Below, piece by piece: positions 1 to 64,000 of a stretch of DNA of 64,000 bases. Made by a program: the position numbers and the translations under genes. How positions within the stretch are numbered: the stretch's first letter is position 1; every line of letters begins with the position of its first letter. A model generated the notes under the pieces. That model ran no database searches. It was not told the origin of the DNA and worked only from the letters and a program-made list of their open reading frames with translations. Source of the stretch: Alicyclobacillus fastidiosus (GTDB lineage Bacteria; Bacillota; Bacilli; Alicyclobacillales; Alicyclobacillaceae); the NCBI RefSeq assembly GCF_026651875.1, contig NZ_CP104067.1, positions 744,001 through 808,000 of the forward strand, in the 5' to 3' direction.

Positions 1-68
1 GACTTTTCCTGATCTGAGAAAGGAAATGACGAGCCCCTCACTAGATCTACATAGGCTGGGGCCCACTG

Positions 69-109
69 CCCTGGAGCGTACACCCTCGGTGTGCGTCCAG
101 GGCGTTTTT
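69..109 (+). terminator. Intrinsic terminator of an upstream gene
   Basis: An inverted repeat with arms CCCTGGA...TCCAGGG and an inner GTACACC/GGTGTGC pairing is followed by a T5 run. The gene it would terminate lies left of the window. Bases 110-366 hold no gene that I can support. Confidence 0.75.
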
Positions 110-366
110 GCGTCTTCGTTTCTTCGAGCAACGAGCGTTTTCGATCGTCAGCGCGTCTTTCGCAGTCGGGCCTGAAACAAATTGGCGGTTGTTTCGCTAG
201 TCGTGCCATTCGGTGGCACTTTCGTGGAGAGGATTGACCCAAAGTTTCGTAACTTATCAAATCACTTGTAGATAAGTTTGATCACTAAGGGAGATTATGA
301 TGCCCGACGCAAAACCGATTTCGAAACAGCTTTCTGCCATCGCTTTCATTTTAGATCTATTTTCGC

Positions 367-396
367 TTGGAAAAGCGCTTTCAGGCGTAGTATAGT
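367..396 (+). promoter_or_regulatory. Promoter with overlapping CcpA (cre) site
   Basis: TTGGAA (367-372) and TATAGT (391-396) are 18 bases apart, a plausible sigma-A promoter about 200 bases upstream of the LacI-type gene. Positions 372-383 read AAAGCGCTTTCA, matching the last 12 bases of the ideal Bacillus cre palindrome. The site overlaps the -35 and spacer, where CcpA binding would block transcription. Glucose repression of the beta-glucosidase operon is therefore likely, but this is inference from sequence alone. Confidence 0.55.
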
Positions 397-517
397 ATGG
401 GCATATCTCTCGTGTTTGTTGAAATATCAGGTGTAATTTGGGTGGTGTGCACGGGACGGATTTTCTACTAGAACAATCGCATCGAAACAGAGAGAGCCGC
501 TCGGACGCGTCCACGAA

Positions 518-531
518 CGAAAACGGTTTCG
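518..531 (+). promoter_or_regulatory. Candidate operator for the LacI-type regulator
   Basis: A 14-base near-palindrome with a central CG (CGAAA, four bases, TTTCG) has the size and shape of LacI/GalR-family operators. It lies 76 bases upstream of the regulator start and downstream of the 391 promoter, so autoregulation as a roadblock is possible. Confidence 0.4.
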
Positions 532-607
532 ATGTTGAGAGTGGTTCTGACGGTGGAGTATCCGCATTATTCCGCATCGAATCTAGATGCAATAAAGGAA
601 GCTGTCT

Positions 608-1624
608 ATGACCACGATATACGACGTTGCGAAACGAGCAGGAGTTTCGGTGGCGACGGTGTCCAAAGTCCTCAACGGGTATCCCGATGTGAGTCAGAAG
701 ACCCGTGAAAAGGTTCAGCGGATTACCGACGAACTGGGGTATCACGCGAATGCAGTGGCGCGAAGTCTCGTCACTCGAAGATCGATGACGATTGGTGTGT
801 TCTTTCAAGATCACGACAACCAGGGGTTCCGACATCCGTTTCTGCACGACGTGATAGCGAGTTTTAAAGATGTCGTCGGTGAAGCCGGTTACGACCTTCT
901 GTTTTTGTCGGAGCACCGCACGGACTCCTCGTCCCGAAGCTTCGAAGCGAGAGCGAAACAACGAGACGTAGACGGTTTATTTCTCCTCGGTGTTCCGAGG
1001 ACGAATCCGGGATTGGCCGCCTTGTCGCGCAGTCAAATTCCAACTGTCTCAGTAGTTCTCGACCTGTTTGGCCCGAAGGCGAGTTACTTGTGTTCCGATA
1101 ACGTCGGTGGGGCGCGCGAGGCTGTGGAATATCTCGTGGCGAACGGACATCGGAAAATTGCGTTCATCGGTGATCGGTTTGGCACCAAACCGGGGCATGA
1201 CCGAATGCTTGGGTATCAACAGGCGTTACAAGCAAACGCCTTGCAGTATCGCTCGGAGTGGGTGCTCGAGGGCGATTTCAGTGAAGCTTCTGGAGCGCGT
1301 GCGATGAAAAGGCTCCTAAAGTGCAGCGAGTTGCCGACTGCGGTGTTCTGTGCGTCGGACATGATGGCTATCGGCGGTATGGACGCATTGTCAGATACGG
1401 GACTACAAGTTGCAAGAGACATTTCTATCGTGGGGTTCGACGACATTGACCTCGCTCACTACGTGAAGCCTGGTTTGACGACGATTCGCCAGAACACCGA
1501 CAAGATGGGGCAGAGGGCCGCGACGGAACTGCTTGAGCTGATGAACATGGCGAACAAACCACCAAGCGTGATCACGGTGGAAACCAGTTTAGTGATTCGA
1601 GGGACAGTCCGCAACATTGCATGA
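608..1624 (+). CDS. LacI-family transcriptional regulator
   Basis: A 338-residue protein of the family's normal length. The N-terminus (TTIYDVAKRAGVSVATVSKV) is the classic LacI helix-turn-helix followed by the hinge helix (NAVARSL), and the rest is a periplasmic-binding-protein-like sugar-sensing core ending in the usual SIVGFDDIDLA and PGLTTIRQ motifs. AAAGGAAG lies 6-7 bases before the ATG. The stop overlaps a possible ATG of the following beta-glucosidase frame, so the two are almost certainly cotranscribed, and the regulator probably represses this operon in the absence of a beta-glucoside. The effector sugar cannot be told from sequence. Confidence 0.9.
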   Translation: MTTIYDVAKRAGVSVATVSKVLNGYPDVSQKTREKVQRITDELGYHANAVARSLVTRRSMTIGVFFQDHDNQGFRHPFLHDVIASFKDVVGEAGYDLLFLSEHRTDSSSRSFEARAKQRDVDGLFLLGVPRTNPGLAALSRSQIPTVSVVLDLFGPKASYLCSDNVGGAREAVEYLVANGHRKIAFIGDRFGTKPGHDRMLGYQQALQANALQYRSEWVLEGDFSEASGARAMKRLLKCSELPTAVFCASDMMAIGGMDALSDTGLQVARDISIVGFDDIDLAHYVKPGLTTIRQNTDKMGQRAATELLELMNMANKPPSVITVETSLVIRGTVRNIA

Positions 1625-1725
1625 ATGCGAAATTTGAATGCGGATTTATCCGAATTAACCGATTTGTAAGCGGAACCGGAAAGCGGATACCTAGACCTTT
1701 GAGTAGGGGAAAGGGTGGGGACGAT

Positions 1726-3084
1726 TTGACGAGGGATTACATCGCGTTTCCTGCAGATTTTGTCTTTGGAACGGCGACAGCCGCCTATCAAATCGAAGGA
1801 GCGGCCAAGGAAGACGGGCGCGGCGAGTCCATTTGGGACAGATTTTCACATACGCCAGGCAAAGTGTTTGAAGGCCATACAGGCGATATCGCCTGTGACC
1901 ACTACCACCGTTACGAGGAAGACATTGAGCTCATGCACCAACTCGGGATTCCATCCTATCGGTTGTCCATCGCATGGCCGCGCATCTTCCCGAAGCGGGG
2001 CAAGTTCAATCAAGCCGGTATCGACTTTTACCGCCGCCTGCTCGAAACGCTGCACAAATACGGCATCGAGCCTGTTGTGACCCTGTATCACTGGGACCTC
2101 CCACAGTACTTGCAGGATGAAGGGGGCTGGGCGAACCGCAAGACGGTCGACTACTTCGTGGAGTATGCGACGAAAGTGTTTGCGGAGCTCGGCGACCTCG
2201 TCCCGAAATTCATCACGCACAACGAACCGTGGTGCGCCTCGTTTCTGAGCTATGGGCTAGGCCAGCACGCACCAGGGCATCAAAACTGGTCGGAGGCCTA
2301 CGCCGCTGCTCACCACATTCTACTGTCGCACGGCTTGGCAGTGAATGCATATCGGGCGGCCGGACTGAAGGGCGATATCGGCATTACGCTGAACTTTACG
2401 TGGGTGGACGCGGCGAGTGACAGTGCACAAGATCAGGCGATGTCGCGCTACGCCGATGGCTTCTTCAACCGCTGGTTTGTCGAGCCCGTCACCAAAGGCA
2501 GGTATCCTGCCGACATGATTCCGCTCGTCGAGTCGCAAATCGGAGAGTTGTCGTTCATTGGTGCGGGCGATTTAGAAGCCATTGCGACAAAGGTCGATTT
2601 CCTCGGCGTGAACTATTATACGCGGCAAGTGGTCGCAGCCGATCCGTCTGCCCCACTGGGGGTTCGCATGGTGGAGCCGCCGCGGGATAGTGTCACCGAC
2701 ATGGGCTGGGAGATTCACCCGCAGTCGCTGTACCGGCTCCTGAACTGGCTGCAGACTGCCTACACAGGTGACCTTCCGCTTTTGATCACGGAAAACGGCT
2801 CCGCCTTCCGGGACCATTTGGTGGCTGGGGAGGTTCATGACAGGGAGCGGATCGACTACGTTGCAGATCACCTCGAAGCGGCGAAGCGGTTTATCGATGA
2901 AGGCGGACCGCTTAAGGGATATTACCTGTGGTCGTTGATGGACAACTTCGAGTGGGCTTTTGGTTACTCGAAGCGGTTTGGAATGGTCTACGTGGACTAC
3001 GGGACGCAAGCCCGAATTGTGAAGGACAGCGGGAAGTGGTACAGCGACCAGATCTCGTACCACTGCAGTTTGCACACGCGCTAG
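1726..3084 (+). CDS. bglA: Family 1 glycoside hydrolase (beta-glucosidase)
   Basis: Hydrolyses terminal beta-D-glucosides, or 6-phospho-glucosides in some family members. The GH1 barrel starts at [13 protein letters not shown]; the acid/base glutamate lies in HNEPWC (about residue 167) and the nucleophile in LITENG (about residue 356). The C-terminus carries the substrate-site motif [12 protein letters not shown]. The frame is open back to 1621, but the extra 35 residues do not look like GH1, and TTG at 1726 has a purine-rich GGGAAAGGGTGGGG before it and gives the usual 452 residues. No signal peptide is visible, so it is cytoplasmic. No PTS gene adjoins, so free rather than phosphorylated glucosides are the likelier substrate. 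It sits directly behind the LacI regulator. Confidence 0.92.
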
Positions 3085-3233
3085 CTTCCGAGTGCCTTGC
3101 CTGCGCCCGGCCGAAGCTTTTGCTTTCTGTCAGGTGGTTTGTCAGTGGCAAACGACGGAATTATGCATTTCGCCTGCGTCATTTGGAAAACCTTGGTCTG
3201 AGTGGTTTTGTCAAATTGTTCAGGGGGATTCGA

Positions 3234-4445
3234 ATGCGCATTCTGTGGGGCCTACTTGGCATTACAATACTCATGGCGATTGCATTTTGCTGTTCCAACA
3301 ACCGGCGCCAGATAAAATGGCGAGCTGTTCTATTGAGTCTGGGATTCGAGATTCTATTCGCTGTACTCGTACTGTTGTGGGCGCCCGGTCGAATCGCGCT
3401 GAATTGGCTAACGAGCGGTGTGGAGCGCGTGATTAACTACGCGAACCAAGGCATCGACTTTTTGTTTGGCCCGCTCGTACAATTAAAGGGCTCGATATTC
3501 GCTTTACAAGTTTTGCCTGTTATCATCTTCCTCGGCGCGCTAATCGGCATCCTCTTTTACCTGCGCGTCATTCAGTGGGTCATTCAGATTGTCGGCGGTG
3601 CCGTCCAATGGCTGCTCGGAACGAGTAAACTCGAATCGCTATCTGCCATATCCACCGTGTTCTTGGGGCAGTCGGAGGCGCCGCTTTTGATTCGACCCTA
3701 TGTCGCACGGTTGACGGAGGCCGAGTTGTTTCAGGTGATGACGTGCGGGTTTACGTCTGTGGCCGGCTCGACATTAGTTGGCTATGCGTTATTGGGCATC
3801 CCGCTGCCCTATCTATTGACCGCCTGTATCATGACCGCACCTGCAGCGCTTTGCATCGGCAAGCTGATGTTCCCCGAAACCGGCGAGCCGCTAGGCTCGG
3901 AGGCAGTCCGCATGGAAAGCGATGAAGATTCGGCCAACGTCATCGATGCGGCCGCTGCTGGGACCTTAAGCGGATTGAAACTCGCGGTGAACGTGGGCGC
4001 GCTGCTGTTGGCGTTCATCTCGCTGATTGCGCTCATCAACGGCATCCTCGGGGGAGTTGGAGGATGGTTTGGCGCTCCGCACCTGACCCTTCAGCGGCTC
4101 CTCGGCTATCTTTTTTCACCTGTCGCATGGGTCATCGGGGTTCCATGGCAGGAAGCGGTGACCGCGGGCGGTTTTATCGGGGAGAAAATCGCATTGAACG
4201 AGTTCGTCGCGTACACGGATTTGGGGCCGAAGTTGCACCATTTAAGCACGAAGACCGCCGCCATCGTCACGTTCGCCTTGTGCGGGTTCGCCAATTTCTC
4301 ATCTGTGGCGATTCAAATCGGGACGTTTGGTGGCCTTGCCCCAAGTCGCCGACGCGACGTCGCGCGGCTGAGTATGCGCGCATTGCTCGCGGGCACGTTG
4401 GCCAACCTGATGAACGCCGCCATCGCTGGTATGGTCATCGGTTGA
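3234..4445 (+). CDS. nupC: NupC-type concentrative nucleoside transporter
   Basis: Cation-coupled uptake of nucleosides across the membrane. The 403-residue protein is made of hydrophobic segments throughout and carries the family signature [13 protein letters not shown] in its middle, followed by the gate-domain motif [14 protein letters not shown] and a C-terminal [12 protein letters not shown] segment typical of CNT proteins. ATG at 3234 follows AGGGGGATT at 3222-3230; the longer open frame upstream is the antisense of the GH1 end plus noncoding sequence. It follows the beta-glucosidase by 149 bases in the same direction. A shared operon is possible, but the substrates suggest a separate role in scavenging. 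Confidence 0.9.
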
Positions 4446-4527
4446 TCTCGCCTCGAGCCACATCCCTTCCCATCCAGTTTGTCGACGGGATCGACTGGGT
4501 TTATCATGGAGAACGGGAGGGAAATGG

Positions 4528-4779
4528 ATGGACATCGTGCTCGTGGAAGTCTGTGACAGCAATCCTATTAGCAATCTGAACTTAGAGGAACTTGAGGTCG
4601 AGTACCCTGGCGTTTCCGTATTGCGCACAGAGTGCCTCAGCAAGTGTGGGCTGTGCGAGCACAACGTGTACGCGTATGTGAACGGCCACATCGTGTTTGC
4701 AAAGGACCCTGACACGTGTTTGGAGCGGATTCGCAGTCGAATAGAACACGATTTGGCTTGGCTGGACGAGTGCGAATAG
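4528..4779 (+). CDS. YuzB-like DUF1450 family protein
   Basis: An 83-residue acidic protein with the closely spaced cysteines of this small Bacilli family (TECLSKCGLCEHNVYAYVNG). The fold is thioredoxin-like or 2Fe-2S-ferredoxin-like by family description, with unknown function. GGGAGGG precedes the ATG by a few bases. Downstream it converges with the small membrane protein on the other strand. I recognise the family, not a role. Confidence 0.75.
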   Translation: MDIVLVEVCDSNPISNLNLEELEVEYPGVSVLRTECLSKCGLCEHNVYAYVNGHIVFAKDPDTCLERIRSRIEHDLAWLDECE

Positions 4780-4784
4780 TCGGG

Positions 4785-4994
4785 CTATCCACGGCGTCTC
4801 CTGCGCCTATCGCGCCACTTCTGCACCCGGTGGGCTACGAATTTAAATAACTCAATGCCGGTAGACACTTTTCCTAGAGCGCCGAGAATCGGTTCAATGG
4901 TCCAGTAGATGGTCAGTGCAATAAACGCGATGATGCCCATGAGGACGATTAGGATTGACAACAACACTAAGCAGACAATCAGCAGAGTATGCAA
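4785..4994 (-). CDS. Small single-pass membrane protein, unknown
   Basis: A 69-residue protein: about 29 hydrophobic residues at the N-terminus (LLIVCLVLLSILIVLMGIIA), a short amphipathic middle, and a strongly basic arginine-rich tail (DRRRRRRG), so N-out/C-in by the positive-inside rule. Translation probably starts at TTG 4994 behind GGAGAG seven bases upstream. It resembles the short YtxH/YqfX-like or DUF948-like membrane peptides of Bacilli only in layout. No function assigned. Confidence 0.55.
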   Translation of the reverse strand: MHTLLIVCLVLLSILIVLMGIIAFIALTIYWTIEPILGALGKVSTGIELFKFVAHRVQKWRDRRRRRRG

Positions 4995-5452
4995 AGTGAT
5001 TCTCTCCGATCACAATATCGTTTGGATTGTCCACCCGCTTTACTTTCGTGCACTTGGCGGGTGATCCTGGTGTTTCGTATCCCCTACATCTATACAGCCC
5101 ATTCTAAGCCATACCTGAGTTCGGCGATACTAGGTGAGTTTTGGCAGCCGATGGTTTCGTAGTTTGGCCGTTCTGACCGGATGAAGGCCAAACAAAATTC
5201 ATGGTCTACGCCGTGAACAGGTTTCCCCATATAGACTTCAAAACGTTGGCGTTACGCTGCAGAGCAAGGGGTGGGAGTACTCATTTTACTTCCCTAGGCC
5301 CAGCGAACTGTCCGCTGCCATACGTCGTCCAATGTTTCGAACTAGAAACGGACGCAGGGAGAACCTGCGCCTGAACATCATGCGTTCATACCCGAGCGGC
5401 ATGCAGAGTGGAGCCGTTTCGGGCATTCCCGGTGCGGCCTATTTCGTCGTGC
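4995..5452. other. Intergenic stretch without a supported gene
   Basis: About 460 bases with no convincing coding frame. The only structure I see is an eight-base inverted repeat (GTTTGGCC at 5162-5169, GGCCAAAC at 5186-5193). Upstream signals for the minus-strand membrane peptide lie at its left edge. Confidence 0.5.
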
Positions 5453-6301
5453 CTACTTCGCCTTGTGCGCGTAGGCCGTCTCCACGCGGTTCTGACCGCG
5501 AGGTTCGTGGTTGTCGCTGCGCTTCGTGTAGGTTTTAATGATTTGCGCCAATTCTGCGGTGGCGGTCGGGATGTCGTCGTTGAAGATCAAGAAATCGAAC
5601 TGGTCACTCAAGGACTCCTCGTATTTCAGCCGTTCAAGCCGGCGCCGAATGTCTTCATCTGCATCCCCGCGGCCGTGCAGTCTGCCTTCCAGGTCGTTGA
5701 GTACCGTTGGCCGGACGTAAATCAGCACGATGTTGCTCGGGAAGGTCTTCTTCAGATTGAGCGCGCCGTTCACGTCGATATCCTTGATGACGTCTTTGCC
5801 ATCGCGGAGCGTCTTTTCGTAGGTTTTCAGGTGTGTTCCATAGTAGTTGCCATGGATGATCTCGTGCTCCAGAAATTCACCGCGGGCCGCCATTTGTTCA
5901 AAATCCGCAAGCGTCACAAAAAAGTAGGGGTGGCCCTCGACTTCGCCCGGGCGCATGGCCCGCGTCGTAAACGACGGGATGAACGTCAAGCCAAGGTCAT
6001 AGTTTTGCTTCAGGGAGTTGATCAGCGTGTTCTTGCCGGCGCCAGAGGGGCCTGAAAGAACAAAAAGAACCCCCTCACGCGTCGATGTCAGCGTCTGCGG
6101 GACGTAGCTCATCAACTCGGATAGGGAGCAACCCAGCGCGTCGCATATATTTTGTAGCACCTTTAAATCGACCCGCGAAATCATGTTCTTCTTTATCGCA
6201 TAAAGGGTGTTTTTATTGACCCCACTTTTCTCTACCAAATCCGGAATCTTCATGTTCTTCTCGAAGAGAAGACGATCCAGATGAAATTGGACTCGGTCCA
6301 T
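5453..6301 (-). CDS. XRE-type helix-turn-helix fused to guanylate kinase
   Basis: About 282 residues in two parts. Residues 1-68 are a complete small Cro/CI-type DNA-binding domain (LVEKSGVNKNTLYAIKKN, then LKVLQNICDALGCSLSELM). Residues 77-270 are a full guanylate kinase: P-loop GPSGAGKNT, GMP-site SFTTRAMRPGE with both arginines, YFF, FLEHEIIHGNYYGT, DIDVNGALNL, and the lid arginines in EDIRRRLERLKYEE. Every GMP-contact position I can place is kept, so catalysis (GMP + ATP to GDP + ADP) is plausible. Start: ATG 6301 behind GGTGAGG; GTG 6310 is the alternative. An ordinary gmk sits elsewhere in Bacilli, near rpoZ, so this is probably a second copy acting as a nucleotide-sensing regulator. 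That role is inference. Confidence 0.85.
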   Translation of the reverse strand: MDRVQFHLDRLLFEKNMKIPDLVEKSGVNKNTLYAIKKNMISRVDLKVLQNICDALGCSLSELMSYVPQTLTSTREGVLFVLSGPSGAGKNTLINSLKQNYDLGLTFIPSFTTRAMRPGEVEGHPYFFVTLADFEQMAARGEFLEHEIIHGNYYGTHLKTYEKTLRDGKDVIKDIDVNGALNLKKTFPSNIVLIYVRPTVLNDLEGRLHGRGDADEDIRRRLERLKYEESLSDQFDFLIFNDDIPTATAELAQIIKTYTKRSDNHEPRGQNRVETAYAHKAK

Positions 6302-6379
6302 ACCCCTCACCGACCTTCTCTAAATGTTTGTCCATATTATACACACATCATTGTAAAAAAAGCAGCCTTAATTGTAATT

Positions 6380-6395
6380 TTGTCGAAATTGACAA
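6380..6395. promoter_or_regulatory. Palindromic candidate operator
   Basis: TTGTC, six bases, GACAA: a 16-base near-palindrome in the AT-rich divergent region between the HTH-guanylate kinase (minus) and the MOSC gene (plus). A TATAAT lies near 6340 on the minus strand in the run-up to the HTH-kinase gene. It is a natural candidate for binding by that XRE-type domain, but unproven. Confidence 0.35.
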
Positions 6396-6552
6396 GATCT
6401 ATTTTTTTACAGTGTGGACGGCGAATTCGTGGAACAGACGTGTGATTTTCGTTTTTCCAAAGACTCGTGTCTTGTGTCACTCAATCTGGTATTGTTTACC
6501 CATAGTATCTCGTGCGAAAACGGTAGACGTTAGATAGAAAGGAGTGCCTCGG

Positions 6553-7209
6553 ATGCGCCAGATTGTTTCGATACAGGTCGGGCAGGTCAAGTCGTATTTG
6601 ATGCATGGCGAACAAGCGGGGGAGAAAACTTGGAAGACCGCCTTTGACAAGCGTCCTGTCGCCACCCCGGTCATCGTCGCGCGATCCGGTGTGGACGGGG
6701 ATGCGCAGGCGGATCGCAAGCACCACGGCGGCCCAGACAAGGCAGTGCTGATGTACGCGAACAAGCACTACGGCGCGTGGACGCAAGAATTTGTACATCT
6801 CGATCTCGGTCCGGGTGGGTTTGGAGAAAATTTGACGGTTGAAGGAATGACGGAGGAGTCCGTGTGTGTTGGCGATGTCTATCGCATCGGGCACCTGGTC
6901 GTAGAGGTGTCACAGCCGCGCATTCCGTGTTGGAAGATATCAGAGCGCTGGCGGGAAGCGACGTTGACCGACAGGGTGCGGGCGACCGGGTGGACCGGGT
7001 GGTACGTACGCGTCCGTGAACCTGGGGTCATTTCGGCACACGACGGCATAGAACTCATCGACCGGCCGTATCCCAAGCTGAACGTGTCGACGCTGAATGG
7101 CGTGTTGTTTCACCGCGTCGAGAAATCGCCGGCACTTTTGCAGCAACTGCAGCAATGTGACGCACTGGCGGAAGGATGGCGACAAGCTATCCCAGAACTG
7201 CGGGCTTGA
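6553..7209 (+). CDS. MOSC domain protein (YiiM-like)
   Basis: A 218-residue protein of the stand-alone MOSC group related to E. coli YiiM, which moves sulfur or reduces N-hydroxylated compounds using a molybdenum cofactor. Visible motifs are HHGGPDKAVLMY, GPGGFGENL, the cysteine-bearing SQPRIPCWKI (the expected cofactor ligand), and the C-terminal three-helix segment after GVISAHDGIEL. ATG 6553 lies eight bases after AAAGGAG; the GTG at 6544 overlaps that ribosome site and is less likely. MogA, a molybdenum cofactor enzyme, is encoded at 24.1 kb, so the cofactor pathway exists in this genome. Confidence 0.85.
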   Translation: MRQIVSIQVGQVKSYLMHGEQAGEKTWKTAFDKRPVATPVIVARSGVDGDAQADRKHHGGPDKAVLMYANKHYGAWTQEFVHLDLGPGGFGENLTVEGMTEESVCVGDVYRIGHLVVEVSQPRIPCWKISERWREATLTDRVRATGWTGWYVRVREPGVISAHDGIELIDRPYPKLNVSTLNGVLFHRVEKSPALLQQLQQCDALAEGWRQAIPELRA

Positions 7210-7299
7210 TGGGCGGTTGTGCCGCGCACGGGCACGATGTTTACGGCCAAGCCCAGCCGGATGGGATTGCACACAATGGATGACGAAAGGACATTGGTT

Positions 7300-8040
7300 G
7301 TGAAAGCGATTCGACTGGATAAATGGCTGGCAAATGCCGGCATGGGGACGAGAACGGAAGTGAAAAAAGCCATCCGCGCTGCGCGCATCGAGGTCAATGG
7401 CGCGGTGGCGAAAGATCCAGGTCAGCACGTCGTGCCAGGAAAAGACGACGTGACGTGGGACGGAGAGTCGATTTCGTACCAGATGTATGTCTATTTCCTG
7501 ATGTACAAGCCACAAGGGGTTCTGTCCGCGACAGAAGATTTACGCGATCCGGTGGTAACCGACCTGCTCGAGCCAGAAGATGCGCACTTTGACGTCTTCC
7601 CAGTGGGCCGCCTCGACAAAGACGCCGAGGGATTGCTGATCTTGACCAATGACGGTCAACTGGCGCATCGATTGTTGTCTCCGAAACATCATGTGCCAAA
7701 GCGCTATCTCGTCCACGTCGAGGGAAGGCTCGGACCAGAAGACGTGGCGGAGATCACGAAAGGGATCACGCTCGAGGATGGGTACCAGGCGTTGCCTGGA
7801 GATCTGACCATCCTCGAGAGCGGCCGGACTTCGGTGGGCGAAATCGTCATCTACGAGGGCAAATACCATCAGGTCAAGCGTATGTTTGGGGTGTTAGGCA
7901 AGCCCGTCATCTTTCTCAAACGCTTGGAGATGGGCCCTATTTCGCTTGACGAAACGCTTCAACCGGGGGAGTACCGGGCAATGACCGAGGGCGAAATCGC
8001 ATCGCTCAAAGCCTTGCAACAAGGTGGTACGAGCGCTTGA
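7300..8040 (+). CDS. RsuA-family pseudouridine synthase
   Basis: Converts a uridine in rRNA (16S, by analogy with RsuA) to pseudouridine. The protein starts with an S4 RNA-binding domain (IRLDKWLANAGMGTRTEVKK) and continues with the catalytic domain: VGRLDKDAEGLLILTNDG contains the catalytic aspartate, followed by PKRYLV and YHQVKRMF. GTG 7300 lies nine bases after GAAAGG; ATG 7276 in frame is a possible longer start with a poor ribosome site. The 246-residue length is normal. It follows the MOSC gene by about 90 bases and is probably cotranscribed. Confidence 0.88.
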   Translation: MKAIRLDKWLANAGMGTRTEVKKAIRAARIEVNGAVAKDPGQHVVPGKDDVTWDGESISYQMYVYFLMYKPQGVLSATEDLRDPVVTDLLEPEDAHFDVFPVGRLDKDAEGLLILTNDGQLAHRLLSPKHHVPKRYLVHVEGRLGPEDVAEITKGITLEDGYQALPGDLTILESGRTSVGEIVIYEGKYHQVKRMFGVLGKPVIFLKRLEMGPISLDETLQPGEYRAMTEGEIASLKALQQGGTSA

Positions 8041-8079
8041 TGGTGGGGACGCGACAAACCCCAACTCTCCTGCTTGCGC

Positions 8080-9570
8080 CTATGCGCATCCTTTCGGGGA
8101 AGCGTTCAAGTCTCTAGCGATTCCTCGCAGCATCTGCACCGGATACTCGACGGTAAGCTCCTCTGTCGTGTGCATACTGCACAGGCGCCGCCCATTGTTC
8201 CTTGTTTCCTCGATGAGGCGCGTGCGTTCTGCCCACGGAATGCGCGTCAAATGGTCATCGAACAGGCCCACGCTCTCCAGATAAAACCGAGTGACGATGT
8301 CCGGGTTCGTGTAGTAGTTCGGTGTGGAGGTCTCCTGGCAGACGACGTCGCGAAAATAAGGTGCCACAGCGTCAGGAACGGTCGATTTTTCTGGCATCGT
8401 CGTTTCGCGCTTTGGCTGTTGCACAAGGCTTGAAACCGGCCGGAACCACTCCTGGACAATCGAATTGGCCATCGGAAAGTCGAGCGGATGAAACGACGCC
8501 ACGATGCCGCCTGGTTTCAATACGCGGTGCATCTCTTTGACCGCCGTAGGGATGTCCGTCAGATGCATGGCCAACATGTTGACCACCGCGTCAAAGGACC
8601 CGTCCGGGAACGGCAAGTTTTCCGCCGGCGCCTGGACGAAGTCCAACCATGGCACATCGTGTGGATCTCGCTTCATCATGGCGCGCTCGAGCATGCGGGG
8701 GGCGGGGTCGGTGGCGACGACTGAGCCATTTGGGCCGACGAGATCGACCAGGCCGGCATCAAACGTAAACGATCCGCTCCCGCAACCGATTTCAAGCACG
8801 CGCATGCCTGGTTGAATCGTCGTGAAGTCCAAAAACGACCGTCGCAAATCGCCCGCCGTTGGAGCAATTTGTTGCACGACCGAATCGTAGTCCTCCATCT
8901 CGGAGAAATGGGAGATTCGCAACGAGCGGTTTCGCTTGTCGAGATAGCCCGTCTCTTTGAGCAGTGCGTAATAGTCCGAAAGCCTGTCCCTCCCCTTGGT
9001 CGTCAAGCGAACGAACCGCTCACCCGAGTCGACAAACAGTTCTGCGGTGCCTAGCTCGCACGATAAGATGAGCTCATCGTCGAGTTCATAGTCGACCCAG
9101 GGCCGATGCAGGCGCCCGGATAGAAAGTCCCCTTCGCGCATCTGTCCGTAATAGTTCAGGGCGTTGTGATTTTCGTACATCGTGAGCATCACGTACGAAC
9201 TGAGGAAGTAATCGAACCCGTGCTGAAGGATAAAATCCTCGGTCACGTGCAAGGCGTCCGTGGCATGGCGCTCTGTGACGCTCGGCCTTCCCGTCTGTTC
9301 GTACGCCAAAAATGCGGCTGTAGAAGCGGCGGTTTCGAAGACGGCCGTTCGTGGAAACCGCGAATGGACCGGCAGCGTACCGAAGGCTTTGGTTAAGTAT
9401 TCCCGTCGCCAGTGTGCCTGTGTAAAATCGCGCGTACCCCAGTACAACATATCTGAAATGCAGCTATCAAAACGAACCCTTCCCCCGACGTACGCCAACC
9501 AAGGGCTCACGACAAGGGAGGAGTTGGTCAAATCCGCAATGACGTGCCGAACATCTTCTACCTGATACAA
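8080..9570 (-). CDS. Class I SAM methyltransferase with large N-terminal domain
   Basis: About 496 residues. The C-terminal half is a UbiE-like class I methyltransferase: motif I VLEIGCGSGSF at about residue 260, VVATDPAPRMLE, APAENLPFPDGSFDAVV, and MHRVLKPGGIVASFHP. The N-terminal 240 residues are not a family I know; they contain WLAYVGGRVRFDS and many aromatic residues and could select the substrate. TTG 9570 is preceded by CAGGAGG at eight bases, so I prefer it over the TTG at 9600. It is convergent with the pseudouridine synthase and divergent from the phasin-like gene. The substrate is unknown. Confidence 0.8.
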   Translation of the reverse strand: MYQVEDVRHVIADLTNSSLVVSPWLAYVGGRVRFDSCISDMLYWGTRDFTQAHWRREYLTKAFGTLPVHSRFPRTAVFETAASTAAFLAYEQTGRPSVTERHATDALHVTEDFILQHGFDYFLSSYVMLTMYENHNALNYYGQMREGDFLSGRLHRPWVDYELDDELILSCELGTAELFVDSGERFVRLTTKGRDRLSDYYALLKETGYLDKRNRSLRISHFSEMEDYDSVVQQIAPTAGDLRRSFLDFTTIQPGMRVLEIGCGSGSFTFDAGLVDLVGPNGSVVATDPAPRMLERAMMKRDPHDVPWLDFVQAPAENLPFPDGSFDAVVNMLAMHLTDIPTAVKEMHRVLKPGGIVASFHPLDFPMANSIVQEWFRPVSSLVQQPKRETTMPEKSTVPDAVAPYFRDVVCQETSTPNYYTNPDIVTRFYLESVGLFDDHLTRIPWAERTRLIEETRNNGRRLCSMHTTEELTVEYPVQMLRGIARDLNASPKGCA

Positions 9571-9642
9571 GTACTCATCCTCCTGTACCAACGCGTACAA
9601 AATATTCTAATGAGGACATGCACAAATGGGAAGGTGGAAAAA

Positions 9643-9651
9643 TGATACAAT
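9643..9651 (+). promoter_or_regulatory. Extended -10 promoter for the phasin/UbiB operon
   Basis: TGATACAAT is a good extended -10 (TG, one base, TACAAT at 9646-9651). No good -35 is seen, as is common for extended -10 promoters. It lies 127 bases before the likely start of the phasin-like gene. Confidence 0.4.
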
Positions 9652-9777
9652 TCATCGAAGCATGTGCATGGAATGGCCTCTGCGCAGGGCAACCTTTGAA
9701 AATCCGTTCTCAAACTTAATTTCAAGTGGTGAAATGGTACACTATGAGTGTTCATCTTGGAAAACGAGGTGCTTTCG

Positions 9778-10146
9778 TTGGAGGATACGATTCGGAAAAT
9801 GGTGGATCTTGGTGTTGGATTCATGTCCCTCAGTCGCGAGAAAGTGGCTGAATCCGCAAGGCTCTGGGCGGAGAAGCGCAACCTGACTCCGGAGCAGACC
9901 CGCGCATTCGTTCAGGAGCTCGTCGAACGCGGCGAGCAGGGGCGGACAGAATTGCAGAACAGCATTCAAGAACAGGTTCAGAAGACGATGGAGCGGCTCG
10001 GAATTCGAGCGGAGACGGACTCCATCCAATCGGAACTGTCCTCACTGCGGCTGACGGTGGCGCACCTTCGGGCGCGCATTGAGGCGTTGGAGGCGAAGGT
10101 GGGCACGGAAGCGGACGGCGCGGGCACTGAAAATGAACGCGACTGA
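9778..10146 (+). CDS. Phasin-like coiled-coil protein
   Basis: A 122-residue, highly charged helical protein: an amphipathic N-terminus (DTIRKMVDLGVGFMSLSREK) of the kind found in PHA-granule phasins and their polyhydroxyalkanoate-regulator relatives, then a C-terminal heptad coiled coil (LRLTVAHLRARIEALEAKV). TTG 9778 has GAGGTG six bases upstream; GTG 9748 is open but poorly supported. It precedes a UbiB-type kinase gene by 46 bases. No PHA synthase gene lies nearby, so a membrane-surface or lipid-related role with UbiB is as likely as granule binding. Confidence 0.65.
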   Translation: MEDTIRKMVDLGVGFMSLSREKVAESARLWAEKRNLTPEQTRAFVQELVERGEQGRTELQNSIQEQVQKTMERLGIRAETDSIQSELSSLRLTVAHLRARIEALEAKVGTEADGAGTENERD

Positions 10147-10192
10147 GCCGAGTCGCGGACGTGTGCACAACGTTTAGATGAAGGAGAACGGC

Positions 10193-11881
10193 ATGGTCGG
10201 TCCACAGATTCTCGGCAAACGAGTACGGCATTTGTCGCGTTACAAGGACATCGCACGGATTCTGGTGGCAAACGGGTTCGGTTGGTTTATCGATGAAATC
10301 GGTCTCGGCGACGTGATCAATCTGCCAAGACGTCTGTTTTCGGAACGGAGAGAGCGTCCATCTCTGACGACCTATGAGCGGATTCGCCACGTCATTGAGC
10401 AGTTGGGCCCAACCTTTATCAAGTTGGGGCAAGTCGCGAGTTTGCGGGCAGACGTCTTTCCGGCTGCACTGATTGAGCAATTGGCACGACTGCAGGACGA
10501 AGTGCCTCCCTTTTCATTCGACGAAGTGCAGAGGATCGTTGAAAACGAGCTGGGTGAGCCTCTCGCTGAACTGTTTTCGGAGTTCGACGAGGAACCGGTG
10601 GGATCGGCGTCGATTGGTCAAGTTCACCGCGCACGGCTTCGGACTGGTGAAGAGGTGGCGGTCAAGATTCAGCGCCCGGATATCGGGCGAATCATCGAAA
10701 TAGACCTGGAAATTCTGATGGATCTCGCGCGCTTGGCAGAGCGCAACCTGGAGTGGGCCGAACACTACGAGCTGACCGATGTCGTGGAAGAGTTTCGCTA
10801 CACGCTACTCAACGAACTCAACTATACGATTGAGGGGCGAAACGCGGATCGGCTACGCAAAATTCACCAGGGCGACAAGACCGTGAAAGTCCCAGAGATC
10901 TATTGGGACTGGACGACGAGTCGCGTACTGACGATGGAATACGTGCGGGGGATCAAGCTCGCCAACAGAACTTTATTGGAGGACGCGGGCTACGATACGG
11001 CACTGATCGCCGAACGGGCCGCCCACGCGGTGTTTGACCAACTCTTGATTCACGGATTTTTTCACGCCGACCCGCATCCGGGGAATTTAGCGGTGCTGCC
11101 AGACCACAGCATTTTGTTTATGGACTTTGGCATGGTTGGCCGCCTGACGTCCGAAATGAAGCGGTACCTCGCTGGTTTGATCGTGGGCCTCATGCGGCGG
11201 GATTCGGATGCCATCGTCCGAGTGCTGTACCGGATGGGGGTCGTTCCGCAGGACATCGACGATGCAAAGCTGCATCGCGATGTCGATGGACTGCGCGAGA
11301 AATATTACGATGTCCCGTTCCAACAGATCAGCCTGGGCGAAGCTACAGGTGATCTATTCGCCATCGCCTACAAACATCGAATCAAAATTCCGGCCGATTT
11401 GACCCTCGTAGGCAAGACGTTGATCACGATCGAGGGCGTCGTCGAAGGGTTGAATCCGGCGTTTCGAATTCTCAACATCGCGGAGCCATTTGGGCGAAAG
11501 CTGTTGATGGATCGCCTAAATCCAAAGAATTTGTCCCATTTGACGATGAAGAGCGCACTCGATCTATTCGATTTGTTTACCGATTTTCCGAAGCAGTTCC
11601 GCGCCATCCTGCGGGGATTGTCGAAGGGCCGCGTAAAGGTCGCCGTCGAGGTGCCCGAAGCCGACCGGCTGGTCAGTCAGTTCATCCGCATCGGAAATCG
11701 CCTGTCCTTTAGTATCGTGTTACTGTCATTCAGTATTTTTATGGCAGGACTGATGGTGGCCTCCGTCTTATCGAAGACGCCCTCGGCACTCTGGTCGTTA
11801 CCAATGACCGATATTGGTGCGCTGGTCGGCGTGGTGCTCTTTGTCGTCCTGGTCATCTCGATATGGAGATCGAACCGTTAG
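10193..11881 (+). CDS. UbiB/AarF-family protein kinase-like ATPase
   Basis: A 562-residue member of the ABC1/ADCK/UbiB family, atypical kinases that support isoprenoid-quinone or lipid metabolism at the membrane. The family KxGQ element appears as FIKLGQVAS, with the alanine-rich-loop equivalent GSASIGQVHRA, the lysine in VAVKIQRP, catalytic HADPHPGN, and metal-binding DFGMVGRL. Two hydrophobic helices at the C-terminus (SIVLLSFSIFMAGLMVASV and VGVVLFVVLVISI) anchor it. ATG 10193 lies five bases after AAGGAGA; the in-frame ATG 10178 overlaps that site. It is coupled with the preceding phasin-like gene. Confidence 0.9.
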   Translation: MVGPQILGKRVRHLSRYKDIARILVANGFGWFIDEIGLGDVINLPRRLFSERRERPSLTTYERIRHVIEQLGPTFIKLGQVASLRADVFPAALIEQLARLQDEVPPFSFDEVQRIVENELGEPLAELFSEFDEEPVGSASIGQVHRARLRTGEEVAVKIQRPDIGRIIEIDLEILMDLARLAERNLEWAEHYELTDVVEEFRYTLLNELNYTIEGRNADRLRKIHQGDKTVKVPEIYWDWTTSRVLTMEYVRGIKLANRTLLEDAGYDTALIAERAAHAVFDQLLIHGFFHADPHPGNLAVLPDHSILFMDFGMVGRLTSEMKRYLAGLIVGLMRRDSDAIVRVLYRMGVVPQDIDDAKLHRDVDGLREKYYDVPFQQISLGEATGDLFAIAYKHRIKIPADLTLVGKTLITIEGVVEGLNPAFRILNIAEPFGRKLLMDRLNPKNLSHLTMKSALDLFDLFTDFPKQFRAILRGLSKGRVKVAVEVPEADRLVSQFIRIGNRLSFSIVLLSFSIFMAGLMVASVLSKTPSALWSLPMTDIGALVGVVLFVVLVISIWRSNR

Positions 11882-11943
11882 CCATAACTTTGAGGTTTGA
11901 ATAGGGCTCTACCAACTCAACTAGGGAATTGGAGCGAAAAGCA

Positions 11944-12810
11944 GTGGCGACGACATCCATCGAAGTATCACAAGTCGACGCGTTTACCACCACGCCGTTT
12001 CACGGGAACCCGGCTGGGGTCGTGTTGAATGCAAAGGGCATAGAGCCGACGATGCGGCAACAGATCGCCCGTGAACTGAACTGCTCGGAAACGGTGTTCA
12101 TCGAGCAGGGGGTGACAGGGCGATTCAAGTTTCGCTACTATACACCGGCGACAGAGGTAGATTTGTGCGGGCACGCCACGGTTGCCGCCCTTCACACGTT
12201 GTACGAAACGTATCATTTGTCTGGGGACATCCTTGTGGAAACCAATGTAGGTATGCTTCCCATGCGGATGGAGGAGGATGGCACCGTGTGGATGCGCCAG
12301 GCGGATCCACAGTTTTGCGAGCTGGACGGGGCGATGCGTGCAGCGGTAGTCCGCGCTTTACGCGTCGAGGATACCGACGTCCATCCGTCGCTTCCCTTTG
12401 AACTGGCCTTTACAGGGCTATTGGACATCCTCGTACCATTGAAAAAGCTCGATACGCTTCACCAGTTGGCACCGCAGTTTGACATGCTCTCGTCGATTTG
12501 CAGAGAACTCGGGGCCGCCTCCGTCCACGTGTACACGACGGAGACAGTAGGCGCGGAGTCGACTGTCCACGCTCGCGATTTCTCCCCTGCAGTAGGGGTC
12601 AACGAGGATCCACACACGGGGACGGCCAACGGTGCCTTAGGGGCCTCGCTGGTGCGCGCGGGTGTCATCGAGCCGAAGCGGCACGTGTTCGAACAAGGGT
12701 GGAGCATTGGCAGGCCCGGCCACATCCTGGTCGAAGTGACGCAGGACATGGCTGTGTCAGTTGGGGGAAAAGCTGTAACCGTGTTTTGCACACAGCTGCG
12801 AACGTCCTGA
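11944..12810 (+). CDS. PhzF-family isomerase-like protein
   Basis: A 288-residue PhzF/diaminopimelate-epimerase-fold protein. It starts with the family pattern VSQVDAFTTTPFHGNPAGVV, with the catalytic glutamate in ELNCSETVFI, then FRYYTPATEVDLCGHATVA, and RDFSPAVGVNEDPHTGTANG near the C-terminus. Members outside phenazine clusters are isomerases of unknown substrate, and no phenazine genes are present here. GTG 11944 is nine bases after GGAG. It stands alone between the UbiB operon and the tRNA cluster. Confidence 0.87.
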   Translation: MATTSIEVSQVDAFTTTPFHGNPAGVVLNAKGIEPTMRQQIARELNCSETVFIEQGVTGRFKFRYYTPATEVDLCGHATVAALHTLYETYHLSGDILVETNVGMLPMRMEEDGTVWMRQADPQFCELDGAMRAAVVRALRVEDTDVHPSLPFELAFTGLLDILVPLKKLDTLHQLAPQFDMLSSICRELGAASVHVYTTETVGAESTVHARDFSPAVGVNEDPHTGTANGALGASLVRAGVIEPKRHVFEQGWSIGRPGHILVEVTQDMAVSVGGKAVTVFCTQLRTS

Positions 12811-12874
12811 AGGCGCGGTCACTCGAGACAAGCGCCAGTAACATTCCATGTCTCGTCTGACTACTATACAGCAA

Positions 12875-12937
12875 GCCTGTGGGACAAGAAAAACCACCGA
12901 ATCCCCCTCCTTCGAAACGGCCGCTTGTCCCACAGGC
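12875..12937. repeat. Perfect 14-base inverted repeat with 35-base loop
   Basis: GCCTGTGGGACAAG (12875-12888) and its exact complement (12924-12937) enclose a 35-base loop. There is no T-run on either side, so it is not an ordinary terminator. On the minus strand the loop carries a GGAGGGGG stretch. It lies in a roughly 230-base gap between phzF and the tRNA terminator that otherwise holds nothing recognisable. Confidence 0.7.
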
Positions 12938-13042
12938 GATACTTGGGGGTTCCCCATCATTTGTGCGGCTGAGTCACAGGCGATGTCTGGCAAACTCCGA
13001 GACCTCGTGAGGGATGGAGATGAACTTCGAGGGATAGCGAGC

Positions 13043-13091
13043 GAAAATAAAAACTGCTTGCCTTTGGATGGGATCCAAGGACAAGCAGTTT
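13043..13091 (-). terminator. Terminator of the tRNA cluster
   Basis: Ten-base arms AAACTGCTTG (13051-13060) and CAAGCAGTTT (13082-13091), with further inner pairing. On the minus strand the hairpin is followed by TTTATTTT. It lies 16 bases after the last tRNA of the minus-strand cluster. Confidence 0.8.
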
Positions 13092-13106
13092 CTCATTTAT
13101 TCAACA

Positions 13107-13183
13107 TGGTAGCGGCGAGTGGATTCGAACCACCGACGCCACGGGTATGAACCGTGTGCTCTAACCAGCTGAGCTACGCCGCC
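13107..13183 (-). tRNA. tRNA-Met (CAT), elongator type
   Basis: 77 bases with encoded CCA and anticodon loop TTCATAC. The acceptor starts GGCGGCG and matches the Bacillus elongator tRNA-Met pattern rather than the initiator. It is the last gene of the eleven-tRNA transcript. Confidence 0.93.
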
Positions 13184-13190
13184 ATAAAGA

Positions 13191-13266
<76 letters not shown>

Positions 13267-13269
13267 AAA

Positions 13270-13345
13270 TGGTTGCGGGGGCAGGACTTGAACCTGCGAC
13301 CTTCGGGTTATGAGCCCGACGAGCTGCCAACTGCTCCACCCCGCG
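13270..13345 (-). tRNA. Initiator tRNA-fMet (CAT)
   Basis: 76 bases. The 5' C opposite A in the first acceptor pair and the GGG/CCC anticodon-stem pairs around CTCATAA are the initiator hallmarks. CCA encoded. Confidence 0.95.
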
Positions 13346-13348
13346 GCA

Positions 13349-13424
13349 TGGTGGACGTTGACGGGCTCGAACCGCCGACCCTCTGCTTGTAAGGCAGATG
13401 CTCTCCCAACTGAGCTAAACGTCC
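13349..13424 (-). tRNA. tRNA-Val (TAC)
   Basis: 76 bases, acceptor GGACGTT/AACGTCC, anticodon loop CTTACAA, CCA encoded. Confidence 0.95.
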
Positions 13425-13472
13425 ATACGATGCACAACGATGTTGCGCCATGTGACCATCAAATGTCACAAG

Positions 13473-13547
13473 TGGTGACCCCAGCGGGATTCGAACCCGC
13501 GTTACCGCCGTGAAAGGGCGGTGTCTTAACCGCTTGACCATGGGGCC
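13473..13547 (-). tRNA. tRNA-Glu (TTC)
   Basis: 75 bases, acceptor GGCCCCA/TGGGGTC, anticodon loop CTTTCAC, CCA encoded. Confidence 0.95.
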
Positions 13548-13553
13548 ATAAAT

Positions 13554-13628
13554 TGGCTCCCCGAGTAGGATTCGAACCTACGACCCTCCGATTAACAGTC
13601 GGATGCTCTACCGCTGAGCTATCGAGGA
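13554..13628 (-). tRNA. tRNA-Asn (GTT)
   Basis: 75 bases, anticodon loop CTGTTAA, acceptor TCCTCGA paired to TCGGGGA with one wobble, CCA encoded. Confidence 0.95.
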
Positions 13629-13631
13629 ATG

Positions 13632-13707
13632 TGGTGGAGGTAGACGGATTCGAACCGACGACCCCCTGCTTGCAAGGCAGGTGCTCTCCCAGCTGAGCTA
13701 TACCCCC
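13632..13707 (-). tRNA. tRNA-Ala (TGC)
   Basis: 76 bases, anticodon loop CTTGCAA, acceptor GGGGGTA paired to TACCTCC with one G-U wobble, CCA encoded. Confidence 0.95.
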
Positions 13708-13713
13708 ACAAAC

Positions 13714-13790
13714 TGGCGTGCCCTGAGAGATTCGAACTCCCGACCTTTTGATTCGTAGTCAAACGCTCTATCCAGCTGAGCTAAGGGCAC
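13714..13790 (-). tRNA. tRNA-Arg (ACG)
   Basis: 77 bases, acceptor GTGCCCT/AGGGCAC, anticodon loop CTACGAA, CCA encoded. Confidence 0.95.
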
Positions 13791-13792
13791 AT

Positions 13793-13867
13793 TGGCTGGG
13801 GAAGAAGGATTCGAACCTTCGCGTGACGGTACCAAAAACCGTTGCCTTACCGCTTGGCTATTCCCCA
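13793..13867 (-). tRNA. tRNA-Gln (TTG)
   Basis: 75 bases, acceptor TGGGGAA/TTCCCCA, anticodon loop TTTTGGT, CCA encoded. Confidence 0.95.
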
Positions 13868-13870
13868 TTA

Positions 13871-13947
13871 TGGGGTGAGTGATGGGAATCGAACCCACGT
13901 ATGCCGGAATCACAATCCGGTGCGTTAACCCCTTCGCCACACTCACC
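13871..13947 (-). tRNA. tRNA-His (GTG)
   Basis: 77 bases counting the extra 5' G that pairs with C73, the tRNA-His identity element; acceptor GTGAGTG/CACTCAC, anticodon loop TTGTGAT, CCA encoded. Confidence 0.95.
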
Positions 13948-14013
13948 ATTTTGTACGCTGCTCATCCTACCCTTTCGTATACGCAAACATACATCGAAAC
14001 GGCAGATTGGCAG

Positions 14014-14098
<85 letters not shown>

Positions 14099-14138
14099 GC
14101 AATCATGCGGGCCGTTGCTCTCGCAACGCGCAATGAGT

Positions 14139-14168
14139 ACGATACCATGGTCGATTTGCTTACGTCAA
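14139..14168 (-). promoter_or_regulatory. Promoter of the tRNA cluster
   Basis: On the minus strand TTGACG (14163-14168) and TATCGT (14139-14144) are 18 bases apart, 41 bases before tRNA-Tyr. It suits one transcript for all eleven tRNAs. Confidence 0.7.
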
Positions 14169-14745
14169 GAGGTAAAGTGAGAAAAAGTTGTTCGACTTCG
14201 TTTGCCAGGGGCAAACTTCAGGTGGCTGAGCGTGTGTGGGTCCGCCTGTGTTGTTGAGTTTGTTCATAAACCTAAAACGTTTGTGGGGGCTAGAGCACCT
14301 GTCGCGGATGGACCGGATTTAGCTAAAGGAGTGGTAAGGCTACGATCCCGATCCTGACTCAAGTGAGTTTCAGTTAGGTCCGTCTGAATGACTGACACGA
14401 GAGTTTTGTTTCTTCATCTAATGCGTAATGCGCGTGCAGTATGCGGTACTCGTACCGTGATACATGCGCTGGTGTGTTCATTTCATATTACATAGTTTCA
14501 CTTGAGAAGATGGCGAAGCTGGGCCGAAGTTTACGGTGAATCGACTTTATACAGGTGTGTACGAACGGTTTGGTATGTAACGACCCTTCGCGTGGTGGCG
14601 GACAACATGGCTTAAACTGTTCTTCACGTTTGGACGTTTCGTCGGGATGTCCCAGATGATGGTAGACTCGCGGTCTGGAGTTTTACAACAATGGACGCCA
14701 GTTCAACTCGGCCTCAAGTCGTCCAATTTATTTTCTCAAAGGTGC
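14169..14745. other. Divergent region between tRNA and rRNA promoters
   Basis: About 580 bases between the two stable-RNA promoters with no supportable gene. Further upstream rRNA promoters could exist, but I see no second clear -35/-10 pair. Confidence 0.4.
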
Positions 14746-14774
14746 TTGACGTTACGTTTGGGCCGTGATATATT
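14746..14774 (+). promoter_or_regulatory. Main promoter of the rRNA operon
   Basis: TTGACG (14746-14751), a 17-base spacer and TATATT (14769-14774) form a strong sigma-A promoter about 120 bases before the 16S. A CGCCG/CGGCG leader hairpin follows near 14781-14794, then a boxA-like TTCCTTGAAAACT near 14810-14822 for antitermination. Confidence 0.8.
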
Positions 14775-14816
14775 TATTGACGCCGCTTCGGCGGCACTGA
14801 TTGATTTGGTTCCTTG

Positions 14817-14841
14817 AAAACTAAACACACACGCCTAAAAG
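14817..14841 (+). repeat. Left arm of the 16S processing stem
   Basis: This stretch is nearly complementary to 16446-16471, just beyond the 16S 3' end (shared core AAAACTAAACAC and CCTAAAAG). The two would pair in the transcript to give the double-stranded RNase III substrate around 16S. Confidence 0.75.
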
Positions 14842-14896
14842 TTTCGGTCGAGACGACAGTCGTCGTCGAGACATTTATGAAGTAACGCCAGTAACA

Positions 14897-19700
<4,804 letters not shown>

Positions 19701-19855
19701 CGATGAACAGAAGAAGAGGTTGTTCCATGATTCAGGAGCGAGGATAAAGACAAAGTTACGGAGCGACGTAACTGGGAGCTTGAGTGAAGGTGTGAGTAGC
19801 ACATCTGCAGGCCGATAGGCCGAAGCCGTGCGAACGAATACCTGAACGCCAAGCG

Positions 19856-19973
19856 GTCTGGTGACCATAGCGGAGGGGAAACACCCGTACCCATACCGAA
19901 CACGGACGTGAAGACCTCCAGCGCCGAGGATACTTGTCCCGAGAGGGGCTGGGAAAGTAGGTCGTTGCCAGGC
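19856..19973 (+). rRNA. rrf: 5S ribosomal RNA
   Basis: About 118 bases with the conserved CCCATACCGAACACGG and closing helix GTCTGGTGACC against GGTCGTTGCCAGGC. It follows the 23S by about 155 bases, which include the right arm of the 23S stem. Confidence 0.94.
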
Positions 19974-19983
19974 GCGAGATAAG

Positions 19984-20024
19984 GACCCTGAGGGAAGCAG
20001 TGATGCCGACCTCGGGGTCTTTTT
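19984..20024 (+). terminator. Terminator of the rRNA operon
   Basis: Arms GACCCTGAGG (19984-19993) and CCTCGGGGTC (20010-20019), followed by T5, ten bases after the 5S. Confidence 0.9.
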
Positions 20025-20152
20025 GTGTTGGTCGGGGATGGGGGCAACGCTGGGTCGGAGATAGACTCGATGTAAAGGCAGATGCAGAAGCGAGGGAATT
20101 TAAGCGGGATCGGCGGATGTTTGTGATACACGGTGTTCCACTTTCCGCGCCC

Positions 20153-20665
20153 TCACCGGCATACCGCTTCAGCCAGTTGTCGGTAGATATCGACCTGCTC
20201 AGCTAGTTTCATACGAACCAATCCGCTTGTGCCAGGGGCGACGAAGAGGCGAGTGCGGATGGGCGAATCGGAAGGTTGGAACCCCCACGACACCTTCTGT
20301 CTGCGGGCGAATTGCTGGTATACCCCTTTTCCGACGAAGCAGGCAAAAGTGGGCTGATACGTCTCCAGCGTCGTCCATAATCGCGCCGCCCCTTCACGAT
20401 ATTCCTGCGCGGTGACGTCGCTCGCCCGTGGGGTTGGACGAAGGACGAGGTTGGTGAATCCATAGTCATACTCGTCGAAGAGTTGGCGGCTTTCGCTTGG
20501 GGTATAGAGGCGGTCTGTGAGGCCAGACTCGTGAAGAATGCGGTAAAAGCGGTTGCTCGGCCCCGCGTAATTCCACCCGGTCTGCGCGGACGTGGGGGAG
20601 GGATTGAACCCAATGAACAGTAGGCGGAGTCCTGGTTTTAGGAGTTCTGTTTTTGGTTTTGTCAT
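20153..20665 (-). CDS. mug: G/U mismatch-specific DNA glycosylase
   Basis: A 170-residue Mug/TDG-type uracil-DNA glycosylase that removes uracil or ethenocytosine from mismatches. The active-site motif is GFNPSPTSAQTGWNYAGPSN (family GINPGLxSAxxGxxFAGPxN), with the asparagine that positions the catalytic water kept, and the C-terminal loop VAPGTSGLVRMK intercalates into DNA. ATG 20665 gives the standard N-terminus, preceded by AGGG at five bases; GTG 20692 is an open alternative start behind which no clean ribosome site lies. Monocistronic, between the rRNA operon and glnA. Confidence 0.85.
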   Translation of the reverse strand: MTKPKTELLKPGLRLLFIGFNPSPTSAQTGWNYAGPSNRFYRILHESGLTDRLYTPSESRQLFDEYDYGFTNLVLRPTPRASDVTAQEYREGAARLWTTLETYQPTFACFVGKGVYQQFARRQKVSWGFQPSDSPIRTRLFVAPGTSGLVRMKLAEQVDIYRQLAEAVCR

Positions 20666-20792
20666 CGGAACCCTAGGTGACCTCCCGGGCACATTGGCGT
20701 ATCGTTCTTACCATAGCGTGTCCCGAATGGCTCGGCAACTCCCACGTGACACGTCAGTTCCTCAACTGTGTGGGTAGGGCATCCGAGACGAC

Positions 20793-20831
20793 AAAAGGGG
20801 ACGGCGCGGGCATCCGCAACCGTCCCCTTTT
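20793..20831 (-). terminator. Terminator after glnA
   Basis: Arms AAAAGGGGACGG (20793-20804) and CCGTCCCCTTTT (20820-20831) are perfectly paired. It lies 12 bases after the glnA stop on the minus strand. The A/T-rich ends let it work in both directions. Confidence 0.85.
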
Positions 20832-20842
20832 GGTCAGGTGAA

Positions 20843-22270
20843 TTAGAGATCCAGATACAGGTGAAATTCATACGGGTGTGGGCGCAAGTTCATCGGTTCG
20901 ATCTCGGTGGACTTCTTCAACTGAATCCAGTTGTAGATGAAATCCTTGCTAAACACGCCACCCTCGAGAAGGTATTCGTGGTCTGCTTCCAAAGCGGCCA
21001 GGACATTGTCGAAGGACGACGGTACGGCCTGGATCTTTGCTTTGTCTTCGTCGGAAAGCTCGTAGATATTCTTGTCGAAGGGACCGAAGCCGAGCTCGGT
21101 CGGATCGAGTTGGCGGCGGATGCCGTCGAGACCAGCCATGAGCATCGCTGCGAAGGCCAGATATGGGTTTGCGGTGGCGTCTGGGGTCCGGAATTCGATG
21201 CGAGCCGCCTTCGGCGAAATCGCCGCGACCGGAACGCGAACGGCAGCGCTGCGGTTTCCTTTAGAGAATACCAAGTTGACAGGCGCTTCGTAGCCTGGGA
21301 CCAATCGCTTGTACGAGTTGGTGCTGGGATTTGAGAACGCGAGAAGGCTTGGTGCGTGGTAGAGGATGCCGGCGATGTAGTGGCGTGCGAGATCGCTCAG
21401 TTTGCCGTATCCTTGTTCGTCGTAGAACAGTGGTACCCCGTCTTGGAATAGGCTTTGGTGCACGTGCATGCCGGAACCGTTGTCGCCAAAGAGCGGCTTT
21501 GGCATGAAGGTGGCCACTTTGCCGTTGCGGCGTGCGACCTGGCGCACAATATATTTGTACAGCATCGTGTTGTCAGCCGTTTTGGTCAGCGTATCAAAGC
21601 GGAAGTTAATTTCTGATTGGCCCGCGGTAGCCACTTCGTGGTGGTGACGCTCCACGCGAATGCCTGCATTCATCAGTTCTTTGACGATATCGGTTCGGAT
21701 ATCGTGCAGTGCATCCGTTGGGGGAACCGGGAAGTAGCCGCCTTTGTTCTTCACCTTGTAGGCGAGGTTTGGACCATTTTGTGCACTGCCTGTGTTCCAG
21801 ACCGCTTCTTCGGAGTCGAGTGCGTAGAATGAGGTTTCAGGAGAAGAGTGGAAGCGTACGTCGTCGAAGAGGAAGAATTCGAGTTCTGGACCAAAGAAGG
21901 CAGTATTTGCAATGCCGCTGTCAATCAGATATTGTTCAGCTTTCTCAGCGATATATCGGGGGTCGCGGTCGTAGCGGATGCCAGAAGGGTCATACACTTG
22001 ACACTGAAGGGTGAGGGTGGGGACGCTGAAGAAGGGATCGACGTAGGCGGTGTCCAACACGGGGCGCATGACCATGTCGCTTTCTTCAATGCCTTTAAAC
22101 CCTTGGATACTCGATCCGTCAAACGGTGCACCAACTTCAAGCAATTCGTCCGTCACTTCCACGGCCGGAATGGTAACATGGTGTTGACGGCCGGCTGGAT
22201 CGACAATTCGAAAGTCGATCATCTCTATCTGTTTGGATTGAATGAGATCTAAGATTTCCTGGGTGTTCAC
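20843..22270 (-). CDS. glnA: Glutamine synthetase, type I beta-like
   Basis: Makes glutamine from glutamate, ammonia and ATP. The 475-residue protein has all GS-I signatures: APFDGSSIQGF, GPELEFFLFDD, NGSGMHVHQSL, and NRSAAVRVP. Its C-terminus reads FDKNIYELSDEDK then HPYEFHLYLDL, as in the long beta subtype regulated by adenylylation, with a tyrosine at the modification position. It lacks the QYMSQY-type ending of the Bacillus alpha enzyme. GTG 22270 lies eight bases after AAGGAG. It is monocistronic, with its own promoter, a GlnR-like box and a terminator. No glnR gene lies next to it, unlike the usual Bacilli arrangement. Confidence 0.93.
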   Translation of the reverse strand: MNTQEILDLIQSKQIEMIDFRIVDPAGRQHHVTIPAVEVTDELLEVGAPFDGSSIQGFKGIEESDMVMRPVLDTAYVDPFFSVPTLTLQCQVYDPSGIRYDRDPRYIAEKAEQYLIDSGIANTAFFGPELEFFLFDDVRFHSSPETSFYALDSEEAVWNTGSAQNGPNLAYKVKNKGGYFPVPPTDALHDIRTDIVKELMNAGIRVERHHHEVATAGQSEINFRFDTLTKTADNTMLYKYIVRQVARRNGKVATFMPKPLFGDNGSGMHVHQSLFQDGVPLFYDEQGYGKLSDLARHYIAGILYHAPSLLAFSNPSTNSYKRLVPGYEAPVNLVFSKGNRSAAVRVPVAAISPKAARIEFRTPDATANPYLAFAAMLMAGLDGIRRQLDPTELGFGPFDKNIYELSDEDKAKIQAVPSSFDNVLAALEADHEYLLEGGVFSKDFIYNWIQLKKSTEIEPMNLRPHPYEFHLYLDL

Positions 22271-22324
22271 TGACTACACTCCTTCATCGAGAATTCGATG
22301 TGTCTCTATAAACAACTCGTAATG

Positions 22325-22378
22325 ATCATATGAATTCTGACAGGTGGTCGTCAATACAATTTGTCAGGTTTTCTGACG
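22325..22378 (-). promoter_or_regulatory. glnA promoter with GlnR/TnrA-like box
   Basis: On the minus strand TTGACG (22349-22354) and TATGAT (22325-22330) are 18 bases apart. Seven bases upstream of the -35, 22362-22378 read TGTCA, seven bases, TGACG, one mismatch from the GlnR/TnrA consensus TGTNA-N7-TNACA. The box also lies 37 bases before the divergent hydrolase gene and could control both. Confidence 0.5.
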
Positions 22379-22414
22379 TGATTCGACATAAATCTGCACA
22401 GGAGGCGTTCACGA

Positions 22415-23176
22415 ATGCAACGTGCCGTCACATTAGAAATTGATGGAATGACCCTTCGGGGCATGGAGCACGTTCCGGACACCGCATCCGAAGAACCTGT
22501 TCCCGCAGTCATCTTGCTACATGGATTTACGGGCACCAAGTTGGAGCCCCACCGGATCTTTCTCAAGATCAGCCGCGCACTGGAAGAACGCGGCATCGCG
22601 TCGTTTCGCTTCGACTTTATGGGCAGCGGGGAAAGTGACGGAAATTTCGAAGATATGACAGCATCACTGGAAATTCGCGACGCAAAGGCAATTCTCGAGA
22701 TGGTGCGCAACGACAGTCGGATTCTCCCTGACCAGGTCAGCCTCTTGGGGCTCAGCATGGGCGGATTTGTCGCCGGCATCACGGCGGGAGATCTGGGGGA
22801 TGCGGTAAATAAGCTGATTCTTCTGGCACCCGCAGGCAACTTGCGCGATATTATTCAGGCCGCGGCCGCTCAAAACGGGGTGCGCAGCGACGTACCGTAC
22901 TTTGACCAGGGCGGAAACCTCGTGGGGCGCTGTTTGTACGACGACGTGCTGGAGATAGACGGGTTTGAGCGCGCCAAGCCATTTCGAGGCCCGGTTCTCC
23001 TCCTTCACGGTACAGCAGATGGCACCGTTCCGTATCAGGTGTCGGAAAAGTACCGCGCCGAGGTGTTTGGTGAGCGTGCTATACTACGCCTGATCGATGG
23101 AGCGGACCACACGTTTAACAGCACTCCCTGGGAACGGGAAGTGATTCGCGAGATCGTGACTTTTATGACGAAGTGA
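22415..23176 (+). CDS. Alpha/beta hydrolase (esterase-like)
   Basis: A 253-residue serine hydrolase of the group that includes cinnamoyl and feruloyl esterases. The oxyanion-hole motif is LLHGFTGTKLE, the nucleophile serine sits in LLGLSMGG, the acid in LHGTADGTVP, and the histidine in GADHTF. No signal peptide, so intracellular. AGGAGG precedes the ATG at a good distance. It is divergent from glnA and followed by proC. The natural substrate is unknown. Confidence 0.87.
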   Translation: MQRAVTLEIDGMTLRGMEHVPDTASEEPVPAVILLHGFTGTKLEPHRIFLKISRALEERGIASFRFDFMGSGESDGNFEDMTASLEIRDAKAILEMVRNDSRILPDQVSLLGLSMGGFVAGITAGDLGDAVNKLILLAPAGNLRDIIQAAAAQNGVRSDVPYFDQGGNLVGRCLYDDVLEIDGFERAKPFRGPVLLLHGTADGTVPYQVSEKYRAEVFGERAILRLIDGADHTFNSTPWEREVIREIVTFMTK

Positions 23177-23283
23177 CACGAGTGCCATCGTAGATCACCT
23201 GTCGTCACCGCGTGGACAAAGAGTGCACGGTTCGACAGCGGGTACCACCGCCGAGCGTGCGAGAGCTAGGAGGAGAGAGAAAC

Positions 23284-24102
23284 GTGGACAAAATTTTTGT
23301 ATTGGGTGCCGGTGCGATGGCGGAATCCTTCATCAAGGGTGTGTCGCAAGACCCGGATTTCGCCGTGGATCACATTTACGTGATCAACCGCCATCGACCA
23401 GAACGACTTGTCGAATTGCAAAGGGTGTACGGTGTGACACCCGCGTCCTCGATGGAGGAAGCACGGGGCGCGAACGTCATCGTGCTCACCGTGAAGCCGT
23501 ATGACGTCCGCGCAGCGTTGCGGGAGTTGTTACCTTATTTGGATGGACAGATCATCATCTCATTTGCCGCCGGCATTCCCATTTCATTTATGGAGGAAAT
23601 CACAGAGCGCCGTGCACACGTGATCCGAACGATGCCGAACGTGCCAGTTGCGGTACTCGAAGGTGCGATTGCGATGGCCGTCGGCGAGAGCGTGGACGCG
23701 AAGAGCGTCGATGTAGCGAAACGCCTACTAGAAAAACTCGGAATAGTCGTAGAACTGGCAGAGGAGTTGATGGATGCTGCCACCGCCTTTTCTGGCAGTG
23801 GCCCTGGGTTTGTCAGCTACTTCCTCGAGGCGATGGAAGACGCCGCCGTGGGACTCGGCTTTTCAGCGGAAATGGCGAGACAGCTGCTGATTCAAACTGT
23901 GGTTGGAACCGCCAAGGTACTCGAGGAGTGGGGCCTGAGCCCGGCGGAACTAAAGGCACGGGTCACATCGCCAAACGGGACGACGCACGCTGGACTCACC
24001 GTGCTAGCGGACAGGGGAATGGGTGAAGCCATCGCTCATGCGCTCGTCGAAGCGAAGCGGCGTTCGAAAGAGATGGGGGAACAGTTCACGAAAGAGAGCT
24101 AG
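23284..24102 (+). CDS. proC: Pyrroline-5-carboxylate reductase
   Basis: Last step of proline synthesis: reduces pyrroline-5-carboxylate with NADPH. The 272-residue protein has an N-terminal Rossmann motif (FVLGAGAMAESF), the substrate-site segment FSGSGPGFVSYFLEAMED and the family signature TSPNGTTHAGLTVL near the C-terminus. GTG 23284 follows AGGAGGAGAGAG. The frame extends upstream to 23212, but those residues are outside the family. It lies 107 bases after the hydrolase and may share its transcript. Confidence 0.93.
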   Translation: MDKIFVLGAGAMAESFIKGVSQDPDFAVDHIYVINRHRPERLVELQRVYGVTPASSMEEARGANVIVLTVKPYDVRAALRELLPYLDGQIIISFAAGIPISFMEEITERRAHVIRTMPNVPVAVLEGAIAMAVGESVDAKSVDVAKRLLEKLGIVVELAEELMDAATAFSGSGPGFVSYFLEAMEDAAVGLGFSAEMARQLLIQTVVGTAKVLEEWGLSPAELKARVTSPNGTTHAGLTVLADRGMGEAIAHALVEAKRRSKEMGEQFTKES

Positions 24103-24130
24103 AGGATGCACACCGCGCCGCCGGGCGACG

Positions 24131-24616
24131 TCAGTGCTCTGTGTGTCCGTGAATGAGTCGAATGACGTGATGGAGGACGGGTCGAACGACGTCGAAACAC
24201 TCTTCCACAGCTTTGGGACTCCCCGGAAAATTTACGATCAGCGTCCGATTGGAAACGCCCACCACCTGTCGGGACGTCATGGCCATCGGCGTCTTTTCCA
24301 GGGTTTTCATGCGCATCGCCTCGGCCATTCCGGGAATTTCACGGTCGATGACCTCAAGGGTGGCCTCTGGCGTCACGTCCCGGGGGCCGAGGCCGGTTCC
24401 TCCTGTGGTGACGATCAAGTCTACGTCGGGCGCCGCGGCAAAACCGGCTAAACTGCTGGCGATCATCGCTTTGTCGTCCGGTAGAACTTCGGTCTGGATC
24501 ACATCGAACTCTGAATCTCGTAAGAGCGCAGCGAGGCGTTGACCGCTCGTGTCTAGACGTTTTCCCTGGTGAGCCCCGTCGCTCAGGGTGATGACGACTG
24601 CTTTATACGTGGTCAC
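24131..24616 (-). CDS. Molybdenum cofactor protein MogA/MoaB
   Basis: A 161-residue molybdopterin adenylyltransferase-type protein, which activates molybdopterin by adenylylation before metal insertion. Motifs: VVITLSDGAHQGKRLDTSG, the family signature TTGGTGLGPRDVTPEAT, and SRQVVGVSNRTLIVNFPGSP. GTG 24616 lies ten bases behind AAAGGAG. Convergent with proC (28-base gap) and divergent from the dienelactone hydrolase. The other cofactor genes are not in this window, but the YiiM-like MOSC protein at 6.5 kb would use the product. Confidence 0.87.
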   Translation of the reverse strand: MTTYKAVVITLSDGAHQGKRLDTSGQRLAALLRDSEFDVIQTEVLPDDKAMIASSLAGFAAAPDVDLIVTTGGTGLGPRDVTPEATLEVIDREIPGMAEAMRMKTLEKTPMAMTSRQVVGVSNRTLIVNFPGSPKAVEECFDVVRPVLHHVIRLIHGHTEH

Positions 24617-24722
24617 AGGCCCCACACTCCTTTGAACTGAGGTTGTTAGAAGCATATCATATGGCAGTTTTCTTTTTGAATGTCGCCAGGCTTGTGAGAA
24701 AATAGACAAAGGAGGTGTTCAT

Positions 24723-25538
24723 ATGGCACTACATACTGAGTGGATTCGTTATGGTCGAGACAATTTGTATTCGGGATATCTCGCGAAGCCAGAGCGGGCC
24801 CAGGACGGACAGCCGGCAGTCGTGGTATTTCAGGAAATTTGGGGTGTTGACGAGCATATTCAGGATGTTACACGCCGTTTCGCACAAGCGGGATACGTCG
24901 CGTTCGCCCCAGATTTGTACGCGGAAAACGGTGAGCGCCGCGCAGGGCTCGACGGACAAAGCATCGAGGTCGTCAAGCGGTTTCTCGAAAGCGTGCCCCC
25001 AGCTGTCTGGCATGACGCTGGCGCGCGCGACGAGGCAATGGCGAAGTTGCCAGAACCACAACAGTCGACTGTCCGCAACACATTCGGAACCTTGTTTGGT
25101 GGACTCAACCTTTCGGCGTACGAGCAACAGTTAGCGTCTACGACAGACTTTATCCGCAATGAGTACACTGCTACAAAGGGTCAGCCAGTCGTCTCTGTGG
25201 GGTTCTGTATGGGCGGCGCATTGAGCGCAATTCTAGCTTCCATCGATCCCAATCTCGCTGGCGCCGCTATCTTCTACGGTCGAGCGCCCTCCGATGATCA
25301 AATTGCCCAGATTTCGTGTCCGGTACGCGGGTTCTACGGTGCACTAGACGAGGGGATCACCAAGGGTGTCCCCGATTTTGCACAGAAGATGAAGGATGCG
25401 GGCAAGACGTATTCCTACAAGGTGTACGACAACGCACACCACGCGTTTTTCAATGATACGCGCGCGTCTTATAATCCACCTGCGGCTCGCGCCGCATTTG
25501 CGGAGGTTCTCTCCTTCTTTGACGAAGTGACGCGCTAA
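24723..25538 (+). CDS. Dienelactone hydrolase family protein
   Basis: A 271-residue alpha/beta hydrolase with a cysteine nucleophile in VGFCMGGALS, the aspartate around GALDEG and the histidine in NAHHAFFND, the Cys-Asp-His triad of carboxymethylenebutenolidase-type enzymes. VVVFQEIWGVDEHIQDV is the N-terminal family pattern with the triad-supporting glutamate. AGGAGG is seven bases before the ATG. No aromatic-degradation genes adjoin, so the substrate is open. Confidence 0.88.
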   Translation: MALHTEWIRYGRDNLYSGYLAKPERAQDGQPAVVVFQEIWGVDEHIQDVTRRFAQAGYVAFAPDLYAENGERRAGLDGQSIEVVKRFLESVPPAVWHDAGARDEAMAKLPEPQQSTVRNTFGTLFGGLNLSAYEQQLASTTDFIRNEYTATKGQPVVSVGFCMGGALSAILASIDPNLAGAAIFYGRAPSDDQIAQISCPVRGFYGALDEGITKGVPDFAQKMKDAGKTYSYKVYDNAHHAFFNDTRASYNPPAARAAFAEVLSFFDEVTR

Positions 25539-25582
25539 ATGGAAGATGCTGTGCCCGCAGGCGGAATTTGCCGAGCGGACAA

Positions 25583-25611
25583 AAAAGGGGCCGGGTGCAT
25601 TGCACCCGGCC
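25583..25611 (-). terminator. Terminator, mainly for the minus strand
   Basis: GGCCGGGTGCA/TTGCACCCGGCC stem at 25589-25611 with a T-run on the minus side (A-run at 25581-25586 on the plus strand). It would end the HTH-TPR regulator transcript and perhaps also the plus-strand hydrolase. The remaining bases up to 25798 show nothing else. Confidence 0.7.
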
Positions 25612-25798
25612 AATTATGGTTCTTCAGAGGATGCAGCAGTTCAAAGCGTGTGACGGGAGCCAGCCCGGCAGTGATCACCACAACATGGCCGTACCCATCC
25701 AACTCGCTTCACAATTCGACCTGTCCACCTTATCTTCCTGCCGAACTTTTTATGATAAATAATCATCTTCAAAGGTTGTGATGATGGCAATTTAAGAC

Positions 25799-27139
25799 CT
25801 AAATTGCCGATTGGCGGTCGATTTTCTCGAAATATGAATCATAAAACGGTAGATTGTCGATTAAGTTGGTAAACATACTATTTTTACGCACGTACGTTCG
25901 GTAGGCATCCAGCGCCGCCTGCATGTATTCCTTCGAGTCTTCCTTCGCATCGACATCCTGTTCGAGCAGGTGAGCAATGCACTCCGCTGCCAACGCGTGG
26001 AGGATGTGATGACTGGTCTGGCTCGTGATCTGGAACGCTTTGTGGGCCGCATGCAGGCGCTCCTTCGCATCGCTCAACAATTGAACATGCATCAGGTAGA
26101 ACTGCGTCAGATTATGGGTGTCGTTTGCAGATTCGGCCGCACGGATGCCCAGGCTTACGTAAGACAACGCCTCTTCGCGACGGCCGGCCTGGATAGCCAA
26201 ATAGGTTTTGATGCGGTAAATGTCAGCTTGGCACAAGAAGTCGTACGCGGGTACGGTCGAGATGGCTGTCTGTGAATACGATGTCGCCTCCTCGTGTTGA
26301 CCAAGCAGAGCACACACTTCGGCGAGCGTCGTCGCGATTCTGCTCTTGTCCTCCGGAACGGTACTCCAACGGGACAACACGTCGTAGGCCGTGCAGAGCG
26401 ATTTCTTTGCTTCTTCCAACATCCCTAACCGCTGTTGAATGGTCCCCAACAGACCGAGCGAACTTCCTTGGTTCAGAAAGTCGTTCATCCTGTGGAAAAT
26501 CTCCACGGACCTTGAAGCATACCAGAGTGCGAGCACTTGAACGTCCAGATACGTATAGGCGTAACCGAGATTGTATGCTACGCGCCCTTGCAACGATTCA
26601 GTGAGGGCGTCACGGTGTTCATCTGCCTTGCGCAACCAGTGCTCTGCGTCTTCGAACCGATGCTCGAAGAGCAGCGAACTGCCGAGGTAGAAGTACGCCT
26701 CTGCGAGTAGCCCACGTCGGTAAACATGATGAATAATCAGGTGACATAATTCCTTTACTTGTTCAAAACTCCGCGTGTAATAATAGTGATGACAGAGTTG
26801 TGACGCAATTCTCTCATGGGCCGGTTGCCATCTTCCGCGATGATTGACGAGGATGCTCATTAAATCCTCTTCGTTGTGAGATGACACGTGAAAGTGGTCG
26901 AGGGTATTGTTCTCTAACCCTTCTGCGTATCGTTTTAGTAGGGCATCGTCAAGGCGATTTGCAATCAGATCTAGGACGTCTGGAGGTGGGAGTTGGCGCC
27001 CGCTCTCGATGAGGCTGATCATCGACTGGCTGCCCACACCATTGGCTAGCTCGTGTTGAGATAACCGTCTACTTTTTCGCAATTCTCGCACTCTGTGACC
27101 AATGATGAGACAGAGAAATTCGCGCTCAGCTTCTGTCAA
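25799..27139 (-). CDS. HTH-TPR regulator, RRNPP-type peptide receptor candidate
   Basis: A 446-residue protein: an XRE helix-turn-helix at residues 10-65 (VRELRKSRRLSQHELANGV, SQSMISLIESGRQLP), then only helical repeats (about residues 95-430) with TPR-like spacing, such as GLLAEAYFYLGSSLLFEHRF and RVAYNLGYAYTYL. This is the layout of NprR, PlcR and related Gram-positive cytoplasmic receptors for imported signalling peptides. TTG 27139 follows AGGAGGT. Head-to-head with it, 45 bases away, starts a 47-residue exported-peptide gene (27185-27328), the arrangement seen for Rgg-SHP pairs. The cognate relationship is inference; the architecture and location are seen directly. Confidence 0.85.
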   Translation of the reverse strand: MTEAEREFLCLIIGHRVRELRKSRRLSQHELANGVGSQSMISLIESGRQLPPPDVLDLIANRLDDALLKRYAEGLENNTLDHFHVSSHNEEDLMSILVNHRGRWQPAHERIASQLCHHYYYTRSFEQVKELCHLIIHHVYRRGLLAEAYFYLGSSLLFEHRFEDAEHWLRKADEHRDALTESLQGRVAYNLGYAYTYLDVQVLALWYASRSVEIFHRMNDFLNQGSSLGLLGTIQQRLGMLEEAKKSLCTAYDVLSRWSTVPEDKSRIATTLAEVCALLGQHEEATSYSQTAISTVPAYDFLCQADIYRIKTYLAIQAGRREEALSYVSLGIRAAESANDTHNLTQFYLMHVQLLSDAKERLHAAHKAFQITSQTSHHILHALAAECIAHLLEQDVDAKEDSKEYMQAALDAYRTYVRKNSMFTNLIDNLPFYDSYFEKIDRQSAI

Positions 27140-27152
27140 AGTGATTACCTCC

Positions 27153-27159
27153 TGATACT
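27153..27159 (+). promoter_or_regulatory. Weak candidate -10 for the peptide gene
   Basis: TGATACT in the 45-base gap between the two divergent start codons could be the -10 of the peptide gene, with no good -35. Because the gap is so short, the upstream promoter elements of each gene must lie inside the other's leader or coding region. Confidence 0.25.
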
Positions 27160-27184
27160 TAAATGAAGAGGAAGTGGTCTAAGG

Positions 27185-27328
27185 GTGAAAAAGACATCTG
27201 TTCTTCTGCTTACGAGCTTCGCAATCGTTGCGGCCGTGCTGGTTGTGGTCGGCGTGATCCAGCCAGACGGAACGCCGCCAACACCACTGCAGCCGCTGAT
27301 GGCCGCAAGCCTATTTCATTTGTTTTAA
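27185..27328 (+). CDS. 47-residue exported peptide, candidate signalling pro-peptide
   Basis: GTG start behind GAGGAAG at ten bases, stop TAA at 27326, and an intrinsic terminator nine bases later: a complete short gene. The product has two lysines, a hydrophobic stretch of about 20 residues (TSVLLLTSFAIVAAVLVVVG), a short proline-rich linker (PDGTPPTPLQPL) and a hydrophobic end, MAASLFHLF. That is the plan of PapR/NprX/Phr pre-peptides, which are exported, trimmed and re-imported as a C-terminal oligopeptide. The mature signal would come from the last 5-10 residues. A membrane-inserted regulator or toxin-like peptide is the alternative. The frame was found by direct translation; it does not resemble a peptide I know. 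Confidence 0.6.
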   Translation: MKKTSVLLLTSFAIVAAVLVVVGVIQPDGTPPTPLQPLMAASLFHLF

Positions 27329-27336
27329 TGTCAGGA

Positions 27337-27364
27337 AGTCGCGGGCATGCGCTCGCGGCTTTTA
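27337..27364 (+). terminator. Terminator of the peptide gene
   Basis: Arms GTCGCGGGC (27338-27346) and GCTCGCGGC (27351-27359) with G-U pairs, followed by TTTTATTT. It directly follows the 47-residue peptide frame, supporting that as a discrete transcription unit. Bases 27365-27610 hold no gene. Confidence 0.75.
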
Positions 27365-27617
27365 TTTACACCTTTTTCATATCGCTCATCATTCCACAAC
27401 TGTGGAATTCGACAGTTCATTATTTTCTCTATTTATGATCGATAATCCTTTTTCCCTCCCGCATCCCCCTGCGGGTTCCGCCCAGCGAAGTCGACCTGAC
27501 CATTTCGTGTGGGGTAAAATTACCCAAAGATAAATTTGGAGTCTAGATTTCTGTATTTCACCATAATCTCCTATCAGGCGGTAGGGACTTGCGGTTCCAT
27601 AACTTACCGGGGAATTG

Positions 27618-27626
27618 TGCTATCAT
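27618..27626 (+). promoter_or_regulatory. Extended -10 promoter of pgcA
   Basis: TG, one base, TATCAT (27621-27626), 46 bases before the GTG start. No strong -35 is visible. Confidence 0.4.
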
Positions 27627-27671
27627 GGACCCATACACGCTTCGTATGTTCGTATGATGGAGGGCAATGCT

Positions 27672-29411
27672 GTGACAGATCAAATCGATGCCATGAGCCG
27701 CTATGAGCAGTGGCTCAAGCAACCTCATTTAGCGAGTGACATCCAATCGGAACTTGAAGAAATTCGGGGCAACTCATCGGAAATTGGAGCCCGTTTCGGG
27801 TCGGACCTCGACTTTGGCACCGGCGGTTTGCGCGGCGTGATGGGCGCGGGCCTCAACCGCATGAATATCTACACCGTTCGCCGTGCGACGCGCGGTCTAG
27901 CCGAACACCTTCTCGCGAAAGGCGACCACGCAGCCAGTCGCGGCGTCGCGATAGGCTACGATTGTCGCCATAACTCCGCGTTGTTTGCAAGCGTTGCCGG
28001 GCGCACACTCGCTGCTGCGGGCATCAAAGCGTATGTTTCGCCGGTCTTGTGCCCCACGCCAGAACTCTCATTCGCTGTACGCACGCTGGGTGCGATGGCA
28101 GGTATCATGATCACGGCGAGCCACAATCCACCTGAATACAACGGATACAAGGCCTATAACGAGCATGGTGGACAGGTTCTGGAAGACGATGCGGCCGACA
28201 TCCGTTCGCGCATGCTGGCCATTGATGACATCTTCGGTGTGCCGATCATGGACGAGGATGAGGCCACCGCGGCTGGTCTACTCATCACGACCCCCATCGA
28301 TGTACGACATGCATTTCTCAAACAGGTTGTTCACCTCGTTCGCGACATCAGCGTCGGGGATGAAGCGAGACACCAACTCGGCGTGGTCTATACACCACTT
28401 CATGGCACTGGATTGGTACCCGTGCGCGAGACCTTCCAGGCGGCTGGATACACGGATGTCCATGTGTTAGATGCGCAGGCGGAACCAAACGGGGACTTCC
28501 CGACCGTGAAAAGTCCCAATCCGGAGGAGCCAGAGGCATTGGAAATGGCGATTCAAGCGGCGCTTGCACGAGGCGCAGACCTCGTGATGGGGACCGACCC
28601 GGACGGGGACAGGGTTGGCATCGCCGTGCGGACAAGGTCTGATCAGATGCAATTGTTGACAGGAAATCAGGTGGGTGCGCTTTTAGTCGATTACATGTGC
28701 ACAAAGTTCGCCGAACAGCGGCACGTGTCCGCTCCCATTGTCTTTAAAACGATTGTGACGTCCGAATTCGGTGCGGAAATCGCGCGGAGTGCAGGCATTG
28801 CCGTCGAGGAGACGCTAACCGGCTTTAAGTACATCGGAGATCGGATTACGGCGTATGAACGCACGGGTGCACATGAACTCCTCGTCGGATATGAGGAGAG
28901 TTACGGCTATCTGATCGCTCCTATCGTCCGGGACAAGGATGCGGTTCAAACTTGTCTCGCGATTGCCGAAATGGCCGCGTTTCATCGCCAAAACGGCCTC
29001 ACTCTGGTGGAACGCCTCGAGGCGCTCTACAAGACGTACGGGTACTTCCGGGAAGAGTTGGTGAGTGTGGCGCTGGACGGTGAAGACGGGGTGGAGCGCA
29101 TGCACAAAGCACTGGCAGATCTCCGCCAAGCGCCGCTTGCGGTTCCGGGGATGGAGCTGAACTTCGTCGAGGATTACCTGACGGGAGTTCGGCATTACGT
29201 CGGGAGCGAACAAAGTGACGAACCGCTCACGCTGCCCAAGTCGGACGTGCAGAAATTCGTCTTCAAGACGGGTGAATGGGCAGCTATTCGGCCATCTGGT
29301 ACGGAGCCGAAGATGAAGGTATACGCAGCTGTTCGCGGTGAAAGCCACGACGATGCGAAACGGCGATTAGCAGAACTCGTGGCTGCAGTCGACCAGCGCA
29401 TTCGCGTCTAA
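27672..29411 (+). CDS. pgcA: Phosphoglucomutase / phospho-sugar mutase
   Basis: Interconverts glucose-1-phosphate and glucose-6-phosphate for cell-envelope and storage sugars. The 579-residue protein has all four domains of the alpha-D-phosphohexomutases: active-site serine in TASHNPPEYNGYKAY, metal loop GTDPDGDRVGIA, sugar loop GYEESYGYL, and phosphate loop RPSGTEPKMKVY. GTG 27672 follows GGAGGG by seven bases; the longer frame from 27615 lies across the promoter. Single gene with its own terminator. Together with zwf at 59.6 kb it feeds glucose-6-phosphate metabolism. Confidence 0.92.
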   Translation: MTDQIDAMSRYEQWLKQPHLASDIQSELEEIRGNSSEIGARFGSDLDFGTGGLRGVMGAGLNRMNIYTVRRATRGLAEHLLAKGDHAASRGVAIGYDCRHNSALFASVAGRTLAAAGIKAYVSPVLCPTPELSFAVRTLGAMAGIMITASHNPPEYNGYKAYNEHGGQVLEDDAADIRSRMLAIDDIFGVPIMDEDEATAAGLLITTPIDVRHAFLKQVVHLVRDISVGDEARHQLGVVYTPLHGTGLVPVRETFQAAGYTDVHVLDAQAEPNGDFPTVKSPNPEEPEALEMAIQAALARGADLVMGTDPDGDRVGIAVRTRSDQMQLLTGNQVGALLVDYMCTKFAEQRHVSAPIVFKTIVTSEFGAEIARSAGIAVEETLTGFKYIGDRITAYERTGAHELLVGYEESYGYLIAPIVRDKDAVQTCLAIAEMAAFHRQNGLTLVERLEALYKTYGYFREELVSVALDGEDGVERMHKALADLRQAPLAVPGMELNFVEDYLTGVRHYVGSEQSDEPLTLPKSDVQKFVFKTGEWAAIRPSGTEPKMKVYAAVRGESHDDAKRRLAELVAAVDQRIRV

Positions 29412-29427
29412 ATCAGCTGTACGCGCG

Positions 29428-29471
29428 GGGGCTAACCTCCAGGAGGCATACCTGGAGGTTAGCCCCTTTTT
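29428..29471 (+). terminator. Strong terminator after pgcA
   Basis: A perfect 16-base stem, GGGGCTAACCTCCAGG with its complement, seven-base loop, then T5. Confidence 0.95.
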
Positions 29472-29550
29472 GACGCTCAGACCCGGGTCCGATAAACTGG
29501 AATATCATGTAACTGAAAACGAGATGTTGTTGAAGGAAACGGGTTAGGAG

Positions 29551-30753
29551 ATGACGAGCATCGAACCGTGGAAGCGGACATTGTATGTCTTATGGGTAGC
29601 GACGTTTTGCGTTGCCACAGGAACGAGTCTCATCATCCCGTTTCTTCCGTTGTACATAGAGAGCTTGGGCGTGCATTCGGAGACAGGTATCGCGCATTGG
29701 TCCAGTTGGGTGTTCGCCGCACAATTTGTCACATCGTTTGTATTCCAACCGGTTTGGGGTGCGTTTGCGGACAGGCGGGGCCGAAAACTGATGCTCTTGC
29801 GCGCTGGGTTTGGCATGGGGATCATGACCACGCTGATGGGGTTGGTTCACGCGCCGTGGGAACTGCTCTTGTTACGCCTCATCAACGGGGTGTTTTCCGG
29901 ATTTATCGCCATGGCCATCTCGTTGCAAGCGTCCGTTACGCCCCCTGAAAAAACTGGGAGAGCACTCGGGCTGCTGCAAACGGGAAACGTTTCGGGGTCT
30001 TTAATCGGCCCATTGGTCGGGGGGGTATTGGCTGAAACGCTCGGGTATCACGGCGTGTTCTTTTTCACAGGCGCGATGCTCGTGGTCGCCAGCATCGTCG
30101 TCCTCCTGTGCGTGCACGAACGGCCGATGACGGCCAAACAGCGCCAGAAGCAAACCGCGAGTTGGCGCGAGCTCGTCCCTCTGTGGTCTGTGTTCTTGGC
30201 CACCTTCATGACGCAGTTGGCCATGATGTCGATTGAGCCCATCGTCACCATCTTTACGCGGCACATCTACAGCGGTACAGATCTTTCCATCGTGGCAGGA
30301 CTCGTCGTCGCCACGTCGGGTATCGCAAATCTCATCGGGACGCCTACTCTAGGGCGCCTTGGGGACAGGATTGGGCAAAAGAAGGTACTCGTGTTCGCGC
30401 TTGTGTTTGCCGCGCTGTCGTTCATTCCGCAGGCGCTCGCGCACAGTCTCACACTGTTGCTCGTAGGACGTTTTTGTCTAGGGCTATTCCTAGGCGGAAT
30501 GATTCCGTCGTTGCAGGTATTGGTTCGAAAACTTGCGCCCGTAAGCATTCAGGCGACCGCGTTTGGCTGGAACTCGAGTTCCATGTTCCTAGGCAATCTG
30601 GTTGGGCCGCTTCTAGGCGGGACGGTTGCGGCAGCGTACGGCATCCGATCCGTCTTTCTGATCACGATGTTTCTCCTACTTGCAAACGCGGTGTTGGTGA
30701 CGTTGAACCGCACGCTTGCGAAAACGAAACTGCCGTCCAAACCGACCTCGTGA
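29551..30753 (+). CDS. MFS drug-efflux-like transporter
   Basis: A 400-residue, 12-helix major facilitator of the drug:H+ antiporter type. The loop 2-3 motif is GAFADRRGRKLML, its second copy GRLGDRIGQKKVL after helix 8, and helix 5 carries a GNVSGSLIGPLVGGVL motif-C-like stretch. The ATG sits directly after TTAGGAG, tighter spacing than usual, so an internal TTG a few codons on is possible. No regulator or other pump gene adjoins it. The substrate is unknown. Confidence 0.85.
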   Translation: MTSIEPWKRTLYVLWVATFCVATGTSLIIPFLPLYIESLGVHSETGIAHWSSWVFAAQFVTSFVFQPVWGAFADRRGRKLMLLRAGFGMGIMTTLMGLVHAPWELLLLRLINGVFSGFIAMAISLQASVTPPEKTGRALGLLQTGNVSGSLIGPLVGGVLAETLGYHGVFFFTGAMLVVASIVVLLCVHERPMTAKQRQKQTASWRELVPLWSVFLATFMTQLAMMSIEPIVTIFTRHIYSGTDLSIVAGLVVATSGIANLIGTPTLGRLGDRIGQKKVLVFALVFAALSFIPQALAHSLTLLLVGRFCLGLFLGGMIPSLQVLVRKLAPVSIQATAFGWNSSSMFLGNLVGPLLGGTVAAAYGIRSVFLITMFLLLANAVLVTLNRTLAKTKLPSKPTS

Positions 30754-30783
30754 ATCTGTCATCGAATTGTAATATATCCCCCT

Positions 30784-30789
30784 TATAAT
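30784..30789 (+). promoter_or_regulatory. Candidate -10 box
   Basis: A perfect TATAAT lies 213 bases before the zinc-peptidase gene, with no matching -35 that I trust. The long leader (30790-30996) holds no gene that I can support. Confidence 0.35.
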
Positions 30790-30996
30790 GTGGAGGAACG
30801 ATAGTTCCTGAGGTGCTGTTCTGCTGCGAACAGGGCCGACCGTGGTCTATGAATATAGAGGCATTGGTCGCATACATTTATCAGAATATTGCACCTATTT
30901 GTTTTCGGCGTTTCAGGTTTGGGAGCGGTAGTTGGTTGGCAACACTATCAATAAACGCAAGAGGCGTTCTACAGTTTCCAGCGAAGAGGTGCGCGC

Positions 30997-32439
30997 ATGA
31001 AAAAGTCTCCCGACAAAGTCTTTCATCTCTCCATCGCTATCATTGCTATTTTCGTCACGCTCGTATCCTTACTTTCTATGATTTATGAGCGAATTCCCCC
31101 CTCTCTCGGCCAGATATTGAGCGTATCGCGAGTTTGGTCCGCGTTACACGCCAACACCCCATGGCTCGGCGGGACGGCTCAGACGCTCGTCAACAGGTCA
31201 GGCGATGTGCCGGGCGGGGTGGGAACCACCAAAACCGAGACGACGAGGGCTGACCAAGCGCTTCTCGAGAAGGTGAACGTGAAGGCGGTCGGCAAGGGTG
31301 CGACCGCTGAGGATGTCGCCAACGCGAAGCGCCTTTTGAAGCAAATTAATACACCGGAACTCATCCAAAATACGGTCCAACTTCCCCTCAAGCAACCGAT
31401 CACCATAGAACTCATCGGAAATACATCTGCGTACGCGAGTGCGCTCAAATCGCTCGGGTTGAACCCCAGTGAGGCTGCGGGTCTTTCCATGGACACAGGT
31501 GGGTTTACGCAGAACTCCACAATTCTCATTCCGCTCAGTCAGAACAAGGACAACGCCGATCTCGCCAATACCCTCACACACGAGATGACGCATGCAATCT
31601 TCAACCAGAATATCAGTTATCTCCCCAGTTGGATCAATGAAGGCATCGCGGTGACCATGGGCATGACGGGGCAGAAGGTGGTTGAAAATGCGACAGTCTA
31701 TGCGGCTTATGAGCGGCAACTGGCGGAGTCCATCGTCGATGTGGCTGGACAAAACCAACTGCAGCCGCTCGCGGACGACGAATCTGTCATTCTTTCCGGC
31801 AAAACCAGTTACGACTACGAGTTGCAAGACTGGCTGGCCGTGCGCGACCTCATCTTTGAACACGGCGTCGCAGCCATCGACCGCTACTTGTCCCTCATGA
31901 GCCACCACGCGGACGAATCGCAGGCGTTTATCGTCGCGTTCGGTGAGAAGGAGGACGTGTTCAACCAACATCTCACCCATCTTCTAAAGACGGCCGCCGC
32001 GTCGACGGATGAAGGAGCCACCTTCGGACTGACCATTGGGTCACAATTTAAAGGCAGTATCGACTTCCTCCAGCACGGCAAGACAGAGTGGGAGGGTGTC
32101 GAGGCGAAGGCGGGATCGTACCAGATCACGGTTCAACAGGACGGGCGATTGGAGGGGGCGCTACCTGCAGTTGCGCCGATCACCGACGTTGACCCAAGCG
32201 ACGACAACACCCTCTACATTTCCCTGACGCCCAAAGGCGCCCTCACCTGGCAGGGGACGAAGGTGACCGACTGCGGATTTGCGTTTGACGTCCACGACGG
32301 TCTGTACTCCTTTGCGGATGCGTGGGTGAGCTTGGCCAATGGCCAGACGGTCTACCAGTCGACACCGACGCTATTTGGAGTCACCATCACATCCGAATCC
32401 GAGGTCAATTCGAATGACCCCATCGTGAAGTTGTTGTGA
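30997..32439 (+). CDS. Membrane-anchored gluzincin-type metallopeptidase
   Basis: 480 residues. A signal-anchor helix (LSIAIIAIFVTLVSLLSMIY, residues 11-30) puts the rest outside the cell. A Thr/Gly-rich linker follows, then a peptidase domain of the Peptidase_MA kind: zinc motif HEMTH at about 195-199 inside LANTLTHEMTHAIFN, with the third ligand glutamate in SWINEGIAV at about 215. The C-terminal 150 residues look like beta-rich binding modules. RBS GAGGTG precedes the ATG. I can assign the catalytic class, not the substrate. Confidence 0.75.
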   Translation: MKKSPDKVFHLSIAIIAIFVTLVSLLSMIYERIPPSLGQILSVSRVWSALHANTPWLGGTAQTLVNRSGDVPGGVGTTKTETTRADQALLEKVNVKAVGKGATAEDVANAKRLLKQINTPELIQNTVQLPLKQPITIELIGNTSAYASALKSLGLNPSEAAGLSMDTGGFTQNSTILIPLSQNKDNADLANTLTHEMTHAIFNQNISYLPSWINEGIAVTMGMTGQKVVENATVYAAYERQLAESIVDVAGQNQLQPLADDESVILSGKTSYDYELQDWLAVRDLIFEHGVAAIDRYLSLMSHHADESQAFIVAFGEKEDVFNQHLTHLLKTAAASTDEGATFGLTIGSQFKGSIDFLQHGKTEWEGVEAKAGSYQITVQQDGRLEGALPAVAPITDVDPSDDNTLYISLTPKGALTWQGTKVTDCGFAFDVHDGLYSFADAWVSLANGQTVYQSTPTLFGVTITSESEVNSNDPIVKLL

Positions 32440-32542
32440 GAGGGCACGGACATGAGCACGTGCGGTGCAGCGGGATTCCCTACGCCTTGTCCAGACGTGG
32501 TATGATGAAGGATGAAGATTTGGGATAACGGAGGCAAACGCT

Positions 32543-33304
32543 TTGTCCACTCAGTTGCTCGCAGAAGACATGGTCGATGTTCTTGGTGTGCGGTTTCACC
32601 GCGTCACCATGGGGCAGACCGTTGAAAAAATCCTGTATTGGGTTCAGGATGGGAGCCATCACATGGTGGTGACGGCGGGACCGGAGTTTGTCATGCAGTG
32701 TCTCGCGGATGAATCCTTGCAAGAACTCGTCAACTCTGCCGACTTGGTGACGGCGGATGGGATTGGTGTCGTGTGGGCTGCGGCTCGTACGGGGCGGCCG
32801 GTGCCGGAGCGGGTGACCGGGGTTGAGTTGGTCGTGTCGCTGCTGCAGGAGGCGAACGTTCGCAGACAGCCGTTGCGCGTGTTCATTCTCGGTGCAGCGC
32901 AGGCGTCGTTAGAGGCGTGTCTGGATGCCTTGCGGGTGCGGTTTCCGGAGATTGAGTTCGCAGGCAGAAACGGGTACTTCAACGCGCAGGAAGTAGACGA
33001 CGTGGTAGCACAGGTGCGCGACTTCGCGCCAAATCTATTTCTCGTCGGAATGGGACAACCTAGGCAGGAGCGGTTTATTCGGGACGTCCTCGGTCGCCTA
33101 CAGCCCTGTGTCGCGATTGGAGTTGGCGGCTCCATTGATGTATGGGGCGGAACCGTCACACGCGCACCGGCCATCTTTCGGCGACTGAACGTAGAGTGGT
33201 TCTACCGATTAGCGACGCAGCCGAGTCGCTTGCGGCGCCAGATGGCTCTGCCGCGGTTTGCGGTGACCGTGATGCGCGGGGGGCCACGCGGACGTAAACG
33301 GTAG
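32543..33304 (+). CDS. tagA: WecG/TagA/CpsF glycosyltransferase
   Basis: A 253-residue GT26 enzyme that in Bacilli adds N-acetylmannosamine to undecaprenyl-diphospho-GlcNAc, the first committed step of wall teichoic acid linkage. Motifs: VTAGPEFVMQCLADE, SADLVTADGIGVVWA, FILGAAQASLEA, LFLVGMGQPRQERFI, and GVGGSIDVWGGTVTRAP. TTG start behind GGAGG at nine bases. The other tag or tar genes are not in this window. In B. subtilis teichoic acid genes also lie not far from degU. Confidence 0.88.
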   Translation: MSTQLLAEDMVDVLGVRFHRVTMGQTVEKILYWVQDGSHHMVVTAGPEFVMQCLADESLQELVNSADLVTADGIGVVWAAARTGRPVPERVTGVELVVSLLQEANVRRQPLRVFILGAAQASLEACLDALRVRFPEIEFAGRNGYFNAQEVDDVVAQVRDFAPNLFLVGMGQPRQERFIRDVLGRLQPCVAIGVGGSIDVWGGTVTRAPAIFRRLNVEWFYRLATQPSRLRRQMALPRFAVTVMRGGPRGRKR

Positions 33305-33330
33305 AGTCTACGCCTCAGCGATCGATCGGA

Positions 33331-33349
33331 TTCGACAAGCGCTGTCGAA
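33331..33349. promoter_or_regulatory. Perfect palindrome upstream of the metK promoter
   Basis: TTCGACA, five bases, TGTCGAA ends six bases before the -35 of the metK promoter. No T-run follows, so an operator is likelier than a terminator. Confidence 0.45.
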
Positions 33350-33354
33350 AATGA

Positions 33355-33383
33355 TTGACTGAACTTTGCCTTTATACTACTAT
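33355..33383 (+). promoter_or_regulatory. metK promoter
   Basis: TTGACT (33355-33360), 17 bases, TACTAT (33378-33383). The leader of about 88 bases is too short and lacks the conserved elements of an S-box (SAM-I) riboswitch. Confidence 0.7.
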
Positions 33384-33478
33384 ATGTTTGTTTTGCAATC
33401 GGAGAAGCCGTGATGGAACCAGTACCGCCTCGGGCACCTGGAATTCGCGTCGGCTTGAGCTTAAAAGGAGGTACCAGA

Positions 33479-34675
33479 TTGGGGCAAAGACATTTATTTA
33501 CTTCGGAGTCTGTCACGGAAGGGCACCCCGACAAAATTTGTGACCAAATCTCGGATGCAGTACTCGATGAGATTTTGACATACGATCGCAACGCGCGCGT
33601 CGCCTGCGAAACAGTTACGACAACCGGACTTGTTCTTGTGGCGGGGGAAATCACGACGTCATGCTACGTCGACATCCCGAAAATCGTTCGCAAGACCATT
33701 CAGGATATTGGCTACACACGTGCAAAATACGGCTTTGACGCCGAAACGTGTGCGGTGATCACGTCCATCGACGAACAGAGCCCAGATATCGCGCAGGGCG
33801 TAAATCAGGCCTTGGAAGTTCGCGGGCAGTTGACCGACGAGGCGATTGACGAGATCGGTGCCGGAGACCAGGGGCTGATGTTCGGCTTTGCTTGTGACGA
33901 GACGCCGGAACTCATGCCGCTTCCCATCTCTTTGTCGCACCGCCTGTCGCATCGCTTGACGCAAGTGCGCAAGGATGGGACCTTGTCCTATCTGCGCCCG
34001 GACGGCAAGACGCAAGTGACCATCGAGTACGATGGGGACAAGCCAGTGCGCGTGGATACGATTGTCGTATCGACGCAACACGATGAGCAAGTCACGCTCG
34101 AAACTGTTGAGCGGGATGTCAAAGAGCACGTGATTGCGCCTATCGTCCCGAGTGAGTTGCTCGATGAAAAGACCAAGTATCTGATCAACCCGACGGGCCG
34201 CTTTGTCATCGGTGGGCCGCAAGGTGACGCAGGTCTCACCGGTCGCAAAATCATCGTCGACACTTACGGTGGGTACGCTCGCCATGGTGGCGGTGCGTTT
34301 TCCGGCAAGGATCCGACAAAGGTGGACCGAAGCGGTGCATACGCAGCGCGTTACGTCGCGAAGAACGTCGTTGCGGCAGGCCTCGCGCACAAGTGCGAAG
34401 TGCAAGTCGCATACGCCATCGGCGTCGCGCAGCCGGTATCCATCTCGGTGGACACGTACGGTACGGGCCGGATCTCCGACGAGGCGATTGTGCAGATCAT
34501 TCGCGACGAATTCGACCTGCGACCAGCTGCTATCATTCGCGATTTGGACCTACGCCGTCCAATCTACCGCCAAACGGCAGCGTATGGCCACTTTGGTCGC
34601 ACGGACGTCGATCTCCCGTGGGAGCGCACAGACAAGGTCGACATCTTGAAATCGCGTGCGGCGACGTTGAGCTGA
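33479..34675 (+). CDS. metK: S-adenosylmethionine synthase
   Basis: Makes SAM from methionine and ATP. The 398-residue protein carries [20 protein letters not shown] at the start, [35 protein letters not shown] and [22 protein letters not shown] 33479 is preceded by AGGAGG at seven bases; the frame open from 33410 crosses that ribosome site and is not family sequence. It is followed by its own terminator. It supplies the cofactor of the window's two SAM methyltransferases. Confidence 0.96.
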
Positions 34676-34771
34676 GATCGAAAAAATATTTTTCTATAAA
34701 ATCTATCGTTTGACCCCCATATGCGTGTTGGGGCCGACGAAACCTATAGCATCACCCTTACCCCATGTTAT

Positions 34772-34807
34772 GCGTTGGTGCCGTTTGGCGCCGACGCTCT
34801 TTTTTTG
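34772..34807 (+). terminator. Terminator after metK
   Basis: Arms GCGTTGGTGCC and GGCGCCGACGC (two G-U pairs), then a T-run of seven or more. Confidence 0.88.
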
Positions 34808-34880
34808 TACGATAAAGGTGATTCCCTGGTATGCTGGAAGGTGAATCGATCGATAGAGAGAACGATACATATAAAGGGGA

Positions 34881-35546
34881 GTGTCGCAACTGGAGCAGAA
34901 ATCGCAGTTATACGTCGCGATTGCGGAGGATAACGACGAGTTCCGGCTCACACTTCGGGATATTATTTCGTATGAACCAGGTATGGTTGTGCCGGCGCTG
35001 TGGAGAAATGGCCGCGAGGTCATCGACAATATCGCAAAGGTCAATCCGGATATCTTGTTACTCGATATTAATATGCCAGTGATGGACGGCGTAGAGACCG
35101 TCCGGGCCCTGCGCGAACGGCAGTGCGACATCAAGATCATTATGCTCACGATGTACGATGACGAAAAGTCGGTTTTGCAGTGCTTGCGTTATGGTGCGTC
35201 GGCGTATTTGGTAAAAGATGGATCAGTAGATGAAATTTTGCATGCGGTCCGCGAAGTGGCCGCTGGGCGTGGTGTGGTGCATCCACAAGTGACGCCAATC
35301 CTGCTCAACGCGGTCGCGCAGTCCGCCCGACTCAACGAAACGTGGAAGGACGTGCTCACCGCCCGCGAGTACGAGGTGCTTCGGGAATTGGCCACGGGCA
35401 AGAGCAATGAGCAGATCTCCGAAACGCTCCACATCTCCGTGAAGACGGCCAAGAACCACGTATCACATATTTTGGCAAAGCTCGGAGTGGCGGACAGGGC
35501 GCAGGCAGTGCTCTATGCCTTGCGCAAGCGCTGGGTGGAGTTGTGA
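34881..35546 (+). CDS. degU: NarL/LuxR-family response regulator, DegU-like
   Basis: A 221-residue regulator: receiver domain with acidic pocket AEDNDE, phosphorylated aspartate in ILLLDINMPVMDG, threonine in IIMLTMYDD, lysine in AYLVKDGS; and a C-terminal LuxR helix-turn-helix (LTAREYEVLRELATGKSNEQ, then SVKTAKNHVSHILAKLG). Its place upstream of comFC, yvyF and flgM matches degU of B. subtilis, which governs competence, exoenzymes and motility. No DegS-like kinase is next to it. The GTG start has AAAGGGG almost abutting it, so the precise start is uncertain. Confidence 0.82.
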   Translation: MSQLEQKSQLYVAIAEDNDEFRLTLRDIISYEPGMVVPALWRNGREVIDNIAKVNPDILLLDINMPVMDGVETVRALRERQCDIKIIMLTMYDDEKSVLQCLRYGASAYLVKDGSVDEILHAVREVAAGRGVVHPQVTPILLNAVAQSARLNETWKDVLTAREYEVLRELATGKSNEQISETLHISVKTAKNHVSHILAKLGVADRAQAVLYALRKRWVEL

Positions 35547-35656
35547 TGGACAAGGTTTAATCTGGCGCACCGTCCGGGTGCCGTCGCACAATTGTACCGT
35601 GTAACCAGTGCCACCCCTGGCCCGTGCAACATATGTTGAGGCAGGGGGTGACGCTC

Positions 35657-36067
35657 GTGTGGGCACTGCTACTGGTTGCGGTATTCGCTGTCTACGGAAC
35701 CCTCGTACTGGTTTGGCAGTTGTGGGCGTGGCTCGTTTTGCATCATGATCAAGGCAAAGTCGTTTACTTTATCGTGTTGACACAAAACGCGGAGCGGGAT
35801 ATTGAGATGGTGCTTCGGCGGGTCCACCACAAGTGCTTGACGCTTGAATACCCGACGCGCGTCTGTGTCATCGACGCAGGTTCGACAGACCTCACGATTC
35901 CGATTGTGGAGCGTATGGCACGCAGAGGTATGCCGCTCGACATCCTCAGTGCACCGACGATGGAAACTGCGTTGGAGACGGCGAGGGAGTACGGGGAAGC
36001 GACGGGAAGCGTGCGATGTATCTATCAATTGAGGCAAGGTCAGGAATTGACGACCATCGTCTGCTGA
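35657..36067 (+). CDS. Short membrane-anchored GT2-like protein
   Basis: A 136-residue protein: one N-terminal transmembrane helix (WALLLVAVFAVYGTLVLVWQ), then a single alpha/beta half-domain resembling the first half of a family 2 glycosyltransferase: VVYFIVLTQNAERDIEMVL, RVCVIDAGSTDLTIPIVE. The DxD-type second half and catalytic base are absent, so it is probably not an enzyme. Start chosen at GTG 35657 behind AGGGGG; in-frame starts at 35624-35648 are possible. It lies 110 bases after degU and ends before a hairpin shared with the opposite-strand regulator. Known relatives not recognised. Confidence 0.6.
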   Translation: MWALLLVAVFAVYGTLVLVWQLWAWLVLHHDQGKVVYFIVLTQNAERDIEMVLRRVHHKCLTLEYPTRVCVIDAGSTDLTIPIVERMARRGMPLDILSAPTMETALETAREYGEATGSVRCIYQLRQGQELTTIVC

Positions 36068-36089
36068 TGCGTCAAGGTGAGTTCAGGCG

Positions 36090-36120
36090 GATGCCCCGCT
36101 CAAATAAAGAGCGGGGCATC
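36090..36120. terminator. Hairpin between convergent genes
   Basis: A perfect 12-base stem, GATGCCCCGCTC with its complement, seven-base loop, and weak T-runs. It separates the GT2-like gene from the HTH-TPR gene. The last five codons and the stop of the HTH-TPR gene lie inside it. Confidence 0.6.
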
Positions 36121-37416
36121 TGTCGTATCCGCGACCATCAGTTGTTCCATTCGTCTACAGTAGTGGAGCACTGACGCGGTTTCGCCCATCTCGCCATACC
36201 ATAGGACGAGCAGTGCGCAGGCGCGCGTGAGGTGCTCACTTGACGCGGAGGGTGGGTAGTCGTCGATCAGTCGCTTCAGTTGCGCGATGCCAGCTTCCCG
36301 GTCGCCGTGGCTGACGGTCAACTGCGCGTCGATAATATTCAATCGCAGTCTGATGTCCTGCAGGTCGTGTTCAGAATGGTGTGCGGACAGGGCCAATAGC
36401 ACGTTGTGCGCTTGCTTGGCGCGGGCGTTTGCGGCGTCTATTTGACCCGACCGAAGCAGTTTTTCGAGTTGTTCGCACTCCGTTTTTAAAAACATATCTG
36501 GGTAGATGGACGTCATGGCGAGTGCGGCTTGTTGCCAAGGGTCGCCGACACTGTTGTCCCCGGAGTCGACCAGGCGCGTCTGCACGACGACGATATGCTC
36601 GACCAGGCGTGAGAACGTGAACATGGTGTTCGCTTTGTCTGCGAGGAGCCTCGACTTCGCCGGATCCGTCGAGATACAGGCGAGGGCCTCCTCGACGAGT
36701 TTGTCGCACACCGCGCGCAAATCTGGGGTACCAGCGGTGAGTGCACGAGCCTCCTGCAGGTAGTTTGGCGCGTGTGGAAACCTGTCGGGATGGGTTTCTG
36801 TCGTCTCGTGTAACTGAAGCATGACTTCCGTCATCAGGACGATGAGGTCCATATTCGTCATCAAATCGCTCTGGAGCAGCACCTGTCCCATCTCGATGGC
36901 ACGGGACCACTCGTGTACCGCGCCGTCCACATTGTTGAGCCCGGCTTCGACGTACCCAGATTCTCTGCACACGTAAAAGAGCAAGCGCTGGTCTTGTGTC
37001 CGATACGCGACTTCGCGCAGGTGCTCGAGTTGGCTCGTGGCCTCGTGGTAGCGGCCAAGCTTGCGGTAGGTCTGCGCCAACGTCAGAATGTATTCCTGGT
37101 GCGTCAATCCCTGCTCTGGAGCCGCTTGGACGGACTCCAGCTGCTCGAGCGCGGCTTTTGCATCGCCCACCGCCGATTGATACATCGCTATCGTCAACTT
37201 GGCGTTGAAAAGGAACTGGTCGTCCATCTCGTTCATAAAATACTCCACGGGCATGCCCAATCGATTCGCCAGCTCCATGAGCAGAGGGTAGGAAGGCTTC
37301 GCTCTATCAGCCTCAATCTGGCTAATCATACTCGGGGTGACGAGGTCCCCGCCGAGATCGGACTGGGTCAGACCTCGTTTGATTCGAATATCTCGGATCT
37401 TTTCTCCGATAGTCAT
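36100..37416 (-). CDS. Second HTH-TPR regulator
   Basis: A 438-residue protein with an XRE helix-turn-helix (IRDIRIKRGLTQSDLGGDLV, TPSMISQIEADRAKPSYPLL) followed by helical repeats to the end, including TLAQTYRKLGRYHEATSQLE, which is a good TPR unit. Same plan as the regulator at 25.8-27.1 kb but clearly diverged. I find no small exported-peptide frame on either side, so its ligand could be a distant peptide, a protein or none. It is divergent from the phoP-like gene 208 bases away. The ATG follows GGGTGATGACCA. Confidence 0.8.
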   Translation of the reverse strand: MTIGEKIRDIRIKRGLTQSDLGGDLVTPSMISQIEADRAKPSYPLLMELANRLGMPVEYFMNEMDDQFLFNAKLTIAMYQSAVGDAKAALEQLESVQAAPEQGLTHQEYILTLAQTYRKLGRYHEATSQLEHLREVAYRTQDQRLLFYVCRESGYVEAGLNNVDGAVHEWSRAIEMGQVLLQSDLMTNMDLIVLMTEVMLQLHETTETHPDRFPHAPNYLQEARALTAGTPDLRAVCDKLVEEALACISTDPAKSRLLADKANTMFTFSRLVEHIVVVQTRLVDSGDNSVGDPWQQAALAMTSIYPDMFLKTECEQLEKLLRSGQIDAANARAKQAHNVLLALSAHHSEHDLQDIRLRLNIIDAQLTVSHGDREAGIAQLKRLIDDYPPSASSEHLTRACALLVLWYGEMGETASVLHYCRRMEQLMVADTTDAPLFI

Positions 37417-37550
37417 TGGTCATCACCCAATTCAGACAAGTTCTCCGTCCATGTTCACATAGAGGAAGCGTTTTGACAAGACTTCGAATTATCCGAAAGC
37501 GGTGTCAAGTAATTGGCAGCCGATGGCGTAGACTACCTGGGAAGAATCTT

Positions 37551-37592
37551 TACAAAAACTAGACTAGAACCTAATCTCGCCTCTGGGTACAA
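37551..37592 (+). promoter_or_regulatory. Promoter of the phoP-phoR-like operon
   Basis: An extended -10 with TACAAT ends just before 37593. TTTACA near 37551, with a loosely related hexamer TAGACT eleven bases on, recalls a Pho-box and could allow autoregulation, but the match is weak. Confidence 0.35.
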
Positions 37593-37624
37593 TACGCATA
37601 GGAACTGTTATTGGAGGGACTGCG

Positions 37625-38347
37625 TTGCCTAATGTCCTGATTGTTGATGATGAAGAATCGATTCGCACGCTGGTCGAATACAATTTCCAACGTTCGGGCT
37701 TCGATGTGGAAGCCGTCGGTGATGGGAAAGTGGCCTACGACATCCTGCGCGCACGGGCCGACAAATTTGATTTGGTCGTTCTCGACCTAATGCTCCCCGG
37801 CATGGACGGGATGGAGGTCTGTCGCCGGCTGCGGCAGGAAAACGTCTCGGTGCCGATCATCCTATTGACTGCGCGGGACGAGGAGGTTGACCTCGTCTTA
37901 GGGCTCGAACTGGGCGCTGACGACTACGTCACCAAGCCGTTTAGCCCGCGTGAGTTGGTCGCGCGCGCGCGCGCAGTGCTTCGCCGAAGTGAAGCGGTGG
38001 AACCGGAGTCAAAGCCGGCGGCATTGCAGTCGAAGGTCTTAAAGTCCGGCAACATCGCGCTCGACGTGTCCCGCCACGAGGTGCGAGTGAACGGCGAGAT
38101 CTTGGAATTTACGCCCAAGGAATTTGAACTCTTACAGTATTTTATGGAAAATCCTGAGCACGTGTTGTCGCGGGATCAACTCCTCGACAGGGTCTGGGGG
38201 TACAGCAGCGCCACAGATACGCGCATCGTCGACGTTCACGTGTCGCACCTGCGCGAGAAGATTGAGCGCAACTCCAAAAATCCGATGTACATTCGAACCG
38301 TTCGCGGCATTGGCTACAAATTCTCGGACGCGACGAGCACGTCATGA
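37625..38347 (+). CDS. phoP: OmpR-family response regulator, PhoP-like
   Basis: 240 residues: receiver with IVDDEES, phosphorylated aspartate in LVVLDLMLPGMDG, threonine in ILLTARDEE, lysine in DDYVTKPFSPREL; then a winged helix (LEFTPKEFELLQYFMENPEH, VDVHVSHLREKIE, IRTVRGIGYKF). Closest by eye to PhoP/WalR. TTG 37625 follows GGAGG. It overlaps the kinase gene by four bases (ATGA), so the two are translationally coupled. The phosphate-sensing role is inferred from the family only; no pst genes are in this window. Confidence 0.85.
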   Translation: MPNVLIVDDEESIRTLVEYNFQRSGFDVEAVGDGKVAYDILRARADKFDLVVLDLMLPGMDGMEVCRRLRQENVSVPIILLTARDEEVDLVLGLELGADDYVTKPFSPRELVARARAVLRRSEAVEPESKPAALQSKVLKSGNIALDVSRHEVRVNGEILEFTPKEFELLQYFMENPEHVLSRDQLLDRVWGYSSATDTRIVDVHVSHLREKIERNSKNPMYIRTVRGIGYKFSDATSTS

Positions 38348-39684
38348 TGATATTCCTCGTTGGCGTCTTCGTGGGGATTCTCCTGATGCTCGTCCCGGTG
38401 GTGCTCGGGGCGAGGAGGAACAGGATAAGCCGCCTCCACCTCGTCGAGTCGATGAACGCCATCAGCGAGGGTCGTCACGACGTGCGCATGTATGCCTATC
38501 GCAACCGTGGCGGGCAAGGGGTCATCTTTCACGCGTTCAACCACATGGCCGAACACGTGGAGCAGACGTTCGCCGGCTTGTCGCAGGAGCGGGACATCTT
38601 GCGTCACATCCTTCAGAACATGACCACTGGCGTCATCTACTTGCGCAGCGACGGGCAGGTGCAAATGGTGAACGACGCGGCAGCGCGATTGTTTCGGCGG
38701 CCCGTGGAACAGTGGCAGGACCGAGATCACTGGACGGTCTTTCGCAACTACAACCTCGGTGCCGCGATTGATCACGCGCTGCTCTTTGGCACCGACTGGG
38801 CAGAGGAGCATGTCATCCGCGAAGGCCTGACGGTGCTCATCCGACTCGTGCCAATTTCGTCGAGCGCCCGCACGCAAAACCGCAATGATCACGCGCACGA
38901 CGTCCTGATGCTCGTCACAGACGTCTCCGAGTGGCGCCGGCTCGAGCACATGCGCAGCGAATTCGTCGCCAACGTGTCGCACGAGCTGAAGACGCCCATC
39001 GCGGCCATCCGCGGTTTCGCGGAGACGCTTTTGGACGAGGACGAAGGGGACACGGAGGGTACGGGAGATGCCGGGAACCCGATGCGAAGGAAATTTTTGC
39101 GCACGATCTACGACGAATCCCTGCGCATGGGCAATCTCGTGCAGGATCTGCTCGAACTGTCTAAGTTAGAGGCGACTGACGGCCGGGTAGATCCCGTCTC
39201 CGTCGATTTGCAAACGGTGGTCGATCGCGCCTTTGAGCGCCTGCGCCACACGGCCAGCAATCGCGGCGTCGACTTCCGGCTCGCCAGCGCCCCTCGCGTC
39301 AACGTGTGGGCGGATCCGGACATGCTTTTGCAAGTTTTCTTAAATCTCCTGTCCAACGCCATTCACTACTCGTCTGAGGGGAGCACCGTCACCGTCTCGT
39401 GGGACGTGCTCATCGACAGGGTCAAGGTGCACGTTCGGGACAACGGCATCGGCATCCCGAAGGAGTCACTGGGGCGCGTTTTCGAGCGATTTTACCGCGT
39501 CCATAAGGACCGTAGCCGCGCCTCTGGCGGCACGGGGCTGGGCCTCGCCATCGTCAAGCACATCGTCGCAGCACACGGCGGCGAAGTCGGCGTCGACAGC
39601 GTCGAGGGCGAGGGCAGCGACTTCTGGTTCACATTGTCTCGCCTGGACACAAATCTCGCTGGCGTGTCGTTTCCCCTGCATTGA
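38344..39684 (+). CDS. phoR: Sensor histidine kinase, PhoR-like without outer domain
   Basis: 446 residues: one N-terminal membrane helix (residues 2-22), a HAMP-like segment (about 28-80), a PAS domain (about 85-195), HisKA with the phospho-accepting histidine at about 213 (NVSHELKTPIAAIRGFAETL), and an ATPase domain with N-box LLSNAIHYSS, DNGIGIPKE and GGTGLGLAIV. The usual two-helix extracytoplasmic sensor of PhoR is missing, so signals must arrive through the membrane helix, HAMP or PAS. Cotranscribed with the regulator. Confidence 0.87.
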   Translation: MMIFLVGVFVGILLMLVPVVLGARRNRISRLHLVESMNAISEGRHDVRMYAYRNRGGQGVIFHAFNHMAEHVEQTFAGLSQERDILRHILQNMTTGVIYLRSDGQVQMVNDAAARLFRRPVEQWQDRDHWTVFRNYNLGAAIDHALLFGTDWAEEHVIREGLTVLIRLVPISSSARTQNRNDHAHDVLMLVTDVSEWRRLEHMRSEFVANVSHELKTPIAAIRGFAETLLDEDEGDTEGTGDAGNPMRRKFLRTIYDESLRMGNLVQDLLELSKLEATDGRVDPVSVDLQTVVDRAFERLRHTASNRGVDFRLASAPRVNVWADPDMLLQVFLNLLSNAIHYSSEGSTVTVSWDVLIDRVKVHVRDNGIGIPKESLGRVFERFYRVHKDRSRASGGTGLGLAIVKHIVAAHGGEVGVDSVEGEGSDFWFTLSRLDTNLAGVSFPLH

Positions 39685-39773
39685 TCTATAGTGGGACCGG
39701 CGCGGCGCCTGCCCCTCGGGTGCCGCCCTAGTTCCCGCAGCCGGCTTGCCGAGCGACTGAGGATGTGATCGGT

Positions 39774-40532
39774 TTGAACGAGCGTATCGCATGGCACTAT
39801 CGCTGGCGGCGGTATGGCAACGCCGTGCTGAACTGGGTGTTTCCAGTGGACGTGGACCGCTGTGTGCTGTGTGGACGCCCCGTCGTACATGCGTCCGCGC
39901 AGCCTGCGAAGGATGGCCAGCAGGCCTCTCACATGTGCCTTTTTTGCCTCCAGGATGCACGCCTGTGCAAAGCACAACCTGCCTCTCAGCAACTTCAGCT
40001 TCGCCGCCCGTATCCCCCGATGAACGTCTACAGCTGTCTCCCCTACAATCACTTTATTCGCAATCTCATCCGCTCCTGGAAGTATGACGGCGTGATGGAA
40101 CTCACCAGTTACTTCGGAGACATGGTGGCACAAACGCTGCAGGAGTTCACACGCGGGCACAGCCTACACTTCGACGTGGCGGTGCCAGTCCCGTCCACGG
40201 TAGACAGGACGCGCAAACGCGGCTATGATCACGTGCGCCTTCTGCTTCATCACGTCACGAAGTCCTACTCCATCCGCACGGCCCTAGCATTGACGCGGCT
40301 GAAGGTCGGCGATGAATTCACACAATCCCAGACGGCGAAGTCACAGGCGCAGCGCGCGCTGGGGCTAGAAAAAGTTTATGCCCACAACAAGCAAGTTTCC
40401 GTCCGTGGTTCCGACGTACTATTGATAGACGATATCGTTACCTCTGGTGCAACCCTCGCCTCGTGCGCAAATAGACTCTATCGCGCAGGAGCGTCATCCG
40501 TTTGTGCCATCGTGATCGCGCGGGTGTTGTAG
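39774..40532 (+). CDS. comFC: ComFC-like phosphoribosyltransferase-fold protein
   Basis: A 252-residue ComF family protein needed for DNA uptake in competence. An N-terminal zinc site (CVLCGRPVV and CLFCLQD) is followed by a PRTase fold: SWKYDGVMEL, VPVPSTVDRTRKRGYDHV, and the PRPP-binding loop VLLIDDIVTSGATL. TTG 39774 lies nine bases after TGAGGA; GTG 39765 is the alternative. The ComFA helicase is not beside it, though the gene keeps its B. subtilis place just before yvyF. Confidence 0.87.
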   Translation: MNERIAWHYRWRRYGNAVLNWVFPVDVDRCVLCGRPVVHASAQPAKDGQQASHMCLFCLQDARLCKAQPASQQLQLRRPYPPMNVYSCLPYNHFIRNLIRSWKYDGVMELTSYFGDMVAQTLQEFTRGHSLHFDVAVPVPSTVDRTRKRGYDHVRLLLHHVTKSYSIRTALALTRLKVGDEFTQSQTAKSQAQRALGLEKVYAHNKQVSVRGSDVLLIDDIVTSGATLASCANRLYRAGASSVCAIVIARVL

Positions 40533-40741
40533 GGGCATTTGCACGCGTTTCTCGAGTCGAATCGTGTCGGAACGGGTAACGGAGATGCGACGTCTATTCG
40601 AGGCCGCACGTACCGAAAAATTGGTGCGTCCTGCTGGACTCCTAGAGAGATTTATAAAATTGATCTGACATCCCGACACATCTCGCCCAATAAAAAAAAC
40701 CTCTTTCAATATTTTTCGATGTTTGTCGACATTTAACGAGA

Positions 40742-40747
40742 TATAAT
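40742..40747 (+). promoter_or_regulatory. -10 box before yvyF
   Basis: A perfect TATAAT 24 bases before the yvyF start, in an AT-rich stretch. The -35 is not clear. A TGTCGACA palindrome lies just upstream. Confidence 0.45.
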
Positions 40748-40770
40748 ATTACCAGTAGGAGGAATGGACT

Positions 40771-41166
40771 GTGCCGATAGCAAACTGTAAACGGTGCGGA
40801 CGCATGTACAATCGAGTTGGGCGCGAAATCTGCCCAGAGTGCATCCGTGAAGAAGACCGGATATTGAACGACATTCGCAATTTCCTCCGCAAAAACAAGC
40901 TGGCGAATATCTCCGAACTGAGCGATGGTACTGGTGTCGAATACGGGATCATTGTCGATATGATTCGGGATGGGCGGTTGATGTTACGCGATAACCCGAA
41001 CCTAACCTATCCATGCGAGCGCTGCGGTGAGCAGACTCAGTCGGGGCGGCTATGTGCACGCTGCACACAGGAACTTGCGCGAAATTTGAGCGCAGCGAGT
41101 GCAGAGCTGAGAGACAAGCAGAAACAGGGAAACCGGGGCAAAGGATTCTATAGCCGGAATAAGTAA
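40771..41166 (+). CDS. yvyF: YvyF-like flagellar operon protein
   Basis: 131 residues with two zinc-ribbon-like pairs, CKRCGRMYN/CPECIREED at the start and CERCGEQ/CARCTQE near the end, around a helical core with the family's VEYGIIVDMIRDGRL winged-helix-like motif. This matches the flagellar protein family TIGR03826, always found between comFC and flgM in Bacilli. GTG 40771 has TAGGAGG upstream. The function is not established; in B. subtilis it belongs to the flagellar late-gene cluster. Confidence 0.8.
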   Translation: MPIANCKRCGRMYNRVGREICPECIREEDRILNDIRNFLRKNKLANISELSDGTGVEYGIIVDMIRDGRLMLRDNPNLTYPCERCGEQTQSGRLCARCTQELARNLSAASAELRDKQKQGNRGKGFYSRNK

Positions 41167-41264
41167 TCGAGAATGAATAACGAATTTCCCATCACGCATT
41201 TGGGTAATTGAGTAAAACCTATATGTTAGTTCTTGAAGACTAGAAGTAAGAGGTCGAGGTAGCC

Positions 41265-41990
41265 GTGAGCATGGCACATGAAGCCTATCAATCTTGGGGG
41301 CGTCAACAAGAAAATGAGCGGATAAACTCACATCTACCGCTTGTATACAGCCTGGCGTCAAATCTAGCACCTAGAGCTAAAGTCTCCGGCTTGGAAATCG
41401 GCGATTTGATTCACACTGGGGTGCTTGGGCTTTATACGGCTTTAGCGTCGTTCCAAGAGGGTCGGGGGAGTACGTTTGGTGCGTACGCAAAGCCATTTGT
41501 TCGCGGAGCCATGCTTGATGAGATATCTCGTCATAACAATGAGTCTCGGGCTGTGCGTGATAAATATCGCAAGCTCCGGGACACTGAGGACAAACTCGTG
41601 CGTCTATTAATGCGTGAGCCTACCGATAAGGAACTAGCCGACGCAGTAGGGATTGAGGTTAAGACATTGTCCGCTTGGCTGATTGACATCGGGCTTCGTG
41701 ACAATACATCCCTGGAGGATTTAGCTGAGCGCGGTGCGCTTGACGATAGGGATAACACCTCTTTCTGGCAACCAGAACTCCATTTTTTAGAGCAAGAAAT
41801 GCATGAACGATTAGTTGCTGCACTAAAGAAACTAAAGTTGCGTGAACAGCAACTTCTACATCTTTACTATCACGAGGAGTTAACATTACGTGAAATTGGA
41901 TACGTGCTTGAGCTTAGTGAATCACAAGTGTCACGTATTCACAAAAGGTTGCTTGTGACGCTGCAGGGAGCCCTGAGTGAAGCGGAGTAG
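41265..41990 (+). CDS. sigD: Sigma-28 (FliA/SigD/WhiG) RNA polymerase sigma factor
   Basis: A 241-residue full-length sigma-28: region 2 (HLPLVYSLASNLAPR, LEIGDLIHTGVLGLYTALAS, FGAYAKPFVRGAMLDEIS), region 3 (MREPTDKELADAVGIEVKTL) and region 4 (LREQQLLHLYYHEELTLREI, SESQVSRIHKRLL). It should direct transcription of flagellin and other late motility genes. In B. subtilis sigD lies at the end of the fla/che operon, so placement between yvyF and flagellin is different. GTG 41265 follows GAGG. A second sigma-like gene is at 45.06 kb. Confidence 0.85.
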   Translation: MSMAHEAYQSWGRQQENERINSHLPLVYSLASNLAPRAKVSGLEIGDLIHTGVLGLYTALASFQEGRGSTFGAYAKPFVRGAMLDEISRHNNESRAVRDKYRKLRDTEDKLVRLLMREPTDKELADAVGIEVKTLSAWLIDIGLRDNTSLEDLAERGALDDRDNTSFWQPELHFLEQEMHERLVAALKKLKLREQQLLHLYYHEELTLREIGYVLELSESQVSRIHKRLLVTLQGALSEAE

Positions 41991-42314
41991 AGTGGTTTGG
42001 ATAGAGTTATGTACCAATGAGGATTAGGTGTAAGTCACGGTTTATAACTCTTAGTCTCCCGAGGCCTTGTAAGCGCATATTCCTACACGGTAAATATACA
42101 GGATCATGAACGGTGGATGGCGCTCGCATCCGTATATGTGTATGTTGACATGTGATAAACACCGGTGTTTTCCATAGGGTACCATTTGACGAGGATGTAG
42201 ATGAGGTTTAGCAAGAAACGCAGAGAGTGGATGGTATCTAGCTAGACTTTACACGACTTACAAATCTAATTTAATCGACCTTATGTAATAATCCTAAAGA
42301 TCTTTGAAACAGTT
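41991..42314. other. Intergenic stretch after sigD
   Basis: About 320 AT-rich bases without a credible coding frame, RNA gene or clear promoter. Confidence 0.4.
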
Positions 42315-42351
42315 GAAAAGGCAAAGGGCGGTCAGCTCCTTTGCCTTTTGT
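42315..42351 (-). terminator. Flagellin terminator
   Basis: Arms AAAAGGCAAAGG and CCTTTGCCTTTT around a ten-base loop. The AT ends let it act in both directions. It lies 32 bases after the flagellin stop on the minus strand. Confidence 0.85.
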
Positions 42352-42382
42352 CAAATCTGGTCATGTTAAATTTATGCTAGTA

Positions 42383-43708
42383 CTATTGCAACAGTTTGAG
42401 GATCATCTGTGGTTGTTGTTGTGCTTGGCTCAACATGCTAATTCCGACTTGTTCCAGAACCTGCTGTTGCGAGAACTGGGTGTATGCTGCAGCCATGTCG
42501 GTATTCGTAATCGTCGACTGAGCATTAGACAGGTTTTGCGATGAATTGTTCAAGTTCGAAACCGTGTAATTCAAACGGTTTTGTACAGCTCCAAGTTGGG
42601 CTTGGGAACTGGAAAGCGTGTTGATTGCATTTTGAATTGATGTAATGGCATTTTGTGCGTCCGATTGATCCATGATGTTAATGCCGTTCACGCTTGTAGA
42701 TGCTTGCCATCCGTTAGATGCGGAAGCAGAGGTTGAAGCATTGCTACCTGTCAATGTAATTGTGTCTGATTGAGTGTAAGTGCCGGACGCGTTATCAGCA
42801 CTCACTGAGAACAGGTCTGACAGAGCACCTGTCGATATCGATAGAGTAGCACCCGTTGCACTGTCGCCGATAGTAACATCGGACAGGCCGCCGCTAATAT
42901 CAGTTGCGCTCAATTGAATCGCATTGCCAATGTTCGTTCCGTCTGAGGTTTCAAGTTGAAGCGTACCACTTGAAGCGGTTCCTGAGACACCTGCGCTCCC
43001 GGCGCTAACATTGGCGGTAAAGACCAGTTTCAAGGACATGCCACTTTGCAGCAACGAATTGGAAGCTGTGATACTCGAAGCAATTGCTGCAGGAGTGGCC
43101 GCCTGCTTAATATTTGTGGTATCACCAGTTACCGTGTCGGTACCAATGGTATCTGTACCACCAGTTGCTTGGCTACCGCCATTAACACCCAGTGTTTGTA
43201 CGTCTGTCGCACCAATGTTGAACGAAAGAGTTTGCCCTTGGTTCGCACCAATTTGGAGGTTCAAGTTGGAATTACCCGCCCCAAATTGACCAGTCAATAG
43301 GTTGATACCGTTGTACTGTGTTTGATTCGTTGTGCTGTTGATTTGCTGAGCTAGGGCATTCATTTCCAACTGCAGATTTGCGCGGTCTGAGAACGTGTTA
43401 CCTGCGTTGGCTGCTTCCGTTGCCAATGTAGACATCGTCTGCAACACTTGCTCAGTTTGATTCATCGCACCTGTAGCCGTTTGGATCAAGCTGATACCAT
43501 TTTGTGCATTCTGTGTTGCCTGGTTTAGTCCATTGATTTGCGAAGTCATTTGTTGCGAAATTGCGTAACTAGCTGGGTTGTCAGCTGCGCTACTTACTTG
43601 GTTACCCGTAGATAACTGTTGGTACGATGTATTCATTTCATTCTGTACATTGTTCAAGTTAGACAAAATACTTGAAGCAGCTGAGTTACTATTAATACTG
43701 AGCGACAT
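42383..43708 (-). CDS. hag: Flagellin
   Basis: Filament subunit, 441 residues. Conserved D0/D1 ends: SINSNSAASSILSNLNNVQN, SSAADNPASYAISQQM, QNGISLIQTATGAMNQTEQV at the N-side, and QLGAVQNRLNYTVSNLNN, QVLEQVGISMLSQAQQQPQ at the C-terminus. The middle (about 42740-43075 on the DNA) is a Thr/Ser/Gly-rich surface insert that resembles the inserts of FlgK and FlgL in this same window. ATG 43708 has GGAGGAAAAG upstream. It stands alone on the minus strand inside an otherwise plus-strand flagellar module and has its own terminator. Confidence 0.95.
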   Translation of the reverse strand: MSLSINSNSAASSILSNLNNVQNEMNTSYQQLSTGNQVSSAADNPASYAISQQMTSQINGLNQATQNAQNGISLIQTATGAMNQTEQVLQTMSTLATEAANAGNTFSDRANLQLEMNALAQQINSTTNQTQYNGINLLTGQFGAGNSNLNLQIGANQGQTLSFNIGATDVQTLGVNGGSQATGGTDTIGTDTVTGDTTNIKQAATPAAIASSITASNSLLQSGMSLKLVFTANVSAGSAGVSGTASSGTLQLETSDGTNIGNAIQLSATDISGGLSDVTIGDSATGATLSISTGALSDLFSVSADNASGTYTQSDTITLTGSNASTSASASNGWQASTSVNGINIMDQSDAQNAITSIQNAINTLSSSQAQLGAVQNRLNYTVSNLNNSSQNLSNAQSTITNTDMAAAYTQFSQQQVLEQVGISMLSQAQQQPQMILKLLQ

Positions 43709-43741
43709 ATCTTTTCCTCCTCTGTCGAACCGCAATAGACT

Positions 43742-43770
43742 GTGTCGCTTATATAAACGGTCAAATTTAG
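43742..43770 (-). promoter_or_regulatory. Candidate sigma-28 promoter of flagellin
   Basis: On the minus strand CTAAA (43766-43770), 17 bases, GCGACAC (43742-43748), 33 bases before the start. The -35 is perfect, but the -10 differs from CCGATAT at three positions and the spacer is about a base long, so it is tentative. Confidence 0.35.
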
Positions 43771-43912
43771 AGTTGTTTTGCACGGCGTAAAAAAATCTAT
43801 CGACGAATTTTGCGGATGTGGGGATAATTTATCTAACGACCACTTTACATAGGGTCACCAAGGTGGAGGAATTCGTTCATGCTACGACGTTTCTGTATTC
43901 TGGAGGGTTTAT

Positions 43913-44797
43913 ATGGAACATCGAGATTTAGTAGAGAGTAGTCCGTATGCATTAGTAGACAGTGTATATCAAAATTTTCTTGAGAGGCACCCGAATACGC
44001 CAGAACGATGGTTGCTGTCTCAAACGCTTTACACAGCAGCTGCCAGGCGCGGAATCTTTGGTTTTCTACCCCTCACAGATGGGGCGCGTGTCTTAGATAT
44101 CGGCACCGGATTTGGTGCCTTGGCCTTCGACTTGGCAACGTACAAGTCTATAGAAGTCTATGGTGTAGATGTTAACCGGATCACACTTAGCGCGGCACAG
44201 GAGATTTATAGTCAATTAAGGCAACTTGGTGCGTTCAAACAAGGCAGTAGCATTACCTTTTCAGAGGATAGCGCCTATCAATTAAGTTTCGAGGACTCCA
44301 CGTTTGACTTTGTGATCGCTCGGTATGTGTTTCAACACCTGGATGAGCCGGTTTCTGCAATGAACGAAATCAAGCGTGTACTAAAGCCAGGTGCGTTCAT
44401 TTGTCTTGTTGACATTGACGATCAAATGGTGATTACCTACCCAGAGGACTTAGCGTTTCGGAAGCTTTCGGAAGCATTTCGTGAACTTCAGGTAAGACGT
44501 GGTGGTGACCGATTTGTTGGCAGGAAATTATCCACTTACATGAACCAAGTGGGATTAGAAGTGTTGGGAAACATCATCCAACCAGAGGCTCAATTTGCAG
44601 CCTATGCTCAAGGTGATATCGCGTCTAAGTTGACTATTGCACGATTTTCCGAAGTGCGTTCAGATATTGTCGATCTAGGGATCATGAAAGCAGACCAGTT
44701 TGACGCATGTCTTAATTCTTACATTGAGGGAATTGGCGAATTGCAGTATCAGGCCAACGCAAATTTCATCACTGTAGGAAGGAAGAGTTCTTCGTAA
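43913..44797 (+). CDS. SAM methyltransferase beside flagellin
   Basis: A 294-residue class I methyltransferase: motif I VLDIGTGFGALAFDLA, VYGVDVNRITLSAA, the acidic DSTFDFVIARYVFQHLDEP, and IKRVLKPGAFICLVDIDD. The C-terminal part (YMNQVGLEVLGN onward) follows the UbiE/Methyltransf_11 plan. It is divergent from flagellin with a 204-base gap and GGAGG before its ATG. Location suggests it methylates flagellin or its glycan, by analogy with other flagellin-modification loci; the substrate is not determined by sequence. Confidence 0.83.
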   Translation: MEHRDLVESSPYALVDSVYQNFLERHPNTPERWLLSQTLYTAAARRGIFGFLPLTDGARVLDIGTGFGALAFDLATYKSIEVYGVDVNRITLSAAQEIYSQLRQLGAFKQGSSITFSEDSAYQLSFEDSTFDFVIARYVFQHLDEPVSAMNEIKRVLKPGAFICLVDIDDQMVITYPEDLAFRKLSEAFRELQVRRGGDRFVGRKLSTYMNQVGLEVLGNIIQPEAQFAAYAQGDIASKLTIARFSEVRSDIVDLGIMKADQFDACLNSYIEGIGELQYQANANFITVGRKSSS

Positions 44798-45057
44798 GTG
44801 AGAGGGATTTTTCCAAGTGTTGAATAGCAGGAACCTTGCTCTCCATTGAAACCGGTGGTCCTCAGTCTATACCCTTTTCCACAGCACGTATGGATTAGGA
44901 TGGATGAAAACAAGGCTTGTGCAAAAATCGGTTTCCGGTCATTCTATGAATAAGGGATTCGACATGTTTTGACACTGATCTGCGTAAACGCACATTCAAA
45001 GAAACTCATCTTCACTTCAGTACCTACCATGTTCTTAGCCAAGGAGTGATGGAGCCT
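44798..45057. other. Gap before the second sigma factor
   Basis: No gene supported. TTGACA occurs near 44969 but no good -10 at the right distance. No clear sigma-28 promoter is seen. Confidence 0.35.
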
Positions 45058-45624
45058 GTGAATCAGGAGCTATCGCCAGAACAAACCGATTATATTCGAC
45101 GCCTCGCACGCAGGTACGTTCAATTTCGGAAAAGTGGTTCCATTGATGTAGATGACCTCATTTCAGTGGCATCCGTGAGATGGTGGCAATTTTGCGTAAG
45201 GCATCCGGAGCTGTCTGACGAGCGAGTTATTCAGGTTTGCTTTTATCAGCAGGTGAAGGGTGCGATGAGAGACATTTTGCGTGATTCTTCGCCGGTGAAG
45301 GTTACACGGACAATGCAGGCACGAATGCAAGCTTATCAAAGACCATATACAGTTGAACTCGACAGTCTCATTGACATTCAAGCAGGCGAAGAACATCGCG
45401 ACTTAGATCAGTGGATGGATATCGTGGCGAGCCTAAAGAAACTTCCGGAACGAGAGCAGATTGTTCTGTCTTTATATTTTGAACGCGATCTCAATTTTAG
45501 CGAGATTGCCAAGGTTTTAGACCTATCCGTTTCGACAATCACGCGAATATATCGTCGTGCTCTGGACACCGTGAGAGAAGACATAGCTGGACATAATTAC
45601 GGTGAAAAAAAACGGTCCATTTGA
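45058..45624 (+). CDS. Short sigma-70-family factor, sigma-28-like
   Basis: 188 residues. Region 2 is recognisable but divergent (SIDVDDLISVASVRWWQFCV, VCFYQQVKGAMRDILRDSS), and region 4 is good (LPEREQIVLSLYFERDLNFS, LSVSTITRIYRRALDTV). Between them are only about 45 residues, so region 3 is shortened or missing. It lies 30 bases before flgM, the anti-sigma-28 gene, and therefore could be a second FlgM target or a regulator of the module. Start among GTG 45046, ATG 45049 and GTG 45058 is uncertain; AAGGAG at 45041 fits the last best. Confidence 0.72.
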   Translation: MNQELSPEQTDYIRRLARRYVQFRKSGSIDVDDLISVASVRWWQFCVRHPELSDERVIQVCFYQQVKGAMRDILRDSSPVKVTRTMQARMQAYQRPYTVELDSLIDIQAGEEHRDLDQWMDIVASLKKLPEREQIVLSLYFERDLNFSEIAKVLDLSVSTITRIYRRALDTVREDIAGHNYGEKKRSI

Positions 45625-45654
45625 CCGTTATATAGAGTAAGGAGGGGATTGTTA

Positions 45655-45864
45655 ATGCTGCCGCCTAACATTAACTCGGCCAATAACGCATGGCACTTGA
45701 ATTCTAAAGTTGCTGCAAGCCAACAGAATAACGTGACTCCATCAACGACAACTGGGTCGCAATCGCTCGACCAATTGCGAGAGCAAATTAAAAACGGATC
45801 GTACACCGTTGACTTCGGTAAACTGGCTACATCCATTTTGAACCGTGGCGAACTGAACCGTTGA
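45655..45864 (+). CDS. flgM: FlgM-like anti-sigma-28 factor
   Basis: 69 residues. The first half is a disordered, Asn/Thr-rich tail; the second half has the sigma-binding pattern LDQLREQIKNGSYTVDFGKL followed by ATSIL, as in FlgM. ATG 45655 lies seven bases behind GGAGGGG. FlgM holds sigma-28 inactive until export after hook completion. It sits just before flgN and flgK as in B. subtilis. Confidence 0.78.
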   Translation: MLPPNINSANNAWHLNSKVAASQQNNVTPSTTTGSQSLDQLREQIKNGSYTVDFGKLATSILNRGELNR

Positions 45865-45913
45865 GTACTTAGTACGTGGAACGTGCGTGGTGGGTTTCAT
45901 GGGGAGTGTCCAG

Positions 45914-46201
45914 ATGGAAACGATAGAACAGTACTTGGACAAGCTTGAGGAAATAAGTAGTGAACTGACGGTTGCTCTACTGAATGGTGATGCAATGAGA
46001 GTGCAAACCTTGGTGGCGGATCAATGTCAGTGCATGGCGGACATACAGAAATATCATATAACGGACGCACACAAGATTAAACTCAAACGCGTTCACGGAG
46101 AGGTACTGCAACAACAAGTGTTGATTCGGCAGGCACTTGACGTGACTCAGTATTTTCTGCAACGTCTACATGGTCAAACATCATTTTCTAGCCTGGCCTG
46201 A
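45914..46201 (+). CDS. flgN: FlgN-like flagellar chaperone
   Basis: 95 residues, all helical with heptad spacing (IEQYLDKLEEISSELTVALL, VHGEVLQQQVLIRQALDV). Too short and divergent to identify by motif; the FlgN assignment rests on position between flgM and flgK, the place of FlgN (YvyG) in Bacilli. FlgN escorts FlgK and FlgL to the export gate. ATG 45914 follows GGGGAG; 20 bases separate its stop from flgK. Confidence 0.62.
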   Translation: METIEQYLDKLEEISSELTVALLNGDAMRVQTLVADQCQCMADIQKYHITDAHKIKLKRVHGEVLQQQVLIRQALDVTQYFLQRLHGQTSFSSLA

Positions 46202-46221
46202 GGCTGGACGGAGGGAATTAT

Positions 46222-47988
46222 ATGAGTTTGTCGACCTTTCTGCCGTTAAATATAGGTATGAGTGCCATTGAGGCCATGAGCCAAGCTGAAAGTGTGGTTT
46301 CAAACAACATTTCCAATGCAAACACGGCTGGATATGTTCAAGAAAGCCCTGTGATCAATGAGGCGCAACCCTATCAGCTCACAGTCAACGCGGAAATTAG
46401 TCAGGGTGTTGATGTCTCCTCGGTAAGTCGGGACACAGATGAATTTGTTGTACAGCAGGATAGAAATAATCAAGGCACGTATCAAATGTACTCTACACAT
46501 AGTTCGGGGTTACAACAAATCCAATCAATTTTGAACGAACCTAGTTCGAATAGTATCCAGAATGCGCTAGATCAATTTTTTTCATCATGGCAAACACTTT
46601 CGAGTGATCCAACGGATACTGCGGCTAGGCAGTCCGTGATTTCACAAGCGCAAATGTTATCCCAAACATATCAGACCGTTACGACGCAACTCGAGCAATT
46701 GCAGGCCAACTTGCAGACCGTTGTCCAAGGTAATCCGCAATACACTGTGGGTCAGGGTGTAATGGCAACCACGGTAAACGGAGCTACAACTACGTCTTCT
46801 GTGACCACCGCAAATCCAATTGCAACAGATGTTGAAGTGCTTAACACACCTCAATCATCGTCGTCCAATTTTCAGATAAAATTCACCGCCTCGGAACCTG
46901 CTTCCGGTGGTCCCGCCAGTTATGAGTTGCAGCTTGAAACTAGCGGTGAAAATCCAACACCGATAGGTGCCCCCGTTACGATTTCAAGTCCCGGTGGAAC
47001 CTATACGCTAGGTGATCCGAATGGTTTTTTAGTGAGTGTGCAAGCGTCCGATCCCTCTACGTTGGTGCCAGCTGGGTCACTGACAAATGGTAGTACATAC
47101 ACACAGACAGATTCCTTCACACCCCCTGGTGGGCAGTTGGAGGAACTGAACGGATATGCGTACCAGGTAGACCAATTGAATCAACAAATTGTAAGTGATA
47201 CAGCTAGTGGTCAAAGTACGAATACCTTACTTGACCAACGTGACTACATACTTGATCAAATGTCGAATTTGGCGAACATCTCCTACAGTCCAGATGCAAG
47301 TGGTGCGGTGTCTGTGAACGTTGGGAACGTACCTCTTGTGTCTTCGACGGGGGGCGTCAACCCGGTGACAGTATCCGATTTGTCGCAGATTACTTCGGGC
47401 TCAATAGCAGGAAATGAGGCAACGATTGGTGATACAGAAGGACTTCTTGGGCAGTTTGACAACTTTCTTACCAGTTTTGCCAATCAGGTCAACTCCATTC
47501 AGCAGAGTGGTTACAGCGTAAATAACCCAGGAAGCAATGCCCCTGCCCTATTCACGGTGACACAGGATGCCTATGGACACGTGTCGCTTTCCCTTGCGGA
47601 CGAACCCGGAACGAATACTCCAGTGGGCGCGGGTGATGTTGGTGCTTCTGGTGCCGCCAACCAAGTGGGCGATAATAGCAATGCACTTCAGATGGTGGCG
47701 CTGCAGTCTAATCCACAAGCGTACAATAACGGGACCTTCGACCAAGGAATCTCACAGATTGTCTCCAATGTCGGGATAGAAGCGAACTCCGTTTCGTCTT
47801 CTGAAACGACGGCAAATTCATTGGCACAACAGTCTTCGAATATGCGGCAATCCATCTCGGGGGTCGATACGAATGAACAAACCGCGCTGATGCTTCAATA
47901 CCAAAATACGTACGATGCTGCGGCAAAATTTATTAGCGTGTTCGATGATATGCTTCAGGCTTTGTTGAACATGGTACCGTCTTCTTAA
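46222..47988 (+). CDS. flgK: Hook-associated protein 1
   Basis: First junction protein between hook and filament, 588 residues. The N-terminus has the axial-protein motif MSAIEAMSQAESVVSNNISN followed by NTAGYVQE; the C-terminus has TNEQTALMLQYQNTYDAAAK and FISVFDDMLQALLNM. About residues 205-305 (46845-47130) form a Ser/Thr/Pro/Gly-rich insert with LQLETSGE and YTQTDSFTPPG, related to segments of flagellin and FlgL here. RBS GGAGG. Part of the run flgM-flgN-flgK-flgL-fliD. Confidence 0.93.
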   Translation: MSLSTFLPLNIGMSAIEAMSQAESVVSNNISNANTAGYVQESPVINEAQPYQLTVNAEISQGVDVSSVSRDTDEFVVQQDRNNQGTYQMYSTHSSGLQQIQSILNEPSSNSIQNALDQFFSSWQTLSSDPTDTAARQSVISQAQMLSQTYQTVTTQLEQLQANLQTVVQGNPQYTVGQGVMATTVNGATTTSSVTTANPIATDVEVLNTPQSSSSNFQIKFTASEPASGGPASYELQLETSGENPTPIGAPVTISSPGGTYTLGDPNGFLVSVQASDPSTLVPAGSLTNGSTYTQTDSFTPPGGQLEELNGYAYQVDQLNQQIVSDTASGQSTNTLLDQRDYILDQMSNLANISYSPDASGAVSVNVGNVPLVSSTGGVNPVTVSDLSQITSGSIAGNEATIGDTEGLLGQFDNFLTSFANQVNSIQQSGYSVNNPGSNAPALFTVTQDAYGHVSLSLADEPGTNTPVGAGDVGASGAANQVGDNSNALQMVALQSNPQAYNNGTFDQGISQIVSNVGIEANSVSSSETTANSLAQQSSNMRQSISGVDTNEQTALMLQYQNTYDAAAKFISVFDDMLQALLNMVPSS

Positions 47989-48051
47989 CCAGGTGCCTTA
48001 AACTGTTCTCCGGCCGCTATTGCCTTAGAAGAATAGGGGGGAGTGTTCCTC

Positions 48052-49380
48052 ATGCGCGTTACCCAGGGAATGTTGACGCAACAATTTTTATATAATTTAT
48101 CTAACGTTAATCAGCAAATCGCTCAGGACCAAGAGGAAATGTCAACTGGAAAATCCCTTAATCAACCATCGGACAATCCACTTGCCGTGTCTCAGGATAT
48201 GTCCATTCAAACCACGTTGAATCAGTCAAATGCGTATCAGAGTGTGATTTCGTCAGGTCTCTCGTTGATGCAAAATACGTCCTCCGCAGTTCAGAGCATT
48301 GCTAGCGCCCTACAATCGATACAACAAAACGTAAATCAGGGTCTAAACGCGACATCTGATAATACGTCACAGTTACAGAGCCTGGCCGAAACAACGAATG
48401 AATTAGTACAGCAAATCTACAATGATGTGGATGTACAGCAGAATAACCAGTATGTTTTATCTGGTACTCAAGTAAATGTACCGGCTTCTACAATTGCATC
48501 TGGGAATTTAATCTCAGGAAATTATTATGATTCCCCGGGTGTCGCTACAGCACAGGGGGTCACTCAATCTTCACCATCGGCTACGATTGCGACAGCAATA
48601 TCGGACCCAAATGGTCTGATGCAGGCAGGACAGACGTATAAACTTGTGTTTAATGCATCCTCAATAGCTACCAATGGTTCCATTAATAGTGGGAATATTA
48701 CGCTTGAGACAAGTAATGGACAAGCGATTGCCTCCGCGGCAATTTCTAGTGGGACGCAGTTGGGGGCATCGATCACTTTGACGTCTACGTCAACCACAAC
48801 ATCCGGCTCAGTAACGATTAGTCTCGGCAATGTGTTTCAGGTTCAAGATAACTCCGTGAGTCCGGGTTCTTTTCAACAGACCGACGTGATCACTTCCAGT
48901 GTTGGAACCTCTTCTTCGATAAATTACCAAGTCGCGCCAAATGTGAACGTGCCTGTAAATTTGACGGCGGTTGGGTTATTCCATACTGTTGCACCAGGAG
49001 GTACGCAAGACCTCCAGACCACCTTGAGTCAAACAGTGTCCGATTTATCGGCGATGGCGTCTGCGGCCCAGAGTGGAGACACCTCAGCTTATAGTACACA
49101 TCTTTCGACGCTTCAAAACGACTTGCAAAATCTCATTGCGAATACCAATCAAGTTACGAACATGAATGCAGAGTTAGGAACGCGAATCCAGCAGATGAAT
49201 AACGTACAAAGCCAAATGACACAGTACACGCAAACCCTGACCAACCAACAATCAAACTTAGTAGACGCTGATATGGCCAGTGTCATTACAAAATTCTCGA
49301 CGGATCAAACGGTATATCAGGCTGCACTCGAGATGGGAGCGAAAGTATTGCTTCCATCGCTCGTGAATTATTTGAGTTGA
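48052..49380 (+). CDS. flgL: Hook-associated protein 3
   Basis: Second junction protein, 442 residues. N-terminus RVTQGMLTQQFLYNLSNVNQ and GKSLNQPSDNPLAVSQDMSI; C-terminus NAELGTRIQQMNNVQSQMTQ and TDQTVYQAALEMGAKVLLPS are typical. The central insert (about 48600-48900) includes LMQAGQTYKLVFNAS, ITLETSNGQ and FQQTDVITSS, mirroring the flagellin insert. ATG 48052 follows GGGGGGAG by eight bases. It ends 33 bases before fliD. Confidence 0.92.
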   Translation: MRVTQGMLTQQFLYNLSNVNQQIAQDQEEMSTGKSLNQPSDNPLAVSQDMSIQTTLNQSNAYQSVISSGLSLMQNTSSAVQSIASALQSIQQNVNQGLNATSDNTSQLQSLAETTNELVQQIYNDVDVQQNNQYVLSGTQVNVPASTIASGNLISGNYYDSPGVATAQGVTQSSPSATIATAISDPNGLMQAGQTYKLVFNASSIATNGSINSGNITLETSNGQAIASAAISSGTQLGASITLTSTSTTTSGSVTISLGNVFQVQDNSVSPGSFQQTDVITSSVGTSSSINYQVAPNVNVPVNLTAVGLFHTVAPGGTQDLQTTLSQTVSDLSAMASAAQSGDTSAYSTHLSTLQNDLQNLIANTNQVTNMNAELGTRIQQMNNVQSQMTQYTQTLTNQQSNLVDADMASVITKFSTDQTVYQAALEMGAKVLLPSLVNYLS

Positions 49381-49413
49381 TGAGTGAATAGCAGTGAGGG
49401 AGAGTGTTCGAAG

Positions 49414-50952
49414 ATGTCAGTAAGTTTACAAAGCTTGCAGCAACAAATCAACTCAATTCCAAACGTCACTGGGTCAGGGGTCCCCGTGCAGCAATACGTT
49501 TCAGAGGAACAACAAATACTTACGCAACAACTGACATCTGTGCCAAACCAAGAACTTACAACGATTTCTAATCAGACTTCAGCCTTGAATTCATTGCAGA
49601 CAGCGTTGCAACAGCTGCAAACAGCGACGCAATCGCTAGCGAGTGCCTCCACATGGTCGCCGGTAACTGCAACTTCTAGTAATCAGACTTCTTTTACAGT
49701 GACTGCGGGACCCGGCGCATTGGTTTCTTCACTTGGGGTCAGCGTGACGCAATTGGCGCAAGGTCAAATCTCTGTAGGACAGTCGATAGGGAGTTCGGTA
49801 ACTAGTGGCGGGACGTTTGAAATATTTGGCGCCAGTGGTACGTCCGGAACGCCACTGGCAACGATTACAGTGACCACGGGTGAGAGTTTAAGCGATGTGG
49901 TCGCAGATGTAAATCTAGATTCTAGCACAACCGGTGTCGAAGCTTTTATTATGGGGAATAATCAACTGGCTTTCGAAAGCGAACAAACAGGGAGCGCATC
50001 TGCGTTCACCGTGCAGGACCAAACCGGTAATTTTATCTCTTCACAGAACCAAGCTAATGTCCAAACCGCGCAAGACGCATCGATATCGTTGGCTGGTGTT
50101 ACGGTTACTTCTTCAACCAATACTTTTTCGAATGTGGTCCCGAATGTTACCCTTACTGTACTCGCGACGGGGACCGGCACACTGAATATTTCACAGGATA
50201 CTTCCACACTGGTGTCCTCAGTCCAAAGTTGGATGACCGCGTACAATAACGTGATTGATCTCTTGGGGAAGGACACAGCATACACGCCGGCGACTAGCTC
50301 TTCTTCGGGAACGTCTGGTCCATTACTTGGCGATGCAAATGCCACAGGTTTGTTGTCTCAATTGCCCAACGCAATAAATTCACTTGTTTCAATCCCTGGT
50401 GATACTCTTCAGTCCTTGTCCTCAGTAGGTATCGTTGTAGACCCAAACACCGGGCATTTGGAGTTTCAGTCTGCTTCCGGATTCACTATCAACGGTAAGA
50501 ATTTCGGTGGCTCATTACAGGATGGACAGACCATGTTTGAAAATGCTCTATCAAAGAACATAAATAATGTTGAGCAAATGTTTGGAGTCGTCGCCGGAAC
50601 CACCCTGCAAACGGTCATACCGACATCAGGTGTCCTAGGGAATTTAAACAATGCGATAAATCAATTTGTCGGATTTGGTAGTATCACTGGTTCAATTCCA
50701 ACTGAATTGCAAAGCCTAAGTACTCAAAGTGACAACATAAATCAGTACCTGACGCAAGTGAATCAGACAATTAATAATAGAATTGCAGATTACACTTCAC
50801 AATTGAATGCGTTGAATGCAAGCTTACAACGTTCCCAGAGTCAGTTGTCCTTGATCGATTCACTGTTCGGTGGTACGGCAGCTTCGACGGCGAGTACTTC
50901 TTCGTCCAGTGGTTCTTCGTCTAGTAGCTCTAGCTCGTCATCTAGTAGCTGA
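49414..50952 (+). CDS. fliD: Filament cap protein FliD
   Basis: Caps the filament and folds incoming flagellin; 512 residues. The N-terminal FliD domain carries SALNSLQTALQQLQTATQSL and the later LGVSVTQLAQGQ; the C-terminus has NNRIADYTSQLNALNASLQR. The last 25 residues are an almost pure serine tail, written with all six serine codons, so it is kept at protein level and did not arise from simple repeat slippage. fliW and csrA, which lie between flgL and hag in B. subtilis, are absent here. Confidence 0.92.
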   Translation: MSVSLQSLQQQINSIPNVTGSGVPVQQYVSEEQQILTQQLTSVPNQELTTISNQTSALNSLQTALQQLQTATQSLASASTWSPVTATSSNQTSFTVTAGPGALVSSLGVSVTQLAQGQISVGQSIGSSVTSGGTFEIFGASGTSGTPLATITVTTGESLSDVVADVNLDSSTTGVEAFIMGNNQLAFESEQTGSASAFTVQDQTGNFISSQNQANVQTAQDASISLAGVTVTSSTNTFSNVVPNVTLTVLATGTGTLNISQDTSTLVSSVQSWMTAYNNVIDLLGKDTAYTPATSSSSGTSGPLLGDANATGLLSQLPNAINSLVSIPGDTLQSLSSVGIVVDPNTGHLEFQSASGFTINGKNFGGSLQDGQTMFENALSKNINNVEQMFGVVAGTTLQTVIPTSGVLGNLNNAINQFVGFGSITGSIPTELQSLSTQSDNINQYLTQVNQTINNRIADYTSQLNALNASLQRSQSQLSLIDSLFGGTAASTASTSSSSGSSSSSSSSSSSS

Positions 50953-50986
50953 TCTTAAGCTTTTTATGAGGAATCGGTGTTGAACG

Positions 50987-51313
50987 ATGGACATTCAGTG
51001 GTATCTGAAACAAATTCACGAGCAGTATTTAAAGGCACTAGACGCTGTAAGTGAGGAGCGATTTGACGAACTTTTTTACGCAATCCAACGTCGTTCGGAA
51101 CTTATGCAGAATCTGAAGCTGGTTTGCGGATCTGTTTCGGAATCGGATATTCAGGTACTGGTTGATGATACGCATACGATGATCACTGCAATTAAACAAA
51201 GGTTACGTGAAACTCAAGCTGGCATAGATGCATGCAGGAGAACGTCTGAAGTTAGCAGGGCGTATGCAAGATTTATGAGGCCTTCTTCAGACTTCGGTGT
51301 CGCCTCGCCGTAA
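50987..51313 (+). CDS. fliT: FliT-like flagellar chaperone
   Basis: 108 residues, helical (YLKQIHEQYLKALDAVSEER, DELFYAIQRRSELMQNL), with FliT-like size and place directly after fliD. FliT is the export chaperone of FliD. Sequence alone would not prove it. The ribosome site before ATG 50987 is weak (GAGGAA about 13 bases away). Confidence 0.55.
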   Translation: MDIQWYLKQIHEQYLKALDAVSEERFDELFYAIQRRSELMQNLKLVCGSVSESDIQVLVDDTHTMITAIKQRLRETQAGIDACRRTSEVSRAYARFMRPSSDFGVASP

Positions 51314-51337
51314 TTCATAAATAAAGGGTGTAGTACT

Positions 51338-53275
51338 GTGTTGCTCTCGGCTTGCATGATTGTTAAAAACGAACGGCATACGATTGAAAAGTGTCTATCC
51401 TCATTACATGGCGTCGTGGACGAGATTATTGTCATCGATACAGGGTCAACAGATAATACACCAGACATCGCAACTCAATACGGGGCCAAGGTATTTTCAT
51501 TTACTTGGGATAACGATTTTTCTCACGCTCGAAACGAGTCTTTGCGGCATGCGACTGGTGACTGGATTTTGGTTATAGATGCGGACGAGTATCTCGACGA
51601 AACACAAAAACTTGGACTTCGTACTTTTCTGGAGCAGACAGACGCAGAAGGAGTGTTTGTCGTCCAGAAAAACTATTTAGGGTCTTTACAACACATAACC
51701 AAGTCAATGCCCATCCGGGTTATGCGACTGTTTCGTAGAGGTCATCTATACAGCGGTGCAATTCACGAGCAAGTTGCGGATTCGGTTCAACGCACGGGGA
51801 GGCCGATTGCAACTTTTGACTTAGACCTGCACCACATCGGTTATACGGAAGAGTTTGTGAAGACGAAGAGTAAAAGCCAACGAAATACAAATTTGCTAAA
51901 AGCGGCTCTTGTTGACGACCCGAATAACCTCTTTCATCGGTCTAACCTCATCGCTGAATACGTTCTCGCAAGGGATTTTCAAGGTAGTGCTGCATTGGCA
52001 GAGGAAACGTTTAAATATCTTATGGGAATCCCGAAGAATGCGTGGCCAAATTTTGCACCTAGAATCATGCTCCACTGGGTGGCCTCGCTTTGGGAGATTG
52101 GGCAAAAAGACAAAGCACTCAAGGTGTGTAAAGACGGTATTCAGTTTTTCCCCTGGCTTACAGACATCAAGAAGTTGTACGCTGACATGTTAACGGGTCA
52201 AGGGGATTGGATACAAGCCGAGAAGGTTTTGATGGAATGCAGAGAACAAGGCGATACGAAAGACGGTTTGATCGAGGTAACAGAGGGTGCGGGGACTTAT
52301 TTTTCTGCACTGCAGCTTGGAACTGTGTGGGCGTGTTTAGGTGATGACATCATCGCTCGGCAGTGGTATCTCCAAGCCTTTTTCGAAAACCCAGCATTGG
52401 AGAGCACGATGTTTCCCATTGTTGCGCTGATGCCTCCCGAACCATCCTTATTGAGGGAGCATATTGAGTCGAAAATTGTAGATGCGGCGACCTATGGAAA
52501 TTACGCTGAGATGTATGCGATTCGTGAGCTACCGGATGCGGTAAGTGTAGTGGGTAGAGCCGAGGAGAAATTTGGCGTTTCAGAATCGACCGTACGTGCT
52601 CGTATGACAATCCTACGCCAAAGTGGTACTGATGCTCTAATAGAGTACGTTAACAAATTTCCTAGTGAGATATCCCACTTTTTATTGGGTCTTTATCTTT
52701 TGGACCATCAGGACTTCGCTCAGGCTCAAGAGTGGCTAGGGCGCGCTGGGACTCGTGGAGAGTACATTCTCAAGACACATGATTTACTCACTAAGACCAC
52801 TGGATCCCAGTGGGGAATTCGATTGGTTACAAGAGATTTGGTCGCAATGCGCACAGAACGGTTGCTTCGGGCGTGTTTGCCGTTTGCAATGGACCGTAAG
52901 GATGTGTGGACATATTTACGTCATTCCCCGTTGTCAAACGTTTTATCGGAGATTCAGTGGCCAGGAGACACACCGCATGAGTGTGAACAGAACGCGTTAC
53001 GCTATTTTAGGGAGCATAATTTCGATCAATCTTTAAACTGGTTAGACAAGGCCGAGAGTTTTGGAAAGACGGTGACTCAAGTACTGCTACGTTGTGACTT
53101 GGCCTTGGCTTCGAATGACATAACAAAGGCTAGAAAAATTGTCTATCAAGGCAAAATCGACTTTCCAAAGTCGGAGGTCATAAAGAATGCGTCGCGTATT
53201 GTGCATCCACAGCTAGATCATGTTCAATTGGCTTCCGAACTGGTGTCACGTCAACAGGGGGGACTATTACAGTGA
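51338..53275 (+). CDS. Family 2 glycosyltransferase with TPR-like repeats
   Basis: 645 residues. The first 220 are a GT2 domain: SACMIVKNERHTIEKCLSSL, IVIDTGSTDNTPDIA, metal site in WILVIDADEYLDE, and IHEQVADSVQ. The rest is helical repeats (TPR-like) up to the end, as in SunS-type and flagellin-modifying glycosyltransferases of Bacilli. It lies between the FliT-like and fliS genes and overlaps fliS by four bases, so its expression is tied to late flagellar assembly; O-glycosylation of flagellin or of the junction and cap proteins is the likely role. GTG 51338 follows AAAGGG. Confidence 0.85.
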   Translation: MLLSACMIVKNERHTIEKCLSSLHGVVDEIIVIDTGSTDNTPDIATQYGAKVFSFTWDNDFSHARNESLRHATGDWILVIDADEYLDETQKLGLRTFLEQTDAEGVFVVQKNYLGSLQHITKSMPIRVMRLFRRGHLYSGAIHEQVADSVQRTGRPIATFDLDLHHIGYTEEFVKTKSKSQRNTNLLKAALVDDPNNLFHRSNLIAEYVLARDFQGSAALAEETFKYLMGIPKNAWPNFAPRIMLHWVASLWEIGQKDKALKVCKDGIQFFPWLTDIKKLYADMLTGQGDWIQAEKVLMECREQGDTKDGLIEVTEGAGTYFSALQLGTVWACLGDDIIARQWYLQAFFENPALESTMFPIVALMPPEPSLLREHIESKIVDAATYGNYAEMYAIRELPDAVSVVGRAEEKFGVSESTVRARMTILRQSGTDALIEYVNKFPSEISHFLLGLYLLDHQDFAQAQEWLGRAGTRGEYILKTHDLLTKTTGSQWGIRLVTRDLVAMRTERLLRACLPFAMDRKDVWTYLRHSPLSNVLSEIQWPGDTPHECEQNALRYFREHNFDQSLNWLDKAESFGKTVTQVLLRCDLALASNDITKARKIVYQGKIDFPKSEVIKNASRIVHPQLDHVQLASELVSRQQGGLLQ

Positions 53276-53634
53276 ATCCAGCAAACGCGTATCGGAATGC
53301 GATTTACACGACACCGTTACATGTTCAGCTATCTCAATTGCATCGTCAGGCAGGCGTGTTCACTAGGCAGGTTAAAGAATTTGTCGAGTGTGGAGATATC
53401 CAATCGGCTCGTAAACATATAGAGTATGTCCAGGACATTATTGCATTTTTACGTTCATCATTGGACATGTCCCTGGAAGTTTCAAAGATCACCGACAATA
53501 CATATGCGTATTACTACAATGTACTGGTACGGTGGTTCCTAGAGCCAAACTCTTGTCTGGAAGACTTCCAAGACTTGATTTCATTTTGGGATAGTTGGGC
53601 GGACACCTGGGTTGGAGTTGGAAGTTCAAGTTGA
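53272..53634 (+). CDS. fliS: Flagellin export chaperone FliS
   Basis: 120 residues, four-helix FliS pattern: NPANAYRNAIYTTPLHVQLS at the start, IQSARKHIEYVQDIIAFLRS in the middle, YAYYYNVLVRWFLEPN and a final FWDSWADTW helix. FliS keeps flagellin unfolded until export. GTG 53272 overlaps the glycosyltransferase stop (GTGA). A glycosylation gene translationally coupled to the flagellin chaperone is a hint that the two act on the same client. Confidence 0.87.
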   Translation: MNPANAYRNAIYTTPLHVQLSQLHRQAGVFTRQVKEFVECGDIQSARKHIEYVQDIIAFLRSSLDMSLEVSKITDNTYAYYYNVLVRWFLEPNSCLEDFQDLISFWDSWADTWVGVGSSS

Positions 53635-53701
53635 AGTTGGACGAAAAACGTATCTTGAAAAGTTGGGTATATGGCGGTGGACGTCAAACTCACCGAAATA
53701 C

Positions 53702-53731
53702 GGTGTGAGGCTTAGCCGCCTCACACCTTTG
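53702..53731 (+). terminator. Terminator after fliS
   Basis: GGTGTGAGGC and GCCTCACACC arms with six-base loop and a short TTT tail. It closes the fliD-fliS unit. The gap to 53888 shows no further gene. Confidence 0.7.
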
Positions 53732-53888
53732 GCTGTAAGAGAGAGGTGAAATGTATTGTTCAATCGGCCTCTCAAGGACCCAATTCATCCAGCAGGGAAA
53801 GCGGTGAGTACTAACTGCACATTTTTGCATCTACTTCTTAGTCCCTGTCTACTCACAGAATTCCCTATTCGTAATAGGGGGAATCTAT

Positions 53889-54239
53889 ATGTCCATTCAA
53901 GCTATCACTCGTAATGGTGTGTTTCCGAACATGGTCGGGAGAGAAGAGATGGCTAATAACCGTACGCAATCATCTATTGATACCGTTGATACCGTGTCAG
54001 GGGCAAGCGATGTAAAGCCCTTATCTTATTTGGTTGATCTTCTCTCTGAAAGTAATCATCAGCCCATTCCGCCAAATATTAAAGCCGAGTTTGCACCCGA
54101 TGAGCCAAGCCATCAAATCTGGATCAACATTCTTAATTCAGATACGGGACAGATTCTATACAAGTTCCCGCCTGAAACCATTAGACTCCTTGTGCAACAT
54201 AAACATGCGAGTAGCTTGGTGATGGATGTTCGCAGTTAA
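53889..54239 (+). CDS. flaG: FlaG-like flagellar protein
   Basis: 116 residues. The C-terminal FlaG domain shows the pattern IWINILNSDTGQILYKFPPE followed by TIRLL; the N-terminus is a loose linker. In B. subtilis the FlaG homologue YvyC lies beside hag and fliD; here it ends the flagellar module. FlaG affects filament length in some bacteria. AGGGGG precedes the ATG. Confidence 0.8.
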   Translation: MSIQAITRNGVFPNMVGREEMANNRTQSSIDTVDTVSGASDVKPLSYLVDLLSESNHQPIPPNIKAEFAPDEPSHQIWINILNSDTGQILYKFPPETIRLLVQHKHASSLVMDVRS

Positions 54240-54329
54240 TGACCGAATGGTATATCCAATACCACGGACGCGCTCTCGATATTATCTGTAAATTTAAATA
54301 TTTGATTCCCGCGGACACTCCAAATCCGT

Positions 54330-54335
54330 TATAAT
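54330..54335 (+). promoter_or_regulatory. -10 box of hpf
   Basis: A perfect TATAAT 27 bases before the hpf start. No -35 match is convincing, so another sigma factor may assist. Confidence 0.4.
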
Positions 54336-54361
54336 AGATCCACACGAAGGAGGAGTTGTCT

Positions 54362-54916
54362 ATGAAAATTCAAGTTCATGGCGACAACATTTCTGTCACC
54401 TCTGCGCTCCAGGATTATGTGGACAAGAAGATCGGCCGGCTGACGCGCCACTTTGATGGCGAAGCCGATAAGGATATCCACGTGACGATGGCCGTTGAGG
54501 GAACGTACCACCGCGTTGAAATGACAGTTCACGTGCATGGGGTGATTTTCCGGGCGGAAGAGAAGTCACAAGACATGTATGCCTCCATTGATTTGGTTAC
54601 GGATAAACTTGAGCACCAAGTTCATCGCTACAAGGAGAAAATTAACCGCCGCTTCCGCGACAAAGGTCTCCGGACACGGATTCGGCAGACCGCTGTCAAC
54701 GGTGGAGTTCGAGATACGAGCTACGACGAATTCGAACCGCAGTTGGTTCGGGTAAAGCGTTTTCCTATAAAACCGATGGGCGTAGAAGAGGCGACCATGC
54801 AGATGGACCTCCTCGGACACGATTTCTACGTCTTTACGAATGCGGACACGGAAGAGGTTAACGTGGTATATCGCCGCAGGAACGGCGATTACGGGTTAAT
54901 TGAGCCGCAGAGTTAA
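54362..54916 (+). CDS. hpf: Ribosome hibernation promoting factor, long form
   Basis: 184 residues. The N-terminal RaiA-like domain (KIQVHGDNISVTSALQDYVD, EVTYHR-like VEGTYHRVEMTVHVHG) binds the ribosome decoding centre; the C-terminal domain (RVKRFPIKPMGVEEATMQMD, HDFYVFTNADTEEVNVVYRR) dimerises two ribosomes into inactive 100S particles. AAGGAGGAG precedes ATG 54362. It lies before secA as in B. subtilis (yvyD). Confidence 0.94.
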   Translation: MKIQVHGDNISVTSALQDYVDKKIGRLTRHFDGEADKDIHVTMAVEGTYHRVEMTVHVHGVIFRAEEKSQDMYASIDLVTDKLEHQVHRYKEKINRRFRDKGLRTRIRQTAVNGGVRDTSYDEFEPQLVRVKRFPIKPMGVEEATMQMDLLGHDFYVFTNADTEEVNVVYRRRNGDYGLIEPQS

Positions 54917-54967
54917 GCGTTTTGTAAAACTAAAGTTCCATGAAACTCCCAATCTTGAACGGATTTC

Positions 54968-55000
54968 ACGGACGCCTGCCGCGCGCGGGCGTCCGTTTTA
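54968..55000 (+). terminator. Terminator after hpf
   Basis: ACGGACGCC and GGCGTCCGT arms followed by TTTT. Confidence 0.88.
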
Positions 55001-55070
55001 GTCTTGCCAGCAGAGTTCATCTTCGCGTTATGTACATTCTGGCGAATTTGGTGTGTGATTTCTGTAGGTT

Positions 55071-55079
55071 GTGATATAG
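55071..55079 (+). promoter_or_regulatory. Extended -10 before secA
   Basis: TGATATAGT (TG, one base, TATAGT) about 155 bases before secA. Leader 55080-55231 has no supported gene. Confidence 0.35.
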
Positions 55080-55231
55080 TGCACCGCTACGGTACAATCT
55101 GTTATTAGAGGTTGATCGCGATACCTTTTTCATTTTGTGTGCCTGTTGGGGCTGGATCGATTCTGAAGCCCCAGACACGGCGTATGGTATCGAGGGCATC
55201 TAGTGAATCTTTATGGGGGTGTAACCGTTCG

Positions 55232-57613
55232 GTGGGACTCCTCAAGCAAGTATTTAACTCCAACGAACGAGATATTGCACGTTTGCGCCGGAAGATCGAT
55301 AAGATCAACGGCCTTGAATCGCAGTTTGAACATATGTCTGACGCGGAACTTCAGGCAATGACACCTGCGTTCCGCGAACGTTTAGAGAACGGCGAGAAAC
55401 TGGACAACCTGTTGCCGGAAGCTTTCGCGGTCGTGCGCGAAGCGGCGAAGCGCGTACTCGGGCAGCGCCACTACGACGTTCAGTTAATGGGCGGTATGGT
55501 ACTGCACGAAGGTCGCGTCGCGGAGATGAAGACCGGTGAAGGTAAGACGTTGGTCGGTACCTTGCCGTCTTATTTGAATGGACTGACCGGCAAAGGCGTG
55601 CACGTCGTCACGGTCAACGATTACCTGGCGAAGCGCGACGCGGAGATCACGGGGCAAGTGCATCGTTTCCTCGGTTTGTCAGTTGGTTACAACGGCCACG
55701 ACATGACGGCCGCTCAGAAGCGCGAAGCGTACGCGGCGGATGTGACGTACGGTACGAACAACGAATTTGGGTTCGACTACCTGCGCGACAACATGGTGAT
55801 GACGCTCGACGATATGGTCCAGCGTCCGCTCAACTTCGCCATCGTCGACGAAGTGGACTCGATTCTCATCGATGAAGCGCGTACGCCGCTCATCATTTCC
55901 GGGCCTGCTGAGAAATCTGCCGATCTTTATTTCCGTGCGGACCTGTTCGTTCGCCGCCTGCGCAAGGATGACGACTTTGACGTCGACGAAAAGATGCGGA
56001 CCGCAAACCTGACCGAGTCTGGTGTGCATAAAGCCGAGCAGTATTTCAAAGTCGACAACTTGTTCGATCCCGACAACGTCACGCTCATGCACCACATCAC
56101 CCAGGCCCTGAAGGCACATGGCCTGATGCACCGCGACAAGGACTACGTCGTCATGGGCGATGAGATCTGCATCGTCGACGAGTTCACGGGGCGCCTGATG
56201 GAAGGCCGTCGCTACAGCGAAGGATTGCACCAAGCCATCGAGGCGAAGGAAGGCGTCCGCGTTCAGAACGAGTCGAAGACGCTCGCGACCATCACGCTGC
56301 AGAACTACTTTCGCATGTACTCGAAGTTGTCCGGGATGACCGGTACGGCGAAGACAGAGGAAAAAGAGTTCATCGAGATCTACGGCATGGATGTCGTGAC
56401 CATTCCGACGAATCGTCCGCTGCGCCGGAAGGACTTGGGCGACGTCATTTACAAGACGGAACAGGCGAAGTTCAATGCGGTGGTCAACGAGATCGCGGCT
56501 CGTCACGAACAGCAGCAACCGGTACTCGTCGGTACGACGTCGGTGGACAAGTCGGAGACGCTGTCGCGGATGTTGCACGTCAAGGGCATACCGCACCAGG
56601 TGTTGAACGCGAAACACCACGCACGCGAGGCGGAAATCGTGTCGCTCGCGGGTCAGCCGGGCATGGTGACCATCGCGACGAACATGGCCGGTCGTGGTAC
56701 GGATATTTTGCTTGGCGACGGAGTGGCGGACGTCGGTGGATTGCACATCATCGGGACCGAGCGGCATGAGAGTCGACGGATCGACAATCAGCTGCGCGGG
56801 CGTTCCGGGCGTCAGGGCGACCCGGGTTCTTCCCAGTTCTTCCTGTCGCTTGAGGATGATCTGCTGCGGTTGTTTGGGTCGGAAAACATCAAGCGGATGA
56901 TGGATAGACTGGGTCTTGAAGAGGATCAGCCGATTGAGCATCGCATGTTGACAGGTGCGATGGAGCGCGCGCAGAAGAAGGTCGAAGGCAACAACTACGA
57001 CATCCGCAAGCACGTGCTTCGGTACGACGACGTCATGAATAAGCAGCGCGAAGTGATTTACAAGCAACGCCGGCAGATTCTCGAGCGGGACCACCTGCGC
57101 GAGATCGTCGAGGGGATGGGTGAGGACCTCATCGGGCACATGCTCGATGTATACTGCTCCGAGGAGCAGATTCCGGAGGACTGGGATATTCCGGGCCTCA
57201 TCCAGTACGGCGAGCGCCACTTCTTGAATCCGGGTCAAGTGGACGAGGCGTCGTTGCGCAAACTGGAGCGGGAAGAACTGCAGGCGAAGTTGACCGAGCT
57301 GTTCACCTCGAACTATAACGACAGGGAAGAGTCGATGGGCGATTTCTTGCGTGAATTGGAGCGCCTCGTCTTGTTGCGCACGGTCGATTCCAAGTGGATG
57401 GACCACATCGACGCGATGGACCAATTCCGCCAAGGCGTGCACCTGCGCTCCTATGGTCAGGCGGATCCGCTGGTCATTTACCAGCGCGAAGGCTTCGAAA
57501 TGTTTGAGGCGATGATTCACAGCATCGAAGAAGAAGTGATTCTCTACGTCTTCAAGGCGACGGTACAACAGGCGCCGCAGCCTATTGAGATGCACGACAC
57601 GGTTGGCGGTTGA
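55232..57613 (+). CDS. secA: Preprotein translocase ATPase SecA
   Basis: Motor that drives unfolded proteins through SecYEG. 793 residues: Walker [23 protein letters not shown]-type [17 protein letters not shown], preprotein crosslinking domain, [30 protein letters not shown], and [20 protein letters not shown], then the helical scaffold and wing. It ends at IEMHDTVGG without the usual C-terminal zinc-binding tail (CxCxSG...CH), and I find no such tail in the other frames downstream. GTG 55232 gives the normal N-terminus [20 protein letters not shown]. Followed by prfB as in other Bacilli. Confidence 0.96.
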
Positions 57614-57759
57614 TAGAGGGCCAAGGCACCTCTGTCTGCCAGCTTTGATACAATACACAAAGCAGTGTTTTACAGGTGTTTGGAACAGGTGATGGGCGGA
57701 TGCTTTGCGTTCGTCCTCATCGCCTGCCTAAACGCCGATTTTTGAGGGAGTGACTTGTT

Positions 57760-58903
57760 GTGGCAGAAACCTTTGGCGAGCTTCGCCAAGATTTAAAAAG
57801 TATGGCTACTCGTTTAGCGGACTTCGGGAGGTCTCTTTGACGTCGCTGCCAAAGAGACCCGCATTGCGACCTTAGAGGACCTGATGTCGGCGGCGGATTT
57901 CTGGGATGATCAAGCGAAGGCACAAAAGGTCATTTCGGAGGTCAACGCGCTGAAATCGGTCGTCGAAAAGATGTCGGAACTCACGCAGCTCTACAGCGAC
58001 GCCGAAGTGGCGCTCGAGTTGGCGCAAGAGGAAAACGACATGGACTTGTTCGCGGAGGCCAACGAGTTGGCGAGTCAGCTCAAGTCCGGAATGGATGCGT
58101 TCGAACTCGAACTGATGCTGTCTGGCGAATACGACGCGAACAACGCCATTCTCGAGTTGCACCCGGGTGCAGGCGGCACCGAGTCACAGGACTGGGCTTC
58201 CATCCTCCTGCGGATGTACACGAGGTGGGCGGAGGATCACCGCTATAAGGTCGACGTGCTCGACTATTTGCCTGGCGACGAAGCGGGCGTGAAAAGCGTG
58301 ACGCTGCTCATCAAGGGTCACAACGCGTACGGCTATCTGAAGGCGGAGAAAGGCGTCCACCGCTTGGTTCGCATCTCGCCGTTCGACTCGTCTGGGCGCA
58401 GACACACGTCCTTCGCATCGGTCGATGTCATTCCCGAAATCTCGGAGGACAACTCGGATATTGAAGTTCGTCCGGAGGAGTTGCGGATTGACACCTACCG
58501 CTCGACTGGCGCAGGTGGACAGCACGTCAACACGACCGACTCCGCGGTGCGCATCACGCACCTTCCGACGGGCATCGTCGTGAGTTGTCAGAGTGAACGG
58601 TCGCAGATTCAAAACCGCGCCGTCGCGATGAACCTCTTGAAGGCGCGCCTCGCCGAGAAGCGCCGCGAGGAACGCGAGGCAGAACTCGCGGAACTGCGCG
58701 GCGAGCAGAAGGATATCGGTTGGGGCAGCCAGATTCGCTCGTATGTGTTTCACCCGTACTCGATGGTCAAGGACCACCGCACGAACGAGGAAATTGGGAA
58801 CGTGCACGCCGTCGTCGATGGCTTGCTCGATCCCTTCATCAACGCCTACCTCCGCTGGCAACTGGCTCGCGAACAAGCGCGCGAGCAGGCGAACCAGGGC
58901 TGA
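57760..58903 (+). CDS. prfB: Peptide chain release factor 2, programmed +1 frameshift
   Basis: Releases proteins at UGA and UAA. The gene needs a +1 shift: frame 1 runs from GTG 57760 (GAGGGAG nine bases upstream) for 26 codons to CTT TGA at 57835-57840; skipping T57838 continues as GAC GTC GCT to the stop ending at 58903. GGGAGG just upstream of CTTTGAC is the internal Shine-Dalgarno-like stimulator. The product of about 380 residues has the codon-recognition tripeptide SPF ([19 protein letters not shown]) and the catalytic GGQ ([18 protein letters not shown]). The shift lets RF2 sense its own level. Confidence 0.96.
57835..57841 (+). promoter_or_regulatory. RF2 frameshift site
   Basis: CTTTGAC preceded by GGGAGG. 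Slow termination at TGA when RF2 is scarce gives time to shift to GAC in +1. Matches the classic prfB autoregulatory site. Confidence 0.95.
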
Positions 58904-58917
58904 CGGGGTGTCTGGCA

Positions 58918-58948
58918 GCCGCCTGGCCACGCGCTGGGCGGCGTTTTG
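58918..58948 (+). terminator. Terminator after prfB
   Basis: GCCGCC and GGCGGC arms around a 13-base loop, followed by GTTTTG. Confidence 0.7.
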
Positions 58949-59130
58949 TTGCCAGTGAGATTTAGGTCCTCACCTCTGCCTACAAAGACATCCCCCTGTG
59001 TGTGACAATTTCGCAAGGGCAGTAAACCTATCCAATTGTGGTCTAGGTCTCGTTCAACCCGTTGTTTATAATGAAGTTGTCGGTCGTTGTCGGGTACCTT
59101 TCGCCGGAATCAAGGGATGGGGGAATTGTT

Positions 59131-59394
59131 GTGGGCATGGAAGAAAAAGTTGAGCAGATTCACGCGATGACCACTCAGTTGATCAGCATGGTGTCAAGTC
59201 TCATAGACCGGATGGACAGGCTAGAGACCCGCATGGATAACCTTGAGACCCGCATGGATGGGCTGGAATCGGAGATGACGCGTGTCCGTACGGATGTCTA
59301 TGACAGACTGGACATTCAACGGTCACAGCTCGCTCAGAACACCGAAGAAATCCGTGTGTTACATAAACAGGGGCAACGAAAAAGCTCCGGCTAA
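59131..59394 (+). CDS. Small coiled-coil protein, unknown
   Basis: 87 residues, a continuous coiled coil with exact heptad repeats (DRLETRM, DNLETRM, DGLESEM) in the middle; at DNA level two 21-base units at about 59219-59261 are nearly identical. GTG 59131 follows GGGGG by seven bases; ATG 59137 is also possible. Similar proteins occur scattered in Bacilli without known function. It stands alone between prfB and zwf. Confidence 0.6.
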   Translation: MGMEEKVEQIHAMTTQLISMVSSLIDRMDRLETRMDNLETRMDGLESEMTRVRTDVYDRLDIQRSQLAQNTEEIRVLHKQGQRKSSG

Positions 59395-59596
59395 TGCTCG
59401 TGATGAATCGATGTCATTTCGTGTCTTGGCGGCATGTGGTGGCGGCGACTGAAAGTTTGGACGGTTGTACTCATCGAGATCTTCCTTTATATTTTTAATG
59501 CCCTTACGAAACTTTCTTTGGTTCGACTGCATGTTAAATTGCCTTAATGTACAATGATAAGCAGAAATATATATAAGGAACAGGACGTGATTTGGA
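59395..59596. other. Gap before zwf
   Basis: A TACAAT at 59550-59555 may be the -10 of zwf. No gene supported. Confidence 0.35.
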
Positions 59597-61153
59597 GTGG
59601 AGAATCAGACAGCCCATCGTTTGCCTCCTCATGTATTCGTATTGTTTGGAGCTACGGGAGACCTAGCGCACCGCAAGCTCTTCCCGGCATTGTATCAATT
59701 GCACCGAAAGGGCCGCTTGTCGGACGGTGTGAGTGTCGTTGGTACCGCACGCTCAGAGTTTACGAGTGAATCCTTCCGGGATGAAGTACATAAAGCGTTG
59801 AACGAGTTTGTCAAAGAGGATATCGATGATGCGGTTTGGCAGGAATTTAGCCAACGAATCCATTACGTTCAGGGCAACGTAGATCGGGTGGAGGACTTCG
59901 AACGCCTGCGCGACTTCGTGGTCGATCTCGAGAAGAAGAAGGACCACGGCGGCAACCGCATGTTCTACTTGTCCATGGCACCTCGATTCTTCGGGGAAAC
60001 CGCGTTGTTCTTGAAGCAAGCTGGCCTATCCGACACCAAGGGATGGCGCCGCTTGATCATCGAGAAGCCGTTTGGCCACGATTACGCGTCTGCCGCTGAG
60101 CTGAACGACCAATTGGCCACCGCGTTTGCTGAGGAAGAGATCTACCGGATCGATCACTACCTCGGCAAGGAAATGGTCCAGAACATCGAAGTTATCCGCT
60201 TTGCAAACTCGATGTTCGAACCACTTTGGGACAACCGTTCCATCGCGTCGATTCAAATCACCTCCAGTGAAACGGTGGGTGTAGAGGATCGCGCTTCGTA
60301 TTATGAACAGTCGGGGGCCCTTCGCGACATGATTCAGAACCACATGTTGCAAATGGTCATGATGACTGCGATGGAGCCACCAAGCAGACTTCGTACGGAA
60401 GCGATTCGCGACGAGAAGGTGAAGGTCCTTCGCTCACTGCGTCGCTACAGCGTCGACGAAGTGAAAAACCACGTCGTGCGCGGTCAGTACACGGCAGGCG
60501 AAGTGAATGGGAAGGCCGTACCGGGTTACCTCGATGAGCCAAATGTGGCGCCGAATTCGCAGACCGATACGTTCATTTCGGCGAAGCTGTTCATCGATAA
60601 CTTCCGTTGGGCTGGCGTGCCGTTCTACATCCGCACAGGCAAACGCATGCCGGTGAAGTCGACGGAAATCGTGGTCCAGTTCCGCAATATGCCAAAGCAC
60701 CTGTACTTCAATCAAGAGGGAAACTTGGGTCCAAACCTGCTCGTCATCCGCATCAACCCAGTGGAAGGCATGTACATGCAGATGAACGTCAAGCGCCCAG
60801 GCACGGACAACGTAGTTGTTCCAGTCGCGATGGAGTTCAGCCAATCGACCGATAAGTCGCCAGAGGCGTACGAGCGCTTGCTGCACGACGCGATGATCGG
60901 GGACTCCACATTCTTTACGCGTTGGGACGAAGTTTCGCTGGCGTGGAAGTTTGTCGATCCGATTGCAGAAGCGTTCAGGACTGGCGCTGCACCGCTGCAC
61001 ACATACAAAGCCGGCGAATGGGGCCCGCAGGCGTCGGATGACCTCGTCAAGGAAGAACCGGGTCTTTGGTGGCCTGTCTACGGGGATAAAGTCCCGTCGG
61101 TCGAGAGCGTCATGAACCGCGAAAAGGGCAATACGGTGGAGGTGAAGTACTGA
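59597..61153 (+). CDS. zwf: Glucose-6-phosphate 1-dehydrogenase
   Basis: First step of the oxidative pentose phosphate path: glucose-6-phosphate + NADP+ to 6-phosphogluconolactone. 518 residues: nucleotide motif [22 protein letters not shown] in the substrate site, active-site [14 protein letters not shown] with the catalytic histidine, and ENHMLQM-type [17 protein letters not shown]. The C-terminus shows [10 protein letters not shown], close to the family's usual end. GTG 59597 lies in a fair purine context. The cyclase gene follows after one base, so they form an operon. Confidence 0.95.
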
Positions 61154-61154
61154 G

Positions 61155-61796
61155 ATGGCTCGTACGATTTACGATGTGAGCATGCTCATTCACGAGGGCG
61201 TGCAAGTCTACAAGAACAAGGACGAGAAACGGCCAAAGTTCGAGACCACGTCAGATTTTTCGACGGGATCCAGTCACGAAACGCGCATTCACATGGACGC
61301 ACATACGGGGACGCACATCGATGCGCCCCTCCACATGATTCCGGATGGCAAGACGATTGAGACCGTGAAGTTGAAGCAACTCGTCGGAAATTGCCGCGTT
61401 CTTGACCTCACGGACGTCGAAGGTGGCATCAGTCGATCCGACCTCGAGCCGCACAATCCGCAGCCTGACGAATTCTTGTTGTTCAAGACGAAGAACTCCT
61501 GGGACGAAGAATTTAATTATGAATTCATCTACCTTGCGCAAGATGGCGCGGAGTACCTGGCGGAAATCGGCATTTCCGGCGTGGGTATCGACGGCTTGGG
61601 CATCGAACGTGCACAGCCAGAGCACGAGACGCACACGTCACTGCTCGCAAAGGATATTGTCATCATCGAAGGGCTTCGCTTGAAGAACGTTCCTGCTGGA
61701 GAATACTTCATGGTGGCTGCACCGCTTAAGCTCACGGGTATCGATGCCGCACCCGCGCGTGTCATGTTGTTCGAAGGCGTCGGTTTCATTGACTGA
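61155..61796 (+). CDS. Cyclase / kynurenine-formamidase-like metal hydrolase
   Basis: A 213-residue protein of the cyclase family (includes KynB arylformamidase). The metal-binding motif is HMDAHTGTHIDAPLHMI (family HxGTHxDxPxH), followed by VLDLTDVEGGISRSDL and the later GVGIDGLGIERAQPEH. It is translationally linked to zwf (one-base gap; GGAGGTGAAG in the zwf end serves as ribosome site). No kynurenine-pathway gene is near, so a lactone or amide substrate related to carbon metabolism is possible. Confidence 0.85.
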   Translation: MARTIYDVSMLIHEGVQVYKNKDEKRPKFETTSDFSTGSSHETRIHMDAHTGTHIDAPLHMIPDGKTIETVKLKQLVGNCRVLDLTDVEGGISRSDLEPHNPQPDEFLLFKTKNSWDEEFNYEFIYLAQDGAEYLAEIGISGVGIDGLGIERAQPEHETHTSLLAKDIVIIEGLRLKNVPAGEYFMVAAPLKLTGIDAAPARVMLFEGVGFID

Positions 61797-61974
61797 TCAC
61801 CTCCATGCGCCCGCGATTGTGGCGCTGATTGAGGATGACCAACAATTGGCGAGCACACTGGCTCGCCAATTGTCACGGTATGAGTTTGAACCGGTCCTCG
61901 CGGATGGCCATGGCGATATCGTGGAAGCCGTGAACGCACTATCCCCGCAAGTCCTACCGCATCGCATGCGATAG
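61789..61974 (+). pseudogene. Truncated response-regulator receiver
   Basis: About 61 residues from TTG 61789: IVALIEDDQQLASTLARQLS is beta-1/alpha-1 of a receiver with the acidic pair, then ADGHGDIVEAVNALSPQV, where the phosphorylated-aspartate strand should follow. Instead the frame ends in LPHRMR and a stop. No receiver remainder or output domain is found downstream. It overlaps the end of the cyclase gene by eight bases. Probably a deletion remnant. Confidence 0.6.
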
Positions 61975-62013
61975 CGCGAGTTTCACAACAGCCACCCACA
62001 TCCGAGTTGGCTG

Positions 62014-62042
62014 TTGTCATATCGAGCGAGATATGCTAAAAT
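62014..62042 (+). promoter_or_regulatory. Promoter of tRNA-Gly
   Basis: TTGTCA (62014-62019), 17 bases, TAAAAT (62037-62042), 18 bases before the tRNA. An ACAACAGCC/GGCTGTTGT inverted repeat lies just upstream (61987-62018) and overlaps the -35. Confidence 0.65.
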
Positions 62043-62060
62043 ACAACTCGTTCCCTACAC

Positions 62061-62135
62061 GCGGAAGTGGCTCAGGGGTAGAGCATCGCCTTGCCAAGGC
62101 GAGGGTCGCGGGTTCGAATCCCGTCTTCCGCTCCA
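62061..62135 (+). tRNA. tRNA-Gly (GCC)
   Basis: 75 bases, acceptor GCGGAAG/CTTCCGC, anticodon loop TTGCCAA, CCA encoded. Its 3' end is repeated 97 bases downstream. Confidence 0.96.
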
Positions 62136-62229
62136 CGAAGCGAATACGGGCTTCTCAACCAAGGGTTCCCCCGTATTAACGGGACTAGTTCGTGCCTTCG
62201 GCTCGAACGTCGGAATCCCGTCTTCCGCT
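62116..62229 (+). repeat. Direct repeat of the tRNA-Gly 3' end
   Basis: A 17-base sequence, GAATCCCGTCTTCCGCT, occurs inside tRNA-Gly (62116-62132) and again at 62213-62229. Duplication of a tRNA 3' end is how site-specific integrases leave attL/attR; only 80 bases lie between the copies, so any element is gone. A decayed second tRNA-Gly is the alternative. Confidence 0.6.
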
Positions 62230-62237
62230 TACGTAGC

Positions 62238-62314
<77 letters not shown>

Positions 62315-62507
62315 AAAAGCGTTACGTTGCACGATTACTGTTGTAGCAAGGGTTTTACGAATATCGAACATAGTGGTCGATAGGTGAATCTCTTGCGACG
62401 ATGATGGTAACTAGACTTGTCTACTCACTCCACGATAAACAGGGGTGAGTTTTTTGTTGCTCAAATTTGCAATTGCAGATTTCATCGATCACCGTAGGTA
62501 CCGTAAC

Positions 62508-62851
62508 ATGTCTACATCTACAGTTTCAGCGTATAGGACTACGCTGACGTTTGCTGGAGGCCGTCCTCAACGTTGGGTAGCTGAGTGGGACCATCAGTTC
62601 GACGTGTACTGCACATGGAACGAGAAAACACTACTCATCGAATACAGCGTACGCCGATCACACAGAAGCAGTGGCGGGCAAATTGGCGTAAGAGGTACGA
62701 ATGGTACGTGCAACAACAGTGGGATGCTAAGCCAACGGTGGTACTAGTCAATGTGACAGGACAAAAGGAAGATACCATTCATCCGCCCAAAGGCACCGTC
62801 GTGTGTCGCACTGTAGATGATGTTCGTCGTGCGCTAAGAAGTCAAGGTTAA
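62508..62851 (+). pseudogene. Frameshifted hypothetical gene
   Basis: Two overlapping frames seem to belong to one protein: frame A from ATG 62508 (TLTFAGGRPQRWVAEWDHQF, then CTWNEKTLLIEYSVRR) and, after about 62640, frame B (RTPITQKQWRANWRKRYEWY, then PTVVLVNVTGQKEDTIHPP, ending VDDVRRALRSQG). Each half looks coding and neither is complete, so a one-base indel near 62640-62655 is likely. No family recognised. Confidence 0.45.
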
Positions 62852-62877
62852 AAGTCTGAGGAGACGTTTACTCAGTC

Positions 62878-63078
62878 TCAATCTATGGATTTAAAGCAGC
62901 CATTCTGACAAAAGGATTCATACCGTTGATCGATGAGATTCATCTGTGCTTTGTCAGAACAAATAGGACAGCCAAACGAAATCTTATTGGAACCACTTTG
63001 TTTCATTAACTGAATTGCTGTTTTCTTTGCCCAGAGCACATTGAGTCTGTCTTCACTATTCAAATCAACCATCTCCAA
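62878..63078 (-). CDS. Small zinc-ribbon-like hypothetical protein
   Basis: 66 residues with four cysteines spaced as in a zinc ribbon (GCPICSDKA and SFCQNGC). TTG 63078 has AAAGAG close upstream; ATG 63072 is possible. Not recognised. Isolated, with a terminator-like hairpin about 25 bases upstream of its start. Confidence 0.45.
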   Translation of the reverse strand: MEMVDLNSEDRLNVLWAKKTAIQLMKQSGSNKISFGCPICSDKAQMNLIDQRYESFCQNGCFKSID

Positions 63079-63100
63079 ACTCTTTAGGCGTCGTCATGTG

Positions 63101-63129
63101 TAAAAAAATAGCCCTACGATTGCGGGCTA
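63101..63129 (-). terminator. Intrinsic terminator, minus strand
   Basis: TAGCCC/GGGCTA stem (63109-63114, 63124-63129) with nine-base loop, followed on the minus strand by T7. It implies a minus-strand transcript arriving from the right. Confidence 0.65.
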
Positions 63130-63297
63130 ATTTAGGGGGTAAAGCAACAACATGACACCGTCAGTGTAGGACATGACTATTAAATTGCAGTTGAGTAAAC
63201 GTAATGATTGTGTTAACCGGTTCATCATACGTGATACTGAACAGTCCAAATGTGCACTACAAAGCTGAGCCGGAGTACAGACTATGAATTGAAACAC
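63127..63297 (-). CDS. Possible 56-residue ORF ending at a terminator
   Basis: GTG 63297 behind GAGAGGG (five bases); the stop lies at the edge of the T-run terminator at 63101-63129. The product has three cysteines and a hydrophobic tail (IVMSYTDGVMLLLYPLN) but no known motif. Support is the ribosome site and terminator only. Confidence 0.3.
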   Translation of the reverse strand: MFQFIVCTPAQLCSAHLDCSVSRMMNRLTQSLRLLNCNLIVMSYTDGVMLLLYPLN

Positions 63298-63393
63298 GAT
63301 GCCCTCTCGTCCGGCGAGCATTTGGCCGGAGTGTTTCTTGTCTTTTTTAATAGGAACATACGTTCTGGTATCATGTGATCAGAGATGATGAAC

Positions 63394-63528
63394 ATGTGCG
63401 GACGATTTGCGCTAACGGAAGATTGGAGTCAGATCATCGAATACTTGGGGATCACTGCGTCACAGTACGCTATTCCGCCCCGGTACAATATCGCGCGATT
63501 CACAGTTTGGCTGTGGAACATGAGATGA
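63394..63528 (+). pseudogene. Truncated SRAP (YedK/HMCES-like) gene
   Basis: 44 codons from ATG 63394: CGRFALTEDWSQIIEYLG starts with the invariant catalytic Cys2 of SOS-response-associated peptidases, which crosslink to abasic sites; RYNIA is the start of the next conserved block (normally RYNIAPTQ). After it the frame gives FTVWLWNMR and stops. A full SRAP protein has over 200 residues, so this is a remnant. Confidence 0.75.
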
Positions 63529-63710
63529 GAGTGGCGGAGTTGGAGCCGGATGGCGTTTGGATGGAGATGAAGGACGGGGCGTTGGTGAAGTATAGCGTGA
63601 GGGAGCTGAAAAGACCGCACAGTGAGATGCGCGTTATCGACTTTTTGCGGTTAAACGTCGAGGATGTTCTGAGCGGGCGACGCATAGAAGCGACTTCACC
63701 AGACGTGTAA
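63525..63710 (+). CDS. Short hypothetical ORF after the SRAP remnant
   Basis: 61 residues (PDGVWMEMKDGALVKYSVRE, then VIDFLRLNVEDVLSGRRIEA). It overlaps the SRAP stop as ATGA. It may be a small gene or the 3' part of another gene joined to the SRAP fragment by deletion. Not recognised. Confidence 0.3.
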   Translation: MRVAELEPDGVWMEMKDGALVKYSVRELKRPHSEMRVIDFLRLNVEDVLSGRRIEATSPDV

Positions 63711-63926
63711 AAGGACTACACGTCGCACAACCCGTAGATCAGCTTAAGTACATGTGACAGCGTTTATCCCTCCGATATACAAATTACTCATTTTGGCTCT
63801 TCATACATGATACCCATAAGGACTAATGTTTACGTACTGTATAAGAAAATTTTACAAGTCTTTAATGATGCTACTGTATAGTCGTCGTAAATAAAAACAC
63901 AAATTTGTCAGAATGGTGGTACAGGG

Positions 63927-64000
63927 ATGACAAACAAAATTCTACGACGACTAGCGATTCGAACAACCGGATTTCTAAATAAGGGTATAAAGTTTAAGGT
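63927..64000 (+). CDS. Start of an ORF cut by the window end
   Basis: ATG 63927 after GGTGGTACAGGG opens a frame with a basic N-terminus (TNKILRRLAIRTTGFLNKG) that runs off the window. A TATAGT near 63877 may be its -10. Too short to identify. Confidence 0.4.
   Translation, partial: MTNKILRRLAIRTTGFLNKGIKFK

What the first reader, a model, noticed from the sequence alone, without database searches (positions are those of the whole stretch)
25799..27364. Divergent HTH-TPR receptor and 47-residue exported peptide: candidate new quorum-sensing pair
The regulator has the XRE-HTH plus all-helical repeat layout of RRNPP receptors. Head-to-head with it, 45 bases away, is a GTG-started 47-codon gene with a ribosome site, a Lys-Lys/hydrophobic export segment, a proline-rich linker, a hydrophobic C-terminal end (MAASLFHLF) and its own intrinsic terminator. 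Such pairs (NprR-NprX, PlcR-PapR, Rgg-SHP) control sporulation, virulence or competence. The peptide matches none that I know. Seen: layout and signals. Inferred: that the peptide is the ligand.
Basis: partly seen in the sequence, partly recalled or inferred. Interest (0 to 1): 0.82.

Follow-up and report, generated by a model that had tools for sequence, protein, structure and literature searches.

The report
New Alicyclobacillus peptide quorum-sensing pair
The two head-to-head genes look like a real peptide-signalling pair (a small exported peptide and the regulator expected to read it), conserved in one family of acid-loving spore-formers with an unusual proline-based signal core, though binding has not been shown by experiment.

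Summary
The pair is real and conserved. Counting the window's own, the HTH-TPR regulator has 15 orthologues in 15 of 41 Alicyclobacillaceae genomes; all 15, and 2 of 4 paralogues, have a head-to-head exported-type peptide gene 21-56 bp away. Its frame is under coding selection (pooled pN/pS 0.15; 41 of 58 differences at third positions). The regulator has the peptide-anchoring Asn of RapF (N227) in 18 of 19 clade members against 2 of 18 peptide-less HTH-TPR relatives, though both orphan paralogues keep it and one peptide-linked paralogue lacks it. Best reading: a new RRNPP-type pheromone-receptor subfamily. Kumamolisin-type S53 protease genes lie within 10 kb of the pair in 6 of 15 genomes (9 of 47 places, 0.24 expected): a post hoc lead, absent in the window's own genome. 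Export, processing, binding and targets are untested.

The parts
25799..27139 (-). HTH-TPR regulator (446 aa, TTG start), proposed peptide receptor and transcription factor
   Evidence: profile matches RapF 2.4e-11, NprR 1.8e-8, PlcR HTH 2.8e-10
26567..26581 (-). codons of residues 187-191 (V-A-Y-N-L), holding N190, which aligns with peptide-anchoring Asn227 of RapF
   Evidence: alignment, columns, role of Asn227 from passages of PMC3601957
27140..27184 (.). 45-bp gap between the two start codons; both ribosome sites (27148-27153 on -, 27167-27174 on +) lie in it
   Evidence: gap is 21-56 bp in 17 loci
27185..27328 (+). 47-codon exported-type propeptide gene (GTG start)
27275..27289 (+). codons of the conserved core PPTPL (PPxP[M/L/F/A/V]), best candidate for the signal core
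   Evidence: PPxP in 16 of 17 peptides, VPEP in the other
27334..27363 (+). hairpin followed by T-rich DNA, probable terminator of the peptide gene
   Evidence: not listed by the scan

Best explanation
An RRNPP-type quorum-sensing pair of a subfamily that I find only in Alicyclobacillaceae. The 47-residue propeptide is exported, trimmed outside to a short peptide around the core PPTPL (PPxP[M/L/F/A/V]), re-imported, and bound in the TPR groove of the HTH regulator through N190 and neighbouring residues. Binding changes the regulator's control of DNA, including the 45-bp gap that carries the start signals of both genes. Shown: conserved gene pair, coding selection, conserved core, terminator-like hairpin, anchor residue. 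Inferred: export, processing, import, binding, autoregulation, targets.
For: 15 of 15 orthologues (own included) and 2 of 4 paralogues have the divergent peptide gene. pN/pS 0.15, third-position excess P 7e-9. Shuffles give such a frame in 0.5%, with P.P near the end in 0.06%. Terminator-like hairpin in 13 of 17 loci against 1.5% of shuffles. The 17 peptide-linked regulators plus 2 orphans form one clade (100/99); 18 HTH-TPR proteins without such a peptide form another (99/95). Asn at the RapF Asn227 position in 18 of 19 clade members against 2 of 18 peptide-less ones, the latter counted by eye. At the position of RapF Arg223, which holds the peptide's C-terminus, 16 of 19 have K or R; the two orphans have L. 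The profile matches Rap, NprR and PlcR.
Against: No structure could be predicted. The Asn does not track the peptide perfectly: orphans L056 and L057 keep it, peptide-linked L058 has Ser, and of four HTH-TPR proteins with another peptide type two have it and two do not. Best PDB matches are eukaryotic TPR proteins; NprR is ninth by single sequence and kinesin light chains lead the profile search. RapF Asp194 aligns with Phe in L004, as may be expected since the peptide lacks the Arg that it binds. No sigma-A site above shuffles serves either gene in the window. No DNA motif shared by the gap and nine neighbour promoters was found. The window peptide has no obvious A-x-A signal-peptidase site. 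Two paralogues lack the peptide.
Confidence: 0.82

Rival explanations
1. The ligand is the hydrophobic C-terminal end MAASLFHLF, in the manner of SHP or cCF10 (recalled).
For: In the window's genus the ends are hydrophobic (SLFHLF in G000 and G004, FFLNLLGF in G001), as they are in G029 and paralogues L058 and L059; SLFHLF is unchanged between G000 and G004.
Against: In four other genera the ends are mostly polar and unlike (STSY, VGYQTTHLP, AVHTIH, SHTSTL), while PPxP is kept in 16 of 17.
Confidence: 0.1
2. The peptide is a small membrane or antimicrobial peptide whose divergent HTH-TPR neighbour merely regulates it, with no sensing of the peptide.
For: Hydrophobic N-terminal segment, divergent arrangement, terminator-like hairpin of its own.
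Against: The peptide-anchor Asn largely goes with the peptide, both orphans have lost the Arg that would hold the peptide end, and the most conserved part is the short tail core, not the hydrophobic segment.
Confidence: 0.07
3. A toxin-antitoxin-like pair: a hydrophobic toxic peptide held down by an HTH antitoxin.
For: The HTH weakly resembles antitoxin families (far under the cut-offs); small hydrophobic peptide.
Against: The regulator is a 446-aa HTH-TPR protein with RRNPP-type residues; conserved Pro core; divergent genes.
Confidence: 0.03
4. The peptide frame is a chance frame in the leader of the regulator.
For: GTG start and a longer overlapping frame 27163-27438, also open in G004.
Against: pN/pS 0.15 in the peptide frame, 3.0 and 3.9 in the other two forward frames; kept in 15 of 15 orthologues.
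Confidence: 0.01

Closest known systems
NprR-NprX (Bacillus cereus group)
   Same: HTH plus long TPR array in one receptor of similar length and an adjacent short exported propeptide (recalled); sequence match to NprR TPRs. NprR's link to a secreted protease is recalled.
   Different: Head-to-head here, co-directional there (recalled); signal core PPxP[M/L/F] rather than SKPDIVG (recalled); match over about 205 residues only.
Rap-Phr (RapF-PhrF)
   Same: RapF Asn227, Tyr226 and Arg223 have counterparts N190, Y189 and R186.
   Different: Rap has no DNA-binding HTH and acts on response regulators (recalled and PMC3601957 passages); Asp194 has no counterpart; the peptide lacks the Arg at position 2.
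Rgg-SHP and ComR-ComS
   Same: Adjacent, in some cases divergent, small hydrophobic propeptide next to an HTH receptor (recalled).
   Different: No Rgg-type model among the matches in Pfam or NCBIfam; the peptide looks Sec-type by eye and has a proline core.
Candidate systems listed by RRNPP_detector (PMC10075063; sections 7, 8, 12 and 17 and passages seen)
   Same: It counts 10 Alicyclobacillaceae gene clusters with a candidate RRNPP pair, so some relatives may be in its tables.
   Different: No such pair is named in the parts seen. Its search for unannotated small frames takes ATG starts by default, so the window's GTG peptide may be missed unless a gene caller had found it. Its supplements were not readable here.

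Membership tests
RRNPP(A) peptide quorum-sensing systems | N-terminal XRE-type HTH in the receptor (Rap excepted) | tested here: met
   PF01381 3.7e-9, over cut-off; PlcR HTH 2.8e-10 with the profile
RRNPP(A) peptide quorum-sensing systems | C-terminal TPR array | tested here: met
   five TPR models at 2e-5 to 7e-4 and one at 0.44, each under its cut-off; profile matches RapF 2.4e-11 and NprR 1.8e-8. By sequence only: no 3D model could be made
RRNPP(A) peptide quorum-sensing systems | adjacent gene for a short exported propeptide | tested here: met
   15 of 15 orthologues; coding selection. Export judged only from charge and hydrophobicity
RRNPP(A) peptide quorum-sensing systems | TPR Asn that holds the peptide backbone (RapF Asn227) | tested here: met
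   N190 in the window; 18 of 19 clade members, 2 of 18 peptide-less HTH-TPR proteins; exceptions L058 (Ser) and orphans L056, L057 (Asn kept). Role of Asn227 from PMC3601957 passages
RRNPP(A) peptide quorum-sensing systems | import by an oligopeptide permease | tested here: inconclusive
   19 SBP_bac_5 matches in the window's genome, 18 over cut-off: candidate binding proteins exist, their use is unknown
RRNPP(A) peptide quorum-sensing systems | direct binding of the mature peptide and change of activity | not testable with these tools
   needs biochemistry
A known subfamily (Rap, NprR, PlcR, PrgX, Rgg, ComR, AimR) | match to a subfamily-specific model | tested here: not met
   Pfam and NCBIfam give HTH, TPR and weak unrelated models only; PHROGs gives families named just transcriptional regulator or repressor, mostly over the HTH. 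That the libraries hold models for each subfamily is recalled in part and was not checked

The most novel reading that the evidence does not exclude
An acid-adapted quorum circuit: the PPxP[M/L/F] pheromone and kumamolisin-type (S53) secreted acid proteases form one system, the proteases being controlled by the receptor and/or cutting the pheromone near its proline core, so that density sensing works in acid where neutral proteases would not. For: S53 genes near the pair in 6 of 15 genomes; kumamolisin acts around pH 3-4 and is described as cutting at Pro-Arg or Pro-Lys (passages). Against: it prefers Arg, which only one of the 17 cores has (PPRPM), and three genomes of the window's genus and the three of g3 have no S53 gene nearby.
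Probability: 0.2. Interest if true: 0.75.

Novelty: new member of a known kind. Interest (0 to 1): 0.6.

Why it matters
It gives a group of acidophilic spore-formers, Alicyclobacillus and close kin, a concrete pheromone candidate with a conserved core that can be made as a 5-12-mer and tested. The contrast between peptide-linked receptors, two orphan receptors and a peptide-less group of the same architecture makes it a good case for how peptide sensing arises and is lost in HTH-TPR proteins. If the S53 link holds, it would tie peptide signalling to proteolysis under acid conditions.

Tried and rejected
Promoter search: a sigma-A matrix written from memory found nothing above the 95% shuffle level for either gene in the window. 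Of 17 loci, that level was passed for the regulator of L058 (TTGAAA-16-TATAAT inside the peptide gene) and on the peptide side of L005 and L051, where the site lies in conserved coding sequence. The tool scan lists four promoter-like sites on the + strand in 26700-27700 against 1.1 expected, none in the gap.

Binding-site search: best 18-mer matches between the gap region and nine S53 or neighbour upstream regions were no better than 12 shuffles each.

Synonymous-site profile: a peak at codons 108-131 (z 3.8), but troughs are as deep (z -3.8), so nothing is claimed.

S53 association: chosen after seeing the neighbours. Counting shared arrangements once, P is 8e-4 for at least 3 of 5 lineages (3e-5 for 4 of 6 genera), before any correction for the gene families looked at. 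The 47 places were merged by hand; the nine near ones include a stand-alone propeptide (G036) and a piece with a stop (G029).

Controls on other HTH-TPR genes: 13 of 16 scorable loci had no exported-type frame beside them (some frame picks there are poor, such as L019 and L030), 17 of 19.

Rows dropped: L021 and L026 (no scorable frame) and L096 (a 100-base filler request, never used). L079 has a hydrophobic frame 199 bases downstream, which I took as chance and counted as peptide-less. The ribosome-site pattern was widened after seeing the loci.

Full report
The window carries a 446-aa HTH-TPR regulator on the minus strand and, head to head 45 bases away, a GTG-started 47-codon frame with a ribosome site. 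HTH_3 matches at 3.7e-9; TPR models match below their cut-offs. A 13-pair hairpin lies at 27334-27363, although the simple terminator scan did not list it.

Relatives. A profile of 12 regulators (A1) finds 15 orthologues, the window's own included, in 15 of 41 Alicyclobacillaceae genomes, and four paralogues. It finds no more in the 59 genomes of the order (E 1e-25). Among 398 genomes drawn from the class it finds 10, all in this family (E 1e-20). A scan of named genomes gives A. mengziensis, A. pomorum, A. herbarius, A. contaminans, A. kakegawensis, A. shizuokensis, A. ferrooxydans, Alicyclobacillus sp. ALC3 and a Bacillota MAG; a tenth locus matched over residues 2-84 only. Contig lengths equal those of G061, G036, G017, G027, G032, G062, G031 and G033, so I take these to be the same organisms. 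No relative was found in viral contigs, and the five plasmid matches cover the HTH region only.

The peptide is a conserved gene. All 15 orthologues have a divergent frame of 38-47 residues with a basic start and a hydrophobic segment, 30-56 bases from the regulator's start. Paralogues L058 and L059 have one too; L056 and L057 do not. One set of criteria is met by 17 of 17 loci and by 0.5% of 5100 dinucleotide shuffles (0.06% with P.P near the end). The criteria were adjusted to these loci, so the contrast is somewhat flattering. Independent of that, four close pairs pooled give pN/pS 0.15 in the peptide frame, and 41 of 58 differences fall on third positions, P 7e-9 (pair by pair). A terminator-like hairpin follows the gene in 13 of 17 loci against 1.5% of shuffles.

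What is conserved in it. Anchored on the motif, 16 of 17 peptides read PPxP followed by M, L, F, A or V; L004 reads VPEPM. Tails after the motif differ in length and character; the end SLFHLF of the window peptide is shared only with G004. The words PPTPM, PPEPM and PPTPF occur in 2 papers of the library, neither about such a system by its title (listing only).

The receptor side. A tree of 41 HTH-TPR proteins puts the 17 peptide-linked regulators and the two orphans in one clade (100/99) and 18 proteins without such a peptide in another (99/95) (some long branches, flagged by the tool). In the alignment of orthologue L004 with RapF (E 0.02 for the single sequence, 2.4e-11 for the profile), counting residues places Asn227 of RapF on N190 of the window. 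[quoted passage not shown] It is Asn in 18 of 19 clade members and, counted by eye, in 2 of 18 peptide-less proteins (L080 and L081; identity is low, so the alignment is a caveat). The fit is not perfect: L058 has a peptide but Ser, and the orphans keep the Asn. Tyr226 corresponds to an invariant Tyr. The Arg223 position is K or R in 16 of 19, and L in both orphans. Asp194 aligns with Phe. The profile matches Rap, NprR and PlcR, but kinesin light chains score best, as generic TPRs can.

Surroundings. A phospho-sugar mutase gene lies close to the pair on the peptide side, in some cases with one gene between, in 7 of the 14 orthologue regions fetched. S53 (pro-kumamolisin) genes are few: 33 activation domains in 15 genomes, 47 S53-type places in all. 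Nine of these, in six genomes (G036, G020, G017, G032, G062, G029), lie within 10 kb of the pair, 0.24 expected. In G020 S53 genes flank the pair on both sides. In G036 a 216-aa frame with only the S53 propeptide follows the regulator, and an 868-aa exported-type protein with an HExxH motif follows the peptide gene. Counting shared arrangements once, P is 8e-4, and the choice of family was post hoc. The window's genome has no S53 gene near the pair; a 480-aa exported-type HExxH protein lies 3.7 kb away (30997-32439; 26% identical to the 868-aa protein over 253 residues; no Pfam match). No shared promoter motif was found. The protease link is therefore a lead.

Mechanism. Best reading: export, trimming around PPTPL, re-import (the genome has 19 SBP_bac_5 matches), binding in the TPR groove, and altered DNA binding. 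Since 21-56 bases hold the start signals of two genes, the promoters probably reach into each other's coding sequence; only in L058 is there a promoter clearly so placed. Mutual interference, as modelled for other convergent switches (listing only), is possible but not shown.

Known or new. RRNPP systems are known. RRNPP_detector reports pairs in this family, in the parts that I saw, only as a count of gene clusters. Searches for RRNPP with Alicyclobacillus (0 papers), for Alicyclobacillus with quorum sensing and peptide (75 papers, 20 listed, none on such a pair by title) and for three of Alicyclobacillaceae, quorum sensing, receptor and propeptide (186 papers, 8 listed) showed no description of it. 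Two other RRNPP surveys do not mention Alicyclobacillus or three related genera in their main text. I file it as a new member of a known kind.

Noticed in passing
L016 and L023 (G039, G040), divergent to 395-aa HTH-TPR genes: Another exported-type peptide (ends SSPLAVTDPGVI and SSPLAITDPGVL), 113 bases from the regulator: a second candidate RRNPP pair in a sister family; both regulators have Asn at the anchor position.
   Followed up: partly
L086 (G029:C1:4064000-4069000) and L013 (G060:C2:8440-12612): Further HTH-TPR genes with a divergent (end STTEIPGPGVDVVTTLSQ) or downstream (end EEPPKATSVQIDK) small exported-type peptide.
   Followed up: no
L056 and L057 (G016:C1:1879127, G061:C1:2403357): Orphan receptors inside the peptide-linked clade with no divergent peptide and with Leu at the position of the Arg that holds the peptide end in RapF; an S53 gene lies about 1 kb downstream of L057.
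   Followed up: partly
L065:10947-11594: 216-aa frame matching only the S53 propeptide, directly downstream of the regulator in G036 (taken to be A. pomorum); perhaps a protease inhibitor.
   Followed up: no
L063:7472-7771, L064:11207-11560, L070:9830-10246: Related small exported-type proteins directly downstream of the regulator in all three g3 genomes (G016, G031, G061); one relative, L031:5448-5864, had no Pfam match.
   Followed up: no
L058, upstream of the regulator: Near-consensus promoter TTGAAA-16-TATAAT for the regulator lies inside the peptide gene, so the regulator transcript would be antisense to the peptide's start.
   Followed up: no
window 30997-32439: Exported-type 480-aa protein with HEMTH and NEG motifs, no Pfam match; relatives near the pair in other genomes.
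   Followed up: partly
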